This document shows, piece by piece, positions 1 to 64,000 of a stretch of 64,000 bases of DNA; positions within the stretch are counted from its first letter, which is position 1, and the number at the start of each line of letters is the position of its first letter. The translations under genes were made by a program, and so were the position numbers. The DNA comes from Thermococcus sp. LS1. GTDB taxonomy: Archaea > Methanobacteriota_B > Thermococci > Thermococcales > Thermococcaceae. The DNA is taken from assembly GCF_012027395.1 (NCBI RefSeq), contig NZ_SNUJ01000002.1, positions 310,001-374,000 on the forward strand. The letters run 5' to 3'. Under the pieces are notes generated by a model that saw nothing but the letters and a program-made list of their open reading frames with translations, was not told where the DNA came from and ran no database searches.

Positions 1-1536
1 CCGTCCGAAACCCACCCAGTTCTTATGCGCTACATCCTCCGCGCAAGGGACAACGGGGCCAAGATAATCGTCGTAGATCCGAGGAAGACAAGGACTGTCT
101 GGTTCGCCGATATGCACCTCCAGCTTAAGCCTGGAACAGACATAGCCCTAGCCAACGCCATGATGCACGTCATCATTGAGGAAAGGCTCTATGACAGGGA
201 GTTCATCATGAACCGGACGAAGGGTTTTGAGAAGCTCATAGCGGTTGTCCAGAAGTATACACCAGAATATGCCGAGAAAATAACCGGTGTTCCAGCCAAG
301 CTCATCAGAGAAGCCGCTATAACCTTTGCTACTGCAGGACGGGGCATCGTGATGTGGGCGATGGGACTGACGCAGCACGTCACTGGGGCGGCCAACGTTA
401 AGGCCCTCGCCGATCTGGCTCTAATCTGTGGCTACGTCGGAAGAGAAGGAACCGGCCTCTTTCCGATGCGCGGTCAGAACAACGTTCAGGGAGCCTGTGA
501 CATGGCGGCCTTGCCAAACGTCTTTCCTGGCTATCAGAAAGTAACTGACGACGAAAAGAGGAAGCGAGTGGCGGAAATTTGGGGCGTTGAAGATCTGCCC
601 TCGAAGCCGGGCCTTACCATTCCAGAGATGATTGATGCAGCTGCTAAAGGCGAGCTGAAGGCGCTCTACATAATGGGCGAGAATCCAATTGTGAGCGATC
701 CGAACACAGAGCACGTTATCGAGGCTCTCAAGAACCTCGAACTCCTCGTTGTTCAAGATATATTCCTCACCGAAACGGCCGAGCTGGCTCACTACGTGCT
801 CCCAGCCGCTGCATACGCCGAGAAGGAGGGCTCATTCACCGCGAGCGAGAGGCGCGTTCAGTGGAACTTCAAGGCGATTGAGCCACCCGGGGAAGCCAAA
901 CCAGACTGGGTGATACTGACGATGCTCGGAAAGGCTCTTGGCCTGCCAAAGTTCGACTACTCAGACGTTGAAGATATTACGAGAGAGATAACCCTCGTTG
1001 CTCCGCAGTACCGTGGGATAACCTCCGAAAGGCTCAAGCGTGAGGTTATGGGTGTGCAGTGGCCGTGCCCAAGCGAGGATCACCCTGGAACGCCGAGGCT
1101 GCACGTCGAGCGCTTCGCCACCCCTGACGGAAAGGCCAACATAATTCCCGTAGAGTTCAAGCCACCCGCAGAAGAACCCGATGAGGAGTACCCGTTCATA
1201 CTGACAACATTCCGCATCGTCGGCCAGTACCACACACTCACGATGAGCAACAGGAGTGAAAGCCTGAAGAAGCGCTGGTCTAGCCCGTACGCCCAGATAA
1301 GTCCGGAAGATGCAAAGAAGATGGGTATACAAGATGGTGAGATGATAAGGATAGTTACGAGACGTGGAAGTTACACCTGCAGGGCGGCCGTTACTGAGGA
1401 TGTTCCGGAGGGAGTGATCGCAGTTCCGTGGCACTGGGGAGCTAACATACTCACCAACGACGCCCTCGATCCAGAGGCGAAGATTCCCGAGCTGAAGGTG
1501 GCCGTCTGTAGGGTGGAGAAAATCGGGGGGTGCTGA
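1..1536 (+). CDS. fdhA: Formate dehydrogenase catalytic (alpha) subunit, 5' end cut by window
   Basis: C-terminal part (about 511 residues) of a molybdopterin/tungstopterin oxidoreductase of the formate dehydrogenase H type. The reading frame is open from base 1, so the N-terminal Fe4S4 domain and the active-site Cys/Sec lie outside the window. Visible features are the cofactor-binding segments (VDPRKTRT near the start, GQNNVQGACDM, MGENPIVSDP, EKEGSFTASERRVQ) and the C-terminal molybdopterin dinucleotide-binding domain (QYHTLTMSNRS onward). It would oxidise formate to CO2, passing electrons to the polyferredoxins encoded directly downstream. The next gene starts 3 bases after the stop, so this is an operon. 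The family is sure; formate rather than another oxidised substrate is inferred from residues and neighbours. Confidence 0.9.
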   Translation, partial: PSETHPVLMRYILRARDNGAKIIVVDPRKTRTVWFADMHLQLKPGTDIALANAMMHVIIEERLYDREFIMNRTKGFEKLIAVVQKYTPEYAEKITGVPAKLIREAAITFATAGRGIVMWAMGLTQHVTGAANVKALADLALICGYVGREGTGLFPMRGQNNVQGACDMAALPNVFPGYQKVTDDEKRKRVAEIWGVEDLPSKPGLTIPEMIDAAAKGELKALYIMGENPIVSDPNTEHVIEALKNLELLVVQDIFLTETAELAHYVLPAAAYAEKEGSFTASERRVQWNFKAIEPPGEAKPDWVILTMLGKALGLPKFDYSDVEDITREITLVAPQYRGITSERLKREVMGVQWPCPSEDHPGTPRLHVERFATPDGKANIIPVEFKPPAEEPDEEYPFILTTFRIVGQYHTLTMSNRSESLKKRWSSPYAQISPEDAKKMGIQDGEMIRIVTRRGSYTCRAAVTEDVPEGVIAVPWHWGANILTNDALDPEAKIPELKVAVCRVEKIGGC

Positions 1537-1538
1537 AA

Positions 1539-2030
1539 ATGGAGAAAAAGCTGTTTATAAACCTCGGGCGCTGCATTGCCTGCCGCGCCTGCGAGGTAGC
1601 CTGTGAGAAGGAGCACGGAATTTCATTCATCACGGTCTACGAGTTCAGGGACATAGCGGTTCCCCTTAACTGCCGCCACTGTGAGAAGGCTCCGTGTATC
1701 GAAGTCTGCCCAACGAAGGCCATCTACCGCGACGAAGATGGCGCAGTTGTGATAGACGAGTCCAAGTGTATCGGCTGCTACATGTGTTCGGCCGTCTGCC
1801 CCTACGCGATTCCGATAGTTGACCCGATAAAGGAGCTGGCTGTGAAGTGTGACCTATGTGCCGAAAGAAGGAAGGAGGGCAGAGATCCGCTCTGCGCTGC
1901 GGTCTGTCCCACCGATGCGATAATCTACGCTGACCTCAACGAGCTGATGGAGGAGAAGAGGAGGCGCAAGGCCGAGCGCATCGTCGAAGCCCAGAGGAAG
2001 GCGGTCGAAACGCTCGCCTACTTCGGGTGA
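1539..2030 (+). CDS. Four-cluster polyferredoxin, formate dehydrogenase electron-transfer subunit (HycB/FdhB-like)
   Basis: 163-residue ferredoxin-like protein with four cysteine groups: CIACRACEVAC near the N-terminus, CRHCEKAPCIEVCP, CIGCYMCSAVCP, and CDLC followed by CAAVCP. This is the usual arrangement for four Fe4S4 clusters in HycB/DmsB-type subunits. It should wire the catalytic subunit to the downstream flavoprotein or to ferredoxin. ATG 1539 was chosen because the G-rich stretch GGGGGGTG at 1525-1532 sits just upstream; the GTG at 1530 lies inside that site. The C-terminus is rich in Lys, Arg and Glu and overlaps the next start region. It is a close relative of the protein at 3483-3989. 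Confidence 0.9.
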   Translation: MEKKLFINLGRCIACRACEVACEKEHGISFITVYEFRDIAVPLNCRHCEKAPCIEVCPTKAIYRDEDGAVVIDESKCIGCYMCSAVCPYAIPIVDPIKELAVKCDLCAERRKEGRDPLCAAVCPTDAIIYADLNELMEEKRRRKAERIVEAQRKAVETLAYFG

Positions 2031-2035
2031 TGACG

Positions 2036-2413
2036 GTGCTGAAGGTGGAGCTCTGTGTGGGGTGCGGGGTCTGTGCAAAGGCCTGCCCCTACTCGGCCAT
2101 TTCAGTTTTTGAAGATAGTGTGAGGAGGATAGTCTTCGACCCGAAGAAATGCGAAGAATGCTCCTTTGAGTGCAACGAAGCCTGCCCAACGGGGGCGCTG
2201 GAAGGGAAGCCAGACAAAAGGGAGCTGGTCTTTGAGTTTGCCTACTGTGCCATCTGCGAGAAAAGGCTCAACGTCGTGAAGGAGGAAGCCGAATATCTTG
2301 CAAAAAAGCTGATTGAGCTGGGTGAAAACCCTGAGATTGCCTTTCTCTGTGATGACTGCAAGAGGAAAAGGCTGTTTGGCGTTGCCAACAAATATGAGGC
2401 TTACCTGGGGTGA
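2036..2413 (+). CDS. Small 4Fe-4S protein of the formate dehydrogenase operon
   Basis: About 125 residues. The N-terminal half is a two-cluster ferredoxin (CVGCGVCAKACP, then CEECSFECNEACP). The C-terminal half adds two CxxC pairs (CAICEKR and CDDCKRKR) that could bind a further metal or cluster. The start is uncertain: GTG 2036 is preferred because GGGTGAT lies a normal distance upstream, while ATG 2030 is in frame and overlaps the previous stop. The role is inferred to be electron transfer between FdhA/HycB-like subunits and the flavoprotein that follows with a short overlap region. Confidence 0.85.
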   Translation: MLKVELCVGCGVCAKACPYSAISVFEDSVRRIVFDPKKCEECSFECNEACPTGALEGKPDKRELVFEFAYCAICEKRLNVVKEEAEYLAKKLIELGENPEIAFLCDDCKRKRLFGVANKYEAYLG

Positions 2414-2418
2414 TTAGT

Positions 2419-3477
2419 ATGAGCGGGATGAGGTTTGCGTTCCTGTGTAGGGAAAGACCAGAACCAACTGGGAAGAAGATAGCCGTTATCGGAGCCGGAC
2501 CGGCAGGCTTGGCGGCAACTGGCTACCTTGTCTGTCAGGGTCATGAGGTTCATGTTTACGACAAGTTGCCGGAGCCTGGAGGATTAATGCTATTTGGCAT
2601 ACCAGAGTTCAGGATTCCAATATACCGCGTTAGAGAAGGCTATGAAGAATTAGAAAGGGTCTACAATGTCAAGTTCTTCACCAGAACCAAAGTGTACTTC
2701 GGGAATCCGGAAGGAGAATCAGGAGACGAGTTCGTTGAGAACAGGGTAGACTTCAATGAACTCGTGGAGAAGTACGACGCAGTACTAATAGCAACAGGAA
2801 CGTGGAAGTGCTGGATTCCAAATATAGAGGGAGCGGAGTTTGAGGGTGTCTTCCCGGCCCTCGAGTATCTCTTTAGGATAAAGAGCGCCAAGCTCGGCCA
2901 CATGGATTGGAGCAAGGTCACGCCAGTGGAGGGCAAGAAAGTGTTGGTCGTTGGTGCCGGCCACACAGCCGTCGATGCCGCCTTGGAGAGCGTTCTCCTT
3001 GGAGCGGATAAGGTGTACCTCAGCTACCGCAGGACGATAAGGGAGGCTCCTGCCGGGGCCTACGAGATTAACCTCCTCCAGCAGAGGGGTGTGAAGTGGC
3101 TGGAGAGGACGATGCCGGTTAGGATAATAGGTGAGAACGGAAAGGTCAGAGCCGTGGAGCTGGTGAAGACCAAGCTCAGTGAGCCCGACGAGAGCGGTAG
3201 GAGGAGGCCCGTTCCAATAGAAGGTTCGAACTTCCAGATAGACGTGGATTATGTCATCTTCGCCGTCGGTCAGAGCCCCACTCCACCCTTCGCGGAAGAA
3301 ATCGGTATAGCCGTCGATAGGAAGGGCAGGATCGTAGTTGATAACAGGCACATGACAAGCAGGGAAGGTGTTTTCGCCGCAGGAGACGTTGTTTTAGGTC
3401 CCTCAAAGGTTGGTAGGGCTGTTAAGGATGGCCTGTATGCTGCTGAGGCCATGCACATGTGGCTGATGGGGAGGTGA
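2419..3477 (+). CDS. GltD-like FAD/NAD(P)H oxidoreductase of the formate dehydrogenase operon
   Basis: 352-residue flavoprotein of the glutamate synthase small-subunit family. It has an N-terminal FAD-binding GAGPAGLAATGYL, a second dinucleotide fold GAGHTAVDAALES in the middle for NAD(P)H, and the C-terminal FAD motif GVFAAGDVVLGP. The N-terminal iron-sulfur domain of typical GltD is absent, and the operon encodes separate ferredoxins instead. It probably links formate oxidation to NAD(P)+ reduction, or works as part of a multi-subunit formate:NAD(P)/ferredoxin enzyme like those described in Thermococcus formate dehydrogenase clusters. ATG 2419 follows GGGGTGATT; the earlier GTG at 2410 overlaps the preceding stop. 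Confidence 0.88.
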   Translation: MSGMRFAFLCRERPEPTGKKIAVIGAGPAGLAATGYLVCQGHEVHVYDKLPEPGGLMLFGIPEFRIPIYRVREGYEELERVYNVKFFTRTKVYFGNPEGESGDEFVENRVDFNELVEKYDAVLIATGTWKCWIPNIEGAEFEGVFPALEYLFRIKSAKLGHMDWSKVTPVEGKKVLVVGAGHTAVDAALESVLLGADKVYLSYRRTIREAPAGAYEINLLQQRGVKWLERTMPVRIIGENGKVRAVELVKTKLSEPDESGRRRPVPIEGSNFQIDVDYVIFAVGQSPTPPFAEEIGIAVDRKGRIVVDNRHMTSREGVFAAGDVVLGPSKVGRAVKDGLYAAEAMHMWLMGR

Positions 3478-3482
3478 TTGGA

Positions 3483-3989
3483 ATGACGAGAAGAATCCTT
3501 CACGTTGATTACAGCCTATGTATTGGCTGTGAGACGTGTGAGGCAGTCTGTGACTTCCTCCATGGCGGCAAGCCCAACATAAGGATTTACTACACTGTCA
3601 CCGGACTTCCGATTCCGATAAACTGCCGCCACTGCGAGAGGGCACCCTGTATGGACGTCTGTCCTGCGGGAGCGATTTACCGCGACAGCGACGGAGCCGT
3701 TATAATAAACCCTGACAAGTGCATAGGCTGCTACATGTGTCTCGCCGTCTGTCCCTTCGGCGTGCCAAGCTTTGACGTCAAGGTAAAGGCAATGACTAAG
3801 TGTGACATGTGTGCCGACAGGAGAAGGCTTGGCATGGGGCCTGCCTGTGCTGAGATGTGTCCGGCAGAGGCAATATTCTTTGGAAAGCCCGAAGAGGTGG
3901 AGGACAGGATAAGGCGCAGGACGGCTGAGAAGATAGCCCGGGAGAGAATTTCCTCTGTGAGTATGGAGGGTGTCGGGAGGATACTTTAG
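3483..3989 (+). CDS. Second four-cluster polyferredoxin of the formate dehydrogenase operon
   Basis: 168 residues with four cysteine groups (CIGCETCEAVC, CRHCERAPCMDVCP, CIGCYMCLAVCP, CDMC followed by CAEMCP), the same architecture as 1539-2030. Recent duplication or specialised partners for two electron routes are both possible. ATG 3483 is favoured: GGGGAGGTGATT lies just before it. Longer in-frame starts run back into the flavoprotein gene. Last gene of the operon, followed by a T-rich stretch. Confidence 0.88.
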   Translation: MTRRILHVDYSLCIGCETCEAVCDFLHGGKPNIRIYYTVTGLPIPINCRHCERAPCMDVCPAGAIYRDSDGAVIINPDKCIGCYMCLAVCPFGVPSFDVKVKAMTKCDMCADRRRLGMGPACAEMCPAEAIFFGKPEEVEDRIRRRTAEKIARERISSVSMEGVGRIL

Positions 3990-4004
3990 TTGTCTCCTGG
4001 TTGA

Positions 4005-4027
4005 CTCTTTTTAATTTGTTTTTTGTC
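4005..4027 (+). terminator. T-rich transcription terminator after the formate dehydrogenase operon
   Basis: Two runs of five or six T within 25 bases (CTCTTTTTAATTTGTTTTTTGTC), right after the last operon gene and before an AT-rich spacer. Archaeal RNA polymerase terminates at oligo-T tracts without needing a hairpin. There is no supporting stem-loop, so the call rests on composition and position. Confidence 0.5.
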
Positions 4028-4207
4028 AGATTATATGCTCCTAAGTACGTCCTGAAAGTCTCTTCATGTTAAATTAAAATATTTTAGTTTATACAAAAAA
4101 GAAAACAAATCCGTATGTAATAATTTCCGTAATATTTTTATACTTTTGTTTACCCTTTTAGTTAAGATGACTGGAATTTCATAGAACGTCTTGTTAAAAA
4201 CTATTGG

Positions 4208-4285
4208 TTGTACATTTCTTGTTGTAAAAAGGTTTTTATTCCACCCAAAATAGCTACAAATGAACACATTTGGAGGGATGTACAA
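4208..4285 (+). promoter_or_regulatory. Promoter and inverted repeats upstream of alcohol dehydrogenase
   Basis: A TATA-like TTTTTATT at 4233-4240 lies about 45 bases before the ATG, so transcription should begin near 4264. Exactly there is a perfect 6-bp inverted repeat with a 4-base spacer, CAAATG-AACA-CATTTG (4257-4272), which also touches the ribosome binding site GGAGGG. A wider pair, TTGTACA (4208-4214) and TGTACAA (4279-4285), flanks the promoter. The position suggests a repressor operator over the start site; the regulator is not identified. The rest of the 3990-4284 spacer is AT-rich without other visible features. Confidence 0.45.
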
Positions 4286-5505
4286 TGTTGTGGGAGTCCC
4301 AGATCCCCATAAATCAGGTGTTTGAACTTCGCTGCAGGTCCATAACTTACTTCGGTGTTGGTGCCATTAACAAGTTCTACGACATAGCCAAGGATCTTAA
4401 GGAAAATCGCGGCATAACCAGGGTCATTCTCGTCACCGGAAAGAGCTCATACAAGAAGTGCGGTGCTTGGGACGTTGTCAAGCCTGCCCTGGAGGAGTAC
4501 GGCATTGAGTACGTTCACTACGACAAGGTAGGCCCGAACCCGACCGTTGATATGATCGATGAGGCCACTCAGCTCGGTAAAGAGTTCGGAGCCCAGGCCG
4601 TTATTGGCATTGGTGGAGGAAGTCCAATAGACAGCGCCAAGAGCGTTGCGATTCTGCTGGAGTACACCGACAAGACTGCCAGGGACCTTTACGAGCTTAA
4701 GTTCACCCCAACGAAGGCCAAGCCCATCATAGCCGTGAACACTACCCACGGAACCGGAACTGAGGTTGACAGGTTTGCGGTGGCTTCGATTCCGGAGAAG
4801 GAGTACAAGCCGGCCATAGCCTACGACTGTATCTACCCGCTCTACTCGATTGATGACCCTGCCCTCATGACCAAGCTTCCGGCCGACCAGACTCGCTACG
4901 TAACCATTGATGCGCTCAACCACATCACCGAGGCCGCCACCACCAAGGTCGCCAGCCCGTACTCAATACTCCTCGCCCAGGAGACCGCCAGGCTGATATT
5001 CGACTACCTCCCGGAGGCCCTGTCCCACCCGGACAACCTGCAGGCTAGGTACTACCTGCTCTACGCCTCCGCGATAGCGGGCATATCCTTCGACAACGGC
5101 CTGCTCCACTTCACCCACGCCCTCGAGCACCCGCTCAGCGCCGTGAAGCCGGAACTCCCGCACGGACTTGGTCTCGCCATTCTCCTGCCGGCGGTTATCA
5201 AGCACATCTACCCGGCCACCGCCAGGATACTCGCCGAAGTCTACAGGCCGCTCGTCCCGGAGGCCAAGGGAGTCCCAGGAGAGGCGGAGCTCGTCGCAAA
5301 GAAGGTTGAGGAGTGGCTCTTCAACATTGGAATCACTGAGAAGCTCACCGACGTTGGCTTCACTGAGGAGGACGTTGACAAGCTCACCGAACTCGCCATG
5401 ACCACCCCGAGCCTTGACCTGTTGCTCTCACTTGCCCCGATTGAGGCTACCAGGGAGACCGTCGCGGCCATCTACCGCGACTCACTCTACCCGCTCAGCA
5501 AGTGA
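4285..5505 (+). CDS. adh: Iron-containing alcohol dehydrogenase
   Basis: 406 residues, the length of the Thermococcus group III alcohol dehydrogenases. Visible are the nucleotide-binding GIGGGSPIDSAKS, the THGTGTEVDRFAV segment, and likely iron ligands Asp and His in VTIDALNHITEA plus His residues in HFTHALEHPLS and LPHGLGLA. It interconverts alcohols and aldehydes with NADP(H). In Thermococcus the enzyme is thought to remove toxic aldehydes or dispose of reductant during fermentation. ATG 4285 follows GGAGGG; an in-frame TTG at 4270 is less likely. Single-gene unit with its own promoter. Confidence 0.95.
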   Translation: MLWESQIPINQVFELRCRSITYFGVGAINKFYDIAKDLKENRGITRVILVTGKSSYKKCGAWDVVKPALEEYGIEYVHYDKVGPNPTVDMIDEATQLGKEFGAQAVIGIGGGSPIDSAKSVAILLEYTDKTARDLYELKFTPTKAKPIIAVNTTHGTGTEVDRFAVASIPEKEYKPAIAYDCIYPLYSIDDPALMTKLPADQTRYVTIDALNHITEAATTKVASPYSILLAQETARLIFDYLPEALSHPDNLQARYYLLYASAIAGISFDNGLLHFTHALEHPLSAVKPELPHGLGLAILLPAVIKHIYPATARILAEVYRPLVPEAKGVPGEAELVAKKVEEWLFNIGITEKLTDVGFTEEDVDKLTELAMTTPSLDLLLSLAPIEATRETVAAIYRDSLYPLSK

Positions 5506-5775
5506 AGTATCTGCTTCACTTCCATCTTTTCAATTTTGAGTTCTCCTGGTCATTTGGTCTTCAGTGTTCTCACAAAAACAATGATGCAGTTTTAGTTATT
5601 GACAAAGGTTTCTAATCCTGAACTGTGTATGAAAATCACAAGCGCGAGCCAGAGTATGGTATCGTTATGCTCTCTCACGGGTTTCTCTCCAGCCTATCGG
5701 AGCTAAGGGCCTAGTTTTGAGGTTGGGGATTAATAGGACCTCTCAACGCGCTTGGGTCATCACGCGAAGGGCATC

Positions 5776-5949
5776 TCAGTCTCCCCTCGCCTTTGCATCA
5801 AGGCGGAGGTAGATAAACAGCATGAGCATGAACAGGGTTATGTAATAGCTCATCTCGAAGGGAACCACTCCTATAAGTCCCAATGTGTATATGAACGTGA
5901 GGACAAGAACGACGACGAGCAGCAGGCGATAAAACGTCTTTCTCTCCAT
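5776..5949 (-). CDS. Small two-helix membrane protein, unknown function
   Basis: 57 residues: a short basic N-terminus (MERKTFYR), a hydrophobic helix (LLLVVVLVLTFIYTLGLIG), a short loop and a second hydrophobic helix (YYITLFMLMLFIYLRL) ending in a charged tail. The start is placed at 5949 because GGTGATATC stands directly before it; the longer open frame lacks a ribosome binding site. No family recognised. The 5506-5775 spacer beyond its 3' end shows no clear element. Confidence 0.6.
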   Translation of the reverse strand: MERKTFYRLLLVVVLVLTFIYTLGLIGVVPFEMSYYITLFMLMLFIYLRLDAKARGD

Positions 5950-6014
5950 GATATCACCAAAAAACGTTGGGGGGATGGTTTTTAATCTTTGCCAAGGGAA
6001 AAAGAAGGAACGGC

Positions 6015-7889
6015 TCAGCCAGATGCCGAAGAAGTCGCGCTGCAAACGAGTGGCTGTGGCTGATAGTTGAAGAGCTCCGGGTGCAGGAACTCGGCTATTT
6101 CCTCGAGGCCGTAGACTATCCTCGGTCCCGGCCTTGAGACAAGGTTGTCGTCGCTGATAGTAAAGACCATGCCCTTCTTGAGGGCGTTTGTATTCACGAG
6201 CTCGGTGCTGCAGAGCTCCTCCGCAGTGATGCCTGCATGGGCGGATAGTATTATCACGTCAGGGTTTCTCTCGAGAACCTGTTCGATGCTTACCTGAGCC
6301 CAGCCGCTCACGTCGGCGAATATGTTCTCACCGCCCGCGAGCCTGATTAGGTCGTCCTGGAAGGTGCCGCTGCCCGGAACGTATAGCGGGTTCCACCAGG
6401 TTATGAGGAGCACCTTAGGCTTCTCCTGCCCGTTGACCATCGAGGTGATATAGCTCACCTTCGCCTGCATGTCAGCAACCACTGCCCTTGCTCCCTCCTC
6501 ACGGTTGGTTATCTCTCCAAGCATCTCTATCGCCCTGTAGATGTCACTGATGTTCTTTGGGTCTACTATGACGACAGGGGCTATCTTTTCGAGGTCGTCC
6601 AGTATCGACATCGAGAAGCTGTCCGCGAGGATGAGGTCCGGGTTTAGGGACGCTATTATCTCAAGGTTAGCATACTGACCGTAGCCCCCTACACTCGTGA
6701 TGTTCTTGACCACGGGCGGGAAGTCATCGTAGTCTGTAACTCCAATCACCTTATCACCGGCTCCGATGTAGAATAGGCTTTCTGTAATGCTCGGTGCGAG
6801 GGAGACTATTCTCACCGGCTCGCTCTCGATAGTAACCTGCCTGCCGGCAAAGTCCGTAACCGTGAGTGGATATGCCGTCTCGAATGCTTTCGGGTGAAGG
6901 AGCTTGGCGAGGGTTTCCAGACCTCTAACAACCCTTGGACTCGGGTGAATAAGGTCGTTCTCGTTCTCAATCACGAAGACCTTTCCTTCCTTGGCCGCCT
7001 TCGTGTTGGCGAGCTCGCTATTGTAAATGTCTTGGACGGTCATGCCGCAGTGAGGGGTAAGTATTATCACATCAGGGTCCCTCTCGATGACCTGCTCGAT
7101 GCTGACAGTCGGCCAGCCTTCAGCGTCCGCGAAGATGTTTTCCCCTCCGGCAAGGTTTATGATGTCGCTGATGAATGTGTCGCCACCGGCAGTCATAAGC
7201 GGATTGTTCCAGACAACGTAGAAGACCTTAAGCTTGGGCTCATCCTTAACCGCCGAGCTGATGGCATCTATCTCTGCCTGGAATTCCGCTGTTGCGGAAG
7301 CGGCGGCATCTTCCTTGTTGAATATCTTCCCGAGGAGTTCAAGGGCCTTCGGGATATCGTTCAGACTGTGGGGATCAACGACCACAACGGGGGCTATCTT
7401 CTCTAAATCCTCCAGAATCTGCATGGAAAAGCTGTCCACGAGGATGAGATCCGGCTTGAGTGAAGCTATGATTTCGAGGTTCGCGTACTGACCGTAGCCG
7501 CCGATTCTGGTTACGTCCGCAACCTCTGGTGGGAAGTCGTCGTAGTCCGTAACGCCGACTACCCTGTCGAAAAGACCAAGGTAGTAGAGGTTCTCAGTGA
7601 TGCTTGGGGCTAGGGTGACGACTCTCATTGGCTCTTTCTCGATTGTTACTTCCCTATCTGCGAAGTCGGTTATTGTAATAGGATAATATTGCTTCTCGGT
7701 TGTCGTTGTTGTCGTTTCACTTGGGCTTGCGCTCGAAGTGGTCGTTGGGCCGGGGCTCGGGCTTGATGTTTCGCTTGGGGTAGTGCTCGTCACGGTCGGA
7801 GTGGTAGTTGTCTTGTTTGAGCTTATACAGCCAGCCGCTATGGCCGCTCCAAGCATTAGGAATATGAGCAAGACGGCGGTCTTTTTCAT
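6015..7889 (-). CDS. Lipoprotein with two tandem periplasmic-binding (BtuF/FepB-type) domains
   Basis: 624 residues. Signal peptide with lipobox (IAAGC, Cys21), a Thr/Ser/Pro-rich stalk (about 22-67), then two complete cluster A substrate-binding domains (about 68-330 and 335-605). The halves are strongly alike: both have ITDF or VTDF starts, LAPSITE, GVTDYDDFPP, GGYGQYANLEIIASL, DLEKIAPVV and LAGGENIFAD. This is an internal duplication of a cobalamin/siderophore-type binding protein. It should capture a metal chelate outside the membrane for an ABC importer, but no permease or ATPase is adjacent. ATG 7889 follows AGGTGATGCC. The ligand cannot be named from sequence. Confidence 0.88.
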   Translation of the reverse strand: MKKTAVLLIFLMLGAAIAAGCISSNKTTTTPTVTSTTPSETSSPSPGPTTTSSASPSETTTTTTEKQYYPITITDFADREVTIEKEPMRVVTLAPSITENLYYLGLFDRVVGVTDYDDFPPEVADVTRIGGYGQYANLEIIASLKPDLILVDSFSMQILEDLEKIAPVVVVDPHSLNDIPKALELLGKIFNKEDAAASATAEFQAEIDAISSAVKDEPKLKVFYVVWNNPLMTAGGDTFISDIINLAGGENIFADAEGWPTVSIEQVIERDPDVIILTPHCGMTVQDIYNSELANTKAAKEGKVFVIENENDLIHPSPRVVRGLETLAKLLHPKAFETAYPLTVTDFAGRQVTIESEPVRIVSLAPSITESLFYIGAGDKVIGVTDYDDFPPVVKNITSVGGYGQYANLEIIASLNPDLILADSFSMSILDDLEKIAPVVIVDPKNISDIYRAIEMLGEITNREEGARAVVADMQAKVSYITSMVNGQEKPKVLLITWWNPLYVPGSGTFQDDLIRLAGGENIFADVSGWAQVSIEQVLERNPDVIILSAHAGITAEELCSTELVNTNALKKGMVFTISDDNLVSRPGPRIVYGLEEIAEFLHPELFNYQPQPLVCSATSSASG

Positions 7890-7992
7890 TGGCATCACCT
7901 GGATTATTTGTCCATTAGTGGTTGGGCTAGGGGTATATAAGCTTGTTGGATATTTTGACCATCCATGAAAAGCCTGAAAAGAAAAGGAATTC

Positions 7993-9207
7993 TCACCGCT
8001 CCTTCATCATGAGGAACGCCAGAATAACTGCTCCAAGAAGCAAAACACCTACGAGTCCAATGCCCCACAGGGGTATTCCCTCGGAGCGCTCCATAGTGGT
8101 TGTGAGCGGCGTAGCGTCGTGCATCGTCGTCGGGGTGACCCTGAGGGTTGTCGTCGTGGGGCTTTCCGTGGTCGTGTCGATGGTAGTGGTGGTCATGGTC
8201 GTCGTGGTAGCTGTCGTTGTTGTCTCCTCAACTGGCCTCAGTTTTGACGCCTGCAGGGTCGCCCAGCGGAGCAGGTTGGTGACGAATTGCTGACCGTCGA
8301 AGAGGTAGGAACCATAGCGGTTCACCCATATCGGCACCGGGCTTCCATAGGGGCTCTCGGCACTGACTATGAGCAGGCTTTCAGCTCCGTTAGGAAGCTC
8401 CACGAACTCGACCGCAAGGAGGGTGAACAGTCCCTTCTCCCAGGTTCTGTAGGCCATTGGCTCGGGGGCGTAGTTGTCCTCTATCATACCGTTGCCGCTC
8501 GTTGTGATGATTCTGTAAACTCCCTCCGGGATTTCTCCAGCCATAAGAGGGTGCCACTTGCCGTTCTCGTCTGTCCACGCTAGGACACCAGGCTCATGGA
8601 AGAGAACCTTGCCGACCTCCGACTGATAACCTTGATTGAGTATTGATGCATCAGGTGTTTGAAGGTCAACTCTGACGTAGCCGGCCACATAGACGCTCTT
8701 CCCGGCGTTGCTGAACGTGTCGGTAGCGGTTGCATAATCTATCCTGAGTCTGACGTTCGGGATGGCTGAGAGAAGTTTGTTGACGTTGTCTTGGATGTAG
8801 GCCCCATCTTTGATGTCTGAGTCGCCGGCCACCCAGAGAACTTTCCCTCCCTCGGAGAACCACTTTACTATTGCGTCTATTTCCTCCGGAGAAAGTTCTT
8901 CTCTGAGCTGGCCGATTATCAGTATGTCGACGTCTTTCAGGGCTTCATAGGTTATAGTGTAACCTAGCCGTCTAACGTTTGCTTTCTCCAGTTCTGAATC
9001 ATAGCCAAAGTACGCCCAGTCGTACCATGACAGAGTGGGGATAATTCCCTCTGCAACAACATTACCTGTCATAGGGTCAATTATCGGGGTTACTAGTGCA
9101 ACAGTTCCCTCGTCGTGGGATACATCAACGGCTATCATTATTGCCCCGGCGTACTCAGAAAATACTCCAATGAGAATCAGAATCATAAACAATAACATCC
9201 TTTTCAC
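7993..9207 (-). CDS. Secreted, membrane-anchored surface protein with Thr-rich stalk
   Basis: 404 residues: N-terminal signal peptide (MLLFMILILIGVFSEYAGA), a globular domain (about 25-325), a Thr-rich linker (about 330-375) of the kind that is O-glycosylated in archaeal envelope proteins, and a C-terminal membrane helix (GLVGVLLLGAVILAFLM) with basic tail. The first half (DVSHDEGT, LKDVDILIIGQLREELS, WFSEGGKVLWVAGDSD) resembles glutamine-amidotransferase-like/ThuA-fold domains seen in extracellular archaeal proteins; this is a weak inference. The start codon is GTG 9207, or ATG 9198 in frame. Same orientation as the double binding lipoprotein, so it may be co-transcribed and work with it. 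Confidence 0.75.
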   Translation of the reverse strand: MKRMLLFMILILIGVFSEYAGAIMIAVDVSHDEGTVALVTPIIDPMTGNVVAEGIIPTLSWYDWAYFGYDSELEKANVRRLGYTITYEALKDVDILIIGQLREELSPEEIDAIVKWFSEGGKVLWVAGDSDIKDGAYIQDNVNKLLSAIPNVRLRIDYATATDTFSNAGKSVYVAGYVRVDLQTPDASILNQGYQSEVGKVLFHEPGVLAWTDENGKWHPLMAGEIPEGVYRIITTSGNGMIEDNYAPEPMAYRTWEKGLFTLLAVEFVELPNGAESLLIVSAESPYGSPVPIWVNRYGSYLFDGQQFVTNLLRWATLQASKLRPVEETTTTATTTTMTTTTIDTTTESPTTTTLRVTPTTMHDATPLTTTMERSEGIPLWGIGLVGVLLLGAVILAFLMMKER

Positions 9208-9304
9208 GGCCCCTTCCCCCGTTAAGTAATTGACATTTCGGATAATTGGACACCGAATGATAAAACGTTTTCCCTAATTCCCTAAGGAGAAAATGTGGAA
9301 CGGA

Positions 9305-9877
9305 CTACTCCCGTTCCTTGCCGATCCGGAAAATGTCCACTCTGGTAATGATTCCTTTTATCCTGCCTTCTCTATCCTGAACAAGGACGGCCGGATGCTC
9401 CTCCAGGAGATACTTTACGACCTCAAGGTCTTCATCCTCGTTCACTATCGGAAACGGCTCCTCCATGACCTCCATGACCTTTCTGTCGTAGATGTCCTCG
9501 TACTCGAGGCTTTGCCTCACGAGGGTTCGCTCCGTGACCGAGCCAACGACCTTATTGCCGGCTATGACCGGAATTTGCGAGATGTTGCGCTCGTTCATAA
9601 TTCGGATAACATTTTCAACACTCTCGTAGGGCTTGACAGAGATAACTGGGGAAGACATCACGTCCTTGGCCCTTAGCTGGGCCTTTTTGCACTCGAGAAG
9701 GGCCTGAAGAATTCGATTGAAAGTTGACAGTCGGGGATCAACCTTTCCCGTCTCGAGCTTGGCGATATAGGCCTGAGTCACGCCAGCCTTTTCGGCGAGC
9801 TCCTCTTGAGTTATCCCGAGCTCCTTTCGAATTCGCCGTATCTCCCTCGGATCAATGGGGCGGGGTATTATCACCAT
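9305..9877 (-). CDS. HTH-CBS transcriptional regulator
   Basis: 190 residues. The N-terminal Xre/Cro-type helix-turn-helix (about 8-62: IRRIRKELGITQEELAEKAG, YIAKLETGKVDP) is followed by two CBS domains (about 72-186: DVMSSPVISVKPYESV, ERNISQIPVIAGNKVVG, VMEEPFPIVNEDEDL). The CBS pair probably senses an adenine nucleotide and controls DNA binding. ATG 9877 is preceded by CTGGTGG. A TATA box for this gene lies at 9910-9922. Target genes cannot be deduced; the gene stands alone beside a structured RNA. Confidence 0.88.
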   Translation of the reverse strand: MVIIPRPIDPREIRRIRKELGITQEELAEKAGVTQAYIAKLETGKVDPRLSTFNRILQALLECKKAQLRAKDVMSSPVISVKPYESVENVIRIMNERNISQIPVIAGNKVVGSVTERTLVRQSLEYEDIYDRKVMEVMEEPFPIVNEDEDLEVVKYLLEEHPAVLVQDREGRIKGIITRVDIFRIGKERE

Positions 9878-9909
9878 AAATAACCACCAGTTATTAATCC
9901 CAGTCTTGA

Positions 9910-9922
9910 GGGTTATAAGCTT
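9910..9922 (-). promoter_or_regulatory. TATA box for the HTH-CBS regulator
   Basis: On the minus strand AAAGCTTATAACC lies about 35-45 bases before ATG 9877, consistent with an archaeal TATA element and a short leader. Confidence 0.45.
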
Positions 9923-9962
9923 TGTCCAGAAGTGTGTTTGACGGTTCAGAAAGGCGTTGAAA

Positions 9963-10125
9963 TGCTGTGGGCCGGGCACAGAGGCCCGCGTTCATTCCCT
10001 CGCGCGGGTGGATGCTCCCGGCCCTGTGGGCTCGGCGTGAGCACAACCCCATCACCCAGCCCGACACGTCTGGGGTGCGGGTTCGTCCGAGCCCCACGAG
10101 GGTACGATTGTACCCTCGCTGTCGG
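9963..10125 (-). ncRNA. Box H/ACA-type guide RNA with two ACA-terminated hairpins
   Basis: GC-rich island between two protein genes. Read on the minus strand, a 9-bp hairpin (CGAGGGTAC/GTACCCTCG, 10097-10118) comes first. Then comes a hairpin closed by GGGCTCGG/CCGAGCCC (10094-10028), followed at once by ACA (10027-10025). A third is closed by GGGCCGGG/CCCGGCCC (10024-9969), followed at once by ACA (9968-9966). The apical loops of both ACA hairpins contain a GA...TGA pair next to a GC stem (CCCCA-GA...TGA-TGGGG and CCCGCG...CGCGGG with GAGGGAATGA), as expected for an L7Ae k-loop. Unpaired stretches either side of each upper stem would be pseudouridylation pockets. A TATA-like GGTTTTAAGCC (10147-10157) lies about 25 bases before the inferred 5' end. 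The rRNA target is not assigned. Confidence 0.75.
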
Positions 10126-10164
10126 CGATATTCCCTATGCTTCGAGGCTTAAAACCTTGGCGGT

Positions 10165-11034
10165 TCAGGCGGTGGATATAAGTATGACTCCGAGCACCGC
10201 CAGAATGAGACCCTCCAGTATCTTCTTGTTGGGCGGCTCCTTCAGGAGCAAAATTGCCAGAGCAGAGGCTATTATTGGATTTATCGCTGATACTGGCGCC
10301 GCTATCTGAGAACCCACGAGGTTGACCGAATAGACGAATAAGTACTGCCCGAGCATGAGCCCGCTGATGGCGGCGCCTATAAGGACAATGGCCTCTCTCC
10401 GGGTTATTTCTCTGAGCTCTTTCCCATATCTCGGCAGGAAGAGGGAAACACCTATTGCCGCAAACATCATTCTCATTCCCGCCAGGGGGAGAACGTCTAT
10501 GCTCCGGGTGAGCCAGTCCATGGTCAGTATCGCGAAGCTCCATGAAACGGGTGCGAGAAGGGCGAAGACAAACCCCCTGGGGTTTATGTGCTCCTCTTCC
10601 CCTGCCTTCCTGACGACGGTTATGGCCATGACAACGAGTATGGCGCCGACGATGACCTGTGGGCTTATCTTTCTTCCGAGGAAGAGGAAGGCCCAGAGTA
10701 TCGTCCAAAGGGGATAGGTTGAGGTTATGGGCACTGTCCTTGAAACACCCATGAGCTTGAGGGCGTTGAAGTAGAAGTAGTCTCCTACGACAAAGCCGAA
10801 CTGTGCCGAGACGAATGCCACCAGAAGAAGCTCTGGCGGAAGCACGGCTATTTGAGAAAAAGTACCGTTGATGAGAAAGATAACCGCGAACATTATAGAA
10901 ACGGCATAGAGGCGGAAGATGTTAACCGCCACGGGACTTTTGTTCCTCATACCCATCTTTATTAGTATCGTCGATGCTGCCCATGAGAATGCGGAGGTGA
11001 TGGCAGCTAGAACTCCGAGGATCAGCGTGTTCAT
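10165..11034 (-). CDS. EamA/DMT-family membrane transporter
   Basis: 289 residues with about ten predicted membrane helices in two EamA repeats (first half LGVLAAITSAFSWAASTILI onward, second half from FVFALLAPVSWSFAILTMDW). Conserved features are PITSTYPLWTILWAFLFLGR and the C-terminal PVSAINPIIASALAILLLKE, the latter typical of the repeat ends. Drug/metabolite exporters of this superfamily move amino acids, nucleobases or other small solutes; the substrate is not predictable here. Start ATG 11034 has a weak GGTG upstream, and a TATA-like TTTTTAAAC lies near 11055. Confidence 0.85.
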   Translation of the reverse strand: MNTLILGVLAAITSAFSWAASTILIKMGMRNKSPVAVNIFRLYAVSIMFAVIFLINGTFSQIAVLPPELLLVAFVSAQFGFVVGDYFYFNALKLMGVSRTVPITSTYPLWTILWAFLFLGRKISPQVIVGAILVVMAITVVRKAGEEEHINPRGFVFALLAPVSWSFAILTMDWLTRSIDVLPLAGMRMMFAAIGVSLFLPRYGKELREITRREAIVLIGAAISGLMLGQYLFVYSVNLVGSQIAAPVSAINPIIASALAILLLKEPPNKKILEGLILAVLGVILISTA

Positions 11035-11135
11035 GTGTACACCGAATATCTTTCAGTTTAAAAACTTAGCGTTTCGATTGATGACGAAAAGTGAGTGGGT
11101 TGCTAAGAGTTATAAGGATATACGACTCCAGTAGT

Positions 11136-11194
11136 CCAGATGATGACCTCGGCAGAACTGACGTCAGGATGATGACGATCTTGAGTGCTGAAAA
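11136..11194 (+). ncRNA. Box C/D guide sRNA
   Basis: All four boxes are perfect and correctly spaced: C ATGATGA (11140-11146), D' CTGA (11158-11161), C' ATGATGA (11169-11175), D CTGA (11188-11191). The guides are 11 nt (11147-11157, CCTCGGCAGAA) and 12 nt (11176-11187, CGATCTTGAGTG), the archaeal norm. A TATA element TTATAAG (11110-11116) lies about 24 bases before the C box, so the RNA has its own promoter. By the N+5 rule the D' guide would methylate the G in 5'-UUCUGCCGAGG and the D guide the second C in 5'-CACUCAAGAUCG. I could not place these targets on rRNA or tRNA. Confidence 0.85.
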
Positions 11195-11203
11195 GAAAAG
11201 AAA

Positions 11204-12928
11204 TCAACGGATGATAACGTTGAGCCTGCGGAGGGCCATTCCGATTCCGTGCTCCCTTGAGACCTCTTTTATGATTCTGTTTACAGTCTCCGCGATGTCC
11301 TGGCGTATCTTCTCGTCTGAAACGCCAGAGAACGATCCAAAGAGCCCTCCGACGTTCTCCCTCAGGAAGCTGGCCTCGATGTCGACGTAGACTGTTGAAC
11401 CCTTGACTTCGTGGTTCATCTTGAGCCACTTGAAGGTGACCCTTGGAACGAGCTTGAGCTCCGCGTGTATTCTGCTCTTCAGGGTCTCTACGGCAGGCTC
11501 TATGCGGCCCTTAAGCATGGTCTCCTCGGCTTCCTTCTTCTTCTCCTCAGTGAGTACAGCAAGCTCATCTATGCCGGCCTGCTTGAGAAGCTGCTCAACC
11601 TCCTTCTCGAGAAGCTCCTTCTTGGCGAGGACCTCCGCGGCCTTGCCCGAGGTTGCGACAGCGGTAGCTCCAGTGGCTGCCTTGGGTGTGATCGCTGGGG
11701 CGATAATCTCCACGTCGATGTTGTGGACGGTGATGTAGCGGTTTATGCTCCTGCTCAGCTCTCTCGCGTGCCTCGTGAGAACGTCCTTCACTATTCTCTC
11801 GACTTCATCCTTTGAGGTTCCTGTCTCAGCAACCATCGAGAGGTTTATCTCGAATTCTCTCCTGCCTTTGACATCGAAGTATGCCTTCGTGACCTTTATT
11901 CCGGCGCTCTCGATTTCGGTTATGACGGTTCTGGCGTATGCGCTGAAGTAGGGCCAGACGTCCTCCAGGACGGACAGGGAGATCTTCCCGTCCTTTGTGA
12001 CGTTGGCAGTCTTCTTTTTATCTTTGTCAACGATTTCCTGCGGTTTGACCTCCTGACCGTCGATGACTATGCTAACGTCCTTGATTATCGGCTTGACCTC
12101 AGCCTCCCTGAGGAGAACCGGTGCGTATTTGCTGACCGCGTGGAGCATCCTCTTCTCTGCTATCTCGATGTCCCTAGCGCTCCCATCGGAGGAGCCGTAG
12201 ATGTGGACGTTGAGGTAAACGACGCCCTCACCAACGTTTGCGTCGAACTCTATCCTGCTGATCCTAAGGCCCTTTATCCTCTTGGCCTCCTTTAAGAGGT
12301 CTTCTGCATATATCTGGAAGGCCTTCTCGGGGAGGGTTCCTCCGGTAAAGTTTATAATCACCTCAGGCTTTCCGGCGGGAGCGGGGGCTGGCTTTGGCTC
12401 CTCTTTTACGATCACAGAGGGCTTTTCTTCGGCTTTTTCTTTCACTTCCTCAGTGGGAGCCGGCTTGGATGCCGGTGCGGGCTCAGCGGTGGCCACAATT
12501 GCGGTTTCCTTCTTCACTCCTGCCTTTTCTGGCGGACCCTCCTTGGCCTCCCCGAACAGCTCGTTCAGTGGGATTTTTGGAGTTTGAGCGTACACATCAA
12601 CGTTATCAGCTATCGACAGCTTGATTTCCAGCTCATCGAGAGTATAAACGTCAACGACCATAGGTTTACCGAGGAATGACTTCAACACGCTGATTGCCTC
12701 TTCTCCAATCAAGCTCTGTTTCTTGTCCACCAACAGGCACTCCGCGGCGAGTATCTTTGACCTGTCGAAGAGAATCGTCATGTAGTATTTTCCGCTCGCG
12801 TCTTTGGCGAATATCTTAAGAAACGCTCCGTTGCCTTCTGAGAGGGCTTTCTTGATGAGGTCCCCCAGCTCCCCCGCAGATGTTACTACCATGTTTTCCA
12901 TGATGGGCTGCTTGTTTGGCAGCTGCAT
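11204..12928 (-). CDS. Large acidic cytoplasmic protein, DUF2226-like, unknown function
   Basis: 574 residues, no signal peptide or membrane segment. An N-terminal domain (about 1-115, with YYMTILFDRSKILAAECL) is followed by an Ala/Pro/Lys/Glu-rich linker (about 130-195). The C-terminal half contains three related alpha/beta stretches, each with a pattern like VTxxxFxVKGxxEFxINLSM, then a helical-charged insert (ELLEKEVEQLLKQAGIDE). It resembles proteins of the archaeal DUF2226 group as I remember them; no function is known to me. Start ATG 12928 follows GGTGGTGAG. A TATA sequence GATATATATAGC lies near 12943-12954. Confidence 0.75.
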   Translation of the reverse strand: MQLPNKQPIMENMVVTSAGELGDLIKKALSEGNGAFLKIFAKDASGKYYMTILFDRSKILAAECLLVDKKQSLIGEEAISVLKSFLGKPMVVDVYTLDELEIKLSIADNVDVYAQTPKIPLNELFGEAKEGPPEKAGVKKETAIVATAEPAPASKPAPTEEVKEKAEEKPSVIVKEEPKPAPAPAGKPEVIINFTGGTLPEKAFQIYAEDLLKEAKRIKGLRISRIEFDANVGEGVVYLNVHIYGSSDGSARDIEIAEKRMLHAVSKYAPVLLREAEVKPIIKDVSIVIDGQEVKPQEIVDKDKKKTANVTKDGKISLSVLEDVWPYFSAYARTVITEIESAGIKVTKAYFDVKGRREFEINLSMVAETGTSKDEVERIVKDVLTRHARELSRSINRYITVHNIDVEIIAPAITPKAATGATAVATSGKAAEVLAKKELLEKEVEQLLKQAGIDELAVLTEEKKKEAEETMLKGRIEPAVETLKSRIHAELKLVPRVTFKWLKMNHEVKGSTVYVDIEASFLRENVGGLFGSFSGVSDEKIRQDIAETVNRIIKEVSREHGIGMALRRLNVIIR

Positions 12929-13041
12929 ACTCACCACCATTAGCTATATATATCCTTCCACCAAAGAAATCCCGAAGGAATTCACCGTCTTAGTATATCG
13001 GCGCTTGTATTTAAACATTATTGTGCAAAAAGGTGAGAAAC

Positions 13042-14505
13042 ATGCGGGTGCTGATACTCGGAGGTGGCGCAATCGGCCGCTCGATAGCCGAGTCCCTCAA
13101 AGGAGAGTTTGAAATCATAATCATCGAGAAGGACGAGCTCCGTGCTAAAGCCCTAGAGGAGAGCGGTTTTCAGGTGATTCAGGGAGATTTCTCGTATACA
13201 GCCACACTTCTCAAAGCTGGAATTGAGAAGGCCGAGCTTGTTATAATCACGACCATGAACGTGGATACAATCAAGAAGACCGTCTATGTTATCAGAACCA
13301 ACAACAAAGAAGTTCCAATCCTTACCATTCTCCCCGATGATGTGAGCCTCGAAGAGCTTGTCTCCCAGATAAACGAAGAGTTTGAGGCCGAAATCAAGGT
13401 GGACTACGCTATCTCTCCGAGGAGTGCCCTCAAGGATGCCATGGTGAGAACCGTCGAAATGCTCGGAGAGAAGAAGAACGCCAATTTACTCGTTAAGAAG
13501 CTCAAGGAACTTAAGAGCAAGGGGGACTCCCTCCTTATCGTCATGCACGACAATCCTGATCCCGATGCCATAGCCAGCGCGACCGCTTTGAGCGTCATAG
13601 CCCAGACTCTCGGCTTCAAGACCCAGATAGTCTATGGTGGAGAGATAACCCACCACGAGAACAGGGCTTTCGTCAACCTCCTCGGGATAGACCTGAGAAA
13701 GATATCCCGCGGCTCCTACGAGCTGAAGCGCTATCCCTTCATAGCCCTCGTTGACTGCCAGCCCAACGGAAACCTGACGATACTCGACCAGGGGGACTAC
13801 GAGAAGATAAAGGTTCTCATCGACCACCACCAGATACTCCAGCACCTCCAGGAGCTTCTCCCGGAGGATGCGTTCCTCGACATAAGGCCGGAGGTTCATT
13901 CGTCCTCCGCTATACTCGCGGAATACCTCAGAATGCTCAACATTTCGGTCAACCCCGTCCTTGGGACTGCACTCTTCTATGGCATTTACATCGACACCAA
14001 GAAGTTCTCGAAGCTCAGCCACGTCGATTTGAAGGCCATCGAGTTCCTGGCCGGAAAGGTGGACTACGAGCTCCTCGACAAGATAGAGCATCCCGATATA
14101 AGCACAGAGACAGCCGAGATACTCGCCAAGGCCATAATGAACAGGCGCATCTACAAGAACGTGGTCATCTCGAACGTCGGATTCATCACCAACCGCGACG
14201 CCATAGCAGAATCGGCGGACTTCCTCCTGAGGCTCGAGGGAATAACGACGGTTCTCGTCTTCGGCATCGTTGACGACAGGATAGAGATTTCAGCCAGAAC
14301 GCGCGACGTTAGGGTAAACATAGGTGCGGTCCTCAGGGAGGCCTTCGGAGACATAGGAAGCGGTGGCGGTCATGCTCAGTCCGGCGGTGCCAGAATTCCG
14401 CTAGGAATCTTCAAGCTAGCCAAGGACAAGAGCTCTCTCCTGAGGCTGGCGGAAGAGGCAATAACAGAAAAGTTCCTAGAGGCGCTAAAAGTTAAAGAGG
14501 CTTAG
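13042..14505 (+). CDS. DHH-family phosphoesterase with N-terminal TrkA-N (RCK) domain
   Basis: 487 residues. The N-terminal Rossmann domain (1-135: LILGGGAIGRSIAESL, IIIIEKDELRA, QGDFS) is a nucleotide-binding TrkA-N/RCK module. It is followed by a DHH domain (VMHDNPDPDAIASATAL, DCQPNG, IDHHQ) and a DHHA1 domain with GSGGGHAQSGGARIP near residue 445. The manganese-binding residues of the DHH and DHHA1 motifs are intact. Such enzymes hydrolyse short RNAs or cyclic dinucleotides; the substrate here is unknown. ATG 13042 is preceded by AGGTGAG, and TGTATTTAAAC near 13006-13016 is a likely TATA box. It diverges from the DUF2226-like gene. Confidence 0.88.
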   Translation: MRVLILGGGAIGRSIAESLKGEFEIIIIEKDELRAKALEESGFQVIQGDFSYTATLLKAGIEKAELVIITTMNVDTIKKTVYVIRTNNKEVPILTILPDDVSLEELVSQINEEFEAEIKVDYAISPRSALKDAMVRTVEMLGEKKNANLLVKKLKELKSKGDSLLIVMHDNPDPDAIASATALSVIAQTLGFKTQIVYGGEITHHENRAFVNLLGIDLRKISRGSYELKRYPFIALVDCQPNGNLTILDQGDYEKIKVLIDHHQILQHLQELLPEDAFLDIRPEVHSSSAILAEYLRMLNISVNPVLGTALFYGIYIDTKKFSKLSHVDLKAIEFLAGKVDYELLDKIEHPDISTETAEILAKAIMNRRIYKNVVISNVGFITNRDAIAESADFLLRLEGITTVLVFGIVDDRIEISARTRDVRVNIGAVLREAFGDIGSGGGHAQSGGARIPLGIFKLAKDKSSLLRLAEEAITEKFLEALKVKEA

Positions 14506-14507
14506 CC

Positions 14508-14717
14508 TCACTCTTCTTTTGCCTTCACCAGTATTATGTCGCCTATTGCAGTGACCCTGTCGTAGGGAACACCGACCTTTTCTCCCGGCAGTCCAAGCGC
14601 GAGAACCTTTCCGCGTCCCCTGTCTATCTCTATGAGTATCTCATCAACGTAGCCAACGTAATAGCCTTTGGTGTTGTAGATCTGCTTCCCGTAGAGCCTC
14701 GAGAGACGCATCACCAT
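14508..14717 (-). CDS. PRC-barrel domain protein
   Basis: 69 residues matching a single PRC barrel (LSRLYGKQIYNTKGYYVGYV, DRGRGKVLALGLPG, VPYDRVTAIGDIILVK). Proteins of this kind in archaea include the CdpB cell-division factors and 16S-processing-related barrels; which one this is cannot be told from sequence alone. ATG 14717 follows GGTGG at five-base spacing. Convergent with the DHH gene, two bases apart. Confidence 0.82.
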   Translation of the reverse strand: MVMRLSRLYGKQIYNTKGYYVGYVDEILIEIDRGRGKVLALGLPGEKVGVPYDRVTAIGDIILVKAKEE

Positions 14718-14758
14718 TTTAACCACCAGAGTAGGTTATTGGTGAACGTATTTAAACG

Positions 14759-15283
14759 TTACCTCCTCGGGATGTTTTTGGCCTTCGTGAAGGCCCACCT
14801 CGCGAAGACAGCGAAGAAAGCTAAAATTGCTCCCATGACGCCCACCACGAAAAGGCTTGCAACGGCCCCCTCCGTGCGCTGGAGAGGCTGATAGCCCTTG
14901 AATACCAGCATTGCAACGGCAAAACCTCCGAAGTAGGTCAGAGGAACGAGAAACATGTCGACTAAATTTCTGGATTCGATCAGAACAAGCGTTACCATCA
15001 CCGCGGCAAGAAATATGTAAACCTCATCTGGCTTTACATCCCTGACCATCCACAGCCCGGCGAGCATGGAGGTAACAAGAAAGCCGAGCGGAAAGGAATA
15101 CGCTGCGGCCCTTGTTTCCAAAGGGTACCTGAAGCCAAGGAAAGCCCCCAGGAGCATGCCGGCATAGATTAGGTAGATGAGATTCTCGCTTCCCGTTGGG
15201 GAGTATAGGGCGACGGCTATGGCAAACCCGATGAACGAGCCCAAACCAGACCATGTCAGGATCGACTTCCAGTCCCTCATCAT
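14759..15283 (-). CDS. Multi-spanning membrane protein, unknown function
   Basis: 174 residues with about six hydrophobic helices ([88 protein letters not shown]) and a short basic C-terminus. No motif recognised. Its ATG overlaps the stop of the riboflavin kinase gene (ATGA), so it is the third gene of the endonuclease V operon and is probably translationally coupled. Confidence 0.75.
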
Positions 15284-15915
15284 TTCACAACCCTTATGGT
15301 TATTCTAGAGCCATCTTCAAGGCTGAGCTCCTTCCTGAGGTAGACCGGGGCGATTATCTCGGCTATTCTTGGTGGGTGAACAGTCCTCGAGGGTATCACT
15401 ATGGCCCCCTCCACGTCACCGATTCTGACGCGATAGGCCTTTACATCACCAAAAGTCCTCCCATCTTTAGCAAAGCCCGGAAGCACGACCGGTCTGACCC
15501 CACAGAGTGCATCAAAGACAGTCCTCGGGAACAGAACCCTGACGTTCAGCGTTCCAGGGTAAGGGTCAAAGCCGAGGTACTCCCTTATCAGGTGGGAGTA
15601 CTGTCTGACGTAATAGGCTCCCTCACCGATTCCCGATATGACCTCCCCGATAATTATCCCGTTGTAGAGGACCTCTGAGATGGCGTCGCAGAGATTCTCA
15701 AGGAAAGCTAATCCCTCATGGCTTATTTCCACGTACGTCTTTCTTCCCTCGACGTCTTTCGATATAAGTCCTTCCTCCTCCATTTCATCGAGCAGCCTTA
15801 GAACCGACTGGGGTGATACGCCGAGCTCGTTTGCAAGCTCTCTTAGAGTTATTTTGACCTTTTCTCCTATCGCTCCTTTCTTTGCTAGCAGGATGAGCAG
15901 TTTGAGCCTCTTCAT
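15280..15915 (-). CDS. ribK: CTP-dependent riboflavin kinase with N-terminal winged helix
   Basis: 211 residues. Residues 1-75 form a helix-turn-helix ([27 protein letters not shown]). Residues about 85-211 match the archaeal RibK (DUF120) fold: [49 protein letters not shown] and the conserved end [12 protein letters not shown]. It phosphorylates riboflavin to FMN using CTP. The fused winged helix suggests it also represses transcription, possibly of its own operon; this is inference. Starts with an ATGA overlap with endonuclease V. Confidence 0.92.
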
Positions 15916-16481
15916 AAGCTTCCCCTCTTTGACAGTCTGTCTGCGAGCCTCAGCGGTTTCGGATAGCCTCGTTCCAGCAGGGCCTCAACAATTCTCGCCG
16001 CAGAGTCTAAATCGATTAAATGTCCGACGCTTACATAAGCTTTTCCCACCCTCACGAAAGACCTCTCAGGGACGCCGCGGAGGGGCTTCTTGGCAACTCC
16101 TATGGTGGGTCTTTCGATGAGCAGGCCGACGTGGGAAGCCAGTCCGTAGCCCCGTGGGTGAGCCTTCCCGTGGCCCTCAACGAGGAGGAGGTCAAAATCC
16201 TCACCACGGAGAGCCAGCAGAACTGGCCTTGTCTCCCGCAGGAAAAAGAAGGTGGATACGTATGGAAAGCTTACCTCAGTTTCCACGACCTTTGTCTTTA
16301 GAACCTTGCAGTCTGGGAAGGAGCAGAGGAGAAAGGCAGCTCTGGCTGTGTTTTCTCTGTATGAAACGTCCACAGCCGCGACAGTTTGGACTTTTTCGAT
16401 CTCGAGCAGGCTCTCTACTACCCTCAGGGCAAGCTTTCGCTGGACTTCCGCAATTTTTTTGAGCTTTTTCCCTAATTCCAT
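15912..16481 (-). CDS. nfi: Endonuclease V (deoxyinosine 3' endonuclease)
   Basis: 189 residues, slightly shorter than bacterial Nfi. Catalytic features: the first Asp in VAAVDVSYR (about residue 40), [19 protein letters not shown], the conserved GVAKKPL after it and the C-terminal [12 protein letters not shown]. It cuts one base 3' of deaminated purines in DNA or RNA, useful at high temperature where adenine deamination is fast. ATG 16481 follows GGGTGAT. First gene of an operon with ribK and a membrane protein. Confidence 0.93.
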
Positions 16482-16511
16482 AATTGCCGAATCACCCAAT
16501 TATGTAATTCG

Positions 16512-17129
16512 TTAATCATTTAACACCTTCCCGAGCTTCTCCTCAAGGTTCCTGTTGAGCTTCGCCCTCGTCAGGTCCTCGAGGGTTCTTTCGAGTATAT
16601 GTCGCGCCTGATCCTGCTTCTGCCTCACATTCACCAGGCCTTTTGGATACTCGAGCGTCATGAGCTCCTCGTAAGTTTCTTCCATGAAGCGATAAACTTT
16701 TTCGGCATCTTCAATATTTCCGTCGAGGAGCAGAAGCAGAAAGTACCTCCTCAACTCGCCTATGAAGTCGCCTATGCCGAGCGCGTAATCAGCGTGAGGT
16801 ACGGCAAGCTCCTCCGGAGAGGGAAAGTCTTTTCCGGTTATGTAGCTGTAGAACAGAGTTGCCTCCACGAACTCCTGATGGGCGCTCTGAACGTAGCCCG
16901 TGAAGTATAGGTCTGGATGGTCTTTCAGCTTCTCCTTCAGATGATTAACCTTTTCGCGCGCAATGTTGAGCCTTTCTTCGGCAGTCTTAGCGTCTCCCCT
17001 GTGAAGGGCTTTTATTGTGTCTCCGCTCAGGCGGACGATTTCTCTTGTTATCCTTAGGGCATCCTCCCGAAGTGAGTCCTTCTCGTCAAGAACTTCTCTA
17101 ATCTTGTCAATAATCTCCTTCAGTTCCAT
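16512..17129 (-). CDS. Translin-family protein
   Basis: 205 residues, all-helical and charged, with the translin pattern: an N-terminal helix rich in Glu/Lys, SGDTIKALHRGDAKTAEERL, YVQSAHQEFVEATLFYSYI, and GDFIGELRRYFLLLLLDGN followed by RQKQDQARHILERTLEDL. Archaeal translin/Trax-like proteins form octamers that bind and may cleave RNA or single-stranded DNA. RBS GGTGAGATT is present before ATG 17129 and TTTTTAAGG (about 17158) is a plausible TATA. It is not obviously part of the endonuclease V operon. Confidence 0.88.
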   Translation of the reverse strand: MELKEIIDKIREVLDEKDSLREDALRITREIVRLSGDTIKALHRGDAKTAEERLNIAREKVNHLKEKLKDHPDLYFTGYVQSAHQEFVEATLFYSYITGKDFPSPEELAVPHADYALGIGDFIGELRRYFLLLLLDGNIEDAEKVYRFMEETYEELMTLEYPKGLVNVRQKQDQARHILERTLEDLTRAKLNRNLEEKLGKVLND

Positions 17130-17164
17130 AATCTCACCGAGGAGAGTTCGAGAAAGGCCTTAAA

Positions 17165-17325
17165 AATGTGGGCTTGGCTGATCCCCCGCCCTCATGGAGT
17201 GCCCCGCGGCAATCTCCGGCGGTCCGGAGGCCAAGCCCTGTCCGCCCGGCATCGTCCCTCGTGCTCACGGCACCCCATCGGGACGCTCCCACGGTCGGGC
17301 CACCGGGCGTGTCGGATGCTCCCGT
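17165..17325 (-). ncRNA. Second H/ACA-type structured RNA
   Basis: GC-rich block in an AT-rich spacer. On the minus strand one hairpin is closed by CGCCCGG/CCGGGCG (17309-17303 with 17249-17243), followed after one base by ACA (17241-17239). The next is closed by GGGCTTGG/CCAAGCCC (17238-17231 with 17177-17170), followed at once by ACA (17169-17167). The first hairpin has an inner GTCCC-GA...GA-GGGAC element that could be a k-turn, and the second contains CTCCGG/CCGGAG. A TATA-like CTTAAAAT (17354-17347) lies about 25 bases before the inferred 5' end. The ACA positions fix the strand; on the plus strand they would be TGT. Inner folding is less certain than for the RNA near 10000. Confidence 0.65.
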
Positions 17326-17464
17326 TGTGGAGAATTTTCGGAAAAAATTTTAAGGGTTTCGGATTTCATGACTGGTAGGAATATTAGTCTGCCTAATTCA
17401 TGCCGAAAATTATATAAGCTGATGAACAGACCCGTCCAAGACGACAAGATTCGAGGTGACGCTC

Positions 17465-18682
17465 ATGCCTGAGAAGGTTAGGAACATAGTGGTTGAGGAG
17501 CTCGTTAGAACGCCGGTTGAGATGCAGAAGGTCGAGCTCGTCGAGAGGAAGGGTATAGGCCACCCGGACAGCATAGCCGATGGCATAGCCGAGGCCGTCA
17601 GCAGAGCCCTGAGCAGGGAGTACATAAAGCGCTATGGTATCATCCTCCACCACAACACTGACCAGGTCGAGGTCGTCGGCGGTAAGGCCTACCCACGCTT
17701 CGGCGGCGGTGAGGTCATCAAGCCAATATACATCCTCCTCTCCGGTAGGGCCGTCGAGATAATCGACAGGGAGATGTTCCCTGTCCACGAGGTTGCCATA
17801 AAGGCTGCTAGGGAGTACCTGAAGAATGCCGTCAGACACCTTGATCTCGACTACCACGTCGTCATCGACTCCCGCATCGGTCAGGGAAGCGTTGACCTCG
17901 TCGGAGTCTTCAACAAGGCTAAGGAGACCCCGATTCCGCTCGCCAACGACACCTCCTTCGGTGTTGGCTACGCCCCGCTCAGCGAGACCGAGAGGATAGT
18001 CCTTGAGACAGAGAGGCGTCTCAACAGCGACGAGTTCAAGAAGAAATGGCCGGCTGTCGGCGAGGACATCAAGGTTATGGGCCTCAGGAAGGGCGACGAG
18101 ATAGACATCACCATCGCCGCTGCCATAGTCGACAGCGAAGTCCAGAATCTGGACGACTACTTAGCCGTCAAGGAGGCAATCTATGAAGCCGCCAAGGACG
18201 TTGCCGAGGCCCACACTGAGAGGAAGGTCAACATCTACGTCAACACCGCTGACGACCCGGAGAAGGGCATCTACTACATCACCGTCACCGGAACCAGCGC
18301 CGAAGCCGGTGACGACGGAAGCGTTGGAAGGGGCAACCGCGTAAACGGTCTCATCACCCCGAACAGACACATGAGCATGGAGGCTGCCGCTGGAAAGAAC
18401 CCTGTCAGCCACGTCGGAAAGATATACAACCTCCTTTCAATGCTCATCGCCAACGACATTGCCGAGCAGGTTGAGGGAGTTGAAGAGGTCTACGTCAGGA
18501 TACTCAGCCAGATAGGCAAGCCCATCGACCAGCCGCTTGTCACCAGCGTCCAGATCATACCAAAGAAGGGGTACTCCATTGATACCATCCAGAAGCCGGC
18601 CTACGAGATAGCTAACGCCTGGCTTGATGACATAACCAAGATACAGAAGATGATCCTCGAGGACAAGCTCAACGTCTTCTGA
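17465..18682 (+). CDS. mat: Archaeal S-adenosylmethionine synthetase
   Basis: 405 residues, full length for the archaeal MAT family, which shares little sequence with the bacterial MetK. Clear family segments include [65 protein letters not shown] and [18 protein letters not shown]. It makes the methyl donor SAM from methionine and ATP. ATG 17465 follows GAGGTGA; TATA box AAAATTATATAAGC spans about 17404-17417. Confidence 0.96.
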
Positions 18683-18727
18683 GCTCACCCTCTCTTTTCT
18701 TCAAAAGTTTTTAAAGTGAAGGAGTTG

Positions 18728-18943
18728 TCAGAGAGCTGGATATCCGTTCTGCTTGAGAACCCTAACGAGTCTGGCCTCCTCGGCCATGAGAATGGCTTTT
18801 TCCTTTTTGACCTTGGCAAGTTGCTTTGCGGCGGCCTTCTTCTGGCGCGCAAGTCTAATAAGCTTGGCCTCCTCAAGCATGAGGAGCTCCTTCTGCTTCT
18901 TCACAACATGCAACTTTTTCCGGAGCAATTTGAGCCTCTCCAT
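18728..18943 (-). CDS. Small basic helical protein, unknown function
   Basis: 71 residues, almost entirely Lys/Arg/Glu/Leu/Ala with heptad-like spacing (LRKKLHVVKKQKELLMLEEAKLIRLARQKK), so probably one long helix or coiled coil. There are no Cys or catalytic motifs. It is real rather than a chance frame: AGGTGAG precedes ATG 18943 at normal spacing and CTTTTAAGG lies about 35 bases upstream as a TATA box. Nucleic-acid or ribosome association is possible from its charge, without further support. Confidence 0.6.
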   Translation of the reverse strand: MERLKLLRKKLHVVKKQKELLMLEEAKLIRLARQKKAAAKQLAKVKKEKAILMAEEARLVRVLKQNGYPAL

Positions 18944-19082
18944 TCCGACTCACCTGAAGTCTATAGCACCCTCAGACCTTAAAAGGTTTTCGCTGAATGC
19001 CATACTAAACTTCGACGATTAACGAGGAACAAGCATATAAACTTCGGGTCAGAAGCTACGATAAGTTCTCGGGGGTAAATCG

Positions 19083-19625
19083 ATGATAATCTCAGTAAGT
19101 GGCACTCCCGGCGTTGGTAAAACTACGGTATCAAAGCTCCTGAGCGAGAGATTGGGTTACGAATACGTGAGCGTGAAGGAGCTGGCTCTCTCAAAGGGGA
19201 TAGGTGAGAGGGTTAGTGACGAGATTGAGATAGACGTTGATGAGCTTGCTCGTGTTGTGCGCGAGGAGTTCTCGGGTAGGAACGTTGTCTTGGACGGCCA
19301 TCTCAGCCACTTTGCGCCGGCCGACGTTGTTATCGTCCTGAGGGCTCATCCCAAACTCATCGCCGAAAGGCTCAAAGTCCGGGGATACCACAAAAAGAAG
19401 CTGGCCGAGAATGTCGAGGCTGAGCTGGTTGATGTAATCCTTGTGGAGGCCCTCGAAGAGAACGAAAGGGTCCTGGAAGTGGATACAACAGGTAAAACCC
19501 CCGAAGAAGTCGTCGAGGAGATCCTAACACTGCTTAAAAGCGGGGCAAAGAAACGTGTTGGAATCGTGGACTGGAGTGAGGCGTACGACGAGGTGGTTCA
19601 GTACCTGATGCTGGGGGGTGATTAA
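19083..19625 (+). CDS. AK6/Fap7-like adenylate kinase family NTPase
   Basis: 180 residues. P-loop GTPGVGKTT at residues 7-15, [11 protein letters not shown] (the AK6 NMP/substrate loop), a lid region [16 protein letters not shown] and a Cys-free core. AK6/Fap7 proteins act both as nucleoside monophosphate kinases and in maturation of the small ribosomal subunit with uS11. The last 25 residues ([19 protein letters not shown]) are conserved in archaeal members. It starts two genes in series with the HtpX gene 3 bases downstream. Confidence 0.88.
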
Positions 19626-19627
19626 AT

Positions 19628-20485
19628 ATGGGGACCCTTATGTGGGTCAGGACTCTGACAGTTATGGCACTCATTACCGCTCTACTGAGCGTGGTGGGTT
19701 ATCTTCTTGTCAATTTGATCGGTATTATCGTTGCACTGATCTTTTCTATCCTTCTGAGCTTCGTGGTATACTGGTACGGCGATAGAATCGTGCTGAAGTG
19801 GTACCGGGTTAGAATCGTCAATGAGAGGGATTATCCATATCTCTATGAGATGGTGAGTAAACTCTCCGCCAAAGCTGGGATTCCGACACCCAAACTGGCA
19901 CTTGCACCCGTCGGGACACCCAACGCATTTTCTACGGGCAGGAATTCCAAACACAGCATCATCGTGCTGACTTACGGGCTTTTAAGGATGCTTGATCCAG
20001 AGGAGATAGAGAGCGTCATAGCCCATGAAGTCGCTCATATTAAACACCGTGATACTCTCGTGCAGACGATTGCCTCAGTGATAGCAGGTTCAATACTGGG
20101 AGTCGCTTATTGGATTAGGAGCATTCCAAGGTTATTCTCTGGTGGAAAAATGGAAGACTCACAAAAAGGTCTACTCTTAGGACTCTTGGCACCATTCGCC
20201 GCTGGAATCCTCTGGCTTGGCCTGGGTAGATCAAGGGAGTACTTGGCTGATGAGAGCGCCGCCAGGATAAGCGGCAAACCCCTGGCACTTGCGAGTGCGT
20301 TGCTTAAAATAGATAAAGCCGTCTCCTTCAGGCCCATGAAGGGAGGAAACCTTGCAACGGCGCCGATCTTTATTGTGAACCCCTTCAGGGGGAGTCTAGC
20401 CAAGCTGGTATCGGCCCATCCTCCAATCGAGAAGAGAATTGAACGATTGATGAAGCTCGCGGAGCAGATGGATACCTACACCTAA
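19628..20485 (+). CDS. htpX: HtpX-like M48 membrane metalloprotease
   Basis: 285 residues: two N-terminal helices (LTVMALITALLSVVG, LIGIIVALIFSILLSFVVY), then the zinc motif HEVAHIKHRD (about residue 136), further hydrophobic segments (ASVIAGSILGVAYW, LLGLLAPFAAGILWLGLG) and the third zinc ligand region REYLADESAA. It degrades damaged membrane proteins on the cytosolic side. GGTGATT precedes ATG 19628; probably co-transcribed with the AK6-like gene. Confidence 0.93.
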   Translation: MGTLMWVRTLTVMALITALLSVVGYLLVNLIGIIVALIFSILLSFVVYWYGDRIVLKWYRVRIVNERDYPYLYEMVSKLSAKAGIPTPKLALAPVGTPNAFSTGRNSKHSIIVLTYGLLRMLDPEEIESVIAHEVAHIKHRDTLVQTIASVIAGSILGVAYWIRSIPRLFSGGKMEDSQKGLLLGLLAPFAAGILWLGLGRSREYLADESAARISGKPLALASALLKIDKAVSFRPMKGGNLATAPIFIVNPFRGSLAKLVSAHPPIEKRIERLMKLAEQMDTYT

Positions 20486-20499
20486 ATGGGGGTGATCTC

Positions 20500-21144
20500 A
20501 TGAGGCTCCTCGCTGTAACGGACATACACGGGAACAGTAGGATGTCAAAAAAGCTCGCTGAAACGGTGCAAAATGAGGACTTCGATGCTCTTCTCATAGC
20601 GGGGGATCTCACGCATTTCACTGGCGCTGAGACTGCTGAGAAGGTACTTGAACCCATCATGAACCTCGGAAAACCGATAATAGCCGTCCACGGTAACTGC
20701 GATGGAAGGGACGTTCCAGGGCTTCTGGAGAAGCTGGGGATAACCGTTCACAATAAAAGGGCCGAGCTCAATGGGCTTGGTATTATAGGGATAGGCGGCT
20801 CGAACATAACGCCATTTAACACCGTCTGGGAGCTTAGCGAGGAAGAGATTAGAGATATTCTCGAGCAAAACTATCACGACGGAGACATAATCCTTTCTCA
20901 TGTGCCTCCGTACAATACCATTGCGGACAGAGTCCATTCTGGCATTCACGTAGGCAGCAGAGCCCTCCGTGAGTTCATCGAGGAGAAGCAACCCCCACTT
21001 GTGGTCTGCGGCCACATCCACGAGGGCAGGGGGATAGACAGGATTGGAGAAACCCTCATCGTGAATCCTGGACCACTCTTCAGGGGCTACTATGCGGTGG
21101 TTGATGTTGGAGAAGAAGTAAAGGCGAAGCTGGAAAAGATATAA
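20500..21144 (+). CDS. Calcineurin-like metallophosphoesterase
   Basis: 214 residues with the five metal-binding blocks in order: DIHGN (8-12), GDLTHF, GNCDGRD, SHVPPYN and GHIHEG. The compact size fits archaeal YfcE/MJ0936-like phosphodiesterases. Substrate unknown. GGGGGTGATCTC precedes ATG 20500, 14 bases after htpX, so likely the third gene of that unit. Confidence 0.88.
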   Translation: MRLLAVTDIHGNSRMSKKLAETVQNEDFDALLIAGDLTHFTGAETAEKVLEPIMNLGKPIIAVHGNCDGRDVPGLLEKLGITVHNKRAELNGLGIIGIGGSNITPFNTVWELSEEEIRDILEQNYHDGDIILSHVPPYNTIADRVHSGIHVGSRALREFIEEKQPPLVVCGHIHEGRGIDRIGETLIVNPGPLFRGYYAVVDVGEEVKAKLEKI

Positions 21145-21148
21145 AATC

Positions 21149-22318
21149 TCAGACGAGTTTCTTCTCCCTCAAAACTTTCTCCATCCTATCCATAGCTTCC
21201 TCAAGCTGTTCATAGGCAGTCGCGTAGCTTATCCTTATGTAGCCCTCTCCGGCCTTTCCAAAAGCACTTCCCGGAACAAGGGCGACTTTGGCCTCGAGGA
21301 GCATCAGCTCGCTGAACTCTTTGCTCGTGAGTCCGGTGTCCCTTATGCGCGGGAATATGTAGAAGGCTCCCTTCGGTTTGACCGTCGGCAGGCCCATCTC
21401 GTTGAGACGCTTCCAGACAAGGTTTCTTCTCCTCTCGTACTCCTTTCTCATCTCCTCAACGGCTTTCCAGCTCCTCTCGTCTCTCAAGGCCTTTGCAGCG
21501 GCGTACTGGGCGAAGGTCACTGGACAGGTGGCGTTGTACATCTGGAAGCGGGTCATCTTTTCGATTATCCACTCCGGCGCGGCGATGAAGCCGAGACGCC
21601 AGCCGGTCATGGCAAAGGTTTTGGAGAAGCCGTTTATCGTTATCGTCCTCTCGAACATGCCGTCGAGAGCCGCTATGCTGTAGTTTTTGACATCGTCGTA
21701 AACGAAGTGCTCGTAAACCTCGTCGCTGAAGACGATAAGGTCGTGCTCCACCGCGAAGTCGGCAATTTCCTCCACGTCCTTCTTGGTGAGAACTGCCCCG
21801 GTCGGGTTGTTCGGGCTGTTTATGATAAGCGCTCTCGTCTTCTCGGTAACGTATTTCTCGAGGTCATCAACGCTCAGCCTGAACTCGTTCTCCTCGTAGG
21901 TAGGAACTTCGACCGGCTTCCCTCCCGCGAGAAGAACTGCAGGAGCGTAGCTGACGAACATTGGACTCGGAATCAGAACTTCCTCATTATTCCTGAGGAA
22001 CGCGGCAAGCCCCAGAATGAACGCCTGGTTGGCTCCGACGGTTATCATTACCTGGCTCTTTGGGTCAACTTCGATGCCGTTCTGCTCCTTGAGCTTCCAC
22101 GCGACGGCCTCACGGAGCATCATGATTCCAGCGTTGGGGCTATAATGCGTCATTCCCTTGTCCAGGGCCTCTTTCGCATACTCCTTTATGTGCTCGGGAG
22201 TGTCAAAGTCAGGTTCACCGATTCCAAGTGAGATAAGACCCTCAACACCCTGAGCGAGATCAAAAAGTTTTCTGATCTCAGAAGGGTTAACGAGTTCTAA
22301 CCTGTCGCTCAGCGCCAT
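21149..22318 (-). CDS. Aromatic aminotransferase (class I/II)
   Basis: 389 residues. Recognisable as the orthologue of the P. horikoshii aromatic aminotransferase whose structure is known: start MALSDRLELVNPSEIRKLF, SLGIGEPDFDTP, SPNNPTGAV, SDEVYEHFVYDD and the PLP lysine in NGFSKTFAMTGWRLGF. It transfers amino groups from Phe, Tyr, Trp or Glu to 2-oxoglutarate. That fits with the 2-oxoacid:ferredoxin oxidoreductases further along, which consume the keto acids. ATG 22318 follows GGTGATGTTC. Convergent with the phosphoesterase, four bases apart. Confidence 0.93.
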   Translation of the reverse strand: MALSDRLELVNPSEIRKLFDLAQGVEGLISLGIGEPDFDTPEHIKEYAKEALDKGMTHYSPNAGIMMLREAVAWKLKEQNGIEVDPKSQVMITVGANQAFILGLAAFLRNNEEVLIPSPMFVSYAPAVLLAGGKPVEVPTYEENEFRLSVDDLEKYVTEKTRALIINSPNNPTGAVLTKKDVEEIADFAVEHDLIVFSDEVYEHFVYDDVKNYSIAALDGMFERTITINGFSKTFAMTGWRLGFIAAPEWIIEKMTRFQMYNATCPVTFAQYAAAKALRDERSWKAVEEMRKEYERRRNLVWKRLNEMGLPTVKPKGAFYIFPRIRDTGLTSKEFSELMLLEAKVALVPGSAFGKAGEGYIRISYATAYEQLEEAMDRMEKVLREKKLV

Positions 22319-22397
22319 GAACATCACCGAAAGTTCTTCGGCCCAATGTTTATAACTTTACCTCAGCGAAAAGATGGACATCGAAGTGCTGAGGAGT

Positions 22398-24002
22398 TCA
22401 CTGATGAACGACAAATCCCTCGAGAATCAGCACGTCCAGCCCAGCCTTTCTGAAGCTCTCTAGCGCGTCCTTCGGCGAGCAGACTATTGGTTCACCGTGC
22501 ATGTTGAAGCTGGTGTTTAAGACCGCCCCAAGACCCGTTCTCCTCTCAAAGGCTTTTATGATGTCGTAGTAAACTGGGTTGAGCTCCCTCACAACGCTCT
22601 GCGGCCTCGTCGTCCCATCCACATGAACAACCGCTGGAGCTTCCCTTCTAAACTCCTCGCTCGCAGTGTAGCTCATCGTCATAAACCTGTTGGGCTCACC
22701 GTTGAGATCCGCCAGATACTCTCTCGCTCTCTCCTCGAGCATCGAAGGAGCAAACGGCTGGAAGACGTCGCGCTTTAGGGCCACGTTGAGTCTCTCCTTA
22801 ACTCCCTCGTCCCTTGGGTCGGCTAAAATAGAGCGGTTGCCCAAGGCCCTCGGTCCGAACTCCATCCTCCCCTGGAAAAAGGCGACGATTTTTCCATCAA
22901 TCAGGGAATCGGTGACGAAGCCCGGGACGTCGTCTATTTCCTCGAACTCGGCACCCTCACCCCTCAGGAACCCCTCTACCTCTTCCTTCGAGTAGTCTGG
23001 CCCAAGGTAGACGTGTTCAAGCTTGAATGGTTTCCATTTGCCGTCAAGTCTCTCAAGCTGTGCCTTGACGAAGATTGCCGCTCCAAAAGCCAGTCCTCCG
23101 TCGTCCATCGCCGGGAACACCCACAAGCTTGGGAAGAGCTTTCTCAAAATGGCATTGGCCTTGACGTTCTGGGCAACTCCGCCGGCGTAGGCGAGCGGAA
23201 GGCCATAGTCCTTCAGCGTGAGGCCTAGCTCGTCAATGAGCTTTTCGAGGTGTGCCTGAGCGCTGGCCGCTATCTCTATTGCCCTTCTTTGGAGTTCCCC
23301 GTCGAGCTTCCCGCGCTTCATCTGATTCGCTATTTCCTTCGCCCTGCTCAAGGGATAGCTGAAGAGTTCGGCCAGCTTCCTCGTAGCTTCAACGCCTATG
23401 AGCTTGAGGTGGTTGTCGAAGGTTAAACCGTTCAGCTCTATGATGCTGCTCAGATCATAGGTCGGCTTTCCGTATGCTGCCAGGCTCATCACCTTGCCCT
23501 CGTGGCGCATTGGCTTAAAGCCAAGGAGCTCTGTAACAGATGCGTAGAAGTCGCCGAGGGAATCTAGATAGGTGCTCTGGGCGATTTTAATCATCTCTCC
23601 ATCTCTCGCGATGTAGATTGATGAGCTCAACCCATCTCCAGCGGCGTCTATGCTCAGGGCTATAGCATCCTTCCAGCCGCTCGTGTAGTAGGCACTCGCG
23701 GAGTGGGCGAGGTGGTGCTCGACGAAGAGGACCTTTCGCTTGAAATCCAGCCCGAAAATGACGCGCAGGTTGTTCTCAAGCTCTAAGAGTCGCTTCTGCT
23801 TCCGGAAGATGCCAGCAACGGCTATGATTTCAACTTCCTCGGGCGAAACACCCGCCATCTCTAGGACTTTCCTCACGCTGAGAGTTGGAAATCCTCGGTA
23901 CTTCTTAACCCTGTTCAGCCTCTCTTCGTTAACCGCGAAGATCCTCTCGCCGTCTATCAGCACAGCTCCCGCATCGTGGCCGTCGTGAATTCCCAAAATC
24001 AT
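22398..24002 (-). CDS. NodU/CmcH-family carbamoyltransferase
   Basis: 534 residues. The N-terminal Kae1-like ASKHA fold (about 1-340) has GIHDGHDAGAVLIDG, FVEHHLAHSASAYY (metal-binding His), SIDAAGDGLSSSI and AYAGGVAQNVKANA. The C-terminal YrdC-like/substrate half has FFQGRMEFGPRALGNRSILADP and LNTSFNMHGEPIV. It transfers a carbamoyl group from carbamoyl phosphate through an adenylate; known members modify antibiotics, Nod factors or glycans. No biosynthetic cluster is adjacent, so the acceptor here is unknown. Archaeal relatives may modify glycolipids or cell-wall sugars (speculative). Confidence 0.9.
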   Translation of the reverse strand: MILGIHDGHDAGAVLIDGERIFAVNEERLNRVKKYRGFPTLSVRKVLEMAGVSPEEVEIIAVAGIFRKQKRLLELENNLRVIFGLDFKRKVLFVEHHLAHSASAYYTSGWKDAIALSIDAAGDGLSSSIYIARDGEMIKIAQSTYLDSLGDFYASVTELLGFKPMRHEGKVMSLAAYGKPTYDLSSIIELNGLTFDNHLKLIGVEATRKLAELFSYPLSRAKEIANQMKRGKLDGELQRRAIEIAASAQAHLEKLIDELGLTLKDYGLPLAYAGGVAQNVKANAILRKLFPSLWVFPAMDDGGLAFGAAIFVKAQLERLDGKWKPFKLEHVYLGPDYSKEEVEGFLRGEGAEFEEIDDVPGFVTDSLIDGKIVAFFQGRMEFGPRALGNRSILADPRDEGVKERLNVALKRDVFQPFAPSMLEERAREYLADLNGEPNRFMTMSYTASEEFRREAPAVVHVDGTTRPQSVVRELNPVYYDIIKAFERRTGLGAVLNTSFNMHGEPIVCSPKDALESFRKAGLDVLILEGFVVHQ

Positions 24003-24093
24003 GGTCGTGCATTCGATGTTCGTTTTTTAAACATTAGGGGAGGGAAGAATTTAAAAGCCCTGCCGAATGAATACATTTGAAGGAGGTGGAACC

Positions 24094-24480
24094 ATGAAGA
24101 GGGCCGTTGCACTCCTTGCGGTTTTGATGGTGGCACTTGTCCCATTCGCGGGAACCGCCGGTGCCACCACTTGGAGCTATGAGAACTTCATCAAGCAGTC
24201 CATCGCCTGGTACTACCTCTACCAGAGCGATGAGGAGAAGTTCAACGAGCTCTACAACCTCAGCGTCCAGGCCAACGTCAGCAACGAGACACTCCAGCTT
24301 GCGATGGAGCTCTACACCAACGCCACCGCTGAGTTCGAGAAGGCGCTGATGTACGGCATTCCAGACGAGGGAAGGAGCCTGCGCTGGGTTGTCTTCAGCG
24401 TCCACATCAGGAAGGCCTACCTCTACATCGAGCAGGCCATCGAGCTCCTTGAAGCCGTCATCGAGAACGAGAGCGCCTGA
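24094..24480 (+). CDS. Small secreted helical protein, unknown function
   Basis: 128 residues: signal peptide (about 1-26, AVALLAVLMVALVPFAGTAGA), then two or three amphipathic helices (FIKQSIAWYYLYQSDEEKFNELY, ETLQLAMELYTNATAEFEKALMYG, VFSVHIRKAYLYIEQAIELLEAVIE). It has sequons NLS, NVS, NET, NAT. It has its own TATA (AATTTAAAAGC, about 24048) and a strong GGAGGTGG before ATG 24094. The pattern of a Leu-Tyr-Asn-x-Thr segment followed by a helix resembles the repeats of the secreted proteins at 30602 and 32846; homology is only a possibility. Confidence 0.75.
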   Translation: MKRAVALLAVLMVALVPFAGTAGATTWSYENFIKQSIAWYYLYQSDEEKFNELYNLSVQANVSNETLQLAMELYTNATAEFEKALMYGIPDEGRSLRWVVFSVHIRKAYLYIEQAIELLEAVIENESA

Positions 24481-24557
24481 TTTTATCATATTTCCTTTTC
24501 TCAGCTGTTTTCTACCTGTGCTTCAAAAGCGAAGTTTAGGAGAATAGAAAGGAAAGC

Positions 24558-26006
24558 TCAGTATGTTCTGGCAAACCTGGCAATGAACTTGGCTTCTCTT
24601 CCGCAGACGGGGCACTTCTTACCCTCGATGCCTTCCTTGGCCTTCTCCTCAGGATAGGGCGTTCCGAGCATCTTGGCGTCAAGCTCTTCCTCCATCTTCA
24701 GGCCGCACTCCTCCTCGCCACACCAGGGAATCTCGACTATTCCGCGCCTGTCATCAAAGACAGCCTTGGCCTCCTCGATGGTGTCAACGCGCTTGATGTG
24801 GGTCCTGAGGAACTCCTCAGCCCTCTTGTAGAGGTTCTCGTGGATTTCGTCAAGGGTCCTCCTGACAGCCTCGACTATTCCATCTCTCTCAACGGTCTCC
24901 TTCGTGAGCGTGTCACGTCTCGCCAGAACTGCTTTCCTTCCTTCGACGTCTCTCGGGCCGACCTCTATTCTAAGCGGTACGCCCTTGAGCTCCCAGTCGT
25001 AGAACTTCCTGCCAGGCCTTATGTCGCGCTCGTCTACATGCACCCTCAAGCCGGCCGTTCTAAGTTCCTCGGCAATCTCGCGAGCGTAGGCGAATACATC
25101 TGCCTCGGCGTCTTTCTTTGGAATCGGTACTATGACTACCTGGATCGGCGCTATCGTCGGTGGCAGAACCATTCCCCTGTCGTCGCCGTGGATTGCTATA
25201 ACAGCTGCGAGAAGCCTCTCGCTCATTCCGAATGTTGTCTGGTGGACGTATTCGTGGTCACCGGTTTCGGTCTCATAGAGTATCTCGTAGGCCTTTGCGA
25301 AGTTCTGCCTGTAGTTGTGCATCGTTCCTATCTGGAGCGTCCTGCCGTCGGGCATCATTACTTCGGCACCGAGGGAATAGTAAGCTCCCGGGAACTTGTC
25401 CCAGTCGGGCCTCTTGGAGACGATGTAAGGAATCGCAAGGAACTTGGCGAGGTTGTCGAATATCTCAAGATCCTCCTTTATCTGCCTCTCGGCATCCTCA
25501 AAGCTGTCGTGAGCCGTGTGGGCCTCGAAGAACCTGCTGATTTCCCTGACACGTATGAGCGGCCTCGTGTGCTTGGTCTCGTAGCGGTAAGTGTTAACTA
25601 TCTGATAGACCTTGAAAGGAAGGTCGGCATGTGAGCGAATCCAGAGAGCGAACATTGAGTACATTGCAGTCTCGCTCGTCGGCCTGAGGATAAGCTTGAT
25701 GTCGAGGGGATCGTGACCTGCGTGGGTGACCCAGAAGACCTCACCTTCAAAGCCCGCTATGTGTTCTGCTTCCTTCTGGAACTCGGTTTCAGGGATGAGT
25801 GCCGGGAAGAGAACCTCATCGTGGCCGGTTCTTTCCATCTCGGCATGTATGAACTTCTCAATGTTGCGCATTATTTTAAGCCCGTACGGGAGCCAGATGT
25901 TCATTCCCTTGACCGGGTAGCGCTTGTCCTGTATCCCGGCAGTTTCAATCAGCTCGTTGTACCACTCGCTGAACTCCTCGCTCCACTTCTTGCGCTCAAC
26001 CTTCAT
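24558..26006 (-). CDS. proS: Prolyl-tRNA synthetase (archaeal/eukaryal type)
   Basis: 482 residues, the length for the short archaeal type lacking the YbaK editing insert. Class II motifs: [20 protein letters not shown] with motif 1, motif 2 around [20 protein letters not shown], motif 3 near [14 protein letters not shown]. An anticodon-binding domain follows, then the C-terminal zinc-binding domain with CGEEECG and CPVCGREA. Charges tRNA-Pro. GGTGGTG precedes ATG 26006. Confidence 0.97.
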
Positions 26007-26131
26007 CGACACCACCTAAAGTGAGAGGCCGAAAAAACTTTTTAAGCTTTCCCGGGGGGCGGCGGACATTCTGACGAACCTCGGGCAAAAACCTTAATAG
26101 TCCGTTTCGATAACCATCTTAAGGTGATATC

Positions 26132-27133
26132 ATGAGGCCCAAGGTCGCGGTTCTTTTCAAGATGAAGAGCAAGCCTTTAGAGGAACTCAAAAAGCACGCA
26201 GACGTTGAGCTGCTCCTATATCCAAGTGTTGAGGAGCTCAAGGAGAAGATTGGGGAATTCGACGGGATAATTGTTTCCCCCTTAAACCCAATCCCGCGTG
26301 AAGTCATCGAGAGGGCCGAAAGGCTCAAAGTTATAAGCTGCCATTCCGCCGGCTACGACCACGTCGACGTGAAGGCCGCCACCGAGAGGGGAATATACGT
26401 CACAAAGGTTAGCGGTGTTCTAAGCGAGGCAGTCGCCGAGTTCGCCGTCGGGCTTATGATAGCCCTCCTCAGGAAGATAGCCTACACCGACAGGTTCATA
26501 CGCGCTGGAAAGTGGGAGTCTCACACAGTAATATGGAGTGGCTTCAAGGACATTGAGACCGTTTACGGCAAAACCGTCGGGATACTCGGCATGGGGGCGA
26601 TAGGGAAGGCCATAGCGAGGCGAGTCAAGGCGCTCGGCACGGAAGTGGTGTACTGGTCGCGCTCGAGGAAGAAAGACATTGAAGAAGAGGTTAACGCGAA
26701 GTACCTCCCGCTCGAGGAGGTTCTCAAAAGCGCTGACATCGTTGTTTTGGCCCTCCCTGCAACGCCGGAAACCTACCACATCATCAACGAGGAACGCCTA
26801 AAGCTCATGGAAGGGAAATACCTCGTCAACATCGGCCGCGGAAGCCTCGTGGATGAGGAGGCCCTCGTAAAGGCACTGAAAGATGGAAAGCTGAAGGGCT
26901 ACGCCACGGACGTCTTCGAGAGGGAGCCCGTTACCGAGCACGAGCTCTTCGGCATGGAGTGGGAGACTGTTCTAACGCCGCACCACGCTGGTCTGAGCAG
27001 GGAAGCAATGGAGGACATGGGCTTTCGGGCTGTGGAGAACCTTCTCACCGTTCTCCGGGGTGAGGTTCTAGGAGACCTAGTTAATCGGGAGGTTCTAAAG
27101 GTCAGGCCGATTGAGGAGGTAAAGATGCTCTGA
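26132..27133 (+). CDS. D-2-hydroxyacid dehydrogenase
   Basis: 333 residues. NAD-binding fold with GILGMGAIGKAIARRVKALG in the middle, catalytic Arg in NIGRGSLVDEEAL, Glu in VFEREPV and His in LTPHHAGLS. These place it among glyoxylate/hydroxypyruvate reductases and related dehydrogenases rather than phosphoglycerate dehydrogenase (no ACT domain). The precise substrate is not determinable. AAGGTGATATC precedes ATG 26132 and the M42 peptidase begins 11 bases after its stop. Confidence 0.9.
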   Translation: MRPKVAVLFKMKSKPLEELKKHADVELLLYPSVEELKEKIGEFDGIIVSPLNPIPREVIERAERLKVISCHSAGYDHVDVKAATERGIYVTKVSGVLSEAVAEFAVGLMIALLRKIAYTDRFIRAGKWESHTVIWSGFKDIETVYGKTVGILGMGAIGKAIARRVKALGTEVVYWSRSRKKDIEEEVNAKYLPLEEVLKSADIVVLALPATPETYHIINEERLKLMEGKYLVNIGRGSLVDEEALVKALKDGKLKGYATDVFEREPVTEHELFGMEWETVLTPHHAGLSREAMEDMGFRAVENLLTVLRGEVLGDLVNREVLKVRPIEEVKML

Positions 27134-27143
27134 GGTGATGGAA

Positions 27144-28139
27144 ATGCTCGTTGAAGAGCTGAGGGAAATAACCGCCATACCCGGTATTTCCGGCTACGAG
27201 GAGAATGTTAGGGAGAAGCTCATGGAATGGCTTGAGCCCTACGCGGACTGCACTGTGGACACTATCGGAAACCTCATCGTAGAGCTGGGCGAGGGTGATC
27301 TCAAGGCCATCTTTATGGCCCACATGGACGAGATTGGGCTTCTGATTACGGGCATAACCCCCGATGGAAAGCTCCGCTTCAGGAAAATCGGTGGAATAGA
27401 CGACCGCCTCCTCTACGGCAGGCACGTGGATGTAATCACCGAGAGCGGGAAGCTCGACGGCGTTATAGGAGCCTTGCCAGTCCACCTGAACCTTGAGAGG
27501 AAGTTCGATACGGTCCCATGGAACAGGCTCACCATTGACATCGGAGCGGAGAGCAAGGAGGAAGCCCTCGACATGGGAGTCAAGGTTCTGGACTATGCGG
27601 TCTTCAAGAAGCACTTCGCGGTGCTCAGCAACCGCTACGTCTCGACCCGCTCCTTGGACGACCGCTTCGGTGTGGTTGCCCTTGTCGAGGCTATTAAGGA
27701 CCTCGTCGATCACGATCTGAACGGCCGCTTCATCTTTGCCTTCACCGTCCAGGAGGAGATAGGCCTCAAGGGAGCCAAGTTCCTCGCGGAGCACTACTCT
27801 CCAAAGTACGCATTCGCCATCGATTCCTTTGCCTGCTGCTCCGAGCTGACCGGAGATGTGAAGCTCGGTGGCGGGGCGCTCATAAGGGCCGTAGACAACT
27901 CAGCAATTTACACTCGCAGGCTCGCTAGGAAGGTCTGGGAAATAGCGGAGAAGAACGATATACCTATTCAGATAGGTGTAACGGGTGGAGGAACAGACGC
28001 TTCTGTCTTCCAGAGCAAGAGCGAGGTTTTGGCCCTGAGCGTGCCCATAAAGTACCTCCACAGCGAGGTCGAGACGCTCCACTTGGAAGACCTTGAGGCA
28101 TTGATAAAGCTCATAGAGGCGATAGCTTTCGAGCTGTGA
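27144..28139 (+). CDS. M42-family (TET-type) aminopeptidase
   Basis: 331 residues. Zinc and catalytic residues of the family are present: FMAHMDEIGLLI (first His and Asp), SLDDRFGVVAL (bridging Asp), TVQEEIGLKGA (catalytic and metal Glu), AIDSFAC (Asp) and the final His in KYLHSEVETLH. TET peptidases form dodecameric tetrahedra that trim peptides from the proteasome or from food peptides. ATG 27144 follows GAGGTGATG; earlier GTG/ATG codons lie inside that site. Confidence 0.92.
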   Translation: MLVEELREITAIPGISGYEENVREKLMEWLEPYADCTVDTIGNLIVELGEGDLKAIFMAHMDEIGLLITGITPDGKLRFRKIGGIDDRLLYGRHVDVITESGKLDGVIGALPVHLNLERKFDTVPWNRLTIDIGAESKEEALDMGVKVLDYAVFKKHFAVLSNRYVSTRSLDDRFGVVALVEAIKDLVDHDLNGRFIFAFTVQEEIGLKGAKFLAEHYSPKYAFAIDSFACCSELTGDVKLGGGALIRAVDNSAIYTRRLARKVWEIAEKNDIPIQIGVTGGGTDASVFQSKSEVLALSVPIKYLHSEVETLHLEDLEALIKLIEAIAFEL

Positions 28140-28167
28140 TAGACGCTGAGAAAACGGAGGTGATCAA

Positions 28168-28932
28168 TTGCTCAAATATCTTGGCTATTTCGCGGTTGGT
28201 GTGTTCATTGGGATCCTCGCGGCCCTCTTCGGCCTCGGTGGGGGCTTTCTGATAGTGCCAACGCTTAACCTGCTTGGGGTTGAGATACACCACGCAGTGG
28301 GAACGTCCTCCGCTGCGGTTGTTTTTACCTCACTGAGCTCTGCCATCGCATACTCGAGGCAGAAGAGGATACACTACAAGATTGGCCTCCTGCTCGCTAG
28401 TACTGCAGTGATTGGAGCATACATTGGGGCCTGGATGACGAGCTTCATAAGCGCTGGAACGCTTAAGGTCATATTCGGTGCGACGCTCATCATAGTCGCA
28501 ATCAGGATTTATCGCAAGAAAACGGCGGAGCCAACGGAGGTAAGGCTTGAAGACGTGAAGGTTGACTATAGACTCGTTCCGTTTGGAGGTTTCTTCGCCG
28601 GAATAGCAAGCGGCCTGCTCGGCGTTGGCGGAGGGATAATCAACGTGCCCTTCCTGACGTGGCTCGGTCTCCCTATACACTACGCGGTGGCCACTTCCAG
28701 CTTCGCCATAGTCTTCACCGCCATGGCTGGTACCATAAAGCACTACACCCTCGGAAACGTTGAGCTTCACTGGCTCGTTCTCCTCATTCCGGGCTTGATA
28801 GTCGGCGCCCAGCTCGGGGCAAGGATTGCCAAGAGAACCAAAGCAAAGAACCTGAAGAACGCCTTTGCGGTCGTCATGGCTCTGCTTGCCCTGAGGATGA
28901 TTCTGAAGGGGCTGGGTTATCCTGTGCCGTGA
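28168..28932 (+). CDS. TauE/SafE-family sulfite or anion exporter 1
   Basis: 254 residues, about eight membrane helices in two repeats. Each repeat begins with the family signature: GILAALFGLGGGFLIVPTLNLLGV and GIASGLLGVGGGIINVPFLTWLG. It probably exports sulfite, sulfonate or another organic anion. The start is TTG 28168, supported by GGAGGTGATC immediately upstream. It overlaps the 3' end of the minus-strand membrane gene by 16 bases. Confidence 0.88.
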   Translation: MLKYLGYFAVGVFIGILAALFGLGGGFLIVPTLNLLGVEIHHAVGTSSAAVVFTSLSSAIAYSRQKRIHYKIGLLLASTAVIGAYIGAWMTSFISAGTLKVIFGATLIIVAIRIYRKKTAEPTEVRLEDVKVDYRLVPFGGFFAGIASGLLGVGGGIINVPFLTWLGLPIHYAVATSSFAIVFTAMAGTIKHYTLGNVELHWLVLLIPGLIVGAQLGARIAKRTKAKNLKNAFAVVMALLALRMILKGLGYPVP

Positions 28933-29435
28933 GGTCTCTCTGCCTTTCTTACCTTTACGTAGGCAACGCCGAGGAAAACAGCCAAAGCCACCGTAAGGAG
29001 CCACGCCACCAGCAACGGCCTGTCGTAGGGGTAGTAGAGCTCCCCTGTGAGGGCGTAGGGCAGGGAAAGCGGGAGGAGCATTATCGATAACGTAAATCCG
29101 AGGACTCCCCCGATTACGAAAAGCACTATGTTTCCACTGCCGTAACCCATCTTCCCTCCGAGAGTAAGCTCCGCACGGTAGCCGATTATGGCAGTTGAAA
29201 CCACCAGAATCGCCGCCAGAAGAAGGTTCGGGGAACTCAGCTTTCCATTTCTCCACTCGTGCACACCGTAGGCGAGCACCAGCAACAATCCACCTGCCAC
29301 GGAGCTGAGCCAGACCGAAAGGTCTTTATAAAACCCGTAGGGAGCGTCCCAGTTGGCGAAGGCGATAGAGCCGGGATGGGTGAGGGCGAAGACAAGAACC
29401 ACTAAAAGCCAGAACTTAAGTTCTGAGCTCCTCAT
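28917..29435 (-). CDS. Multi-spanning membrane protein, unknown
   Basis: 172 residues, about five hydrophobic helices (FWLLVVLVFALTHPG, WLSSVAGGLLLVLAYGV, LLLAAILVVSTAIIGY, IVLFVIGGVLGFTLSIMLLPL, LLVAWLLTVALAVFLGVAY) and a basic C-terminal tail. No known family recognised. CCGGTGGTT is placed correctly before ATG 29435. It sits between, and opposite to, two TauE-type genes. Confidence 0.72.
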   Translation of the reverse strand: MRSSELKFWLLVVLVFALTHPGSIAFANWDAPYGFYKDLSVWLSSVAGGLLLVLAYGVHEWRNGKLSSPNLLLAAILVVSTAIIGYRAELTLGGKMGYGSGNIVLFVIGGVLGFTLSIMLLPLSLPYALTGELYYPYDRPLLVAWLLTVALAVFLGVAYVKVRKAERPHGTG

Positions 29436-29480
29436 AGAACCACCGGAGGATTTTTAACGCTCCCCCTAAAAAGAGTTTTT

Positions 29481-30212
29481 ATGCTGAATTACCTCCTAGA
29501 CTTCATCCTCGGCCTTGGCATTGGCCTCATAGCCGGTCTTTTTGGGGTTGGAGGGGGATTTCTCATAGTTCCCGCCCTCACGATACTCGGCCTCCCGATA
29601 CACGTGGCCATAGGCACGAGTTTGACGTGCATAGTCCTCAGCTCCCTTTCCGCGGTAGCTACCCACGTAAGAAGAGGGACGGTACTCTACAGGGTTGTCC
29701 TGATTAAAGAAGCCTTTTCAATTCCTGCCGCATTAATTGGGGCATATATATCGTCTTTACTTCCCGAAAGAACCCTTAAATTTGTTTTTGCCTTGCTTCT
29801 TGTCTATCTGTCATTTAGAATGTGGCGGGGCAGGGGCACCTTCGAGTTTGAAGAGAAAGAGATTGAAACATCAAAGATCTCCGTCGTGGGGGTTGCCTCG
29901 GGACTAACGTCCGGTCTCCTGGGCATCAGCGGGGGAATTCTGAACGTCCCTCTGTTCCATGCCTACGTCGGAATCCCCATGAGATATGCCGTTGGAACTT
30001 CGAGTCTGGCGCTCTTCTTTACCGCCCTTGCCGGTTCTCTCGGTCACTACCGCCTCGGTCAGGTTGACGTTCATACCGCACTCCTACTTGCCCCAGGTCT
30101 GCTTGTGGGGGCCAGAATCGGTGCCCTTTTGGTTCACAGACTTCACCCCTGCCACCTCAAGAGGGCCTTTTCCGCCCTTCTCATTATCGTGGCACTGAAG
30201 ATGCTCCTCTAA
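29481..30212 (+). CDS. TauE/SafE-family anion exporter 2
   Basis: 243 residues, paralogous to the protein at 28168-28932. It has the two glycine signatures GLIAGLFGVGGGFLIVPALTILG and GLTSGLLGISGGILNVPLF and about eight membrane helices. The ATG at 29481 follows GAGTTTTT without a ribosome binding site, and the run AAAAAGAGTTTTT is AT-rich, so the transcript may have little or no leader. Substrate unknown. Confidence 0.86.
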   Translation: MLNYLLDFILGLGIGLIAGLFGVGGGFLIVPALTILGLPIHVAIGTSLTCIVLSSLSAVATHVRRGTVLYRVVLIKEAFSIPAALIGAYISSLLPERTLKFVFALLLVYLSFRMWRGRGTFEFEEKEIETSKISVVGVASGLTSGLLGISGGILNVPLFHAYVGIPMRYAVGTSSLALFFTALAGSLGHYRLGQVDVHTALLLAPGLLVGARIGALLVHRLHPCHLKRAFSALLIIVALKMLL

Positions 30213-30258
30213 GGCTCACGTTTATTAGCCCGTTGACGAACTATTAACGGTGGCAAAA

Positions 30259-30540
30259 ATGGATGAACTTTTCGAGGCTGTTAAGTCTGAGTACGGGGTT
30301 GAGATAAAGGATGAGAGTGATATGACCAATGCGTGGAAGCTCATCGAGGCACTCGAGGAAAGGGGATGGGTAGTCTACATAATCACTGCTAAAGACAGAA
30401 AGCAAGTCGATGCGTGGCATCCGAACTACGGAAGCTTATATGCTCAGTTTGGGGATATTCCAACGTTTGGAAGCATAATTGAGGAAATTTGTGCCGCTGC
30501 TCTGCATATAAGGGAGCTTGAGAAGAATGGAACGGTGTGA
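30259..30540 (+). CDS. Conserved-looking small protein, unknown
   Basis: 93 residues with a mixed alpha/beta profile: DELFEAVKSEYGVEIKDESD, WKLIEALEERGWVVYIITAK, DIPTFGSIIEEICAAALHI. There is a single Cys and no recognised motif. ATG 30259 is chosen because GGTGG stands just upstream; GTG 30250 lies within that site. Codon use is like that of its neighbours. Confidence 0.65.
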   Translation: MDELFEAVKSEYGVEIKDESDMTNAWKLIEALEERGWVVYIITAKDRKQVDAWHPNYGSLYAQFGDIPTFGSIIEEICAAALHIRELEKNGTV

Positions 30541-30601
30541 AACGTACTTTTCACAGGATTCCTCAAATAGGTTGAGCCAGTAGGTATGAACGGTGATGCC
30601 G

Positions 30602-31804
30602 ATGGTAGGCACAAAGTGGGGGGCACTTGCCCTCGTCCTGTTGCTGCTTGGAAGCGTCGTTCCACTGAGCATGGCCGAAGACAACGCCACTGCAAGCGAT
30701 GCAACCCTTCTGGACAACAGCACCAGGGAGATGGTGATAGCGGAGCAGCTCATTAACCAGCTGCAGAGGCTGAGTAAGTTTGCTGAGGATAAGATAGAAC
30801 CTATTAAGGACAAGCTGCCCGAGAATTCCAGCATATTGGCCAACTATGAAACCGCAGAGGAATATAAGGACAGAGCTATCAGTGAATACGAGGCTGGCGA
30901 TTACTACAACTCAATCCTGGACAGCCTGACGGCGATGCACTACTACAAGCTCGCCCTCTCGAGACTTCAGGAAGCGGCAGATAGGGTTCAGGATCTCAGG
31001 GAGCGCATCAGGATCGAGACGGAGAGGATGATGGAGTACTTCCAGATGGTCGAGAAGACCATCAGGTTCGCCCAGAACCAGGGGATCGACGTGAGCAATC
31101 TAACTCAGCTTTACAACGAGACCAAAGAGGCATACAAGCTCGTCCTCGATGATCTGAAGGCCGGAGACATAGAGAAGGCCAAGGCTGACTATGAAGCCGC
31201 CAAGGAGAAGAAGGCCCTACTTGACGAAGAGCTGAGGAAGGTTCGCGAGAAGCTCGCCTATGCCAACGCAGATAAGATAGTCCAGGAGTTCCTCATCAAG
31301 GGCGAGAAAGGAATAGAAATAGCCCAGCAGGCAATCGAGAAGGCCCGGGAGAACGGCTATAACGTCACCGAGCTCCAGGAGAGACTCGATGCCTTCGTCG
31401 CGGTGTACAATGAGGTGAAGACCCTTGCCGACGAGGGCAAGTGGGAGGAGGCCCTCAAAGTAATGGATGAAAACAGAGAAACCATCAGGGAATTCCAAAA
31501 AGCCATTGAGTTCATTAGGATGAAGGTCTACGAAAGGGAGCTCGAGGAGAAGCTCAAGGACGTGAGAGCATTCCTCATGGAGATGAAGAACAGGATTGAG
31601 AAGGATGCCAAGGCGCTGGCCGAGCTCAAGAGGGAGGGCGTGGACACCATCCCCGCGGAGATTCAGCTGAAGGTCGCGGTGCAGGAGCTCAGGATCGGCG
31701 TTGAACTCCTTAAGGACAGGAAGCCGCTCCAGGCCAAGGCTCATTTCGCAATAGCCCTGGACATGCTCCACAGGGTCGACGAGTTCATCCTTGCCCATGC
31801 ATGA
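30602..31804 (+). CDS. Secreted helical-repeat protein, first copy of a duplicated module
   Basis: 400 residues: signal peptide (about 1-25, WGALALVLLLLGSVVPLSMA), then a nearly all-helical, highly charged chain with coiled-coil character. Repeating units of roughly 100 residues share a pattern like QNQGIDVSNLTQLYNETKEAY, then a loop such as LKAGDIEKAKADYEAAKEK. Another is RENGYNVTELQERLDAFVAVYN and ADEGKWEEALKVMDE. Several N-glycosylation sequons. No catalytic motif and no C-terminal anchor. The next gene, 38 bases downstream, encodes a membrane-bound winged-helix protein, and the pair is repeated at 32846-35095. GGTGATG precedes ATG 30602. Confidence 0.82.
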   Translation: MVGTKWGALALVLLLLGSVVPLSMAEDNATASDATLLDNSTREMVIAEQLINQLQRLSKFAEDKIEPIKDKLPENSSILANYETAEEYKDRAISEYEAGDYYNSILDSLTAMHYYKLALSRLQEAADRVQDLRERIRIETERMMEYFQMVEKTIRFAQNQGIDVSNLTQLYNETKEAYKLVLDDLKAGDIEKAKADYEAAKEKKALLDEELRKVREKLAYANADKIVQEFLIKGEKGIEIAQQAIEKARENGYNVTELQERLDAFVAVYNEVKTLADEGKWEEALKVMDENRETIREFQKAIEFIRMKVYERELEEKLKDVRAFLMEMKNRIEKDAKALAELKREGVDTIPAEIQLKVAVQELRIGVELLKDRKPLQAKAHFAIALDMLHRVDEFILAHA

Positions 31805-31842
31805 CCTTTCCCTTTTTTCATTTGATTTGGAGGGATGCTTAA

Positions 31843-32691
31843 ATGGAGAGGAAGTCGCTCGTGATATTCATGATAACGGCTCTCATTCTCGTTCCGGTGG
31901 TTAGTGGAGAGTATACCGTCTCGTCTCTGGTTCTGACCGTCTACGAGGACGGCTACGTTAAGGTTGAATACGAGCTCCTCCCCGCTGATTACGCCTCTCA
32001 AATTGAGGTTTCCCTCCTCGGAGAGCATTATGAGAACCTCTTTGTAGAGGATGAGAACGGGAACCCCCTGAACTTCCGGCTAGATAACGGTAGCCTTTTG
32101 ATTTACTCAGAGGATGCCCAGGTCGTCAGGGTCTCCTATTATACCCCCGACTTAACATCCAAGGAGGGCATTGTCTGGACACTCAAGGTTTCGTCTGAGA
32201 GTCCTTTCACCGTGGTTCTCCCAGAGAACTCCATAGTGGTTGACCTGAGTGACATTCCTCTTGAAATAGCAGGCGACTCCATAACTATGCCTTCCGGAAA
32301 TCAGAGCGTCTCCTACACAATCCAGTATACGGGAACTTCTGAGAGGAACTCGTCGAACTACCTCCTCATTGCTCTCCTCGTTGGTGCTGCCACGGTTGGG
32401 AGTATAGTCGCATATCTCATCAAAGGGAGAGGCAGCGGGAGGGTGGAAAGACCCAAGCTCACGCGCGAGGAGTTTGAGAGGAGGCTTGAGGGACTCGAGC
32501 TAAACGATGAGGAAAAGAGGGCCCTGCTCTATATCTTTGACAAAGGCGGCAGAGCGAGTCAGGCGGAGGTACGGGAGGCCATTGGACTTCCCAAAACTAC
32601 TGCCTGGAGGATGTTCAAGCGCCTGGAGCGGAAAGGGCTGGTGAAGGTTATAAAGGGCAGAAAGGAAAACTGGGTGGAGCTGAGGTTTTAA
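31843..32691 (+). CDS. Membrane-anchored winged-helix regulator with extracytoplasmic domain, copy 1
   Basis: 282 residues. Signal peptide (about 1-22), extracytoplasmic beta-rich domain (23-170, beginning YTVSSLVLTVYEDGYVKVEY and ending with VDLSDIPLEIAGDS and MPSGNQSVSYT), one membrane helix (about 172-193), then a cytoplasmic winged helix (about 220-282: GGRASQAEVREAIGLPKTTA, WRMFKRLERKGLVKVIKGR). The topology suggests a one-component sensor that moves a signal from outside to DNA. Its partner is presumably the secreted protein encoded just upstream; the ligand and target promoter are unknown. GGAGGGATG lies before ATG 31843. Confidence 0.85.
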   Translation: MERKSLVIFMITALILVPVVSGEYTVSSLVLTVYEDGYVKVEYELLPADYASQIEVSLLGEHYENLFVEDENGNPLNFRLDNGSLLIYSEDAQVVRVSYYTPDLTSKEGIVWTLKVSSESPFTVVLPENSIVVDLSDIPLEIAGDSITMPSGNQSVSYTIQYTGTSERNSSNYLLIALLVGAATVGSIVAYLIKGRGSGRVERPKLTREEFERRLEGLELNDEEKRALLYIFDKGGRASQAEVREAIGLPKTTAWRMFKRLERKGLVKVIKGRKENWVELRF

Positions 32692-32799
32692 CCAGAACAT
32701 GAGTTTCTCTAGCCTTAAAAGTTTATTTCTGGCCTTTCAATTTCTAATTTCCCCTATGGAAACGTGGGGAAACGTTCTGAAACACGAAAATTCCAGCGG

Positions 32800-32812
32800 G
32801 TTCCTAATATAT
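32800..32812 (+). promoter_or_regulatory. TATA element for the second module copy
   Basis: CCTAATATATTAG lies about 35-45 bases before ATG 32846 and is palindromic, so it could also hold an operator. A T-rich run upstream (32722-32731) may end the first module's transcript. The intergenic stretch 32692-32845 shows nothing else. Confidence 0.45.
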
Positions 32813-32845
32813 TAGTCGTGCCTAATCATTATCAAGGTGAGAGCC

Positions 32846-34081
32846 ATGAAGATGAGTATGAAAACATTGTTGGTGCTCTTTATAGGGGCACTGATACCCC
32901 TTAGCACTGCAGCGTGGGCTGCCAGTGTAAACGCTACTGAGACCACCAACGTTACTGCACCAGCCAACGGAACCCTGTTAGTAAATGCTACCAACATGAC
33001 CAACGTCACGAACACCACCAATACTAGCCTCCAGACAGCGGCGTATAACCTCCTGATTATAGTGGATAACGTCGCGAACTACACTGCCAATATGATAGCC
33101 GATCTCAACGTGAGTAACGTTACCTTGCCAAACTGGACATTGGAGGCATATTACCAAGCGGAGACAATGAGGAAAGAGGCGTGGGATCTTTACTATGCAG
33201 GAAATTATGAAGGGAGTATAAACGCATCGATGTCTGCACTAGAACTCTACAAGGAGGCAGTTGAAGAACTAATGGACTACTACACAGATCACCAGGAACA
33301 CCAGATAGAGGAGCAATATGAGTACTATGAACTCATTATGGAGGCTAAGGAAGAACTCAACAGGGCAGCTGAATACTTCCCGTATGTTGAGAAGGTAATT
33401 AAGGAGGCTCAGGCTGAAGGCCTCAACGTTACCGCTGTTGTAGAGCTCTACAACCAGACAAAAGAGGCTTATCTAGTGGTTGCCCAGGACATCGCCAACA
33501 CCGACGGCAACATAACGAAGCTTGAGAACGACCTTGATTATGCAGAAGAGCTCATGGACAAGCTCGAAGACGCCGTTGAGGAGCTGACCGAGCAGATAGT
33601 GGACGCCAAGGCAGAGGAGATAAGCTATGCCTTCATGGAAAAGCTCCAGGAACAGATGAAGCTCATGCAGGAGTTAATGGCCATGCTCCAGAACTCTACT
33701 ATCATCAACGCAACTTATCTAGCGGAAGACTTTGCGGAGTTGCAGATGATGTACGAACAGTTTACCCAGCTCGTTGAGAGTGGTCAGTACGAGGAAGCGC
33801 TTGATATGCTCCACGACATCAACGAAGAGCTCAAGGACATAGTCGACGAAACCAAGGAGATTGAGAAAGAGATGCACGAAGAAAAGGAGTACGATGATGA
33901 GTATGAGGACGATGAGAGCCACGACGACCAGAATGAGGACTACAAGGCGGATGACCAAAGTGGAGACTACGAAGAACATGATGACCACGAAAGCGACGAT
34001 GGCCAGTATAATGACTCGGACGAGGGAAGTAGTAGCGACGACTACGAGGATGAGGACTACAGTGATGAGGAGGACGAGTGA
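32846..34081 (+). CDS. Secreted helical-repeat protein with acidic tail, second copy of the module
   Basis: 411 residues. Signal peptide (about 1-28), an Asn/Thr-rich segment with many sequons (NATNMTNVTNTTNTS), a long helical region with repeats like LNVTAVVELYNQTKEAYLVV and YYAGNYEGSINASMSALELY, and a 72-residue tail (about 340-411) made almost wholly of Asp, Glu, His, Ser and Tyr (for example DDEYEDDESHDDQNEDYK). The acidic, His-containing tail could bind Ca2+, other metals or basic surfaces. It is paralogous to the 30602 protein, which lacks this tail. AGGTGAG precedes ATG 32846. Confidence 0.82.
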   Translation: MKMSMKTLLVLFIGALIPLSTAAWAASVNATETTNVTAPANGTLLVNATNMTNVTNTTNTSLQTAAYNLLIIVDNVANYTANMIADLNVSNVTLPNWTLEAYYQAETMRKEAWDLYYAGNYEGSINASMSALELYKEAVEELMDYYTDHQEHQIEEQYEYYELIMEAKEELNRAAEYFPYVEKVIKEAQAEGLNVTAVVELYNQTKEAYLVVAQDIANTDGNITKLENDLDYAEELMDKLEDAVEELTEQIVDAKAEEISYAFMEKLQEQMKLMQELMAMLQNSTIINATYLAEDFAELQMMYEQFTQLVESGQYEEALDMLHDINEELKDIVDETKEIEKEMHEEKEYDDEYEDDESHDDQNEDYKADDQSGDYEEHDDHESDDGQYNDSDEGSSSDDYEDEDYSDEEDE

Positions 34082-34141
34082 ACGTCCCTTTTTTACTCAT
34101 ATTTTTTAAGGTGATTCTCTCAACTTCTTGGGGGTGTTGGG

Positions 34142-35095
34142 ATGAAAACAAAGGCAGCGGTGGTACTCGCAATTGCAGTCATGCTCTTGCCCCTTGTCGC
34201 GGGGCAGTACACCATCACGTCCATCAGCATTACCGTATATGCCGATGGATACGTTAAGGTAGTTGAGGTTATCCAGCCGGAGAACTATACTGTAAGCGTT
34301 GCTATTCCCCTTCTTGCGGCCAACGTTGAGGGCCTAGTCGTTATTGATGAAAAGGGCAGTCCTTTGCCCTATGAAATAAATGGCTCCAAGCTCATCGTGT
34401 ATTTTGAAAACGCCACTGGCATTAAGATAACCTACTACACCCCCGACCTGACCGTCAAGAACAGGGCCATATGGAGCGTCCGTGTTAGCTCAAATATACC
34501 TGTCAAAATAACTTTTCCCGAAAATGCTGTCATTGTTGACCTGAGCGACATCCCCCTCGAGATAAACGGCAACTCAATCGTCATGCCTGCGGGCAATCAG
34601 ACGGTTTCCTATGTTCTGGAATACCTGCCAGCTGGGACAGAGACGGCCCAGACACAGACTACCCAGTCCATCTCGGGAACATCTGCCTCTGAAAGTTTCG
34701 TTAACTCCACCGCACCCTCAACCACTGGCTCGTCAACTGAAACCCCCTCGGGTGGCTCCACCAGCTGGGCGACGATTGGAATACTCGCTCTCCTTGCCCT
34801 CGCCATAGGCGGCTTCATCTACCTGAAGGGGGGTAGGGAAGAGAGCGGATCGGCACCAAGCATCAGCAGGGAGGACTTTGAAAAGAGGCTCACGGAATAC
34901 GACTTGACAAAGGATGAAGAAAAAGCACTGCTTTATCTTTTCGACAGAGGCGGAAAGGCAAGGCAGTCCGAGGTCAGGGAGACGCTCGGAATCCCGAAGA
35001 CAACTGCCTGGAGAATGTTTCAGAGGCTCGAAAAGCAGGGCCTCGTGAGGGTCTACAAGAAGAAGAGGGAAAACTGGGTGGAGCTCAGGCTTTGA
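34142..35095 (+). CDS. Membrane-anchored winged-helix regulator, copy 2
   Basis: 317 residues, paralogue of 31843-32691: signal peptide, extracytoplasmic domain (YTITSISITVYADGYVKV, VDLSDIPLEINGNS, MPAGNQTVSY), a Ser/Thr-rich stalk (about 165-208) absent from the first copy, one membrane helix (about 209-228) and a winged helix (about 255-317: GGKARQSEVRETLGIPKTTA, WRMFQRLEKQGLVRV). The DNA-binding domain is more conserved between copies than the sensor side, so both may bind related DNA. ATG 34142 follows GGGGGTGTTGG. Confidence 0.85.
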   Translation: MKTKAAVVLAIAVMLLPLVAGQYTITSISITVYADGYVKVVEVIQPENYTVSVAIPLLAANVEGLVVIDEKGSPLPYEINGSKLIVYFENATGIKITYYTPDLTVKNRAIWSVRVSSNIPVKITFPENAVIVDLSDIPLEINGNSIVMPAGNQTVSYVLEYLPAGTETAQTQTTQSISGTSASESFVNSTAPSTTGSSTETPSGGSTSWATIGILALLALAIGGFIYLKGGREESGSAPSISREDFEKRLTEYDLTKDEEKALLYLFDRGGKARQSEVRETLGIPKTTAWRMFQRLEKQGLVRVYKKKRENWVELRL

Positions 35096-35101
35096 GCTCC
35101 C

Positions 35102-37303
35102 TCACCTTATTCTTGCCCCAAGCTTTACCTCCTTGTCTGGCATGAGGAGGGCAACGTTCTCACCGTCGTCCGCTGCCAGCAGCATTCCCTGGCTCTCTAT
35201 TCCCCTGAGCTTCTTGGGCTCGAGGTTGGCTATGATGACGACGTAGCGGTTGAGGAGGTCGTCCTTGCTGTAGTACTTCTTGAGTCCAGCGACGAGCTGC
35301 CTGACCTCGTCACCGAGGTCGACCTTTACCACGTAGAGCTTGTCCGCGTTCGGATGGTCCTGCACATCAACAATCTTTCCAACCCTCAAGTCGAGCTTCA
35401 TGAAGTCCTCGAACTTGACGTACTCCATTTTCCCACCCTCCTTTTTCTTCTCCTTTTTGGCCTTCTTCTCAAGCCTTTCGCCGTATATGCTCTTAAGGAT
35501 TGCCGTGGCTTCATCTTTACGCTTCTCACCGAACCTCTCGAGGGCAACCTTAACGACGTCGTCTGCCCTGTGGTACTTGTCAAGGAGCAGCCTTGCGCTC
35601 TCAGGGTTGCCCCTGGCTATGTAGTTCACGATGAAGAATATTATGTCCTCGTCAGTGACCTTCCTGAAGAGAATCTCGGCCCTCCTAACCCTGTGGCCAG
35701 CGGGAATTTCGGTGAACTCCCAGCGCTTGGTCTCCTCGAGATTGAGCAGGTGCCATATCTTCTCACTGGCATCCGGCAGGAACGGCTCGAGGAGCACTCC
35801 AAGGGCCTTGACGATCTGGAGCGAGACATTAACAGTTGTTGCTGTCCTCTCGCGGTCTTCCTTGGCTGTTTTCCACGGCTTCTGGTAGTCGAAGTAGCGG
35901 TTGCCGAAGATTGCCAGCTCCATTACACGCCTGAGAGCGTCTTTGAAGCGGTAGGTGCTTATCAGCTCGCCCGTCTCTTTCAGAGCTTTCTCAATCTCCT
36001 CAAAGGCCTGCCTGTCCAGATCATCAAGCTCGCCCCTTTCGGGGACGACGCCGTCGAAGTAGCGGTTCACGAAGGTTAGAGCCCTGTGCACGAAGTTTCC
36101 AAGGTTGTTCACCAGCTCCTCGTTAATCTTTGTCTTGAAGTCGGCGAAGCTGAAGTCGCTGTCCCTCGTCTCGGGCATTATGGCGGTGAGGTAATAGCGG
36201 AGGTAGTCAGCCGGGAAGGCGTCGAGGAACTCGTGCACCCAGATGGCCCAGTTCCTGCTCGTTGAGAACTTCTTGCCTTCCAGGTTGAGGTACTCGTTGG
36301 CGGGGATGTCGTACGGAAGGAGCCACTCGGCCTCGGTCTCTCCGTCCTGGTACTTGCCGTAGGCCATCAGGAAAGCCGGCCAGAATATCGCGTGGAAGGG
36401 TATGTTGTCCTTGCCAATGAAGTGGATGACCTTTGTTTGTCCGTCAAGGTTGAGCCAGAACTTCTTCCACTCGTTCTCTCTGCCTTCCCTCCTGAGGTGC
36501 TCGATGGTTATGCTGATGTACCCTATCGGTGCTTCAAACCAGACGTAGAGAACCTTGCCCTTGACGTCCTCATCGTCGAGCGGCACTGGAATGCCCCAGT
36601 TCAAGTCCCTTGTTATGGCCCTCTCCTCAAGGCCCTCCTCAATCCAGCCGAGGACTGTGTTCCTGACGTTCGGCTTCCAGTGCTCCTGGCTCTGCACCCA
36701 CTCCTTCAGCTTTTCTGCGAAGTCCTGCATTTTTATGTAATAGTGAGCAGAGTCCTTGAAGGTTATTGGATTGCCACAGATGTTGCAGCGCGGGTTTATG
36801 AGCTCTTCCGGCGTGAGCGGGTGGCCGCAGACCTCACACTGGTCGCCCCTTTGGTTCTCGGCACCGCAATAGGGGCATGTGCCTATGACGTACCTGTCCG
36901 GGAGAAACATCTTGTCGTGCTCACAGTAAGCCTGCTTGCTCACCTTTTTAACGAGGTGGCCGTTTTCGAGGGCCTTTAGGAAGAACTCCTGGCTTATGCG
37001 GTAGTGGACTGGCAGTTCAGTTCTGCCAAAGTAGTCGAAGCTTATCTTGGCCCTTTCGAAGGTCGTTTTGATGTGCTCGTGATAGTAGTCGACTATCTCC
37101 CTCGGGCTTTTCCCCTCTTTGAGCGCTCTGAAGGTTATCGGTGTCCCGTGTTCATCGGTTCCGCTGATGAAAATCACTTCCTCTCCCTTGAGCCTCAGAT
37201 AGCGGACGAATATATCCGCGGGGAGATATGCTCCAGCAAGGTGTCCAGCATGAATCGGCCCGTTGGCGTAGGGAAGAGCGGAAGTCACCATGTACCTGAC
37301 CAT
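35102..37303 (-). CDS. metG: Methionyl-tRNA synthetase with C-terminal tRNA-binding domain
   Basis: 733 residues. Class I signatures: TSALPYANGPIHAGHLAGAY (HIGH-like) and GKKFSTSRNWAIW (KMSKS-like). The zinc knuckle region has CEHD, CPYC, CEVC and CNIC. A Lys/Glu-rich linker (KKAKKEKKKEGGKM) leads to an EMAPII-type OB fold (about residues 628-733: FEDFMKLDLRVGKIVD). Fusion of the OB domain in the same chain is usual in Thermococcales. GGTGGTTAAA precedes ATG 37303. Confidence 0.97.
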   Translation of the reverse strand: MVRYMVTSALPYANGPIHAGHLAGAYLPADIFVRYLRLKGEEVIFISGTDEHGTPITFRALKEGKSPREIVDYYHEHIKTTFERAKISFDYFGRTELPVHYRISQEFFLKALENGHLVKKVSKQAYCEHDKMFLPDRYVIGTCPYCGAENQRGDQCEVCGHPLTPEELINPRCNICGNPITFKDSAHYYIKMQDFAEKLKEWVQSQEHWKPNVRNTVLGWIEEGLEERAITRDLNWGIPVPLDDEDVKGKVLYVWFEAPIGYISITIEHLRREGRENEWKKFWLNLDGQTKVIHFIGKDNIPFHAIFWPAFLMAYGKYQDGETEAEWLLPYDIPANEYLNLEGKKFSTSRNWAIWVHEFLDAFPADYLRYYLTAIMPETRDSDFSFADFKTKINEELVNNLGNFVHRALTFVNRYFDGVVPERGELDDLDRQAFEEIEKALKETGELISTYRFKDALRRVMELAIFGNRYFDYQKPWKTAKEDRERTATTVNVSLQIVKALGVLLEPFLPDASEKIWHLLNLEETKRWEFTEIPAGHRVRRAEILFRKVTDEDIIFFIVNYIARGNPESARLLLDKYHRADDVVKVALERFGEKRKDEATAILKSIYGERLEKKAKKEKKKEGGKMEYVKFEDFMKLDLRVGKIVDVQDHPNADKLYVVKVDLGDEVRQLVAGLKKYYSKDDLLNRYVVIIANLEPKKLRGIESQGMLLAADDGENVALLMPDKEVKLGARIR

Positions 37304-37481
37304 TTTAACCACCGCCACACCGTCGTTTTAGCCCCTTATAAGACCTGCGGGTTTTAAGCATTACGGTGGGTTATTTTTAAAGGCCGAAAATATGTTGAGT
37401 TATACATAAATGGATCCCAAAGGTTTTAGGGCGTTGGCGCTAATTTGGGTTTCGGATGGTAAGAAAGTCAAGGTGAGTAAA

Positions 37482-37829
37482 ATGAAGTCCCGCATCGTTG
37501 AGCGTTTCAAATTCGAGGCGGCCCATGCCGTTATCATAGATGGAAAGCCTGAGGAGATCCACGGCCACACTTTCTGGCTTGAGGTTGCCCTTGAGGGCCC
37601 GCTGAGGAACGGCTACGTTATGGACTTCCTTGAGCTGAGAAGAATAGTCAATGAAATTATCGAGAGGCTCGATCACAGGAACCTCAACGCCCTCTTTGAG
37701 AACCCGACGACCGAGAACGTTGCCCTCTGGATAGCGGGAGAGATTGAGAAGAGGCTTCCCGATGGCATAAGGATTCAGAGGATAGTCCTCTGGGAAGGCG
37801 AGGAAAACGGCGTGGAGTTTGAGTTTTAA
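37482..37829 (+). CDS. 6-pyruvoyltetrahydropterin synthase/QueD-family protein lacking the usual catalytic Cys
   Basis: 115 residues, the compact size of archaeal COG0720 proteins. Zinc ligands: His15 (FEAAHAVII) and His27, His29 (EEIHGHTF). Further family motifs are [24 protein letters not shown] and [11 protein letters not shown]. The Cys normally four residues before HGH in QueD is replaced by acidic residues (KPEEIHGH). This is how the PTPS-III/PTPS-VI enzymes differ, which make 6-hydroxymethyl-dihydropterin for archaeal folate-type cofactors; that role is inferred. AGGTGAG precedes ATG 37482; longer in-frame starts back to 37410 lack a ribosome binding site. Confidence 0.85.
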
Positions 37830-38296
37830 GCTTTCTCCGCCCTTATTTCCTTAACGCTCTCGGCCATTGCTATGCCGTTCGAACCTTCAAAGGAAATCTT
37901 CTCCGGCAGCGAAATCTTTACCGGAACGGCCTTGCTTTTCTCCTCGGTTGGTGACCAGCTTATTAAATCCCCTTCCTCAACCTCGAGGACGTTTATCATC
38001 CCAACTGGACTCTCGATGATGTACCGGGCGGCCTTCTTAGGGACATAGACTCGCCACTTCCTGGCGGTCTTGAAATCCACCACCCGACGGGAGGAGTCAA
38101 GCCAGATAACGTCGATATCACTCAGCATGAAGAACATGTGAATCGAAGCGTTAGCCTTCGTTTCGGCTGGCAATACAAAAACAAGGGCGTAGTTGATGTC
38201 TCTAACCAGCATTAGGCCTCTAAACCGCTTGAAGAATGTGTCCGCGAGCCTTACCCTTCCGTGCCATATCTTGCCCTTGGTCTCGTTTACAAGCAT
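37826..38296 (-). CDS. DUF192 family protein
   Basis: 156 residues. The N-terminal 115 residues match DUF192 ([50 protein letters not shown]). The C-terminal extension (about 120-156) is charged and variable. It lacks the signal peptide seen in bacterial members, so it is probably cytoplasmic. Function unknown. It overlaps the QueD-like gene by four bases at the 3' ends. Confidence 0.85.
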
Positions 38297-38356
38297 AGAA
38301 CCAACTCCACCCCCGGGTTGATAAGTTTTTGGGAAATGAGAGAAAAATAGACAAAC

Positions 38357-38917
38357 TCAGAGCTCGCCTTTTTTGGCTTTCTCGCCGAGCTCAAAGCCTT
38401 TGCGGAGCGCCCTGAGGTTTATCTCCTCCGTCCCCTTTGGGACAGCGTCAAGAACGGCCTTCTCTATTGCCTTCCTGCTCACGACGTCCGTTAGAGCGAC
38501 CAGCAGGCCGAGGGTGAGTATGTTCATTGTTAAGCTAAGGCCGGTGGTTTCCTCCGCTATCTCCGTTAGAGGGAGGGCATAAACCTTCAGCTTCTTCTCG
38601 AACTCCTCATCGCGGTGCGGCACGAGGTCGCTCTCGACTATTATTGTGGCTCCTTCCTTGACGGTGTGGAGGTACTTGCTGTAGGCCTCCTGGGAGAAGA
38701 AGACCGCGCAGTCCGGGTGGAGGGTCTTGGGATAGTCGATCGGCTCGTCGCTTATCACCACCTCAGCCTTGCTCGCTCCACCCCTTGACTCTGGCCCGTA
38801 TGCCTGCGTCTGAACCGCGTAGAGGTTCTCATAAACGGCAGCGGCTCTGCCAAGGATAACGCTGGCGAGGATAACACCCTGGCCGCCGAAACCGCTGAAG
38901 AGGATTTCCTTCCTCAT
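38357..38917 (-). CDS. 2-oxoacid:ferredoxin oxidoreductase gamma subunit, set 2
   Basis: 186 residues matching the KorC/PorG gamma fold: ILFSGFGGQGVILASVILGRA at the N-terminus, TQAYGPESRGGASKAEVVIS, and TEEINLRALRKGFELG near the end. It joins the alpha and beta subunits in a CoA-dependent oxidative decarboxylase. Its ATG overlaps the beta-subunit stop (ATGA). Last gene of the seven-gene operon. Confidence 0.92.
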   Translation of the reverse strand: MRKEILFSGFGGQGVILASVILGRAAAVYENLYAVQTQAYGPESRGGASKAEVVISDEPIDYPKTLHPDCAVFFSQEAYSKYLHTVKEGATIIVESDLVPHRDEEFEKKLKVYALPLTEIAEETTGLSLTMNILTLGLLVALTDVVSRKAIEKAVLDAVPKGTEEINLRALRKGFELGEKAKKGEL

Positions 38918-39759
38918 TCTTCCCACCCCATCATCCTCTTGGCCCTCTTCTTGTACTCCTCGTACTCCCTAACGAGACCCGGCCTGTCCCTGTCGGCGAA
39001 CTCGCCGATGACTATCTTGCCCTCGAGCTCCTCCGGAGACATCTTCTTGGCCTTGCTTATCGGCACGGTTATCTTCTGGTACCAGCGGAGCAGTTCTGGA
39101 GACGTCTTCATCCTGTTCCTCCTTCCGAAGCTTATCGGACACGGCGAGAGGAACTCAACGAGCGTAAAGCCCTCTTTCTGGAGTGCTTTCTTGATGCTGT
39201 TGATTCCCTGGAGGTAGTTGAAGACGCTCCAGCGGGCGACGTAGTTGGCCCCGGCTGAAACGGCAAGATCTGCTATATCAAAGGGGTTCTCAAACTGACC
39301 GTAGGGAGCAGTAGTTCCGCGCAGGCCTTTGAGGGCTGTAGGAGCCACCTGGCCGCCGGTCATTCCGTAGGTGAAGTTGTTGATGAGTATCACCGTGACG
39401 TCGAGGTTTCTCCTTATAGCGTGGATGAAGTGGTTTCCTCCGATAGCTGCCGCGTCACCGTCACCCATGAAGGCGATGATCTTGAGCTTTGGATTGGCTA
39501 GCTTTATACCCGTGGCAAACGCTAAGGCTCTTCCGTGGGTCGTGTGTAGGCCATCGAAGTTGACGAATCCCGGAACGCGGGAGGAACATCCTATACCGCT
39601 GACCCATACTATCTCGTCCGGGTTGAGGCCGAGGTCGTCTATGGCTCTGAGCGTGTACTGCAGGGCCGAGCCTATTCCACAACCCGGGCAGAATATCGTC
39701 GGGAGCATGTCCTTTCTCAAGTATTTATCGCGAATCTCGTAAGCGGACTTCAGGTACAT
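38914..39759 (-). CDS. 2-oxoacid:ferredoxin oxidoreductase beta subunit, set 2
   Basis: 281 residues, the thiamine-diphosphate-binding beta subunit: CPGCGIGSALQYTL near residue 20 (cluster or TPP region), GIGCSSRVPGFVNFDGLHTTHGRA, the TPP motif GDGDAAAIGGNHFIHAIRRN and NNFTYGMTGGQVAPT. It binds TPP and one Fe4S4 cluster. The start abuts the alpha-subunit stop. Set 2 substrate (2-oxoglutarate or another oxoacid) cannot be told from sequence. Confidence 0.93.
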   Translation of the reverse strand: MYLKSAYEIRDKYLRKDMLPTIFCPGCGIGSALQYTLRAIDDLGLNPDEIVWVSGIGCSSRVPGFVNFDGLHTTHGRALAFATGIKLANPKLKIIAFMGDGDAAAIGGNHFIHAIRRNLDVTVILINNFTYGMTGGQVAPTALKGLRGTTAPYGQFENPFDIADLAVSAGANYVARWSVFNYLQGINSIKKALQKEGFTLVEFLSPCPISFGRRNRMKTSPELLRWYQKITVPISKAKKMSPEELEGKIVIGEFADRDRPGLVREYEEYKKRAKRMMGWEE

Positions 39760-40908
39760 TCAGCCCACCACCTTCTCGACTATCTCCATCGGAGTGTGAA
39801 CCTCGCCGCCAATCTTGCTTATCAGCTCGACCTCGGCTTTCCCGTTTGCTCCCTCCCTGACAAGGTGGTAGAGCTGTCCGAGGTTCATCTCCGGCACGTA
39901 TATCTTCTTCACGCGCTCCGCCAGCTCTTCAATCATGTCGAAGTCAAAGGGCCAGATGGTGTTGAGCTTGAGCAGGCCTGCTTTGATGCCCCTCTCGCGC
40001 AGTAACTTGACCGCTCTGATGGCTGAACGGGCGACTATTCCAGTGGTGATTATTGCTATCTCCGCATCATCAAGCGCGTAGGTCTCGTAGGAGATTATGT
40101 CATGCTTGTTGTTCTCAATTTTGCCGATTATCCTCCTGATGAGCCTCTCGTGGACTTCGGCATCAACGGTCTTCGGCCTTCCGCGCTCATCGTGGGTTAA
40201 ACCGGTGACGTAGGTGCGGTAGCCCCTGCCGAATATCGGCATCGGTGGAACTCCATCGCCGTGGATGTCCCCAAAGGGATACTTCGCCTCTTCCTCGTTG
40301 GCGGGGAGCTTCCTCTCTATAAGCTCTATCTCGTCCGGATTAGGTATGTACACCCTCTCGCGCATGTGGGCTATCTCGGCGTCGGTAAGGAGGACCACAG
40401 GAGTTCTGTACTTCTCAGCCAGGTTGAAGGCCCTTATCGTCATGTCGAAGGCTTCCTGAACGGTTGACGGGCTGAGAACGATTAGGCTGTGGTCGCCGTG
40501 GGTGCCCCATATTGCCTGCATTATGTCTCCCTGTGCAGCTAACGTCGGCTGACCCGTGCTCGGGCCGCCTCTCTGGACGTCGACAACGACTATCGGCGTT
40601 TCCGTCATTACAGCATAGCCAAGGTTTTCCTGCATGAGCGAGAAGCCGGGGCCGCTCGTTGCCGTCATGGCCTTGGCCCCTGCCCAGGATGCGCCGATTA
40701 TAGCGGCGATACTTGCTATTTCGTCCTCCATCTGTATGCTCACTCCATCGACGAGCGGCATATAGAGCGCCATGGCCTCGAAAATCTCGCTCGCGGGAGT
40801 TATCGGGTAGCCAGCGTAAAAGCGACAGCCTGCCAAGATGGCCGCCCTTGCTATGGCTTCATCACCCTGGATGAAGTCGCTCTTACCGACAGGAAACGGG
40901 TATCTCAT
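39760..40908 (-). CDS. 2-oxoacid:ferredoxin oxidoreductase alpha subunit, set 2
   Basis: 382 residues, the alpha subunit: FIQGDEAIARAAILAGCRFYAGYPITPASEI, MEDEIASIAAIIGASWAGAKAMTATSGPG and LVDVQR-type GGPSTGQPT. It shares the organisation of the set 1 alpha subunit at 42277-43467. ATGA overlap with the gamma gene of set 1 joins the two sets into one transcript. Confidence 0.93.
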   Translation of the reverse strand: MRYPFPVGKSDFIQGDEAIARAAILAGCRFYAGYPITPASEIFEAMALYMPLVDGVSIQMEDEIASIAAIIGASWAGAKAMTATSGPGFSLMQENLGYAVMTETPIVVVDVQRGGPSTGQPTLAAQGDIMQAIWGTHGDHSLIVLSPSTVQEAFDMTIRAFNLAEKYRTPVVLLTDAEIAHMRERVYIPNPDEIELIERKLPANEEEAKYPFGDIHGDGVPPMPIFGRGYRTYVTGLTHDERGRPKTVDAEVHERLIRRIIGKIENNKHDIISYETYALDDAEIAIITTGIVARSAIRAVKLLRERGIKAGLLKLNTIWPFDFDMIEELAERVKKIYVPEMNLGQLYHLVREGANGKAEVELISKIGGEVHTPMEIVEKVVG

Positions 40909-41417
40909 TTCAATCCCTCCTCATAGCCGGCATTGAATGCCTTGATGTTTATCTCCTCCGTCCCCTTTGGGACGCGCCTCCTTATGGCCTCTTCCACATT
41001 CTCCTTCTTCACAACACCGGTCTTCGCGACCAGATAGCCAAGGGCTACCATGTTAACAGTCAAAGCGAGCCCGGTGTTCTCCTCGGCCAGGCGCGTGAAG
41101 GGCGCGCCGATGTACTCTCTATCGGGCTTAACGAGATCGGTGTCGATGATGAGAAGGCCGTCTTCCTTCAGCTCATCCTTAACGGTGTCGTAGCCGAGCT
41201 GGTGAAGGGCAACCAGAACGTCAGCCTTGGTGACAATGACATCGTAAATTGGCTCCTTTGAGATGATAACGTCCGCTATGGAGTGACCGCCGCGGGAGGC
41301 CGAGCTGTAGTCCTGTGTTTGAAGAACGTTCAGACCCTCAATCGCGGCCGCCTCGCCAAGGATAACACCGGCCAGGACGACACCCTGGCCGCCTATGCCT
41401 GCGAACCTAATCTGCAT
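40905..41417 (-). CDS. 2-oxoacid:ferredoxin oxidoreductase gamma subunit, set 1
   Basis: 170 residues: RFAGIGGQGVVLAGVILGEA, TQDYSSASRGGHSIADVI and TEEINIKAFNAGYEEG. The fold is that of the set 2 gamma subunit. ATG 41417 is preceded by GGGGGAGTGAG; GTG 41426 is in frame but overlaps this site and the previous stop. Confidence 0.92.
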   Translation of the reverse strand: MQIRFAGIGGQGVVLAGVILGEAAAIEGLNVLQTQDYSSASRGGHSIADVIISKEPIYDVIVTKADVLVALHQLGYDTVKDELKEDGLLIIDTDLVKPDREYIGAPFTRLAEENTGLALTVNMVALGYLVAKTGVVKKENVEEAIRRRVPKGTEEINIKAFNAGYEEGLK

Positions 41418-41422
41418 GGCTC

Positions 41423-42277
41423 TCACTCCCCCTTAAGGCCGAAATGTTCCTGGACTTCATCAATAAGCTTGTTCAGCTCTTCGGTGAACTCGGGCCTCTG
41501 TCTGTTGATTATCTCGCCGATGATGAACTTGCCCTCAAGCTCTTCCGGTGACATCTTCTTAGCTTTGCTCACGGGGACGCTGTTCTTGAGGAACCAGCGG
41601 AGCATCTCTGCCGGCTCCTTCATCTTGTTCCTCCTTCCGTACTGGACAGGACACTGGGAAATGACCTCGACGAGGGAGAATCCCTTAACCTGGAGGGCCG
41701 TCTTGATGCTCTCTATAAGCTGGTAGACGTGGGCGGTAGTCCACCTTGCCACGTATGAAGCTCCAGCAGCGGCAACGGTCTCAGAGATCTGGAGCGGGTG
41801 CTCTATGTTTCTGTAGGGGCTGGTGGTGGTCTTTGCCCCAAAGGGTGTCGTCGGAGCCACCTGGCCGCCGGTCATTCCGTAGATGAAGTTGTTGACGAGG
41901 AGTACCGTTATGTCTATGTTCCTCCTCGCGGCGTGGAGGAGGTGGTTTCCGCCTATGCTGGCCAGATCACCGTCGCCACTTATGACGACGACCTTCTTGT
42001 CCGGCAAACCGACCTTAACTCCCGTCGCGAAGGCTATTGCCCTCCCGTGAGTCGTGTGAAGGGTGTCGGCGAGGAAGTATGGAGAGGCAATCCATGCGGA
42101 ACAGCCTATACCGCTGACGACGACCAAATCCTTCGGGTCTATCTTAAGCTGGTCAACTGCATTTGCAAAGGCGTTGAGAACGGTTCCCCCACCACATCCG
42201 GGGCAGAGGGCTGTGGGCAGGGCCTCCTTACGGAGATATTTGACCATCGGATAAGTGGAATAGATTTCCTTCGCCAT
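41423..42277 (-). CDS. 2-oxoacid:ferredoxin oxidoreductase beta subunit, set 1
   Basis: 284 residues: CPGCGGGTVLNAFANAVDQL, GIGCSAWIASPYFLADTLHT, THGRAIAFATGVK and the TPP motif GDGDLASIGGNHLLHAARRN. Similar to the set 2 beta subunit along its length, indicating an old duplication. The start codon overlaps the stop of the alpha gene (TGATG). Confidence 0.93.
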   Translation of the reverse strand: MAKEIYSTYPMVKYLRKEALPTALCPGCGGGTVLNAFANAVDQLKIDPKDLVVVSGIGCSAWIASPYFLADTLHTTHGRAIAFATGVKVGLPDKKVVVISGDGDLASIGGNHLLHAARRNIDITVLLVNNFIYGMTGGQVAPTTPFGAKTTTSPYRNIEHPLQISETVAAAGASYVARWTTAHVYQLIESIKTALQVKGFSLVEVISQCPVQYGRRNKMKEPAEMLRWFLKNSVPVSKAKKMSPEELEGKFIIGEIINRQRPEFTEELNKLIDEVQEHFGLKGE

Positions 42278-43467
42278 CAGGCAACACCCCTTATCTCGCG
42301 CAGGATTTCCTCAACGGTCAGAGGAACACCGCCTATCTTGTTCACGCCTTTGAGAAGAACGTCGTCGTTGACGAAGCGCTGGACTTCAAGGATTAGCTGG
42401 CCAAGGTTCATCTCGGGAACAAGTATTGCGCGAACCTTCTTTCCGAGCTCTTTTATCCTCTTCCCCGGGAACGGGTGGACGGTCTTCGGAACGAAGAGGC
42501 CGACCCTTATTCCTTCATCCCTGGCTTTCAGTACCGCTCCGAGTGAGGGTCTCGCGGTAACGCCCCAGCTGACGACGAGTATCTCTGCATCATCCGTGAA
42601 GTACTCCTCGTACTTCTCATAAACGTGCTTATTCTGCTCTATCTTCCTGTGGATTCTTCTCACGAGCCTGTCGTGAACTTCCGGGGTGTAAACGTCCCTA
42701 AGACCGTTCTCCTTGTGTGTGGAGCCGGTTACGTGGGTGAAGTAGCCGTGGCCGAAGAGGGGCATCGGTGGGACACCATCGCCGTGCGGGTCTCCGAAGG
42801 GAAGCTTTGCCTCTTCCTCATTCTTTGGCAGTTTGCGGTAGGTTATCTCGACTTCTTCCACGTCGGGGATTCTTATCTGTTCCCTCGTGTGGGCAAGAAC
42901 ACCGTCGAAGAGCACAACAACCGGAGTTCTGAGCTTCTCGGAGATGTTAAAGGCTCTCACAGTTTCCCAGAAGGCATCTTCAACACTTATCGGTGAGACG
43001 GCAACTATCGGGTGGTCCCCGTGAGTTCCCCATTTCGCCTGGAAGAAGTCACCCTGAGCGCCCTTGGTGGCCTGCCCCGTGCTTGGACCACTTCTCTGAA
43101 CGTCAACCAGAACGAGGGGAGTCTCAGTCATTACCGCGTAGCCGAGGTTTTCCTGCATGAGCGAGAATCCTGGTCCAGCCGTTGCAGTCATGACCTTGAA
43201 TCCAGTCCAAGAAGCTCCTACCATTGCAGCAATGCTTCCGATTTCATCCTCCATCTGAAGGTAGTAGCCGCCAAGCTTGGGCAACTCTCTCGCCATCGTC
43301 TCGGCTATCTCGCTTGAGGGGGTGATCGGATATCCCGCGTAGAAACGACAGCCTGCAAAGAGCGCACCGTATGCAACGGCCTCGTTGCCCTGCAAGAAGT
43401 AGTTGCCCGGCTTGTAAAGCCTCTTCAAAAGCCTGAGCTGCTCAGGCTCATCGCCTCGGATTATCAT
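42277..43467 (-). CDS. 2-oxoacid:ferredoxin oxidoreductase alpha subunit, set 1
   Basis: 396 residues, alpha subunit: NYFLQGNEAVAYGALFAGCR, YAGYPITPSSEI, MEDEIGSIAAMVGASWTGFK, DVQRSGPSTGQATKG. Slightly longer N-terminus than the set 2 protein. GGTGGTGACTC precedes ATG 43467. In P. furiosus a comparable run encodes 2-oxoglutarate:ferredoxin oxidoreductase and a second oxidoreductase of unclear substrate; assignment by analogy is reasonable but unproven here. Confidence 0.93.
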   Translation of the reverse strand: MIIRGDEPEQLRLLKRLYKPGNYFLQGNEAVAYGALFAGCRFYAGYPITPSSEIAETMARELPKLGGYYLQMEDEIGSIAAMVGASWTGFKVMTATAGPGFSLMQENLGYAVMTETPLVLVDVQRSGPSTGQATKGAQGDFFQAKWGTHGDHPIVAVSPISVEDAFWETVRAFNISEKLRTPVVVLFDGVLAHTREQIRIPDVEEVEITYRKLPKNEEEAKLPFGDPHGDGVPPMPLFGHGYFTHVTGSTHKENGLRDVYTPEVHDRLVRRIHRKIEQNKHVYEKYEEYFTDDAEILVVSWGVTARPSLGAVLKARDEGIRVGLFVPKTVHPFPGKRIKELGKKVRAILVPEMNLGQLILEVQRFVNDDVLLKGVNKIGGVPLTVEEILREIRGVA

Positions 43468-43470
43468 GAG

Positions 43471-43743
43471 TCACCACCTTACCGCTATGGCAAAGTCCGG
43501 GCAGAGGAGCTCACAGAGCTTACATTTAACACACTTCTCGGCGTGCACCGGAACCGGGTAGTGCACGCCCTTTTCGCTCAGCTCCTTGCTCCACTCAAAG
43601 ACTTTCCTCGGGCACATTTCAACACAGATGCCACAGCCCTTGCACAGAAAAGTATCGACATCGATTTCCACAACACCCTCGGCCCTTCCAACCACAAGGT
43701 AGCCATTCCTTTCAACCACGGTTTTCCCTTCGACGTTTGCCAT
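43471..43743 (-). CDS. korD: 2-oxoacid:ferredoxin oxidoreductase delta subunit (ferredoxin)
   Basis: 90 residues with two ferredoxin cluster motifs: CKGCGICVEMCPRKVF and CVKCKLCELLCPDFAI. It passes electrons from the catalytic subunits to soluble ferredoxin. First gene of the operon; the two alpha-beta-gamma sets that follow have only this one delta gene, so both may share it. ATG 43743 follows GGGTGATGATT. Confidence 0.93.
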   Translation of the reverse strand: MANVEGKTVVERNGYLVVGRAEGVVEIDVDTFLCKGCGICVEMCPRKVFEWSKELSEKGVHYPVPVHAEKCVKCKLCELLCPDFAIAVRW

Positions 43744-43770
43744 AATCATCACCCGCGATTTGTTAAACCC

Positions 43771-43794
43771 GTTTACGTATGTAAACATTTAAAG
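43771..43794 (-). promoter_or_regulatory. TATA box and adjacent palindrome for the 2-oxoacid oxidoreductase operon
   Basis: Minus-strand CTTTAAAT (43794-43787) is a TATA box about 45 bases before ATG 43743. Directly downstream lies GTTTAC-ATAC-GTAAAC (43786-43771), an inverted repeat with 6-base arms. Its position between TATA and start site is where an archaeal repressor would block polymerase. The regulator is not known. Confidence 0.5.
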
Positions 43795-43893
43795 CTTTCG
43801 TGGGTGTGCATCTCTGCTCATCAAAGAAGCCCGGCAGACATTAAAAAGGAGGCGAAAAGAGAGCATAAAAAGTATTTCAAAAACGAAATCCCT

Positions 43894-44865
43894 TCACCAC
43901 GTCATCAGCTGCCAGTCGAGGAGACCGTTCTCGACTATATATTCCCATCTCTCCCTGCACTCGGGCTTGAGGTTCTCGATGTATTTGAGATCCTGCGTTG
44001 CGGAGAACTTCTTTATCGCTCTGCCTATCTGCCTGTCGTAGTCGGTGAGGCAGTTGTGGGGGCCACGTCTTGAACCCGCTCCAACAGGGTCGCTCAGGAT
44101 TCTCTTGTCCGGGAAGCGCTTCTTTGCCCACAGGAGTATCTCTACCGCACTCCAGAGCCAGGGCGGACGGTATTCACCCTTCTCCCAGAGTCTCTCGTAG
44201 AGCGTCCCTTTCTGGATGTCCGTGATATTTATGGAGAAGGTGTCCGTGTAGGGCTCGGCTTTTATGATGCTCGCCTTGACATCCTCTATGCCGTCGCGCT
44301 CACCAAGGAAGATTGGCTTCAGGAGGAGGTACGTTTTCACCTTCGCACCCGCTTCGTGTGTTATCTCTGCAGCCTTAACGAAGTCGTCGAAGGTGTTGCC
44401 TTTGTTTATTGAAACGTCGGCTATATCATCGTTGGAGGTTTCAAGCCCTATGGCTACCTCAAAATGCTTGTCTGGAACTATCTCTGCGAGCTCTTTAACT
44501 GCGTCGTAGCGGACAAGCTCGCTCCTGCTCTCTATCACAATCTCCTCTACATTCTCCATTCCAGCAAGAATCTCGAAGATTTTTCTCCTCGTTTCAGGCT
44601 TCAGCTCACCGTTGTCGAGGAATGAACCTGAGGTGAACATCCTCACCGCGACTCTCTCCCTGCCCTCTACCTTCTTTAGGGCCTCTCTAACGTAATCGAC
44701 TATGGCATCCTGGCTCCATCTAACCTTCGGGGCTGCCGTTGGGTACGCGCACATGTAGCAGGCCTGGCCTATCCTAAAGCGATAGCAGCCTATCGTGGGC
44801 AGGATTATGAAGAGTGCAGTCCCGGGCTTTCCAGCAACGTTGTCCTCACTCGTCCAGTACGTCAT
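43894..44865 (-). CDS. Radical SAM protein, RaSEA-like (archaeosine synthesis)
   Basis: 323 residues. Cysteines for the radical SAM cluster are Cys27, Cys36 and Cys39 in GCYRFRIGQACYMCAYPTAA, a CX8CX2C spacing unlike the usual CX3CX2C. This spacing and segments such as TFSINITDIQKGTLYERLWE fit the TIGR01210 group, to which archaeosine radical SAM protein RaSEA belongs; RaSEA completes archaeosine at tRNA position 15 from a lysine adduct. It also resembles Elp3-like proteins, so the call is probable, not certain. The gene lies alone, divergent from surE. Confidence 0.65.
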   Translation of the reverse strand: MTYWTSEDNVAGKPGTALFIILPTIGCYRFRIGQACYMCAYPTAAPKVRWSQDAIVDYVREALKKVEGRERVAVRMFTSGSFLDNGELKPETRRKIFEILAGMENVEEIVIESRSELVRYDAVKELAEIVPDKHFEVAIGLETSNDDIADVSINKGNTFDDFVKAAEITHEAGAKVKTYLLLKPIFLGERDGIEDVKASIIKAEPYTDTFSINITDIQKGTLYERLWEKGEYRPPWLWSAVEILLWAKKRFPDKRILSDPVGAGSRRGPHNCLTDYDRQIGRAIKKFSATQDLKYIENLKPECRERWEYIVENGLLDWQLMTW

Positions 44866-44926
44866 CTTTTAACACCAGCTTAGGCTGGAAATCAAGGTTT
44901 TTAAAGGTGAGGCCTTAGTCCATAGT

Positions 44927-45709
44927 ATGCTCAGGATACTCATAACCAACGATGACGGGATTTATTCAAAGGGCATCCGTGCCGCTGTAGAGGCCGTTAA
45001 AGACCTTGGAGAGGTTTATGTCGTTGCTCCCCTCTTCCAGAGGAGCGCCAGCGGAAGAGCCATGACGCTTCACAAGCCGCTGAGGGCAAAGCTTGTGAAC
45101 GTGCCTGGGGCAAAGGTTGCCTACGGCCTAGACGGCATGCCCGTTGATTGCGTCATCTTTGCTCTCGCAAGGTTCACCCACTTCGACCTGGCGATAAGCG
45201 GTATCAACCTCGGCGAGAACCTGAGTACAGAGATAACAGTCTCCGGAACGGCTTCCGCTGCCATAGAAACCGCCACCCACGGGATTCCCAGCATAGCGAT
45301 AAGTCTCGAGGTCGACTGGGGAAAGACCCTCAGCGAGGGCGAAGGGATAGACTTCTCAGCTGCGTCCCACTTCCTGAGGAGAATAGCCAGGGCCGTCCTC
45401 GAGAAGGGCCTTCCAGAGGGCGTTGACATGCTCAACGTGAACATCCCGAACGATGCCAGCCCTGAGACGAAGATAGAAGTGACGAGGCTCGCGAGGAGAA
45501 GGTACCGGCCAACCATTGAGGAGCGCATCGACCCGAGGGGGCATCCTTACTACTGGATAGTCGGCAGGAAGTGCGAGAAGTTCGAGCCCGGGACGGATGC
45601 TTACGCCCTAAAGGTGGAGAGGAAGATCAGCGTGACGCCGATAAACATAGACATGACAGCGAGGGTGGACTTTGAGAGTGTGATGAAAATTTTGAATGAA
45701 AAGGCATGA
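44927..45709 (+). CDS. surE: SurE 5'/3'-nucleotidase
   Basis: 260 residues: metal site ILITNDDGIYSKGI at the N-terminus, APLFQRSASGRAMT, then GINLGENLSTEITVSGTASA and HGIPSIAISL. A survival protein that dephosphorylates nucleoside monophosphates and short polyphosphates. The TATA-like TTTTTAAA at about 44900 lies only about 25 bases before ATG 44927, so the transcript should be leaderless. Confidence 0.93.
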   Translation: MLRILITNDDGIYSKGIRAAVEAVKDLGEVYVVAPLFQRSASGRAMTLHKPLRAKLVNVPGAKVAYGLDGMPVDCVIFALARFTHFDLAISGINLGENLSTEITVSGTASAAIETATHGIPSIAISLEVDWGKTLSEGEGIDFSAASHFLRRIARAVLEKGLPEGVDMLNVNIPNDASPETKIEVTRLARRRYRPTIEERIDPRGHPYYWIVGRKCEKFEPGTDAYALKVERKISVTPINIDMTARVDFESVMKILNEKA

Positions 45710-45929
45710 ACTCGAGCATGTGACTACGTCGATTTGTTCACATATTTGCCGAGATTGTTAGTACCATTTGTAACAGTCCCATAAATACTAGCTGTTATAG
45801 AGGATAGCTAAGAATTATGCAATTGTATTCATTATTAGAAATAACAAGTTGAGTAAACGTCCAATTTAAAATAAAAGTACACAAAAACTATTTAAGAGGT
45901 TTTACATCTACCAAGTTTGGTGGTTCATT

Positions 45930-47121
45930 ATGAGAAGTAAAAAACAGTCGTTTTGTCTGTGGTTTTTTTGCCGTTTTGGTATTGAGTAGCTTTGCAGGAG
46001 CTCTGAGCATAAGCCAGATCCATGCCGGAGCCAGTTACGTAACGCCCAACGAGGCAATTCTCACAGCCCAAAAACATCTGCAGTGGGCATCTTCAAACCT
46101 GCCGAATTTCAAGGACTGGCAGAACGCAAAGCTGTCTCAGCCGGTAGTGTATTACTTCCCAAATGGCACTAAGAGTGCCTACGAGTTCACAGTGCTGGTG
46201 AATGGAAAGCCAGATGGTTTTATACTCGTTGCGGCGCAGAGATACATGCCCTCGGTTCTTGAGTTCGGGAAGGGAGAAACACCGAGCAGAAGGCTGGGAA
46301 GAATTGGTGCGGCCAGAATCAGGGGCTTCTCAAGGAGACAGCACAGATTGCTCTATTACGGTGCGTTGAGCTACAGCATAGACGTAGGGAACGGGAAAGC
46401 CATGGACATTCATGGCAGGGTCGTTTCCTTCCCAAAAAGAATCGCGTTATTCTCCAAACCATATACACGGTCTTTAGAGACGAGTAGTATATATCCTGCG
46501 TCCACTTACGTAGAAAAACATATCCCAAATGTACCGGCTTGGACCACAACGGATCCCGGGAGCTATTCAAATCCATATCCCTACAATATGGGTTCCAGTG
46601 GGGATCCATGGTCTTGGTGGGACGGATGTGCTCCAATAGCTGCTTCAATGGTGATAGCGTATTACGAACCTCAGCTTCGAGATTCTTGGGATAGAGAGGC
46701 GTTAATTGACGTTCTTCACTATACTATGAAAACAGATGAAAATGGGGGTACTCAGATTTCCAATGTAGCCCCAGGCATAGAAGATCTCCATGAAGAGTAC
46801 CAGCGTATTTCAAACATGATAACACTCAATAACTTCGTCAGAAATGACTATGATGCTTGGCTGGAAAGCCGTTCAACTGGATTCTATGATGCAATATCTA
46901 ATATCAACAATGACCATCCCCTTTTACTGTTGATGCTCGATGGCGGTTCTGCATTAGACCGCTCCCAGGATTATGGGAACCATGCAGTTACCGTGGTTGG
47001 CTACGTTGGATATTCCTCTTCATTCTATTGGGAGATTCATGATACATGGGACAGCGCAGATCATTACATAGCAGACGGAAATTGGAAGGATGCATGGTTT
47101 GTCTTCGTTAGCAGGAGGTAA
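45930..47121 (+). pseudogene. Secreted C39-like cysteine protease gene, frameshifted in its signal peptide
   Basis: The downstream frame (from 45976) encodes a full protease domain: WWDGCAPIAASMVIAYYEPQ with the nucleophilic Cys, NHAVTVVGYVGY with the His, and HDTWDSADHY with the Asp. A propeptide-like N-terminal region precedes it. The matching start, ATG 45930 with GGTGG before it and TATTTAAG near 45890, is in another frame. Removing one A from the run of six (45939-45944) joins the frames and gives a classic signal peptide (MRSKNSR then FVCGFFAVLVLSSFAGALS). So one extra A interrupts the gene, by mutation, phase switching or a sequencing error. The 45710-45929 spacer is AT-rich with no other feature. 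Confidence 0.75.
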
Positions 47122-47126
47122 ATTTA

Positions 47127-47832
47127 ATGGCGAGAGGACTTTCACATCTTTTTCTTTTAGTTCTGGCTTTAGCATTAGTCGGTGGCATCTTTGTGGGGCT
47201 GAATAGGGAAGGTCAGTGTTTCTCAACGGTGCCGGCGAACGTGAGTGGCGTTAAACCTCAGGTGGTGATAGGTCCGGGCTTCCCCCCGGGCGAGGTTTGA
47301 GGGCCTAACGCTCGACGAGATTGTAAACGGAAGTCCGAGGCACGTGCTCGTTGGGTTCTTTAACTTTGAACTCTCAAACTGGACGGGGAAGAGGCCAAAG
47401 TGCTACTTTAAGGCACTCGAAGGCTTTTCCGAGAACTGGACTGGTCTCATCCTACCGGGTGCCTCCCTCTCAAACGTAACCCTCTCTGGAAGAGTTTATC
47501 TGGCACTCTATGTGTACCCCAGGGAGACCTCCATCATAATCTCAAAGGTAAAGTATGGAGAAACACCGGAAGAGTCCAGGGTGGCCGAGGCTTTCCATCT
47601 CAGGTATCATAAAAGTCCGGAGAAGTACATCAAGGATTACCTGAGCTCTCTGGAGAATTCGGGTTACATCAGGGTCAAGACACTCCCCAATGGGGCCCTC
47701 TTTGAAAAGGACCACAACACCCTACTCGTGCTGGAAACCGTGGATGAGGCTAACCTTTATCTCCTCGTGGCCATGGGAAGTGAGGAGGACGTGTTGAGAA
47801 TGGCTAGCCAAGCAATCTCCTCAAAGGTATAA
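47127..47832 (+). pseudogene. Secreted protein gene with a frameshift, unknown function
   Basis: ATG 47127 (preceded by GGAGGT six bases upstream) opens a 57-residue frame with a signal peptide (LFLLVLALALVGGIFVG) that stops at TGA 47299. Another frame continues from about 47290 to 47832 with an Asn-Trp-Thr-Gly-rich domain (FFNFELSNWTGKRPKCYFKA, EGFSENWTG). Deleting one C from the run of six at 47282-47287 joins them. Whole chain about 234 residues; no recognised family. Sits directly after the protease gene, so the two may be one operon. Confidence 0.65.
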
Positions 47833-47848
47833 CCCAGAGGTGAAGAGC

Positions 47849-48327
47849 ATGCCCAGAAAGGTTTTCCACGCCTTTGCCCTCGCGCTGAGTACCGCCTGGG
47901 ACTAGTCCTCGCCTATAATCTGCCTTGGCTGGAGGATTACTACATCAGGGGAGGTATGGTGTAGTTCGAGAACTGGACCGGCTCCGCTGGGAGGCCCTAC
48001 GTCTGCTGGAGGGAGTACTCACCATCGCCCATCTTCCTTTTCCTCGTCCTCCTTCCCGCGATCATCCTGCTCGCCCTGCACCTTTACCTTAAGGAACCGG
48101 CCTTCAAGAAGTCCGGTTTGGTTATGGGACTGTCAACCCTATCGGTGGTTCTATCCCCCTTTCTAACAACGCGGGCGGGCTTGTGGCTTCTTCCAATCAC
48201 CTCAATCGGAGTGGGCGTAGTCCTGGGAAGGGACAAAACGGAAAAAGCGTTGCTCACCATCCAGGGCTTTCTGCCGGGGTTTTTGGTCCTCATGGGCATA
48301 CTCATGGAGCTCGGAGTCAGCTGCTGA
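47849..48327 (+). pseudogene. Membrane protein gene broken by a frameshift and a stop codon
   Basis: ATG 47849 (after GAGGTGAAG) opens only 18 residues. The frame of the rest runs from about 47887 to 48327 as EYRLGLVLAYNLPWLEDYY, an in-frame TAG at 47962-47964 (the position of GGMV-stop-FENWTG, possibly once TGG), CWREYSPSPIFLFLVLLPAI, and membrane helices (LFLVLLPAIILLALHLY, LVMGLSTLSVVLSPFL, LWLLPITSIGVGVVLG, FLPGFLVLMGILMEL). Two independent lesions make this a real pseudogene rather than an error. FENWTG links it to the preceding gene. Confidence 0.65.
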
Positions 48328-48350
48328 TGAAGAATTCGCAGAGGGGAGGT

Positions 48351-49256
48351 TCACTCCTCCCCAAAAATCCTCTCCACGAACCACTTCTCGTCGAAGGGCT
48401 TGAGGTCGTCGTAGCCCTGACCGACGCCGACGAAGAGTATCGGCGCCCCTATGGCGTGGCTTATGCTGAGTGCGGCCCCACCACGGGCGTCGGCATCGAG
48501 CTTTGTGAGAATTACCCCGTCTATCTTAACAGCCTCGTTGAACTGCTTTGCCTGCTCTACCACGGCGTTTCCGGCTAAGCTGTCGCCGACGAAGATGACA
48601 AGGTCAGGCTTGGTAACGCGCACTATCTTCTTCATTTCGTCCATAAGGTTCCTGTTGAGCTCATTCCTTCCGGCGGTGTCTATGAGAACGACATCAACGC
48701 CCCTCGCCTTCGCGTGCTGTATTGCGTCGTAGGCTACCGCCGCCGGATCAGCGCCGTAGGAGTGCTTGATAACCTTAACACCAACACGCTTTGCGTGCTC
48801 TTCTACCTGCTCTATTGCCCCTGCTCTGAAGGTGTCGCTCGCTGCTATGACGACGGAAAGGCCGTTCTTCTTGAGCCAGTGGGCGAGCTTGGCTATGGTC
48901 GTGGTCTTCCCCGAGCCGTTGAAGCCAACAAAGGCTATGACGAAGGGCTTTTCTTCCTTTGAGCGGATCATCTTGAGGAGGTCTATCCTCTTCTCTGGGG
49001 TCAGCACCTCCAGAACAGCCTCTCTTACGGCTTTCTCGACTAGTTCCTTCTTGTTTGTCCCTATCTTAACCTTCTGACCGACGAGCTTCTCTTTTATCTT
49101 CTCCCTGAGAGCCTCCACCGTTTCGAGGGCAACGTCGGCCTCGAGGAGTTCCAGCTCAAGATCCCAGAGGGCGTTCTCGACGTCTTTCTCTCTTATCTCA
49201 GTCTGGGAAACCTTCTCGACGAATGAGCCTAACTTCTCTTTCAGCTTTCCGAACAT
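48351..49256 (-). CDS. ftsY: Signal recognition particle receptor FtsY
   Basis: 301 residues. N-terminal NG helices, then GTPase motifs [20 protein letters not shown] (G1), [26 protein letters not shown] (G3) and [10 protein letters not shown] (G4), with a C-terminal [14 protein letters not shown]. It docks ribosome-SRP complexes at the membrane. It is short at the N-terminus and lacks the long acidic A domain of E. coli FtsY, as usual in archaea. ATG 49256 follows GGTGGTGA; TATA AATTATATACG near 49291-49301. Confidence 0.96.
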
Positions 49257-49307
49257 ATTCACCACCTGATGAGCGAGACGCTTGGACGTATATAATTATT
49301 ATGAAAT

Positions 49308-49365
49308 ACCCTCGGCGATAGCTGGTGTCATCACACCTCAGACCCGAAACCGCTCGTCATCGGGC
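49308..49365 (-). ncRNA. Probable box C/D guide sRNA upstream of ftsY
   Basis: On the minus strand: C-like ATGACGA (49360-49354, one mismatch), D' CTGA (49341-49338), C' GTGATGA (49334-49328, perfect), D-like CCGA (49315-49312, one mismatch). The guides are 12 nt each: GCGGTTTCGGGT (49353-49342) and CACCAGCTATCG (49327-49316). TTTATAAA (49395-49388) lies 27 bases before the C box, matching the promoter spacing at the clear C/D sRNA near 11140. The D' guide can pair with ACCCGAAA, which I recall in the conserved GACCCGAAAG stretch of large-subunit rRNA. Two off-consensus boxes lower the confidence. Confidence 0.55.
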
Positions 49366-49395
49366 GATAGTGAGTTATCCTGTGATGTTTATAAA

Positions 49396-49845
49396 TCAGC
49401 TCCTTCTGATGTACGTCTTGCTTTCCACTACCCTTCCATTCTCAAGGCGCATGACATCGACCCTTTCAAAGCCGACGGTTTCCCTCTTGTAGGCTACGAG
49501 GTAGTCGATGAGCTCCCTGATCTGGTAGCGCGTTATTGAGTCCTTTACGTACTTCGTCTCGTAGAGCAGGATGAGCTTATTCCTGTTCTCCGCGAGCCAG
49601 CGGTGAAGCTTTTCCCTCTCTGCTTTTGAACGAGAGAGTGGGTTCACTATGAGGTAAACATCGAAATCTCCCCCTGCGTAAGGTGAGCCGATGTAAACTT
49701 CCCCATCAACCTGGAATGGAAGGTATTCGACAAGTATGTTCTTCGTTCTCTTACTCCAAGCATTGAGGTATATCCTCGCGAGTCTCTTGCCGTCGCCAGT
49801 TATTAAAACAATTCCCGAGTTCAGTTCGGCTATTTCCTTCAGCAT
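49396..49845 (-). CDS. Small conserved-looking protein, unknown
   Basis: 149 residues, alpha/beta profile: GIVLITGDGKRLARIYLNAW, GEVYIGSPYAGGDFDVYLIV, HRWLAENRNKLILLYETKYV. The first beta strand followed by GDGKR suggests a nucleotide-binding or RecA-like core, but no full motif is present. Chosen start ATG 49845 follows GTGATGACC. It lies upstream of ftsY, separated by the probable sRNA. Confidence 0.6.
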   Translation of the reverse strand: MLKEIAELNSGIVLITGDGKRLARIYLNAWSKRTKNILVEYLPFQVDGEVYIGSPYAGGDFDVYLIVNPLSRSKAEREKLHRWLAENRNKLILLYETKYVKDSITRYQIRELIDYLVAYKRETVGFERVDVMRLENGRVVESKTYIRRS

Positions 49846-49968
49846 GGTCATCACAAAAAACTTTTACTGGACAGTTAAAATTCTTTCTCAAATTTTCGGC
49901 GTTCTCAAGACCGCAAAGTATATATCTCGACTTGGAGTTATACCTTTGAAAACTCCAGGGGTGTTAAC

Positions 49969-51192
49969 ATGAAGAAGTGGTTAAGTCTGTTTTTAATCGG
50001 CCTCCTGGCCATTAGTGTCGTGGCCAGCGGCTGCATAGGTGGGGGAGAAGAGACCACTACCAAGGGCAAGATAGCCATCGTCTATGACGTCGGTGGCAGG
50101 GGTGACCTGAGCTTCAACGACATGGCTTATCTCGGTGCTTCAAAGGCAGCCAAGGACTTCAACCTGGAGCTGGTTGAGGTTCAGAGTGCCAAGGAGACCG
50201 ACTATCTCCAGAACCTTGAGACCCTTGCCCAGCAGGGCGACTATGAGATAATTATCGCTGTCGGTTTCATGATGACCGATGCTGTTAAGCAGGTTGCCGC
50301 CAAGTATCCAGACCAGAAGTTCGCCATCATCGACGGATTTGATCCAGAGATGCCAGACAACGTCATGATGATACTCTTCAAGGAGAACGAGGGTTCAGCA
50401 CTCGTCGGTGCTCTTGCAGGAATGATCGCCGCCAACGACGATAAGGACAAGGTCGGTATCGTCCTCGGCATGGAGATCCCGGTTCTCTACAAGTTCGAGG
50501 CTGGATACAGGTTCGGTGTTTCATGGGGTGTTGACTACTACAACCAGAAGATGGGCACCAACAAGAAGGTCGACGTTATCTACCAGTACACCGGAACCTT
50601 CACCGACGCGGCTAAGGGTAAGGCTGCCGCCCAGGCCCAGCTCCAGCAGGGCGCTTGGGTCATCTACCAGGTCGCCGGTGGAACTGGTGTCGGTGTCTTT
50701 GATGCCGTCGCCGAGGCTCTGAAGGCCCAGAGTAAGGACATGGGACCGCCGTTCGCCATCGGTGTTGACTCAGCCCAGGACTGGATCAAGCCGGGCGTCA
50801 TTATCGCAAGCATGATGAAGAGGGTTGACGTCGGTGTCTACACCGCCGTTAAAGCGGCCGTCGAGGGCACCTTCAAGGGCGGTGTCGTCGAACTCGGTCT
50901 CAAGGAGGGCGGTGTTGGAATAAGCACTATCGAGGACGTTAAGGAGATGTTCAACTCCCTCCCAGAGGACACCAAGAAGCAGAAGCTCCAGGAGCTCGGA
51001 TTCGACAGTGAGGACCAGCTCTTCGCCAAGCTCGAGGAGACCAGAAAGCAGGTTCCCGATTGGATCTGGCAGGCCATTGACGAGCTCAAGCAGAAGATAA
51101 TCAACGGTGAGATCCAGGTTCCAGCGCCAATGGACAAGGACGGCATTGAGAAGATAAGGAACGCCAACGACTGGACCGAGATGATGGGTTGA
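49969..51192 (+). CDS. BMP-family nucleoside-binding lipoprotein
   Basis: 407 residues. Signal peptide with lipobox ASGC (Cys22), then a binding domain of the PnrA/BMP family (KIAIVYDVGGRGDLSFNDMAY, VGFMMTDAVKQVAAKYPDQK, NEGSALVGALAGM, GKAAAQAQLQQGAWVIYQVAG). The receptor of a nucleoside/purine ABC importer, anchored to the outside of the membrane. TATA AAGTATATATCTCG near 49916-49929; own promoter. The three downstream genes supply the ATPase and two permeases. Confidence 0.92.
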   Translation: MKKWLSLFLIGLLAISVVASGCIGGGEETTTKGKIAIVYDVGGRGDLSFNDMAYLGASKAAKDFNLELVEVQSAKETDYLQNLETLAQQGDYEIIIAVGFMMTDAVKQVAAKYPDQKFAIIDGFDPEMPDNVMMILFKENEGSALVGALAGMIAANDDKDKVGIVLGMEIPVLYKFEAGYRFGVSWGVDYYNQKMGTNKKVDVIYQYTGTFTDAAKGKAAAQAQLQQGAWVIYQVAGGTGVGVFDAVAEALKAQSKDMGPPFAIGVDSAQDWIKPGVIIASMMKRVDVGVYTAVKAAVEGTFKGGVVELGLKEGGVGISTIEDVKEMFNSLPEDTKKQKLQELGFDSEDQLFAKLEETRKQVPDWIWQAIDELKQKIINGEIQVPAPMDKDGIEKIRNANDWTEMMG

Positions 51193-51238
51193 AAACCTTT
51201 TTCTTCTTTTTCCGTTTCTCTTTGCAGGGGGTGTCGCC

Positions 51239-52765
51239 ATGGAAGAAGTGCCGCTGATACAGATGAAGAACATTGTAAAGGTCTACTCCGACGGTACGAA
51301 GGCCTTGAAGGGGGTTGACTTTTCCGTTAAAAAGGGCGAGATTCATGGTCTGTTAGGTGAGAACGGAGCGGGTAAGACTACCCTCATGAAGATCCTCTCC
51401 GGTATGATAAAGCCCACGGAGGGTAAAATCTACATAAACGGTGAGGAGGTTCACTTTAAGAGCCCCGCCGATGCCCTGGAAAAGGGCATTGGTATCGTTC
51501 ACCAGCACTTCACGCTTGTTGAGGTGTTTAACGCCCTTGAGAACATAATCCTCGGAATGGAGGGGCACAGTTTATTCTCAAAGATAGATGTGGAAAAGGC
51601 CACGGAAAAGCTCCAGAAGCTGATGGACGAGCTAAACTTCCAGGTTCCCCTTGATATCCCTGTTGAGAAGCTGCCCGTCGGTGTCCAGCAAAGGATTGAA
51701 ATCCTCAAGATGCTCTTCAGGGATGTCGACATACTTATCCTCGATGAGCCCACGGCTGTTCTCACCCCGATAGAAGTCAAGGAGCTCTTCAGGGTTCTCC
51801 GCCTGCTCAAGAGCCAGGGCAAGACGATAATCTTCATCAGCCACAAGCTCAAGGAGGTCATTGAGATAACCGACCGCGTTACGGTCCTCAGAAAGGGTGA
51901 ACTCATAGGCACGATAGACACCAAGGACGCCACGCCGCAGATACTCGCCAAGATGATGGTTGGAAGGGAGGTCGTTCTCAGGGTGGAGAAGCCCCCCAAA
52001 GAGCCGGGAGCGCCTATTCTTAGGGTTGAGAACCTGTGGGTTAAGGGCGACAGAGGTGAGGACGCCGTCAAGGGTCTCTCCTTTGAGGTTCGCGCCGGCG
52101 AAATATTCGGTATAGCCGGCGTTGAGGGCAACGGTCAGACAGAGCTCATAGAGGCCATAACCGGTCTCAGGAAGGTTGAGAAAGGAAAGGTCATTCTTAA
52201 CGATAAGGACATCACCGGCAGGCCACCGAGGGAACTCTACGACCTCGGGCTGGCCCACATTCCAGAGGACAGAATAAATATGGGTCTCATCGTCGACATG
52301 AGCGTCGCCGAGAACTCGATCCTCGGTCTTCAGTGGAGGGAGAAATTCAAGGGGCCGCTTAACTCGATAAGGTGGAACGCCGTCAGGGAGCACGCTAAAA
52401 AACTCGTTGAGCAGTTCGATATAGTCGTTCCAGGCATAACCGCTCCAGCAAAGAGCCTGAGCGGTGGAAACCAGCAGAAGCTCATCGTTGCCAGAGAGGT
52501 CAGCAAGGAGCCTGTCTTGATAGTCGCGTCCCAGCCCACGAGGGGTGTCGACGTTGCCTCCACCGAGTACATCAGGAACTACCTCGTCAAGCTTAGGAAC
52601 GAGAACAAGGCCGTTCTGCTCGTTTCCGCCGACCTTGATGAGGTAACCCAGCTGAGCGACAGGATGGCCGTCATGTATGAGGGAGAGTTCATGGGCATCG
52701 TGAAGCCCGAGGAGGTCACAGAGGAAGAGATTGGAATGATGATGGGAGGGATCAGACGTGAATGA
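51239..52765 (+). CDS. Two-domain sugar/nucleoside ABC transporter ATPase
   Basis: 508 residues with two ATPase modules. The first has Walker A GLLGENGAGKTT, ABC signature LPVGVQQRIEI and Walker B VDILILDEPTAVLT. The second has a degenerate Walker A (GIAGVEGNGQTE), signature LSGGNQQKLIVA and DEVTQLSDRMAV. This is the RbsA/NupA-type fused ATPase. GGGGGTGTCGCC precedes ATG 51239. Its stop overlaps the start of the first permease by eight bases. Confidence 0.94.
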   Translation: MEEVPLIQMKNIVKVYSDGTKALKGVDFSVKKGEIHGLLGENGAGKTTLMKILSGMIKPTEGKIYINGEEVHFKSPADALEKGIGIVHQHFTLVEVFNALENIILGMEGHSLFSKIDVEKATEKLQKLMDELNFQVPLDIPVEKLPVGVQQRIEILKMLFRDVDILILDEPTAVLTPIEVKELFRVLRLLKSQGKTIIFISHKLKEVIEITDRVTVLRKGELIGTIDTKDATPQILAKMMVGREVVLRVEKPPKEPGAPILRVENLWVKGDRGEDAVKGLSFEVRAGEIFGIAGVEGNGQTELIEAITGLRKVEKGKVILNDKDITGRPPRELYDLGLAHIPEDRINMGLIVDMSVAENSILGLQWREKFKGPLNSIRWNAVREHAKKLVEQFDIVVPGITAPAKSLSGGNQQKLIVAREVSKEPVLIVASQPTRGVDVASTEYIRNYLVKLRNENKAVLLVSADLDEVTQLSDRMAVMYEGEFMGIVKPEEVTEEEIGMMMGGIRRE

Positions 52766-53640
52766 AAAGGTGAAGGGCTTCCTCAAGCCGCTCGCGGAGA
52801 GCCTGCTGGCGGTGTTCATTGGATTCTTCCTAGGTGCGATAATCCTCCTCGCGTTTGGCTACAGCCCTCTTGAGGCTTATTATTGGCTCCTGAAGGGTTC
52901 CCTTGGTTCTGCATCAGGAATAGCCTCTACACTTAGCTACGCCACCCCAATCATGCTCACCGCTCTGACATTCGCAATAAGCGCTAGGACAGGAATCTTT
53001 AACATCGGTGCCGAGGGTTCTGTTTACTTCGGAGCAATAGCTGCGATAATATTCACCAACATCTACGGCAACGTCATCTTTGGGCTCCTCATGGGCATGC
53101 TGGTTGGGGCAATGTGGGGCCTTCCAGCAGCTTTCCTCAAGGTCTTCCGCGGTGTTCACGAAGTTATCTCAACCATTATGCTAAACTGGATAGCTTGGTA
53201 TGCCGTCCTATACCTTGTTACGGGCCCATACGCTAATCCCAATGATCCTAACGAATCCGAAGGGTGCAGAGTACGGAGGAATCGATCCAAAGAAAGCGAT
53301 AATATGGTCATTTGTCATAGGCGGATTTGCGAGCGGTCTCGCTGGCGCCGTTGAGGTCATGGGAAGACCTCCAACTTATGCCATAAGCCAGGGAATGGCC
53401 AACATCTATGGCTATGGTTTCGACGGAATAGGCGTCGCCCTCGTCGGAAGAAACCACCCACTGGGCATAATCTTCGCGGCAATGTTCTTTGGCATGCTCC
53501 GTGCTGGAACAACAATGATGCAGATTGGAGCAGGGGTTCCGCTCGAGATTATCTACGTCATCCAGGGTATAATCGTCGTTGCCGTCGCGATTCCTGGTCT
53601 GCTTGACATATTCAAGAACTTGAGGAGGGTGAGGGCATGA
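52758..53640 (+). pseudogene. First permease of the nucleoside ABC importer, disrupted by deletion and frameshift
   Basis: The gene opens at GTG 52758 with membrane helices and the family start (LLAVFIGFFLGAIILLAFGY, FAISARTGIFNIGAEGSVYF, VHEVISTIMLNWIAWYAVLY, LVTGPYANPNDP). The frame then runs into nonsense and stops at 53354. A second frame from about 53245 carries the rest (NPKGAEYGGIDPKKAIIWSF, ANIYGYGFDGIGVALVGRNHP) to 53640. Combined length is about 294 codons against roughly 350 in intact relatives. The missing segment is the one matching VLFKTPLGLRIRAMGENPE in the second permease. So a non-multiple-of-three deletion near 53244-53262 is likely. Confidence 0.72.
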
Positions 53641-54533
53641 GCCTCGGATCATCAATCGTCCCAATCCTAGTGACCTCACTGATGGCCATGGTGCCCATAG
53701 TTCTTACGAGCGTTGGTGCGGTTGTCAGCGAGCGCGCTGGAATAGTCAACATCGGCTACGAGGGAATCATAATGATAAGTGCCTTCTTCGGCGCTATTGC
53801 GGCAGAAGTCAGCGGAAGCTGGTTCATCGGTCTCCTTGGGGGAGCCTTTGTCGGCGCCCTCCTCGGAATGCTCCACGGCTTCATCACGGTCTACCTCAAG
53901 GGAGACCACATCATCCCGGGTATCGGTATAAACCTCCTCGCCATGGGTCTCGTCCCCTTCGGTATCATGGCCTACTGGGGAACGGCAGGTCAGCACCAGG
54001 TTCCAGACACCGTCAGGGTTCCCAACTGGAACACCGCCTACGGGAACATCAGCCCCATGATAATAGTGACCCTCGTCATAACTTTCGTCACCTACTGGGT
54101 GCTCTTCAAAACGCCGCTTGGACTGAGGATAAGGGCCATGGGTGAGAACCCAGAGGCAGCAGATGCCATAGGCCTGAACGTTGAGAAGTACCGCTTCTGG
54201 GCGGCAGTGTACGGTGCTGCACTGGCGGGTCTCGCTGGAGCCTACATCAGCATAGACTGGGTCGGAGCGGTCACCAAGAACGTTGCAGCTGGAAGGGGTT
54301 TCATAGCGCTCGCCAACATGGTGTTCAGCGGCTGGAACCCGCTAATGGCTCTGGTCGGAGGATTCCTCTTCGGATTCTTCGACACGGTGGCAATATGGGT
54401 CCAGTCCAGCCAGGTTGTCCCGTGGCAGTTCGTCCAGATGCTGCCATACGTGATGACTATCATCATCGTGGCAGGAATAATAGGAAAGGTCCGCCCGCCC
54501 AAGTGGGACGGCAGGCCCTACAAGAGGGAGTGA
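53637..54533 (+). CDS. Second permease of the nucleoside ABC importer
   Basis: 298 residues, about eight membrane helices: LVTSLMAMVPIVLTSVGAV, ERAGIVNIGYEGIIMISAFF, HGFITVYLKGDHIIPGIGIN, VLFKTPLGLRIRAMGENPEA, YGAALAGLAGAYISIDW. A complete NupC/RbsC-like permease. Its ATG overlaps the stop of the broken first permease (ATGA), so a polar effect is likely. Confidence 0.92.
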   Translation: MSLGSSIVPILVTSLMAMVPIVLTSVGAVVSERAGIVNIGYEGIIMISAFFGAIAAEVSGSWFIGLLGGAFVGALLGMLHGFITVYLKGDHIIPGIGINLLAMGLVPFGIMAYWGTAGQHQVPDTVRVPNWNTAYGNISPMIIVTLVITFVTYWVLFKTPLGLRIRAMGENPEAADAIGLNVEKYRFWAAVYGAALAGLAGAYISIDWVGAVTKNVAAGRGFIALANMVFSGWNPLMALVGGFLFGFFDTVAIWVQSSQVVPWQFVQMLPYVMTIIIVAGIIGKVRPPKWDGRPYKRE

Positions 54534-54584
54534 CTCTCTCTTCTCATTTTCCCTTTCCCGACAAAGTTGGGAGGAAGAAAAGGC

Positions 54585-55568
54585 TCACTTCTTGAGGATT
54601 ACTCCAAGAGCAGTGCCTAAGACAAGGCCGACAATGATGGAAACGACGACATACTGTGTGACGTCTGTCCTGGCCTCGGCTAGTTCTTCAGGGGGCTTTT
54701 CTCCGAGCGCCTTGACCACCGCGGCGCTGTTCTCTATAAGCACCTCCGTGTAGGGCTTGTCCTTCCAGAAGACCGTTATCTCGGCCAGGGGCTTCCCGCT
54801 CTTTACAGCTAACTCTTTGGCTGCCTCCTTCAGCTGGTCAGGGCTTTCCTTTCCATAAACTATGAGGTCGGTTTTCCTGGCGGTGGAGACGAGCTCGTCA
54901 ACTCCAAGTGCTGGGACTTCTTCCTCTGGCTTTATCGAGGCAACTGCCTTTATGCCGAGCCACTCAATGGCGTACTGGTTGGAGGGCATCTGTATAACAG
55001 CAGTCCTGTTTTCCGTCATGAGGGCCTTATAAGCCTCGACGATAGTCCCAACGCGCTCCCTGAAGCTCTCGAACTCTTTTCTGTATAGCTCGGCATTGTA
55101 CGGGTCGGCCTTTTCGAGGGCTTTCTCGGTTGCCTGAGCTATTGCCATCGCGTTGTAGGGATCGAGCCATATACCATGTGGGTTGTCCTTGCTGTTGTAC
55201 CAGTGCTCGCTTAGATACCGGAAGCCTTCAGCTTTGTAGTCGTCTATGAAGAGCGTCTCGCCGGTTATTGTTCCTTCCTCTTTCAGCTCGGCGATTTTCT
55301 TTTCCATGGGTAAATGGCCTCCGGTAGTCACTATGACGTCTGCCTGGCGCAGGAGCTCGATCTGGCTTGCCCTCAGCTGGTACTCGTGCGGATCTGCGCC
55401 GAGGGGGATTATGTAGACAACCTCCACAGAATCCCCGAAGGCATCCTGAACTATCGTTGCCAAAGGTGCTATACTCGTCACCACGAGGGGCTTTTCTCCA
55501 GCTCCACTGGTGAGTGGAATGAGTGATCCGATTAAAAGCAACGCTATGAGTAGAGTTCTCGCCCTCAT
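54585..55568 (-). CDS. Membrane-anchored metal (Zn/Mn-type) substrate-binding protein
   Basis: 327 residues: signal peptide (LLIALLLIGSLIPLTSGAG), cluster A-I binding fold with PLGADPHEYQLRASQIELLR, TTGGHLPMEKKIA, HWYNSKDNPHGIWLDPYNA (metal His) and a C-terminal membrane helix (YVVVSIIVGLVLGTALGVILKK). Lacks the His-rich loop of ZnuA. Normally such proteins are free or lipid-anchored; the C-terminal helix is an archaeal alternative. No cognate permease or ATPase lies nearby. Metal identity unknown. Confidence 0.85.
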   Translation of the reverse strand: MRARTLLIALLLIGSLIPLTSGAGEKPLVVTSIAPLATIVQDAFGDSVEVVYIIPLGADPHEYQLRASQIELLRQADVIVTTGGHLPMEKKIAELKEEGTITGETLFIDDYKAEGFRYLSEHWYNSKDNPHGIWLDPYNAMAIAQATEKALEKADPYNAELYRKEFESFRERVGTIVEAYKALMTENRTAVIQMPSNQYAIEWLGIKAVASIKPEEEVPALGVDELVSTARKTDLIVYGKESPDQLKEAAKELAVKSGKPLAEITVFWKDKPYTEVLIENSAAVVKALGEKPPEELAEARTDVTQYVVVSIIVGLVLGTALGVILKK

Positions 55569-55659
55569 TTTCGGTCACCCTAACAGAATTCAACGATTAA
55601 CTTTAAAGGTTGTCGGAAAGTTTTATAAGTTCCCGCCCGGACTACCACTGGGTGTCGTT

Positions 55660-57447
55660 ATGAAGAGATTAGCAGCGTTAATAATCATGCTGTTGTTCCT
55701 GAGTAGTGCCGTTTCAGTAAGCGCTTACAATGTCAGTTCCAAAGTCTCGGTAACTATAAGCCCCAACTCGGAGCTTCTTTCAGTGGTATATTATCTGGCT
55801 TTTGGAAGAAACGACACCTTCGTCATCAACAGAGGGGACTACCTCAGTGATGTTGACGCTTACTTTGGCCCATATAGAAATCATCCGGCCGTCAAGATGC
55901 TCAGGGAGCATTTGGAGAACGCTACGACGACCCCAGACAGGGACATGAGGCTCTACTACCTCGAGGCATATCTCTTGATGTGCACGGAGCCGCCAGAGCT
56001 GAAGTCATGGTACAACTTCACCGACGAATGGCTCATTGGATTTCTCGATGCTCTGAGAGACTTCGCAACGGAAACCGACTTCATGGCATTCTATGAGGCC
56101 CATCAGGATTATTATTGGCAGGATATTGACATCTATGCTAGTGCCCTTGAACTCCTTCCGCCGGATGAGTTCATGAGACAGTACATGGACCTCACAAACG
56201 TCCGCTTTGAGTTTTATCATCCTTACCTCGTTGCCATCCACGGCCACAGCTTCAACCCGGTAATCAACGGCACACAGATATACGGCGCTGGCGGAATGAT
56301 CCCCCTGGTGAGGCGCGACCCTCAGAGGACTGAGTGGACATACAAGACAGCCCGCGACACAATGTTTGGTTTGCCGCTCAACAGGGACTACATTAAGAAC
56401 AGGAGACTGGACGAGCTCATCTATCTCGGCTTCGTCTACCACGAGCTTGGCCATGACATCACGACCGAGGAACTGAACTGGAACTACGGCCTCACCTACG
56501 ACCTCAGATACCTCGAGGATACGATAGAGGAGGACATGCCTTACCTTGCGACCTATGACATACACTTCTGGTGGGACACGATGATGGTGTACGAGGGCTT
56601 CGCTGACGGATGGATGGACTTTTCACTGAAGAGTGTTGACCCCGCCTACGTGGAGCTGGCGATGTGGATGCAGAGGGCATGGGGAGAGTTCTGGATAGAA
56701 GACATGGTTGAAATCTACGAGAAGTACACCCTGATAAGCGTTCAGGAAGGAAAACCTCTGGGCGACTACGTCGTTGACATGATGAGCGAGCTCAAGGAAA
56801 AGATTCCGCCCGAGAAAGCGGGAGAGTTATACCTGGAGCGCGTTCCAGTGACACTCCTCAGGGCCCTCGACAGGGGGGCCGTTGCTGGAAAGGTCATCGT
56901 AGTTTACGGCACCCAGAATCCAGACCCGAGTGGAACCGAATACGACAGGGAGACGGCTGAGATTGTTGCGAATTACCTTGAGACTTTCTACTCCCAGTGG
57001 CCAGACGGCGTCGCGGTAGTCGTCAAGGCCGACGTCAACGTTACCGACGAAGAACTGAGGGAGAACCTTATCCTCATTGGCGGCCCCCTTGCCAACAAGA
57101 TTATTGCCGAACTCCAGGACGACTTTCCGTTGCGCTTTGTGAAATACGGAGACGAGTGGGTTTTGGAAAGGTCGGAGCACTGGGACTGGGGCATTGCCTC
57201 CTTCATACTCCAAGAGAACGATGCCTATCCAGTCCTTGAGGGGTGGAACGCCAACTACCTCAACGCATCGGTGATAATGGCCATCAGGAACCCGCTCAAC
57301 CCTGAGAACTACATTGTATGGATAGCCGGAGCAGACCGCTACGGCACGAGGCTCTACAAGAATCCAACCTACTACCTCAGCAGCTACGAAATCTTCAATG
57401 GAAAAGAGATAGAGATGGGATTCTACGTTCAGCCTAAAGCCTCTTGA
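55660..57447 (+). CDS. Secreted HELGH metallopeptidase-like protein
   Basis: 595 residues: signal peptide (LAALIIMLLFLSSAVSVSA), a domain with VYHELGHDITTEEL (about residue 268), a HEXXH zinc signature, and the further Glu-containing VYEGFADGWMDFSL, as in DUF4932-type and gluzincin families. The C-terminal 160 residues are a separate domain (VIVVYGTQNPDPSGTEYDRE, LIGGPLANKIIAEL). Probably an envelope or exported protease; protease activity is inferred. GGGTGTCGTT precedes ATG 55660 and TTTTATAAG (about 55620) is a TATA box. Confidence 0.8.
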   Translation: MKRLAALIIMLLFLSSAVSVSAYNVSSKVSVTISPNSELLSVVYYLAFGRNDTFVINRGDYLSDVDAYFGPYRNHPAVKMLREHLENATTTPDRDMRLYYLEAYLLMCTEPPELKSWYNFTDEWLIGFLDALRDFATETDFMAFYEAHQDYYWQDIDIYASALELLPPDEFMRQYMDLTNVRFEFYHPYLVAIHGHSFNPVINGTQIYGAGGMIPLVRRDPQRTEWTYKTARDTMFGLPLNRDYIKNRRLDELIYLGFVYHELGHDITTEELNWNYGLTYDLRYLEDTIEEDMPYLATYDIHFWWDTMMVYEGFADGWMDFSLKSVDPAYVELAMWMQRAWGEFWIEDMVEIYEKYTLISVQEGKPLGDYVVDMMSELKEKIPPEKAGELYLERVPVTLLRALDRGAVAGKVIVVYGTQNPDPSGTEYDRETAEIVANYLETFYSQWPDGVAVVVKADVNVTDEELRENLILIGGPLANKIIAELQDDFPLRFVKYGDEWVLERSEHWDWGIASFILQENDAYPVLEGWNANYLNASVIMAIRNPLNPENYIVWIAGADRYGTRLYKNPTYYLSSYEIFNGKEIEMGFYVQPKAS

Positions 57448-57752
57448 GGAGTCTTTTCTTCCCTCTTTTTTCCGCCATTGTCTCCGCTTCTGATGTGCGG
57501 CTTGCCGATGGCTATGGTAAAGCCCTTGAAGCTGTCATCCTTTCTGTTGAACTCTATGGCTAATGGGAGGCCATGGTCGTCGTTGAAGACTATTCTTACT
57601 ATCCTCGCCCGCGAGTGGTCGTTCAGGTAGTCCTCCTTCAGCTGCTCGTAGTTGTCTATGGCCTCGTTGATGCTCTCGCTATGCATGTCGTAGATTTCCC
57701 TGGCATAGACGCTGTGGTTCTTGATTTCCTCGACGGTCTTCTTCCTGTCCAA
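57429..57752 (-). CDS. Small charged protein, unknown
   Basis: 107 residues: EIKNHSVYAREIYDMHSESI, YLNDHSRARIVRIVFNDDHG, NRKDDSFKGFTIAIGKPHIR, with a Lys/Glu-rich end. No recognised motif. Start is TTG 57752 with GGTGTGGTAGC just upstream. The gene ends 18 bases inside the secreted metallopeptidase on the other strand. Lies a short distance downstream of the phosphoribosyltransferase gene, so possibly co-transcribed with it. Confidence 0.6.
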   Translation of the reverse strand: MDRKKTVEEIKNHSVYAREIYDMHSESINEAIDNYEQLKEDYLNDHSRARIVRIVFNDDHGLPLAIEFNRKDDSFKGFTIAIGKPHIRSGDNGGKKREEKTPQEALG

Positions 57753-57764
57753 GCTACCACACCC

Positions 57765-58412
57765 TCAGGCTTTGCGCCAGGCTCCGTCGCGGAACTTAAA
57801 AACCTTCCTGCGCTCGGCCATTCTGAGGGCTTCCTCAAGTCTACCTTTCGGAACATCAATGCCATGGAGCTCCTTGAAGAGCTCGACGATTTCATCGGTG
57901 GTTAGGGCTTCCTTCTCCTCGAAAAGGTTGTTAACGAGGTTTATCATGTCCTCCACGAAGTTCCAGGGGAAGATTATCCAGGCCCAGTCGATCTCCTCGC
58001 CGTAGTAGTCTGGGTTGAAGCGGGAGCCTCTTATTGTAAGCAGTGTTGCCGCCCTAACCTCTGCCGGCTTCTGGTTCTCCACGTAATTCTTCGCTAGGGT
58101 TAAGCTCTCTCCAGTGTCACTGATGTCGTCCACAATAAGAACATTCTTTCCGCTCATGTCGTAGTTGCTGCCGTACTTGAGTCTTGCCTTTCCGTCCGGA
58201 GTGGCTGTAACACCCCAGTGCTCCACCTTGAGGCTGACGAGGTCCTTAACGCCGAGGTAGTCGCAGTAAAGTCTTGCCGCAATCCAGCCGCCTCTGGCAA
58301 GACCGACTATAACGTCCGGTCTCCAGCCGTCTTCAAGAACCTTCCATGCGCCCTCCTTTGCCCACTTCTCTATATCGTCCCAAGAAGCGAGATAAGCCGG
58401 AAACTTCTTCAT
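57765..58412 (-). CDS. Purine-type phosphoribosyltransferase
   Basis: 215 residues. PRPP loop VLIVDDISDTGESLTLA in the middle and the N-terminal VIVGLARGGWIAARL pyrophosphate loop. The C-terminal half after LLTIRGSRFNPDYYGEEIDW is an extension with helices (DDIINLVNNLFEE-like and ELHGIDVPKGRLEEALRMAE), making it longer than a minimal enzyme. Likely salvages hypoxanthine, guanine or xanthine. Substrate uncertain. GGCTTAAATATAACC (about 58442-58456) is a TATA candidate. Confidence 0.85.
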   Translation of the reverse strand: MKKFPAYLASWDDIEKWAKEGAWKVLEDGWRPDVIVGLARGGWIAARLYCDYLGVKDLVSLKVEHWGVTATPDGKARLKYGSNYDMSGKNVLIVDDISDTGESLTLAKNYVENQKPAEVRAATLLTIRGSRFNPDYYGEEIDWAWIIFPWNFVEDMINLVNNLFEEKEALTTDEIVELFKELHGIDVPKGRLEEALRMAERRKVFKFRDGAWRKA

Positions 58413-58504
58413 TGGATTTCCCTTAACGGAGCAAAGGAAAGGTTATATTTAAGCCTTACGCTCAGCGTTTTGACGGGAAGATGGCAAAAAGAGGCAGAAA
58501 AAAA

Positions 58505-59935
58505 TCAAACACTAATCCTCTTCCATATTGTTCCTTGTGGCGTGTCCTCGAGCTGTATGCCCAGAGCCTTGAGCTCGTCTCTGATTCTGTCCGCCAGAGC
58601 GAAGTTGCGCTGCTTCCTGAGCTCCGCCCTTACCGCGACGAGGAGTTCTATGAGTGCCTCCTCATCACTGGCCTTCTGCTCCTTGAAGTAGTCCTCGAAG
58701 AGACCGAAGACCTCGCTTATTATCTTGAAGAACTCCAGTGCCTTCCTGAGAACGCTCTCCTTGGGCTTCTCGACCTTCGTGAGGTAGCGGTTGACCGCGT
58801 TGGAGACCTCAAAGACGGCCTTGAGTGCCTCGGCCGTGTTGAAGTCGTCATCCATGGCCTCGTAGAACTTCTTTCTTGCTTCCCTGACAGTCTCGTAGAG
58901 CTCGAACTCCTCCTTGCCCCACCTGAATGCAACATCGGCCTTCTCCATCGCCACGCGGATGTTCTCGAGAGTGTTGTAGAGCCTCTCAAGGTTGTTCTTG
59001 GCGTGCTGGATGCCCTCCTCTGTGTAGTCGAGCGGCGAGCGGTAGTGCTTCTGGAGGACAAAGAAGCGTATGACCTCGGGGCTGTACTTCTGGAGGAGCT
59101 CCCTTATCGTCACGAAGTTGCCGAGGCTCTTGCTCATCTTCTCGCCGGAAACCATCACGAAGCCTGTATGGAGCCAGTACCTGACCCACTCGTGACCTGT
59201 GCAGGCCTCGCTCTGGGCAATTTCATTCTCGTGGTGAGGGAAGATAAGATCGTTTCCACCGCCGTGGATGTCGAAGCTCTCGCCGAGGTACTTGGTGCTC
59301 ATAGTGGAGCACTCGATGTGCCAGCCAGGTCTGCCTTCGCCCCAGGGGCTTTCCCATTTGGGTTCTCCAGGCTTCGCCTTCTTCCAGAGGGCAAAGTCTT
59401 CGGGATTCTTCTTGCCTTCGCCGGGCTCAACCCTCGCTCCCTTAACCAGCTCTTCAAGCTTTATTCCGCTCAGCTTACCGTAGTCCTTGAACTTCCTGAC
59501 CTCGAAGTAGACCCCATCGCTCCCCTCGTAGGCGTAGCCCTTTTCCTGGAGCTTCCTCACGAAGTCTATAATGTCCTGAATGTGCTCCGTAACGCGCGGA
59601 TAGATATCGGCCGGTTTGACCTTCAAAGCTTTCATGTCCTCGAGGAAGTAGCGAAGGAACTTCTCAGCGAGCTCCTTAGGGTCTTCGCCGGTCTCGTTGG
59701 CGCGCCTGATAATCTTGTCGTCTATGTCGGTGAAGTTCATGACCATGAGAACGGTATAACCTCTGTGCTCGAGATAGCGCCTGATGACGTCGAAGGCTAT
59801 GTAGGTTCTGGCGTGACCGAGGTGGGTGTAATCGTAAACCGTGGGACCGCAGACGTACATCCTGACCTCCCCTTCCCTTAGGGGCCTGAACTCCTCCTTC
59901 TGCTTCGTCAAGGTGTTGTACACTCTAATGGCCAT
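58505..59935 (-). CDS. cysS: Cysteinyl-tRNA synthetase
   Basis: 476 residues. Class I signatures: MYVCGPTVYDYTHLGHARTY (HIGH and zinc Cys) and KMSKSLGNFVTI. Zinc ligands include CTGHEW/HxxCE-like HIECSTMSTK. The C-terminal DALR and anticodon domains end LRKQRNFALADRIRDELKA. GGTGGTGAG precedes ATG 59935; GTG 59947 overlaps it. Confidence 0.97.
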   Translation of the reverse strand: MAIRVYNTLTKQKEEFRPLREGEVRMYVCGPTVYDYTHLGHARTYIAFDVIRRYLEHRGYTVLMVMNFTDIDDKIIRRANETGEDPKELAEKFLRYFLEDMKALKVKPADIYPRVTEHIQDIIDFVRKLQEKGYAYEGSDGVYFEVRKFKDYGKLSGIKLEELVKGARVEPGEGKKNPEDFALWKKAKPGEPKWESPWGEGRPGWHIECSTMSTKYLGESFDIHGGGNDLIFPHHENEIAQSEACTGHEWVRYWLHTGFVMVSGEKMSKSLGNFVTIRELLQKYSPEVIRFFVLQKHYRSPLDYTEEGIQHAKNNLERLYNTLENIRVAMEKADVAFRWGKEEFELYETVREARKKFYEAMDDDFNTAEALKAVFEVSNAVNRYLTKVEKPKESVLRKALEFFKIISEVFGLFEDYFKEQKASDEEALIELLVAVRAELRKQRNFALADRIRDELKALGIQLEDTPQGTIWKRISV

Positions 59936-60051
59936 CTTTCTCACCACCGGGTGAACTTTGCCGAGGCGTTTTATTAGGTTATCGCCCGGTGGGAAAGCTT
60001 AAAAACCAACTCCCTTAATCGGGGTAGGAGCACGAAAAGGAGGTAATGCTC

Positions 60052-61110
60052 ATGGTCAAGGTTCAGAAGGGAGACGTCATAAGGCTTCACTACACCGGTA
60101 AGGTCAAAGAAACCGGGGAGATTTTTGACACCACCTATGAGGAGGTTGCCAAAAAGGCCGGCATCTACAACGAGAAGGGCATCTACGGCCCTGTCCCGAT
60201 AGCCGTCGGCGCCGGCCATGTCCTCAAGGGCCTTGACGAGCAGCTCGAGGGCCTCGAGGTCGGGAAGAAGTACGAGATAATTATCCCGCCTGAGAAAGGC
60301 TTTGGAAAGCGCGATCCCAAGCTCATAAAGACCTTCACCCTCGGCCAGTTCAGGAGGCAGGGCATCTTCCCGTTCCCCGGAATGCCGGTTGAGATAGAGA
60401 CCGAGAGCGGAAGGAAGCTCAAGGGCAAGGTTCTCACCGTCAGCGGCGGCCGCGTCAGAGTTGACTTCAACCACCCCTACGCCGGCAAGCACCTCGTCTA
60501 CGAGGTTGAGGTCCTTGAAAAGATAGAGGACCCGATTGAGAAGGTCAAGGCCCTCATAGAGCTCCGCATGCCGAACGTCGACAAGGAGAAGGTCATCATC
60601 GAAGTCGGCGAGAAGGACGTCACCGTTGACTTCGGCCAGCTCGTTGATGAGGTCGACAAGAACACCCTCGTTCTCGGAGAGATACTCCTTGAGAGCGACC
60701 TCAAGTTCATAGGCTACGAGGAAGTCAAGTTCAAGCCGAGCGTCGACGAGCTCCTCAAGCCGCCGGAAGAGGAGGAGCAGGTCATAGAGCTCGAGGAAGA
60801 GGTCAGCGAGCCGCTCATCGAGAAGACCGAGGAGGAGAAGCCTGCTGAAGAGATCACCGAAGCTGAGGAAGTGAAGGCCAAGGAAAGCGAGGAGAAGAAG
60901 GAAGAGACTCCCGAGGCTGAGGAGGAGGTCAAGGAGGAGCCAGAGACCAGGAAAGAAGAGCAGGCTGAGGAGAAACCGAAGAAGAAGTCCACCAAGAAGT
61001 CCAAAACCGCCAGAAAGAGGAGCACCTCGGCCAAGAGGAGGAAGACCACCAAAAAGAAGGCCGAGGAGTCGGCCGAGAGTGCTGAGGAGAAGAAGGAAGA
61101 GACTGAGTGA
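60052..61110 (+). CDS. SlyD-type FKBP peptidyl-prolyl isomerase with long charged tail
   Basis: 352 residues. FKBP domain with the SlyD-like insert (about 1-160: GDVIRLHYTGKVKETGEIFD, AVGAGHVLKGLDEQLEGLEV, IIPPEKGFGKRDPKLIKTFT, NHPYAGKHLVYEVEVL). A second folded region follows to about 235. The last 115 residues are first Glu-rich (EEEVKEEPETRKEEQAEEKP) then Lys/Arg/Ser/Thr-rich (TKKSKTARKRSTSAKRRKTT). Thermococcales FKBP chaperones are usually shorter (about 17 kDa) or 28 kDa; the tail is the unusual part. ATG 60052 follows AGGAGGT. Confidence 0.9.
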   Translation: MVKVQKGDVIRLHYTGKVKETGEIFDTTYEEVAKKAGIYNEKGIYGPVPIAVGAGHVLKGLDEQLEGLEVGKKYEIIIPPEKGFGKRDPKLIKTFTLGQFRRQGIFPFPGMPVEIETESGRKLKGKVLTVSGGRVRVDFNHPYAGKHLVYEVEVLEKIEDPIEKVKALIELRMPNVDKEKVIIEVGEKDVTVDFGQLVDEVDKNTLVLGEILLESDLKFIGYEEVKFKPSVDELLKPPEEEEQVIELEEEVSEPLIEKTEEEKPAEEITEAEEVKAKESEEKKEETPEAEEEVKEEPETRKEEQAEEKPKKKSTKKSKTARKRSTSAKRRKTTKKKAEESAESAEEKKEETE

Positions 61111-61147
61111 GGCCAAAGCTTTTATCTTCTTTTCCTAACTTTTCTCC

Positions 61148-61750
61148 ATGGAACTGAAGCGGAACCCCTGGCTTCTCTATGCGCTCTCCCTTGTGTTCAT
61201 CCCTCTCGTCTGGGGCAGGGGAGACAATGTTTTCGAGTGGGCAGCTTACAACACAGCTTTTTACGTCGTTCTGCCGTTGGCCGTTGGTTATCTTCTCGGT
61301 TTTAAGCCAAGAGAACTCGGCTTTCAACTTGGAAACCGCAAGGGTTACAAGTGGTTTGTCGTTCTCTTTTTGCTCTCGATCCCGATAAGCCTGTACGGGA
61401 CGAGGGTTCCCGAGATGAAAAACTACTATCCAATATTCGCCTACTCCGGCTGGACCGACTTCCTCATCAAGGAGCTTGCTGTTGGTGCGATAATGTTCGC
61501 CCACGAAGCCTTCTATCGGGGGATATTGCTCTTCCCGCTGGCGAAGAAGAATGAGTGGCTCGCTATACTGGCCCAGGATGTTCCCTACACCTTAGTTCAT
61601 ATTGGAAAGCCAGGTATCGAAATCCCCTACGCATTCTTTGCGGGAATAGTCTTTGCAAAAATGGATTTGAAGGGTGAGAGCTTCCTTCCGAGCTTTCTCC
61701 TCCACTGGCTCGGCTCGGTCCTCTTCGACGTCATGTGCGTTCTCCTTTGA
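61148..61750 (+). CDS. CPBP-like intramembrane protein with altered first glutamate
   Basis: 200 residues, about six membrane helices. The CPBP/Abi pattern is recognisable: HEAFYRGILLFPLAKKNE where the family has EExxxR, YTLVHIG for FxxxH, and HWLGSVLFDVMC for the third motif. The first Glu of motif 1 is His here, so protease activity is uncertain. These proteins process lipids or prenylated proteins in other organisms. Neighbour genes give no hint. Confidence 0.72.
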   Translation: MELKRNPWLLYALSLVFIPLVWGRGDNVFEWAAYNTAFYVVLPLAVGYLLGFKPRELGFQLGNRKGYKWFVVLFLLSIPISLYGTRVPEMKNYYPIFAYSGWTDFLIKELAVGAIMFAHEAFYRGILLFPLAKKNEWLAILAQDVPYTLVHIGKPGIEIPYAFFAGIVFAKMDLKGESFLPSFLLHWLGSVLFDVMCVLL

Positions 61751-61779
61751 GCAAGCCTTTTTAAATCCGCCTCGAAGGA

Positions 61780-62538
61780 ATGTTTATGCTCGGAGCCGAG
61801 GTGTACTCTCGCGGCCGCTTCTGGGAGGTTGACCTCCTCAGGGGGATAGGCATCACTATGATGGTTGTCTCCAACTTCGTCACGGATTTACAGCTCTTCC
61901 TGAACTATTCAGGACATCCCTTCTTCTGGAAGGCTTTCGCCTATGCAACGGCATCGATATTCGTCTTCGTCTCCGGCCTCTCCTTCTGGATAAGTTACTC
62001 CCGGACGATCAAGAAGAACCCCCGTCCCTACGCCAAGTACTTCAGGAGATTCCTTAAGCTCTTCGGCCTGGGCATGCTGATAACGGTCGTCACGTACCTT
62101 TTCCTCGACGGCATGACAATTTACTTTGGGATTCTCCACTTCCTCGGCGTCGCAACGCTCTTAGCGATTCCCTTCTACCGCTTTGGGAAGCTTAATCTCT
62201 TGTGGGCGGCCTTCTTCATCTTCGGCTCCCTCTGGGTGAGAAACCTAATCGGCCCTCCGTGGCTTCTTCCCCTCGGAATAACCTTCAAAGGATTTTCTTC
62301 CCCGGACTATTTCCCGGTATTTCCCTGGTTTGGGGTTTACCTCCTCGGTCTCACAGCAGGCAGCGTCTTCTATCCGGAGGGAATGAGGAAAAAGGAGTTG
62401 AGAATCCCCGCAAACCCTCTCGTTTTAGCCCTCTGCGTGGTCGGCAGGCACACTCTCGGCATATATCTCGTCCATCAGCCTCTGCTGGTTGGTCTCCTCA
62501 TGCTGATTTACGGCCCTCTTCCCGGGATTTCCCTTTAG
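61780..62538 (+). CDS. DUF1624 / heparan-alpha-glucosaminide acetyltransferase-like membrane protein
   Basis: 252 residues, about seven helices. N-terminal family signature FWEVDLLRGIGITMMVVSNF, then YATASIFVFVSGLSFWISYS, FFGILHFLG-type IYFGILHFLGVATLLAI, PVFPWFGVYLLGLTAG and the C-terminal GRHTLGIYLVHQPLLVG (His). Transmembrane acyltransferases of this type acetylate glycans. CTTTTTAAATCC (about 61757) is a TATA box, so the leader is very short. It overlaps the 3' end of the neighbouring minus-strand gene. Confidence 0.82.
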   Translation: MFMLGAEVYSRGRFWEVDLLRGIGITMMVVSNFVTDLQLFLNYSGHPFFWKAFAYATASIFVFVSGLSFWISYSRTIKKNPRPYAKYFRRFLKLFGLGMLITVVTYLFLDGMTIYFGILHFLGVATLLAIPFYRFGKLNLLWAAFFIFGSLWVRNLIGPPWLLPLGITFKGFSSPDYFPVFPWFGVYLLGLTAGSVFYPEGMRKKELRIPANPLVLALCVVGRHTLGIYLVHQPLLVGLLMLIYGPLPGISL

Positions 62539-64000
62539 CCTCAACCCTCGCCGTTCCGTAGCCGACGAAGAGCACCTTATCCGGGTCCAGAGCCCTCAGC
62601 ACCTCTGGCCTGTGGGTGATTATGAGGGCGGTGATGCCGGCCTCCCTGATAATCTCGGCCACCTTTTTGGCCACTCTCATGGCCGTGAGCGTATCGAGAT
62701 GAGCTGCAAACTCGTCCATGAGGAGGAGATTTGGCTTCTCAGCGAGGAGTGAAGCTATCTTTGCCCTTTCCTTCTGACCTGTAGAGAGCTCGCCGAACTT
62801 TGCGCGGTAGAGAACTGCGTCGCTAAGTCCAGCCCTGTTGAGCACCTCCACAGCCGCGTTGAGGTCTCTAATCTTTCTGTAAACGTGCTCCAATATGCTC
62901 TCTGAGCCAAAGGAAGGCTCGAATTCTCCGGGTATAAGCACGGAAACCTTGACGTTCTCCGGGACGCTGATTTCTCCTTCACTCGGTCTGTACTTCTCCT
63001 CCCAGTAGCCCTTCGCCGCTCCGAGGATGAGCCTCAGCAGGGTCGTCTTTCCAGCTCCGCTCGCACCGACTACCGCTATCAGCTCTCCAGGCTTTATCTC
63101 AAAGTTAAGGTTCCTCAAAACTGGACGCTGTATAACCCTGTGCCTGACTCCAAAGGCTTTCAGCAGCTCTTGAATCTCCTCAGGTAATCCTTTAACGTCG
63201 AGCTCGCTCTCGAAGACCTTGCTGACGTTCTTAAAGACTATCGGGCCGCTCAGAGGCTCGACCTTACCGTAGCTCGGCCTCCACAGGCGACCGTCCTCTG
63301 GCGCGTAGGGGTCTTCGCGAAGGAAGCGCTCGATGTATTCTTTGGCCTCCTCAGTGAGCGGATAGAAGAGGACAGGCCTTCCGCTTGCCGTCTCCCAGAG
63401 GAACTTGAAGCCGACCTTCTCGAAGAAGGGGTTATAGCGGGCCATCTGCGCTATGGTCTCTACTATGTGTTTCCTCTTTCTCATCTCCGGGACCCTGCGC
63501 TCAGCTATCCACTCAAGGGCAGCCCTAACACTCAGCTGACCCAAACCATCGGAACGGTAGTCCGGATGAACCACAACACGCGCAATTCTAGCGCCAGCGG
63601 TGTTGGTTTCTTTCAAAGCTCTCCACTTAGCCTCTTCCCATAGGAGGGAACGCGCTACCTTTCTTCCGTGATTCCTTTTGAGCTCCTCGTAGAGTTCTTT
63701 CATGATCTTCTCTGGCCAGAATGCCGGATGGAACCAGTCCTCGGGAAAGACTTTCTCACGGATGTTCCTTTCAATTTCACCGTTGGGCAACCGTCTGTGC
63801 ATCAGCGGAATCGGCGGATCAATTCTTACGTAGGCTAAAATCCTGGGCTCGTACTCCTCCCTCTCGACGAGTTCAAGGAGCAGGAAGCGAGAAGCTGGAG
63901 TAGAGCCCTTAATCTCGAGGATGTGGCTTTCAGCGCCGCAGACGGGGCAGTTCTGCTTGGTGTTTGCCTCGAAGATGTGGCCGTTCTCACAGCGCCACAA
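62498..64000 (-). CDS. Zinc-ribbon/GNAT/ABC-ATPase fusion, 5' end cut by window
   Basis: At least 500 residues. N-terminal Cys pairs (CENGH, CPVCG) form a zinc ribbon. A GNAT acetyltransferase region follows (about 60-215, IARVVVHPDYRSDGLGQLSV, MARYNPFFEKVGF). Then comes a single ATPase module (Walker A VVGASGAGKTTLLRLILG, signature LSTGQKERAKIA, Walker B NLLLMDEFAAHLD). It is the COG2401-like "ABC ATPase fused to acetyltransferase" type. The start near 64000 (TTG) may not be the true one. It overlaps the DUF1624 gene at its 3' end. Role unknown; RNA modification or ribosome-related is a guess. Confidence 0.82.
   Translation of the reverse strand: MWRCENGHIFEANTKQNCPVCGAESHILEIKGSTPASRFLLLELVEREEYEPRILAYVRIDPPIPLMHRRLPNGEIERNIREKVFPEDWFHPAFWPEKIMKELYEELKRNHGRKVARSLLWEEAKWRALKETNTAGARIARVVVHPDYRSDGLGQLSVRAALEWIAERRVPEMRKRKHIVETIAQMARYNPFFEKVGFKFLWETASGRPVLFYPLTEEAKEYIERFLREDPYAPEDGRLWRPSYGKVEPLSGPIVFKNVSKVFESELDVKGLPEEIQELLKAFGVRHRVIQRPVLRNLNFEIKPGELIAVVGASGAGKTTLLRLILGAAKGYWEEKYRPSEGEISVPENVKVSVLIPGEFEPSFGSESILEHVYRKIRDLNAAVEVLNRAGLSDAVLYRAKFGELSTGQKERAKIASLLAEKPNLLLMDEFAAHLDTLTAMRVAKKVAEIIREAGITALIITHRPEVLRALDPDKVLFVGYGTARVEAKGKSREEGRKSA

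Follow-up and report, generated by a model that had tools for sequence, protein, structure and literature searches.

Tandem pairs of a secreted helical protein and a membrane-anchored winged-helix sensor in Thermococcus, and a candidate kinase-less circuit from envelope to DNA

Results

Two hel-sensor pairs lie in tandem

The window analyzed in this study, a stretch of 64,000 nucleotides from Thermococcus sp. LS1, has four same-strand open reading frames at 30593-35095 (+), which make up two tandem gene pairs. In each pair a gene that we call hel, predicted to encode a signal-peptide helical-repeat protein, is followed by one that we call sensor, whose product is predicted to have a beta ectodomain, one transmembrane (TM) helix and a cytoplasmic winged helix. 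The features of the locus are as follows:

30529-30569 (+): hel1 element, an operator-like composite (G000:C2:340529-340569)
30593-31804 (+): hel1, 403 aa, predicted secreted all-helical repeat protein (open reading frame list, model, hydropathy)
31843-32691 (+): sensor1, 282 aa, predicted signal peptide, beta ectodomain (31900-32331), TM helix (about 32365-32421) and winged helix (about 32464-32682) (Pfam, model, hydropathy)
32759-32811 (+): hel2 element, operator-like (G000:C2:342759-342774 and 342769-342811)
32837-34081 (+): hel2, 414 aa, predicted secreted helical-repeat protein (homology, hydropathy)
34142-35095 (+): sensor2, 317 aa, predicted signal peptide, beta ectodomain (34196-34627), Ser/Thr-rich linker, TM helix (about 34769-34825) and winged helix (about 34889-35086)

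Two adjacent pairs of the same architecture had been claimed in an earlier note on this DNA, and the open reading frames, homology, hydropathy, Pfam matches and models all agree with that claim. The motifs that it listed for the sensors (YTVSS/YTITS, VDLSDIPLEI, MPSGNQ/MPAGNQ and PKTTAWRMF) were all found in the translations. Judged by sequence comparison, the two pairs are homologous to each other, with 266 bits and 46% identity between sensor2 and sensor1, and 59 bits and 25% identity between hel2 and hel1. A chance likeness of the pairs is ruled out by this overwhelming homology together with the conserved neighbourhood described below. The hel1 gene has in-frame alternative starts at 30596 and 30602, and the left boundary in the earlier note, 30602, is thus one of three possible starts.

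Predicted structure of the hel and sensor proteins

Hydropathy analysis placed a hydrophobic region at the N-terminus only in both hel1 and hel2. The AlphaFold2 model of hel1 (pLDDT 88.7) is all alpha and may be read as four repeats. A Foldseek search with this model had a best E-value of only 0.38, and a Pfam scan of hel1 and hel2 returned no family above the cut-off; among the best 25 of 47 families listed, TPR_2 matched 5 of 54 hel members at E<=0.01, with hel1 and hel2 below the cut-off. Hel2 has 19 N-X-S/T sequons and a long Asp/Glu/His-rich C-terminal tail (about 33854-34078). One hel sub-type was found in the heavy-metal island of a T. peptonophilus plasmid, adjoining a metal P-type ATPase and ArsR, and the hel tails in this sub-type are Met/Trp/Asp-rich.

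Both sensors were observed to have an N-terminal hydrophobic segment and a later TM segment followed by basic residues. Residues 50-68 of sensor2 also pass the simple hydropathy rule, but these lie inside the beta domain. In the AlphaFold2 model of sensor1 (pLDDT 89.7), strands fall within residues 24-160, followed by a helix at 173-195 and the winged helix at 208-280. By Pfam, each sensor has a winged helix of the TrmB/MarR/DUF7343 type (TrmB E-values of 1.7e-8 and 1.5e-8, above the cut-off), PF01978 matched 48/48 sensors at E<=1, and MarR-type structures aligned over residues 218-282 with Z about 10-11. Histidine kinase and receiver domains were absent among the Pfam hits of the four genes at E<=1. 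Some operons encode a hel and an ectodomain-TM protein that has no winged helix (L171-L176, L216).

The structure nearest to the ectodomain was a chain of oligosaccharyltransferase (OST; Z 13.2, 2.6 A, 142 residues), which we take to be Ost1/ribophorin I, as the structure record names only the OST complex. Yeast OST chains had Z scores of 13.2, 13.0 and 12.7 over about 140 residues, in comparison to 11.3 for the best peptidase; the human OST chains (Z 11.3-11.7) tie with the N-domains of M1/M61 peptidases (up to 11.3). The top Foldseek match of the ectodomain had an E-value of 1.9e-6. Based on the model, the ectodomain is predicted to have the luminal beta-domain fold of ribophorin I/Ost1. In sequence searches, the ectodomain profile had one hit at E<=10 among PDB sequences, a non-OST chain, and ribophorin was absent from the 20 Pfam families that matched 48 ectodomains; DUF4897 matched 4/48 of these weakly (best E 0.0015).

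The pairing is conserved and the partners co-diverge

Homologues of hel1 and sensor1 at E<=1e-5 were present in 57/61 and 59/61 genus genomes, respectively, and across the Thermococcaceae hel matches occurred in 84/94 genomes and sensor matches in 92/94. The pairs are adjacent in relatives, as the reading in the earlier note needed them to be: in the 94 Thermococcaceae genomes a hel match lies directly upstream of 126 of the 150 listed sensor matches (both here and for element position, the counts exclude rows from families f2 and f4), and pairs were also found outside the Thermococcaceae. The hel-sensor order is conserved with tight spacing, the pairing recurs in two further families of the same class, and it is present in reversed order at 13/13 Nitrososphaeria loci inspected. 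The sensors are homologous across phyla (E 2.4e-60), as are the hels by profile (E 8.8e-12), with reversed, heptad-block-shuffled and coiled-coil controls for the hel match at E 0.14 or worse. Alignment A4 excluded the hel of L268. Single-repeat profiles missed the one Nitrososphaeria hel tried (best E 0.88; the L143 hel was left out). Hel-sensor pairing turns out to be an old archaeal association. Both hels and sensors also occur singly in some cases; four sensors with no adjacent hel were examined (L180, L182, L184 and L190). By our own reading, TK1460 is a neighbour gene.

Distances between partners were compared in 86 pairs, a set limited to sensors of at least 250 aa. Hel distances correlated with ectodomain distances at r = 0.931 and with winged-helix distances at 0.78, and 0/2000 within-genome partner swaps reached the observed correlation (ectodomain maximum 0.716). 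The nearest ectodomain picked the correct hel in 48/50 cases. In addition, 6/14 Nitrososphaeria sensors have a hel-like hairpin between the ectodomain and the TM helix, although it resembles the hel repeats only weakly (one of four repeat profiles matched at E 0.0094; profile comparison gave a probability of 4.7%, E 0.0084). Co-divergence and the hairpin point to a possible contact between hel and the ectodomain. Genes duplicated as a block co-diverge even without contact, which counts against this reading.

A repeat element precedes many hel genes

Many hel promoters share the element GRAAC-N5-GRAAC-N14-19-CCTNANATA. The hel1 copy is GGAAC-N5-GAAAC-N16-TCCTCAAATA, with direct repeats 10 bp apart and a TATA-like box at 30560-30569, and the hel2 copy has three GAAAC repeats at 10-bp spacing and then TCCTAATATA at 32802-32811. 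A promoter motif common to both pairs, which the earlier note proposed to look for, is thus present ahead of both hels and is a putative target of the winged helices. Its position directly upstream of the TATA-like box suggests activation.

Exact composite sites numbered 95 in the 94 family genomes versus 1 for the reversed pattern, and 86/95 lay no more than 200 bp upstream of a hel match, the element having been defined from hel promoters themselves. The LS1 genome has exactly two, one ahead of each hel, which led us to reject a wide regulon built on exact composite sites. No exact site was present in 32/94 genomes. The direct-repeat half was missing from 17/119 Thermococcaceae hels, including 9/10 standalone hels and three divergent pairs by metG-like genes, and 0/9 hels outside the Thermococcaceae had it. 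Controls at 17 or more numbered 0/991, or 4/1060 when the left half was relaxed and further loci were added; those four may include genes fetched for carrying the element. The repeat half alone (GRAACGNNNNGRAACG) was not specific, with 8/18 matches before hels in six genomes and 4 for the reversed control. A palindromic operator, GRAACGNNCGTTYC, was also considered and had 6 places in six genomes, 3 of them before hels, versus 11 for its reversed control. We do not claim it, because the inverted form is not enriched and its place in the LS1 genome (G000:C1:737748) is away from the hels.

The element was retained where the sequence to its left had changed (L123, L138 and L139 versus others), and it also occurred ahead of a few non-hel genes. 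Operons with a winged-helix-less sensor (L171-L176) and the standalone hel L151 still carry it, which makes the hel genes the apparent shared target. PKTTAWRMF, in the recognition helix, was found in at least 72/80 element-bearing pairs (15 commonest forms listed) and in exact form in 3/6 pairs with no element, so that this helix does not separate the two groups.

Discussion

Overall, we lean towards the view that the hel-sensor pairs form a kinase-less, self-regulated envelope-to-DNA circuit, in which hel is both the product and the likely ligand of the sensor. Once exported, hel would work as a helical solenoid on the outer side of the membrane, and the tail of some sub-types resembles a cation- or metal-binding segment. 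The sensor would expose its ribophorin-I-like beta domain outside and its winged helix inside, and the ectodomain may monitor how much of its cognate hel is present or occupied, distinguishing free hel from hel engaged by a stress-exposed surface, a metal or a protein. Through the one TM helix this state would be passed on to winged helices working in pairs; these might sit on the GRAAC repeats immediately ahead of the operon's TATA-like box and perhaps activate hel-sensor transcription. That hel gates or titrates the sensor, as the earlier note proposed, is a step that we also infer. Hel and sensor may do more than signal, because winged-helix-less operons, lone hels and lone sensors exist.

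Hel could instead be a regulated output only, a surface or metal-binding envelope protein, with a sensor that autoregulates but makes no contact with hel and responds directly to something else, for instance metal, the state of the membrane or misfolded protein. The location of the element ahead of hel genes, the plasmid metal-island sub-type with its Met/Trp/Asp-rich tails and the occurrence of lone sensors would all fit such a role. We consider it rather unlikely, though a serious contender: cross-phylum pairing in reversed order and a hairpin inserted in some sensors are easier to explain with contact, and hel distances track the ectodomain better than the winged helix.

It is improbable, in our estimation, that hel and the ectodomain combine at the surface in a complex that has a structural or chaperone role, with the winged helix secondary and the element read by another soluble factor. 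The conserved hel and ectodomain-TM operons without a winged helix (L171-L176, L216) favour such a complex, and the OST chain as nearest fold, the element ahead of a few non-hel genes and the identical recognition helix in 3/6 element-less pairs are consistent with it. However, the 86 pairs of the distance comparison (selected by sensor length, >=250 aa) retain the winged helix, PKTTAWRMF persists in at least 72/80 element-bearing pairs, and the exact composite sites target mainly hel genes. We give very little credence to the view that the element is no operator but simply a strong kind of core promoter that the pairs share because their operons were duplicated. The pairs are paralogues and their flanks are partly shared by descent, but the element survives changed leftward sequence (L123, L138, L139) and its exact composite sites are rare elsewhere in the 94 genomes.

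A bolder extension of the preferred circuit is a deep archaeal signalling device. A secreted solenoid would be the dedicated ligand of a ribophorin-I-like single-pass receptor with a transcription-factor tail, in an autogenous loop at GRAAC-repeat promoters; some Nitrososphaeria receptors would have part of the ligand built in, and the receptor domain would share ancestry with eukaryotic ribophorin I. We regard this combination as unlikely and offer it as speculation. The hel-sensor module bears on how archaea may signal across the envelope without histidine kinases. Thermococcus includes genetically tractable species, and because the module is widespread and often has its own promoter signature, its ligand, receptor, operator and regulon are jointly testable.

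Comparison with known systems

The DNA-binding domain of the sensors belongs to the superfamily of TrmB/MarR-type regulators (PF01978, PF01047, DUF7343). In TrmB, a sugar-binding effector domain follows an N-terminal HTH, whereas the winged helix of the window sensors is C-terminal in a membrane-anchored protein with an ectodomain, and the TrmB effector domain was absent among the Pfam hits of both at E<=1. Ribophorin I has two luminal domains and is not known to contain a winged helix; one luminal beta domain of ribophorin I/Ost1 is alike in fold to the one predicted for the sensor, which adds a winged helix.

Among archaeal regulators, ArnR and ArnR1 of Sulfolobus acidocaldarius are membrane-bound one-component regulators and, like the sensors, have an HTH and no histidine kinase; they act on short promoter repeats of an operon for surface structures, comparable to the GRAAC element (PMC6396743). 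ArnR is described there as having an N-terminal HTH, a putative HAMP and sensing domain and two C-terminal TM helices (PMC6396743). Based on model and hydropathy, the window sensors do not have this architecture, but rather an exported beta ectodomain, one TM helix and a winged helix at the C-terminus, and they are paired with a gene for a secreted protein. Compared by description alone, arCOG00381, encoded beside haloarchaeal pili, is likewise a membrane-bound archaeal transcription regulator in a surface-gene context, and a secreted helical partner is absent from the portion of its description available (PMC4858521). Membrane one-component regulators are thus already known in archaea; our literature search, in which few subscription papers were covered and some sources in part, found no description of the hel-sensor pair, domain order or promoter element, and the domain order, secreted partner and element are apparently new.

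In function, the pairs may resemble CpxP-CpxA and ZraP-ZraS, envelope-stress feedback loops of enterobacteria in which an exported helical protein is encoded with, regulated by and feeds back on a membrane sensor, with a link to metal in the case of ZraP. We draw this as a works-like analogy with no claim of sequence relation, and the hel-sensor contact in it is one that we infer. Those systems work via a histidine kinase and response regulator; the hel-sensor pairs suggest that surface genes could be controlled from the cell surface itself with no kinase involved.

Organization and Predicted Structure of the Module

The duplicated two-gene module that an earlier note had proposed from the sequence proved to be real, and is larger and better supported than that note could know. 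In the 2.0 Mb genome of Thermococcus sp. LS1 (window at G000:C2:310001-374000), two pairs lie in tandem, all on the plus strand:

30593-31804, +, hel1, secreted helical-repeat protein
31843-32691, +, sensor1, beta ectodomain, one membrane helix and winged helix
32837-34081, +, hel2, secreted helical-repeat protein with a tail rich in Asp/Glu/His
34142-35095, +, sensor2, same layout as sensor1

By a simple hydropathy rule, the window hels are hydrophobic at the N terminus and have no membrane helix further on. The sensors have an N-terminal hydrophobic region, a later membrane helix and then basic residues, which places the C-terminal winged helix inside. The same rule gave the sensor layout in 81/86 pairs and the hel layout in 74/86. 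Pfam found the winged helix in the window sensors and no family above cut-off in the window hels, and a scan of five proteins with NCBIfam gave none that passed its cut-offs.

The sensor1 model (pLDDT 89.7, pTM 0.55) comprises a beta ectodomain, a helix of membrane-crossing length and a winged helix resembling MarR proteins (VIA-align Z about 11). In VIA-align comparisons its ectodomain matched residues 231-445 of a yeast oligosaccharyltransferase (OST) chain, which we take to be Ost1 (Z 13.2, 2.6 A over 142 residues, 12% identity), and a chain of human OST that is presumably ribophorin I (Z 11.7, 18% identity); N-domains of M1/M61 peptidases, with Z up to 11.3, tie with the human OST rows. 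Judged from the model, OST is the nearest solved fold to the ectodomain. Profile searches gave no sequence link between the two, so the fold likeness may or may not reflect common descent. The hel1 model (pLDDT 88.7, pTM 0.59) is all alpha, had no convincing match in the PDB, and can be read as four repeats, each of a long helix, a 22-residue helix and a further helix.

Conservation and Co-Divergence within the Thermococcaceae

Homologues of hel1 and sensor1 were found in 57/61 and 59/61 genus genomes, respectively. Profiles detected sensors in at least 92/94 family genomes (E ≤ 1e-6) and at least 99/115 phylum genomes (E ≤ 1e-10), and hels in at least 84/94 family genomes (E ≤ 1e-8). Among the family matches listed, 126/150 sensor matches had a same-strand upstream hel match within 420 bp, or 113/135 when only matches longer than about 640 bp were counted.

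We looked into 14 of the 24 listed sensor matches that had no listed upstream hel match. Three were pairs whose long hel tail lies outside the profile match (G025:C4, G085:C19 and G021:C2, i.e., loci L095, L187 and L108), three lay at a contig end or next to a hel fragment (G076:C142, G080:C20, G022:C22), and three had a divergent hel immediately upstream (L177, L181 and L183; E 1e-6, 7e-7 and 8e-4). In G071 (L124) the hel was about 8 kb from the sensor, and four sensors were truly without a hel (L180, L182, L184, L190). These lone sensors directly follow, or overlap, a small HTH-like gene that resembles DUF134.

Conversely, 24/150 listed hel matches had no adjoining listed sensor match. They include ten standalone hels in fetched regions (L151-L160), the same three long-tail pairs, some contig-end or broken fragments, and one hel (L216) adjoining an ectodomain-membrane helix protein without a winged helix; six further pairs of that kind were found (L171-L176). 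In these seven loci of the same family's genomes the partner stops right after the membrane helix, and the hels of L171-L176 retain the promoter element described below. Reading frames were broken or split in L106 (sensor) and L109 (sensor/hel), where decay and sequencing error are both possible.

The co-divergence analysis covered 86 pairs in 59 genomes, drawn from the window and the fetched family loci (sensors ≥250 aa, hels ≥280 aa). Hel distances correlated with those of the ectodomain at r 0.931 and with those of the winged helix at r 0.78. Shuffling partners within genomes, which draws on the 23 genomes with two or more pairs, reduced the ectodomain-hel value to 0.419 on average and to no more than 0.716 in any of 2000 trials. 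When a genome offered several hels, the nearest foreign ectodomain pointed to the correct one in 48/50 cases. These sequence comparisons show the pair to evolve as a unit; because block duplication alone would give much of the correlation, they do not show that the proteins touch.

A Promoter Element Upstream of hel Genes

An element derived from 35 hel upstream regions, GRAAC-N5-GRAAC, 14-19 bases, CCTNANATA, comprises two direct repeats followed by a TATA-like box and usually lies about 61-77 bases 5' of the start. Among other upstream regions of the same loci, 0/991 scored 17 of 19 and two scored 16. In an extended set, 78/119 Thermococcaceae hels scored 17 or more (controls 4/1060) and 96/119 had a perfect direct-repeat half (controls 5/1060); in 17/119 this half scored below 9 of 10, and 0/9 hels outside the family had it.

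Exact composite sites numbered 95, in 62 of 94 family genomes (the reversed pattern, 1), the other 32 having none, and 86/95 lay ≤200 bp before a hel match. Of the nine other sites, L217 precedes a small ORF matching the hel profile (E 4.6e-6), and L095 and a T. peptonophilus plasmid each have a site before a small ORF, that of L095 being hel-like by eye. The remaining six (L215, L218, L219, L221, L222, L223) precede genes of three kinds, named tentatively here: one is small and runs divergently from a HypE-like gene, another codes for a membrane protein similar to glycosyltransferases, and the third is DUF257-like. These genes are possible further regulon members.

The window's own genome has exactly two composite sites, one per hel. 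The repeat half GRAACGNNNNGRAACG also occurs there exactly twice, in the same two promoters (control 0); across six genomes only 8/18 matches lay before hels (control 4). An inverted form of the repeat showed no enrichment over its control and was dropped. Immediately 5' of the hel1 promoter is a 96-aa ORF (window 30250-30540); DNA resembling it stands before hel1 in many of the relatives compared, but L123, L138 and L139 keep the element without it.

The PKTTAWRMF recognition helix was present in at least 72/80 pairs with the element and in 3/6 without it, the other three differing by one or two residues. The recognition helix thus does not explain the element's absence.

Pairing outside the Family

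In another family of the same class (f4), hel and sensor genes overlap by 11 bp (L142, L145, L168, L169), and in family f2 a hel lies upstream of the sensor (L141, L143, L144, L167); single-repeat profiles matched the three f2 hels tested (best E 1.6e-14 for L141, 1.7e-11 for L144, 7e-12 for L167). The sensor profile matched 4/4 f4, 4/5 f2 and, weakly, 2/2 f5 genomes, and 0/10 in f3.

In Nitrososphaeria, 38/61 genomes matched a sensor of that class, 27 over the ectodomain and 11 over the winged helix only. We inspected the 13 loci best-ranked after the query's own (L265-L277, all of family f8). By eye, in 13/13 and in L146, the gene after the sensor, overlapping it by a few bases, looks secreted and helical, and a small gene before the sensor looks HTH-like. 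Comparison of profiles across phyla gave E 2.4e-60 for sensors and 8.8e-12 for hels, the latter with 13 Nitrososphaeria hels and without that of L268; controls with reversed columns, shuffled heptad blocks or coiled coils reached no better than 0.14. The L146 hel escaped detection by single-repeat profiles (best E 0.88). In 6/14 of these Nitrososphaeria sensors, about 60 residues between the ectodomain and membrane helix form a hairpin whose pattern is hel-like. The hairpin resembles hel repeats at no more than a suggestive level (E 0.0094 with one repeat profile out of four; probability 4.7%, E 0.0084 in a second comparison).

Proposed Mechanism and Comparison with Known Systems

The simplest reading is autogenous control by the predicted winged helices at the hel promoter. 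The ectodomain would most likely sense its own hel partner, and the winged helices would pair under the membrane and bind the GRAAC repeats, which lie one helical turn apart and directly upstream of the TATA-like box. This is the kind of position from which archaeal activators such as the Thermococcales glycolytic regulators act.

Metal or envelope stress would be our guess as to the signal. One sub-type of the module has hel tails rich in Met/Trp/Asp, and the T. peptonophilus plasmid carries two pairs of it inside a heavy-metal island. Such pairs adjoin a heavy-metal P-type ATPase and an ArsR/SmtB-like regulator in L108/L263 (NZ_CP014751.1), L095 and L187.

Each part is of a known kind, a winged-helix one-component regulator and an exported helical protein; in the literature searched we found no description of the combination, its promoter signature or its span across archaeal phyla. 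By analogy, the module may work like CpxP-CpxA and ZraP-ZraS, but compressed into one component.
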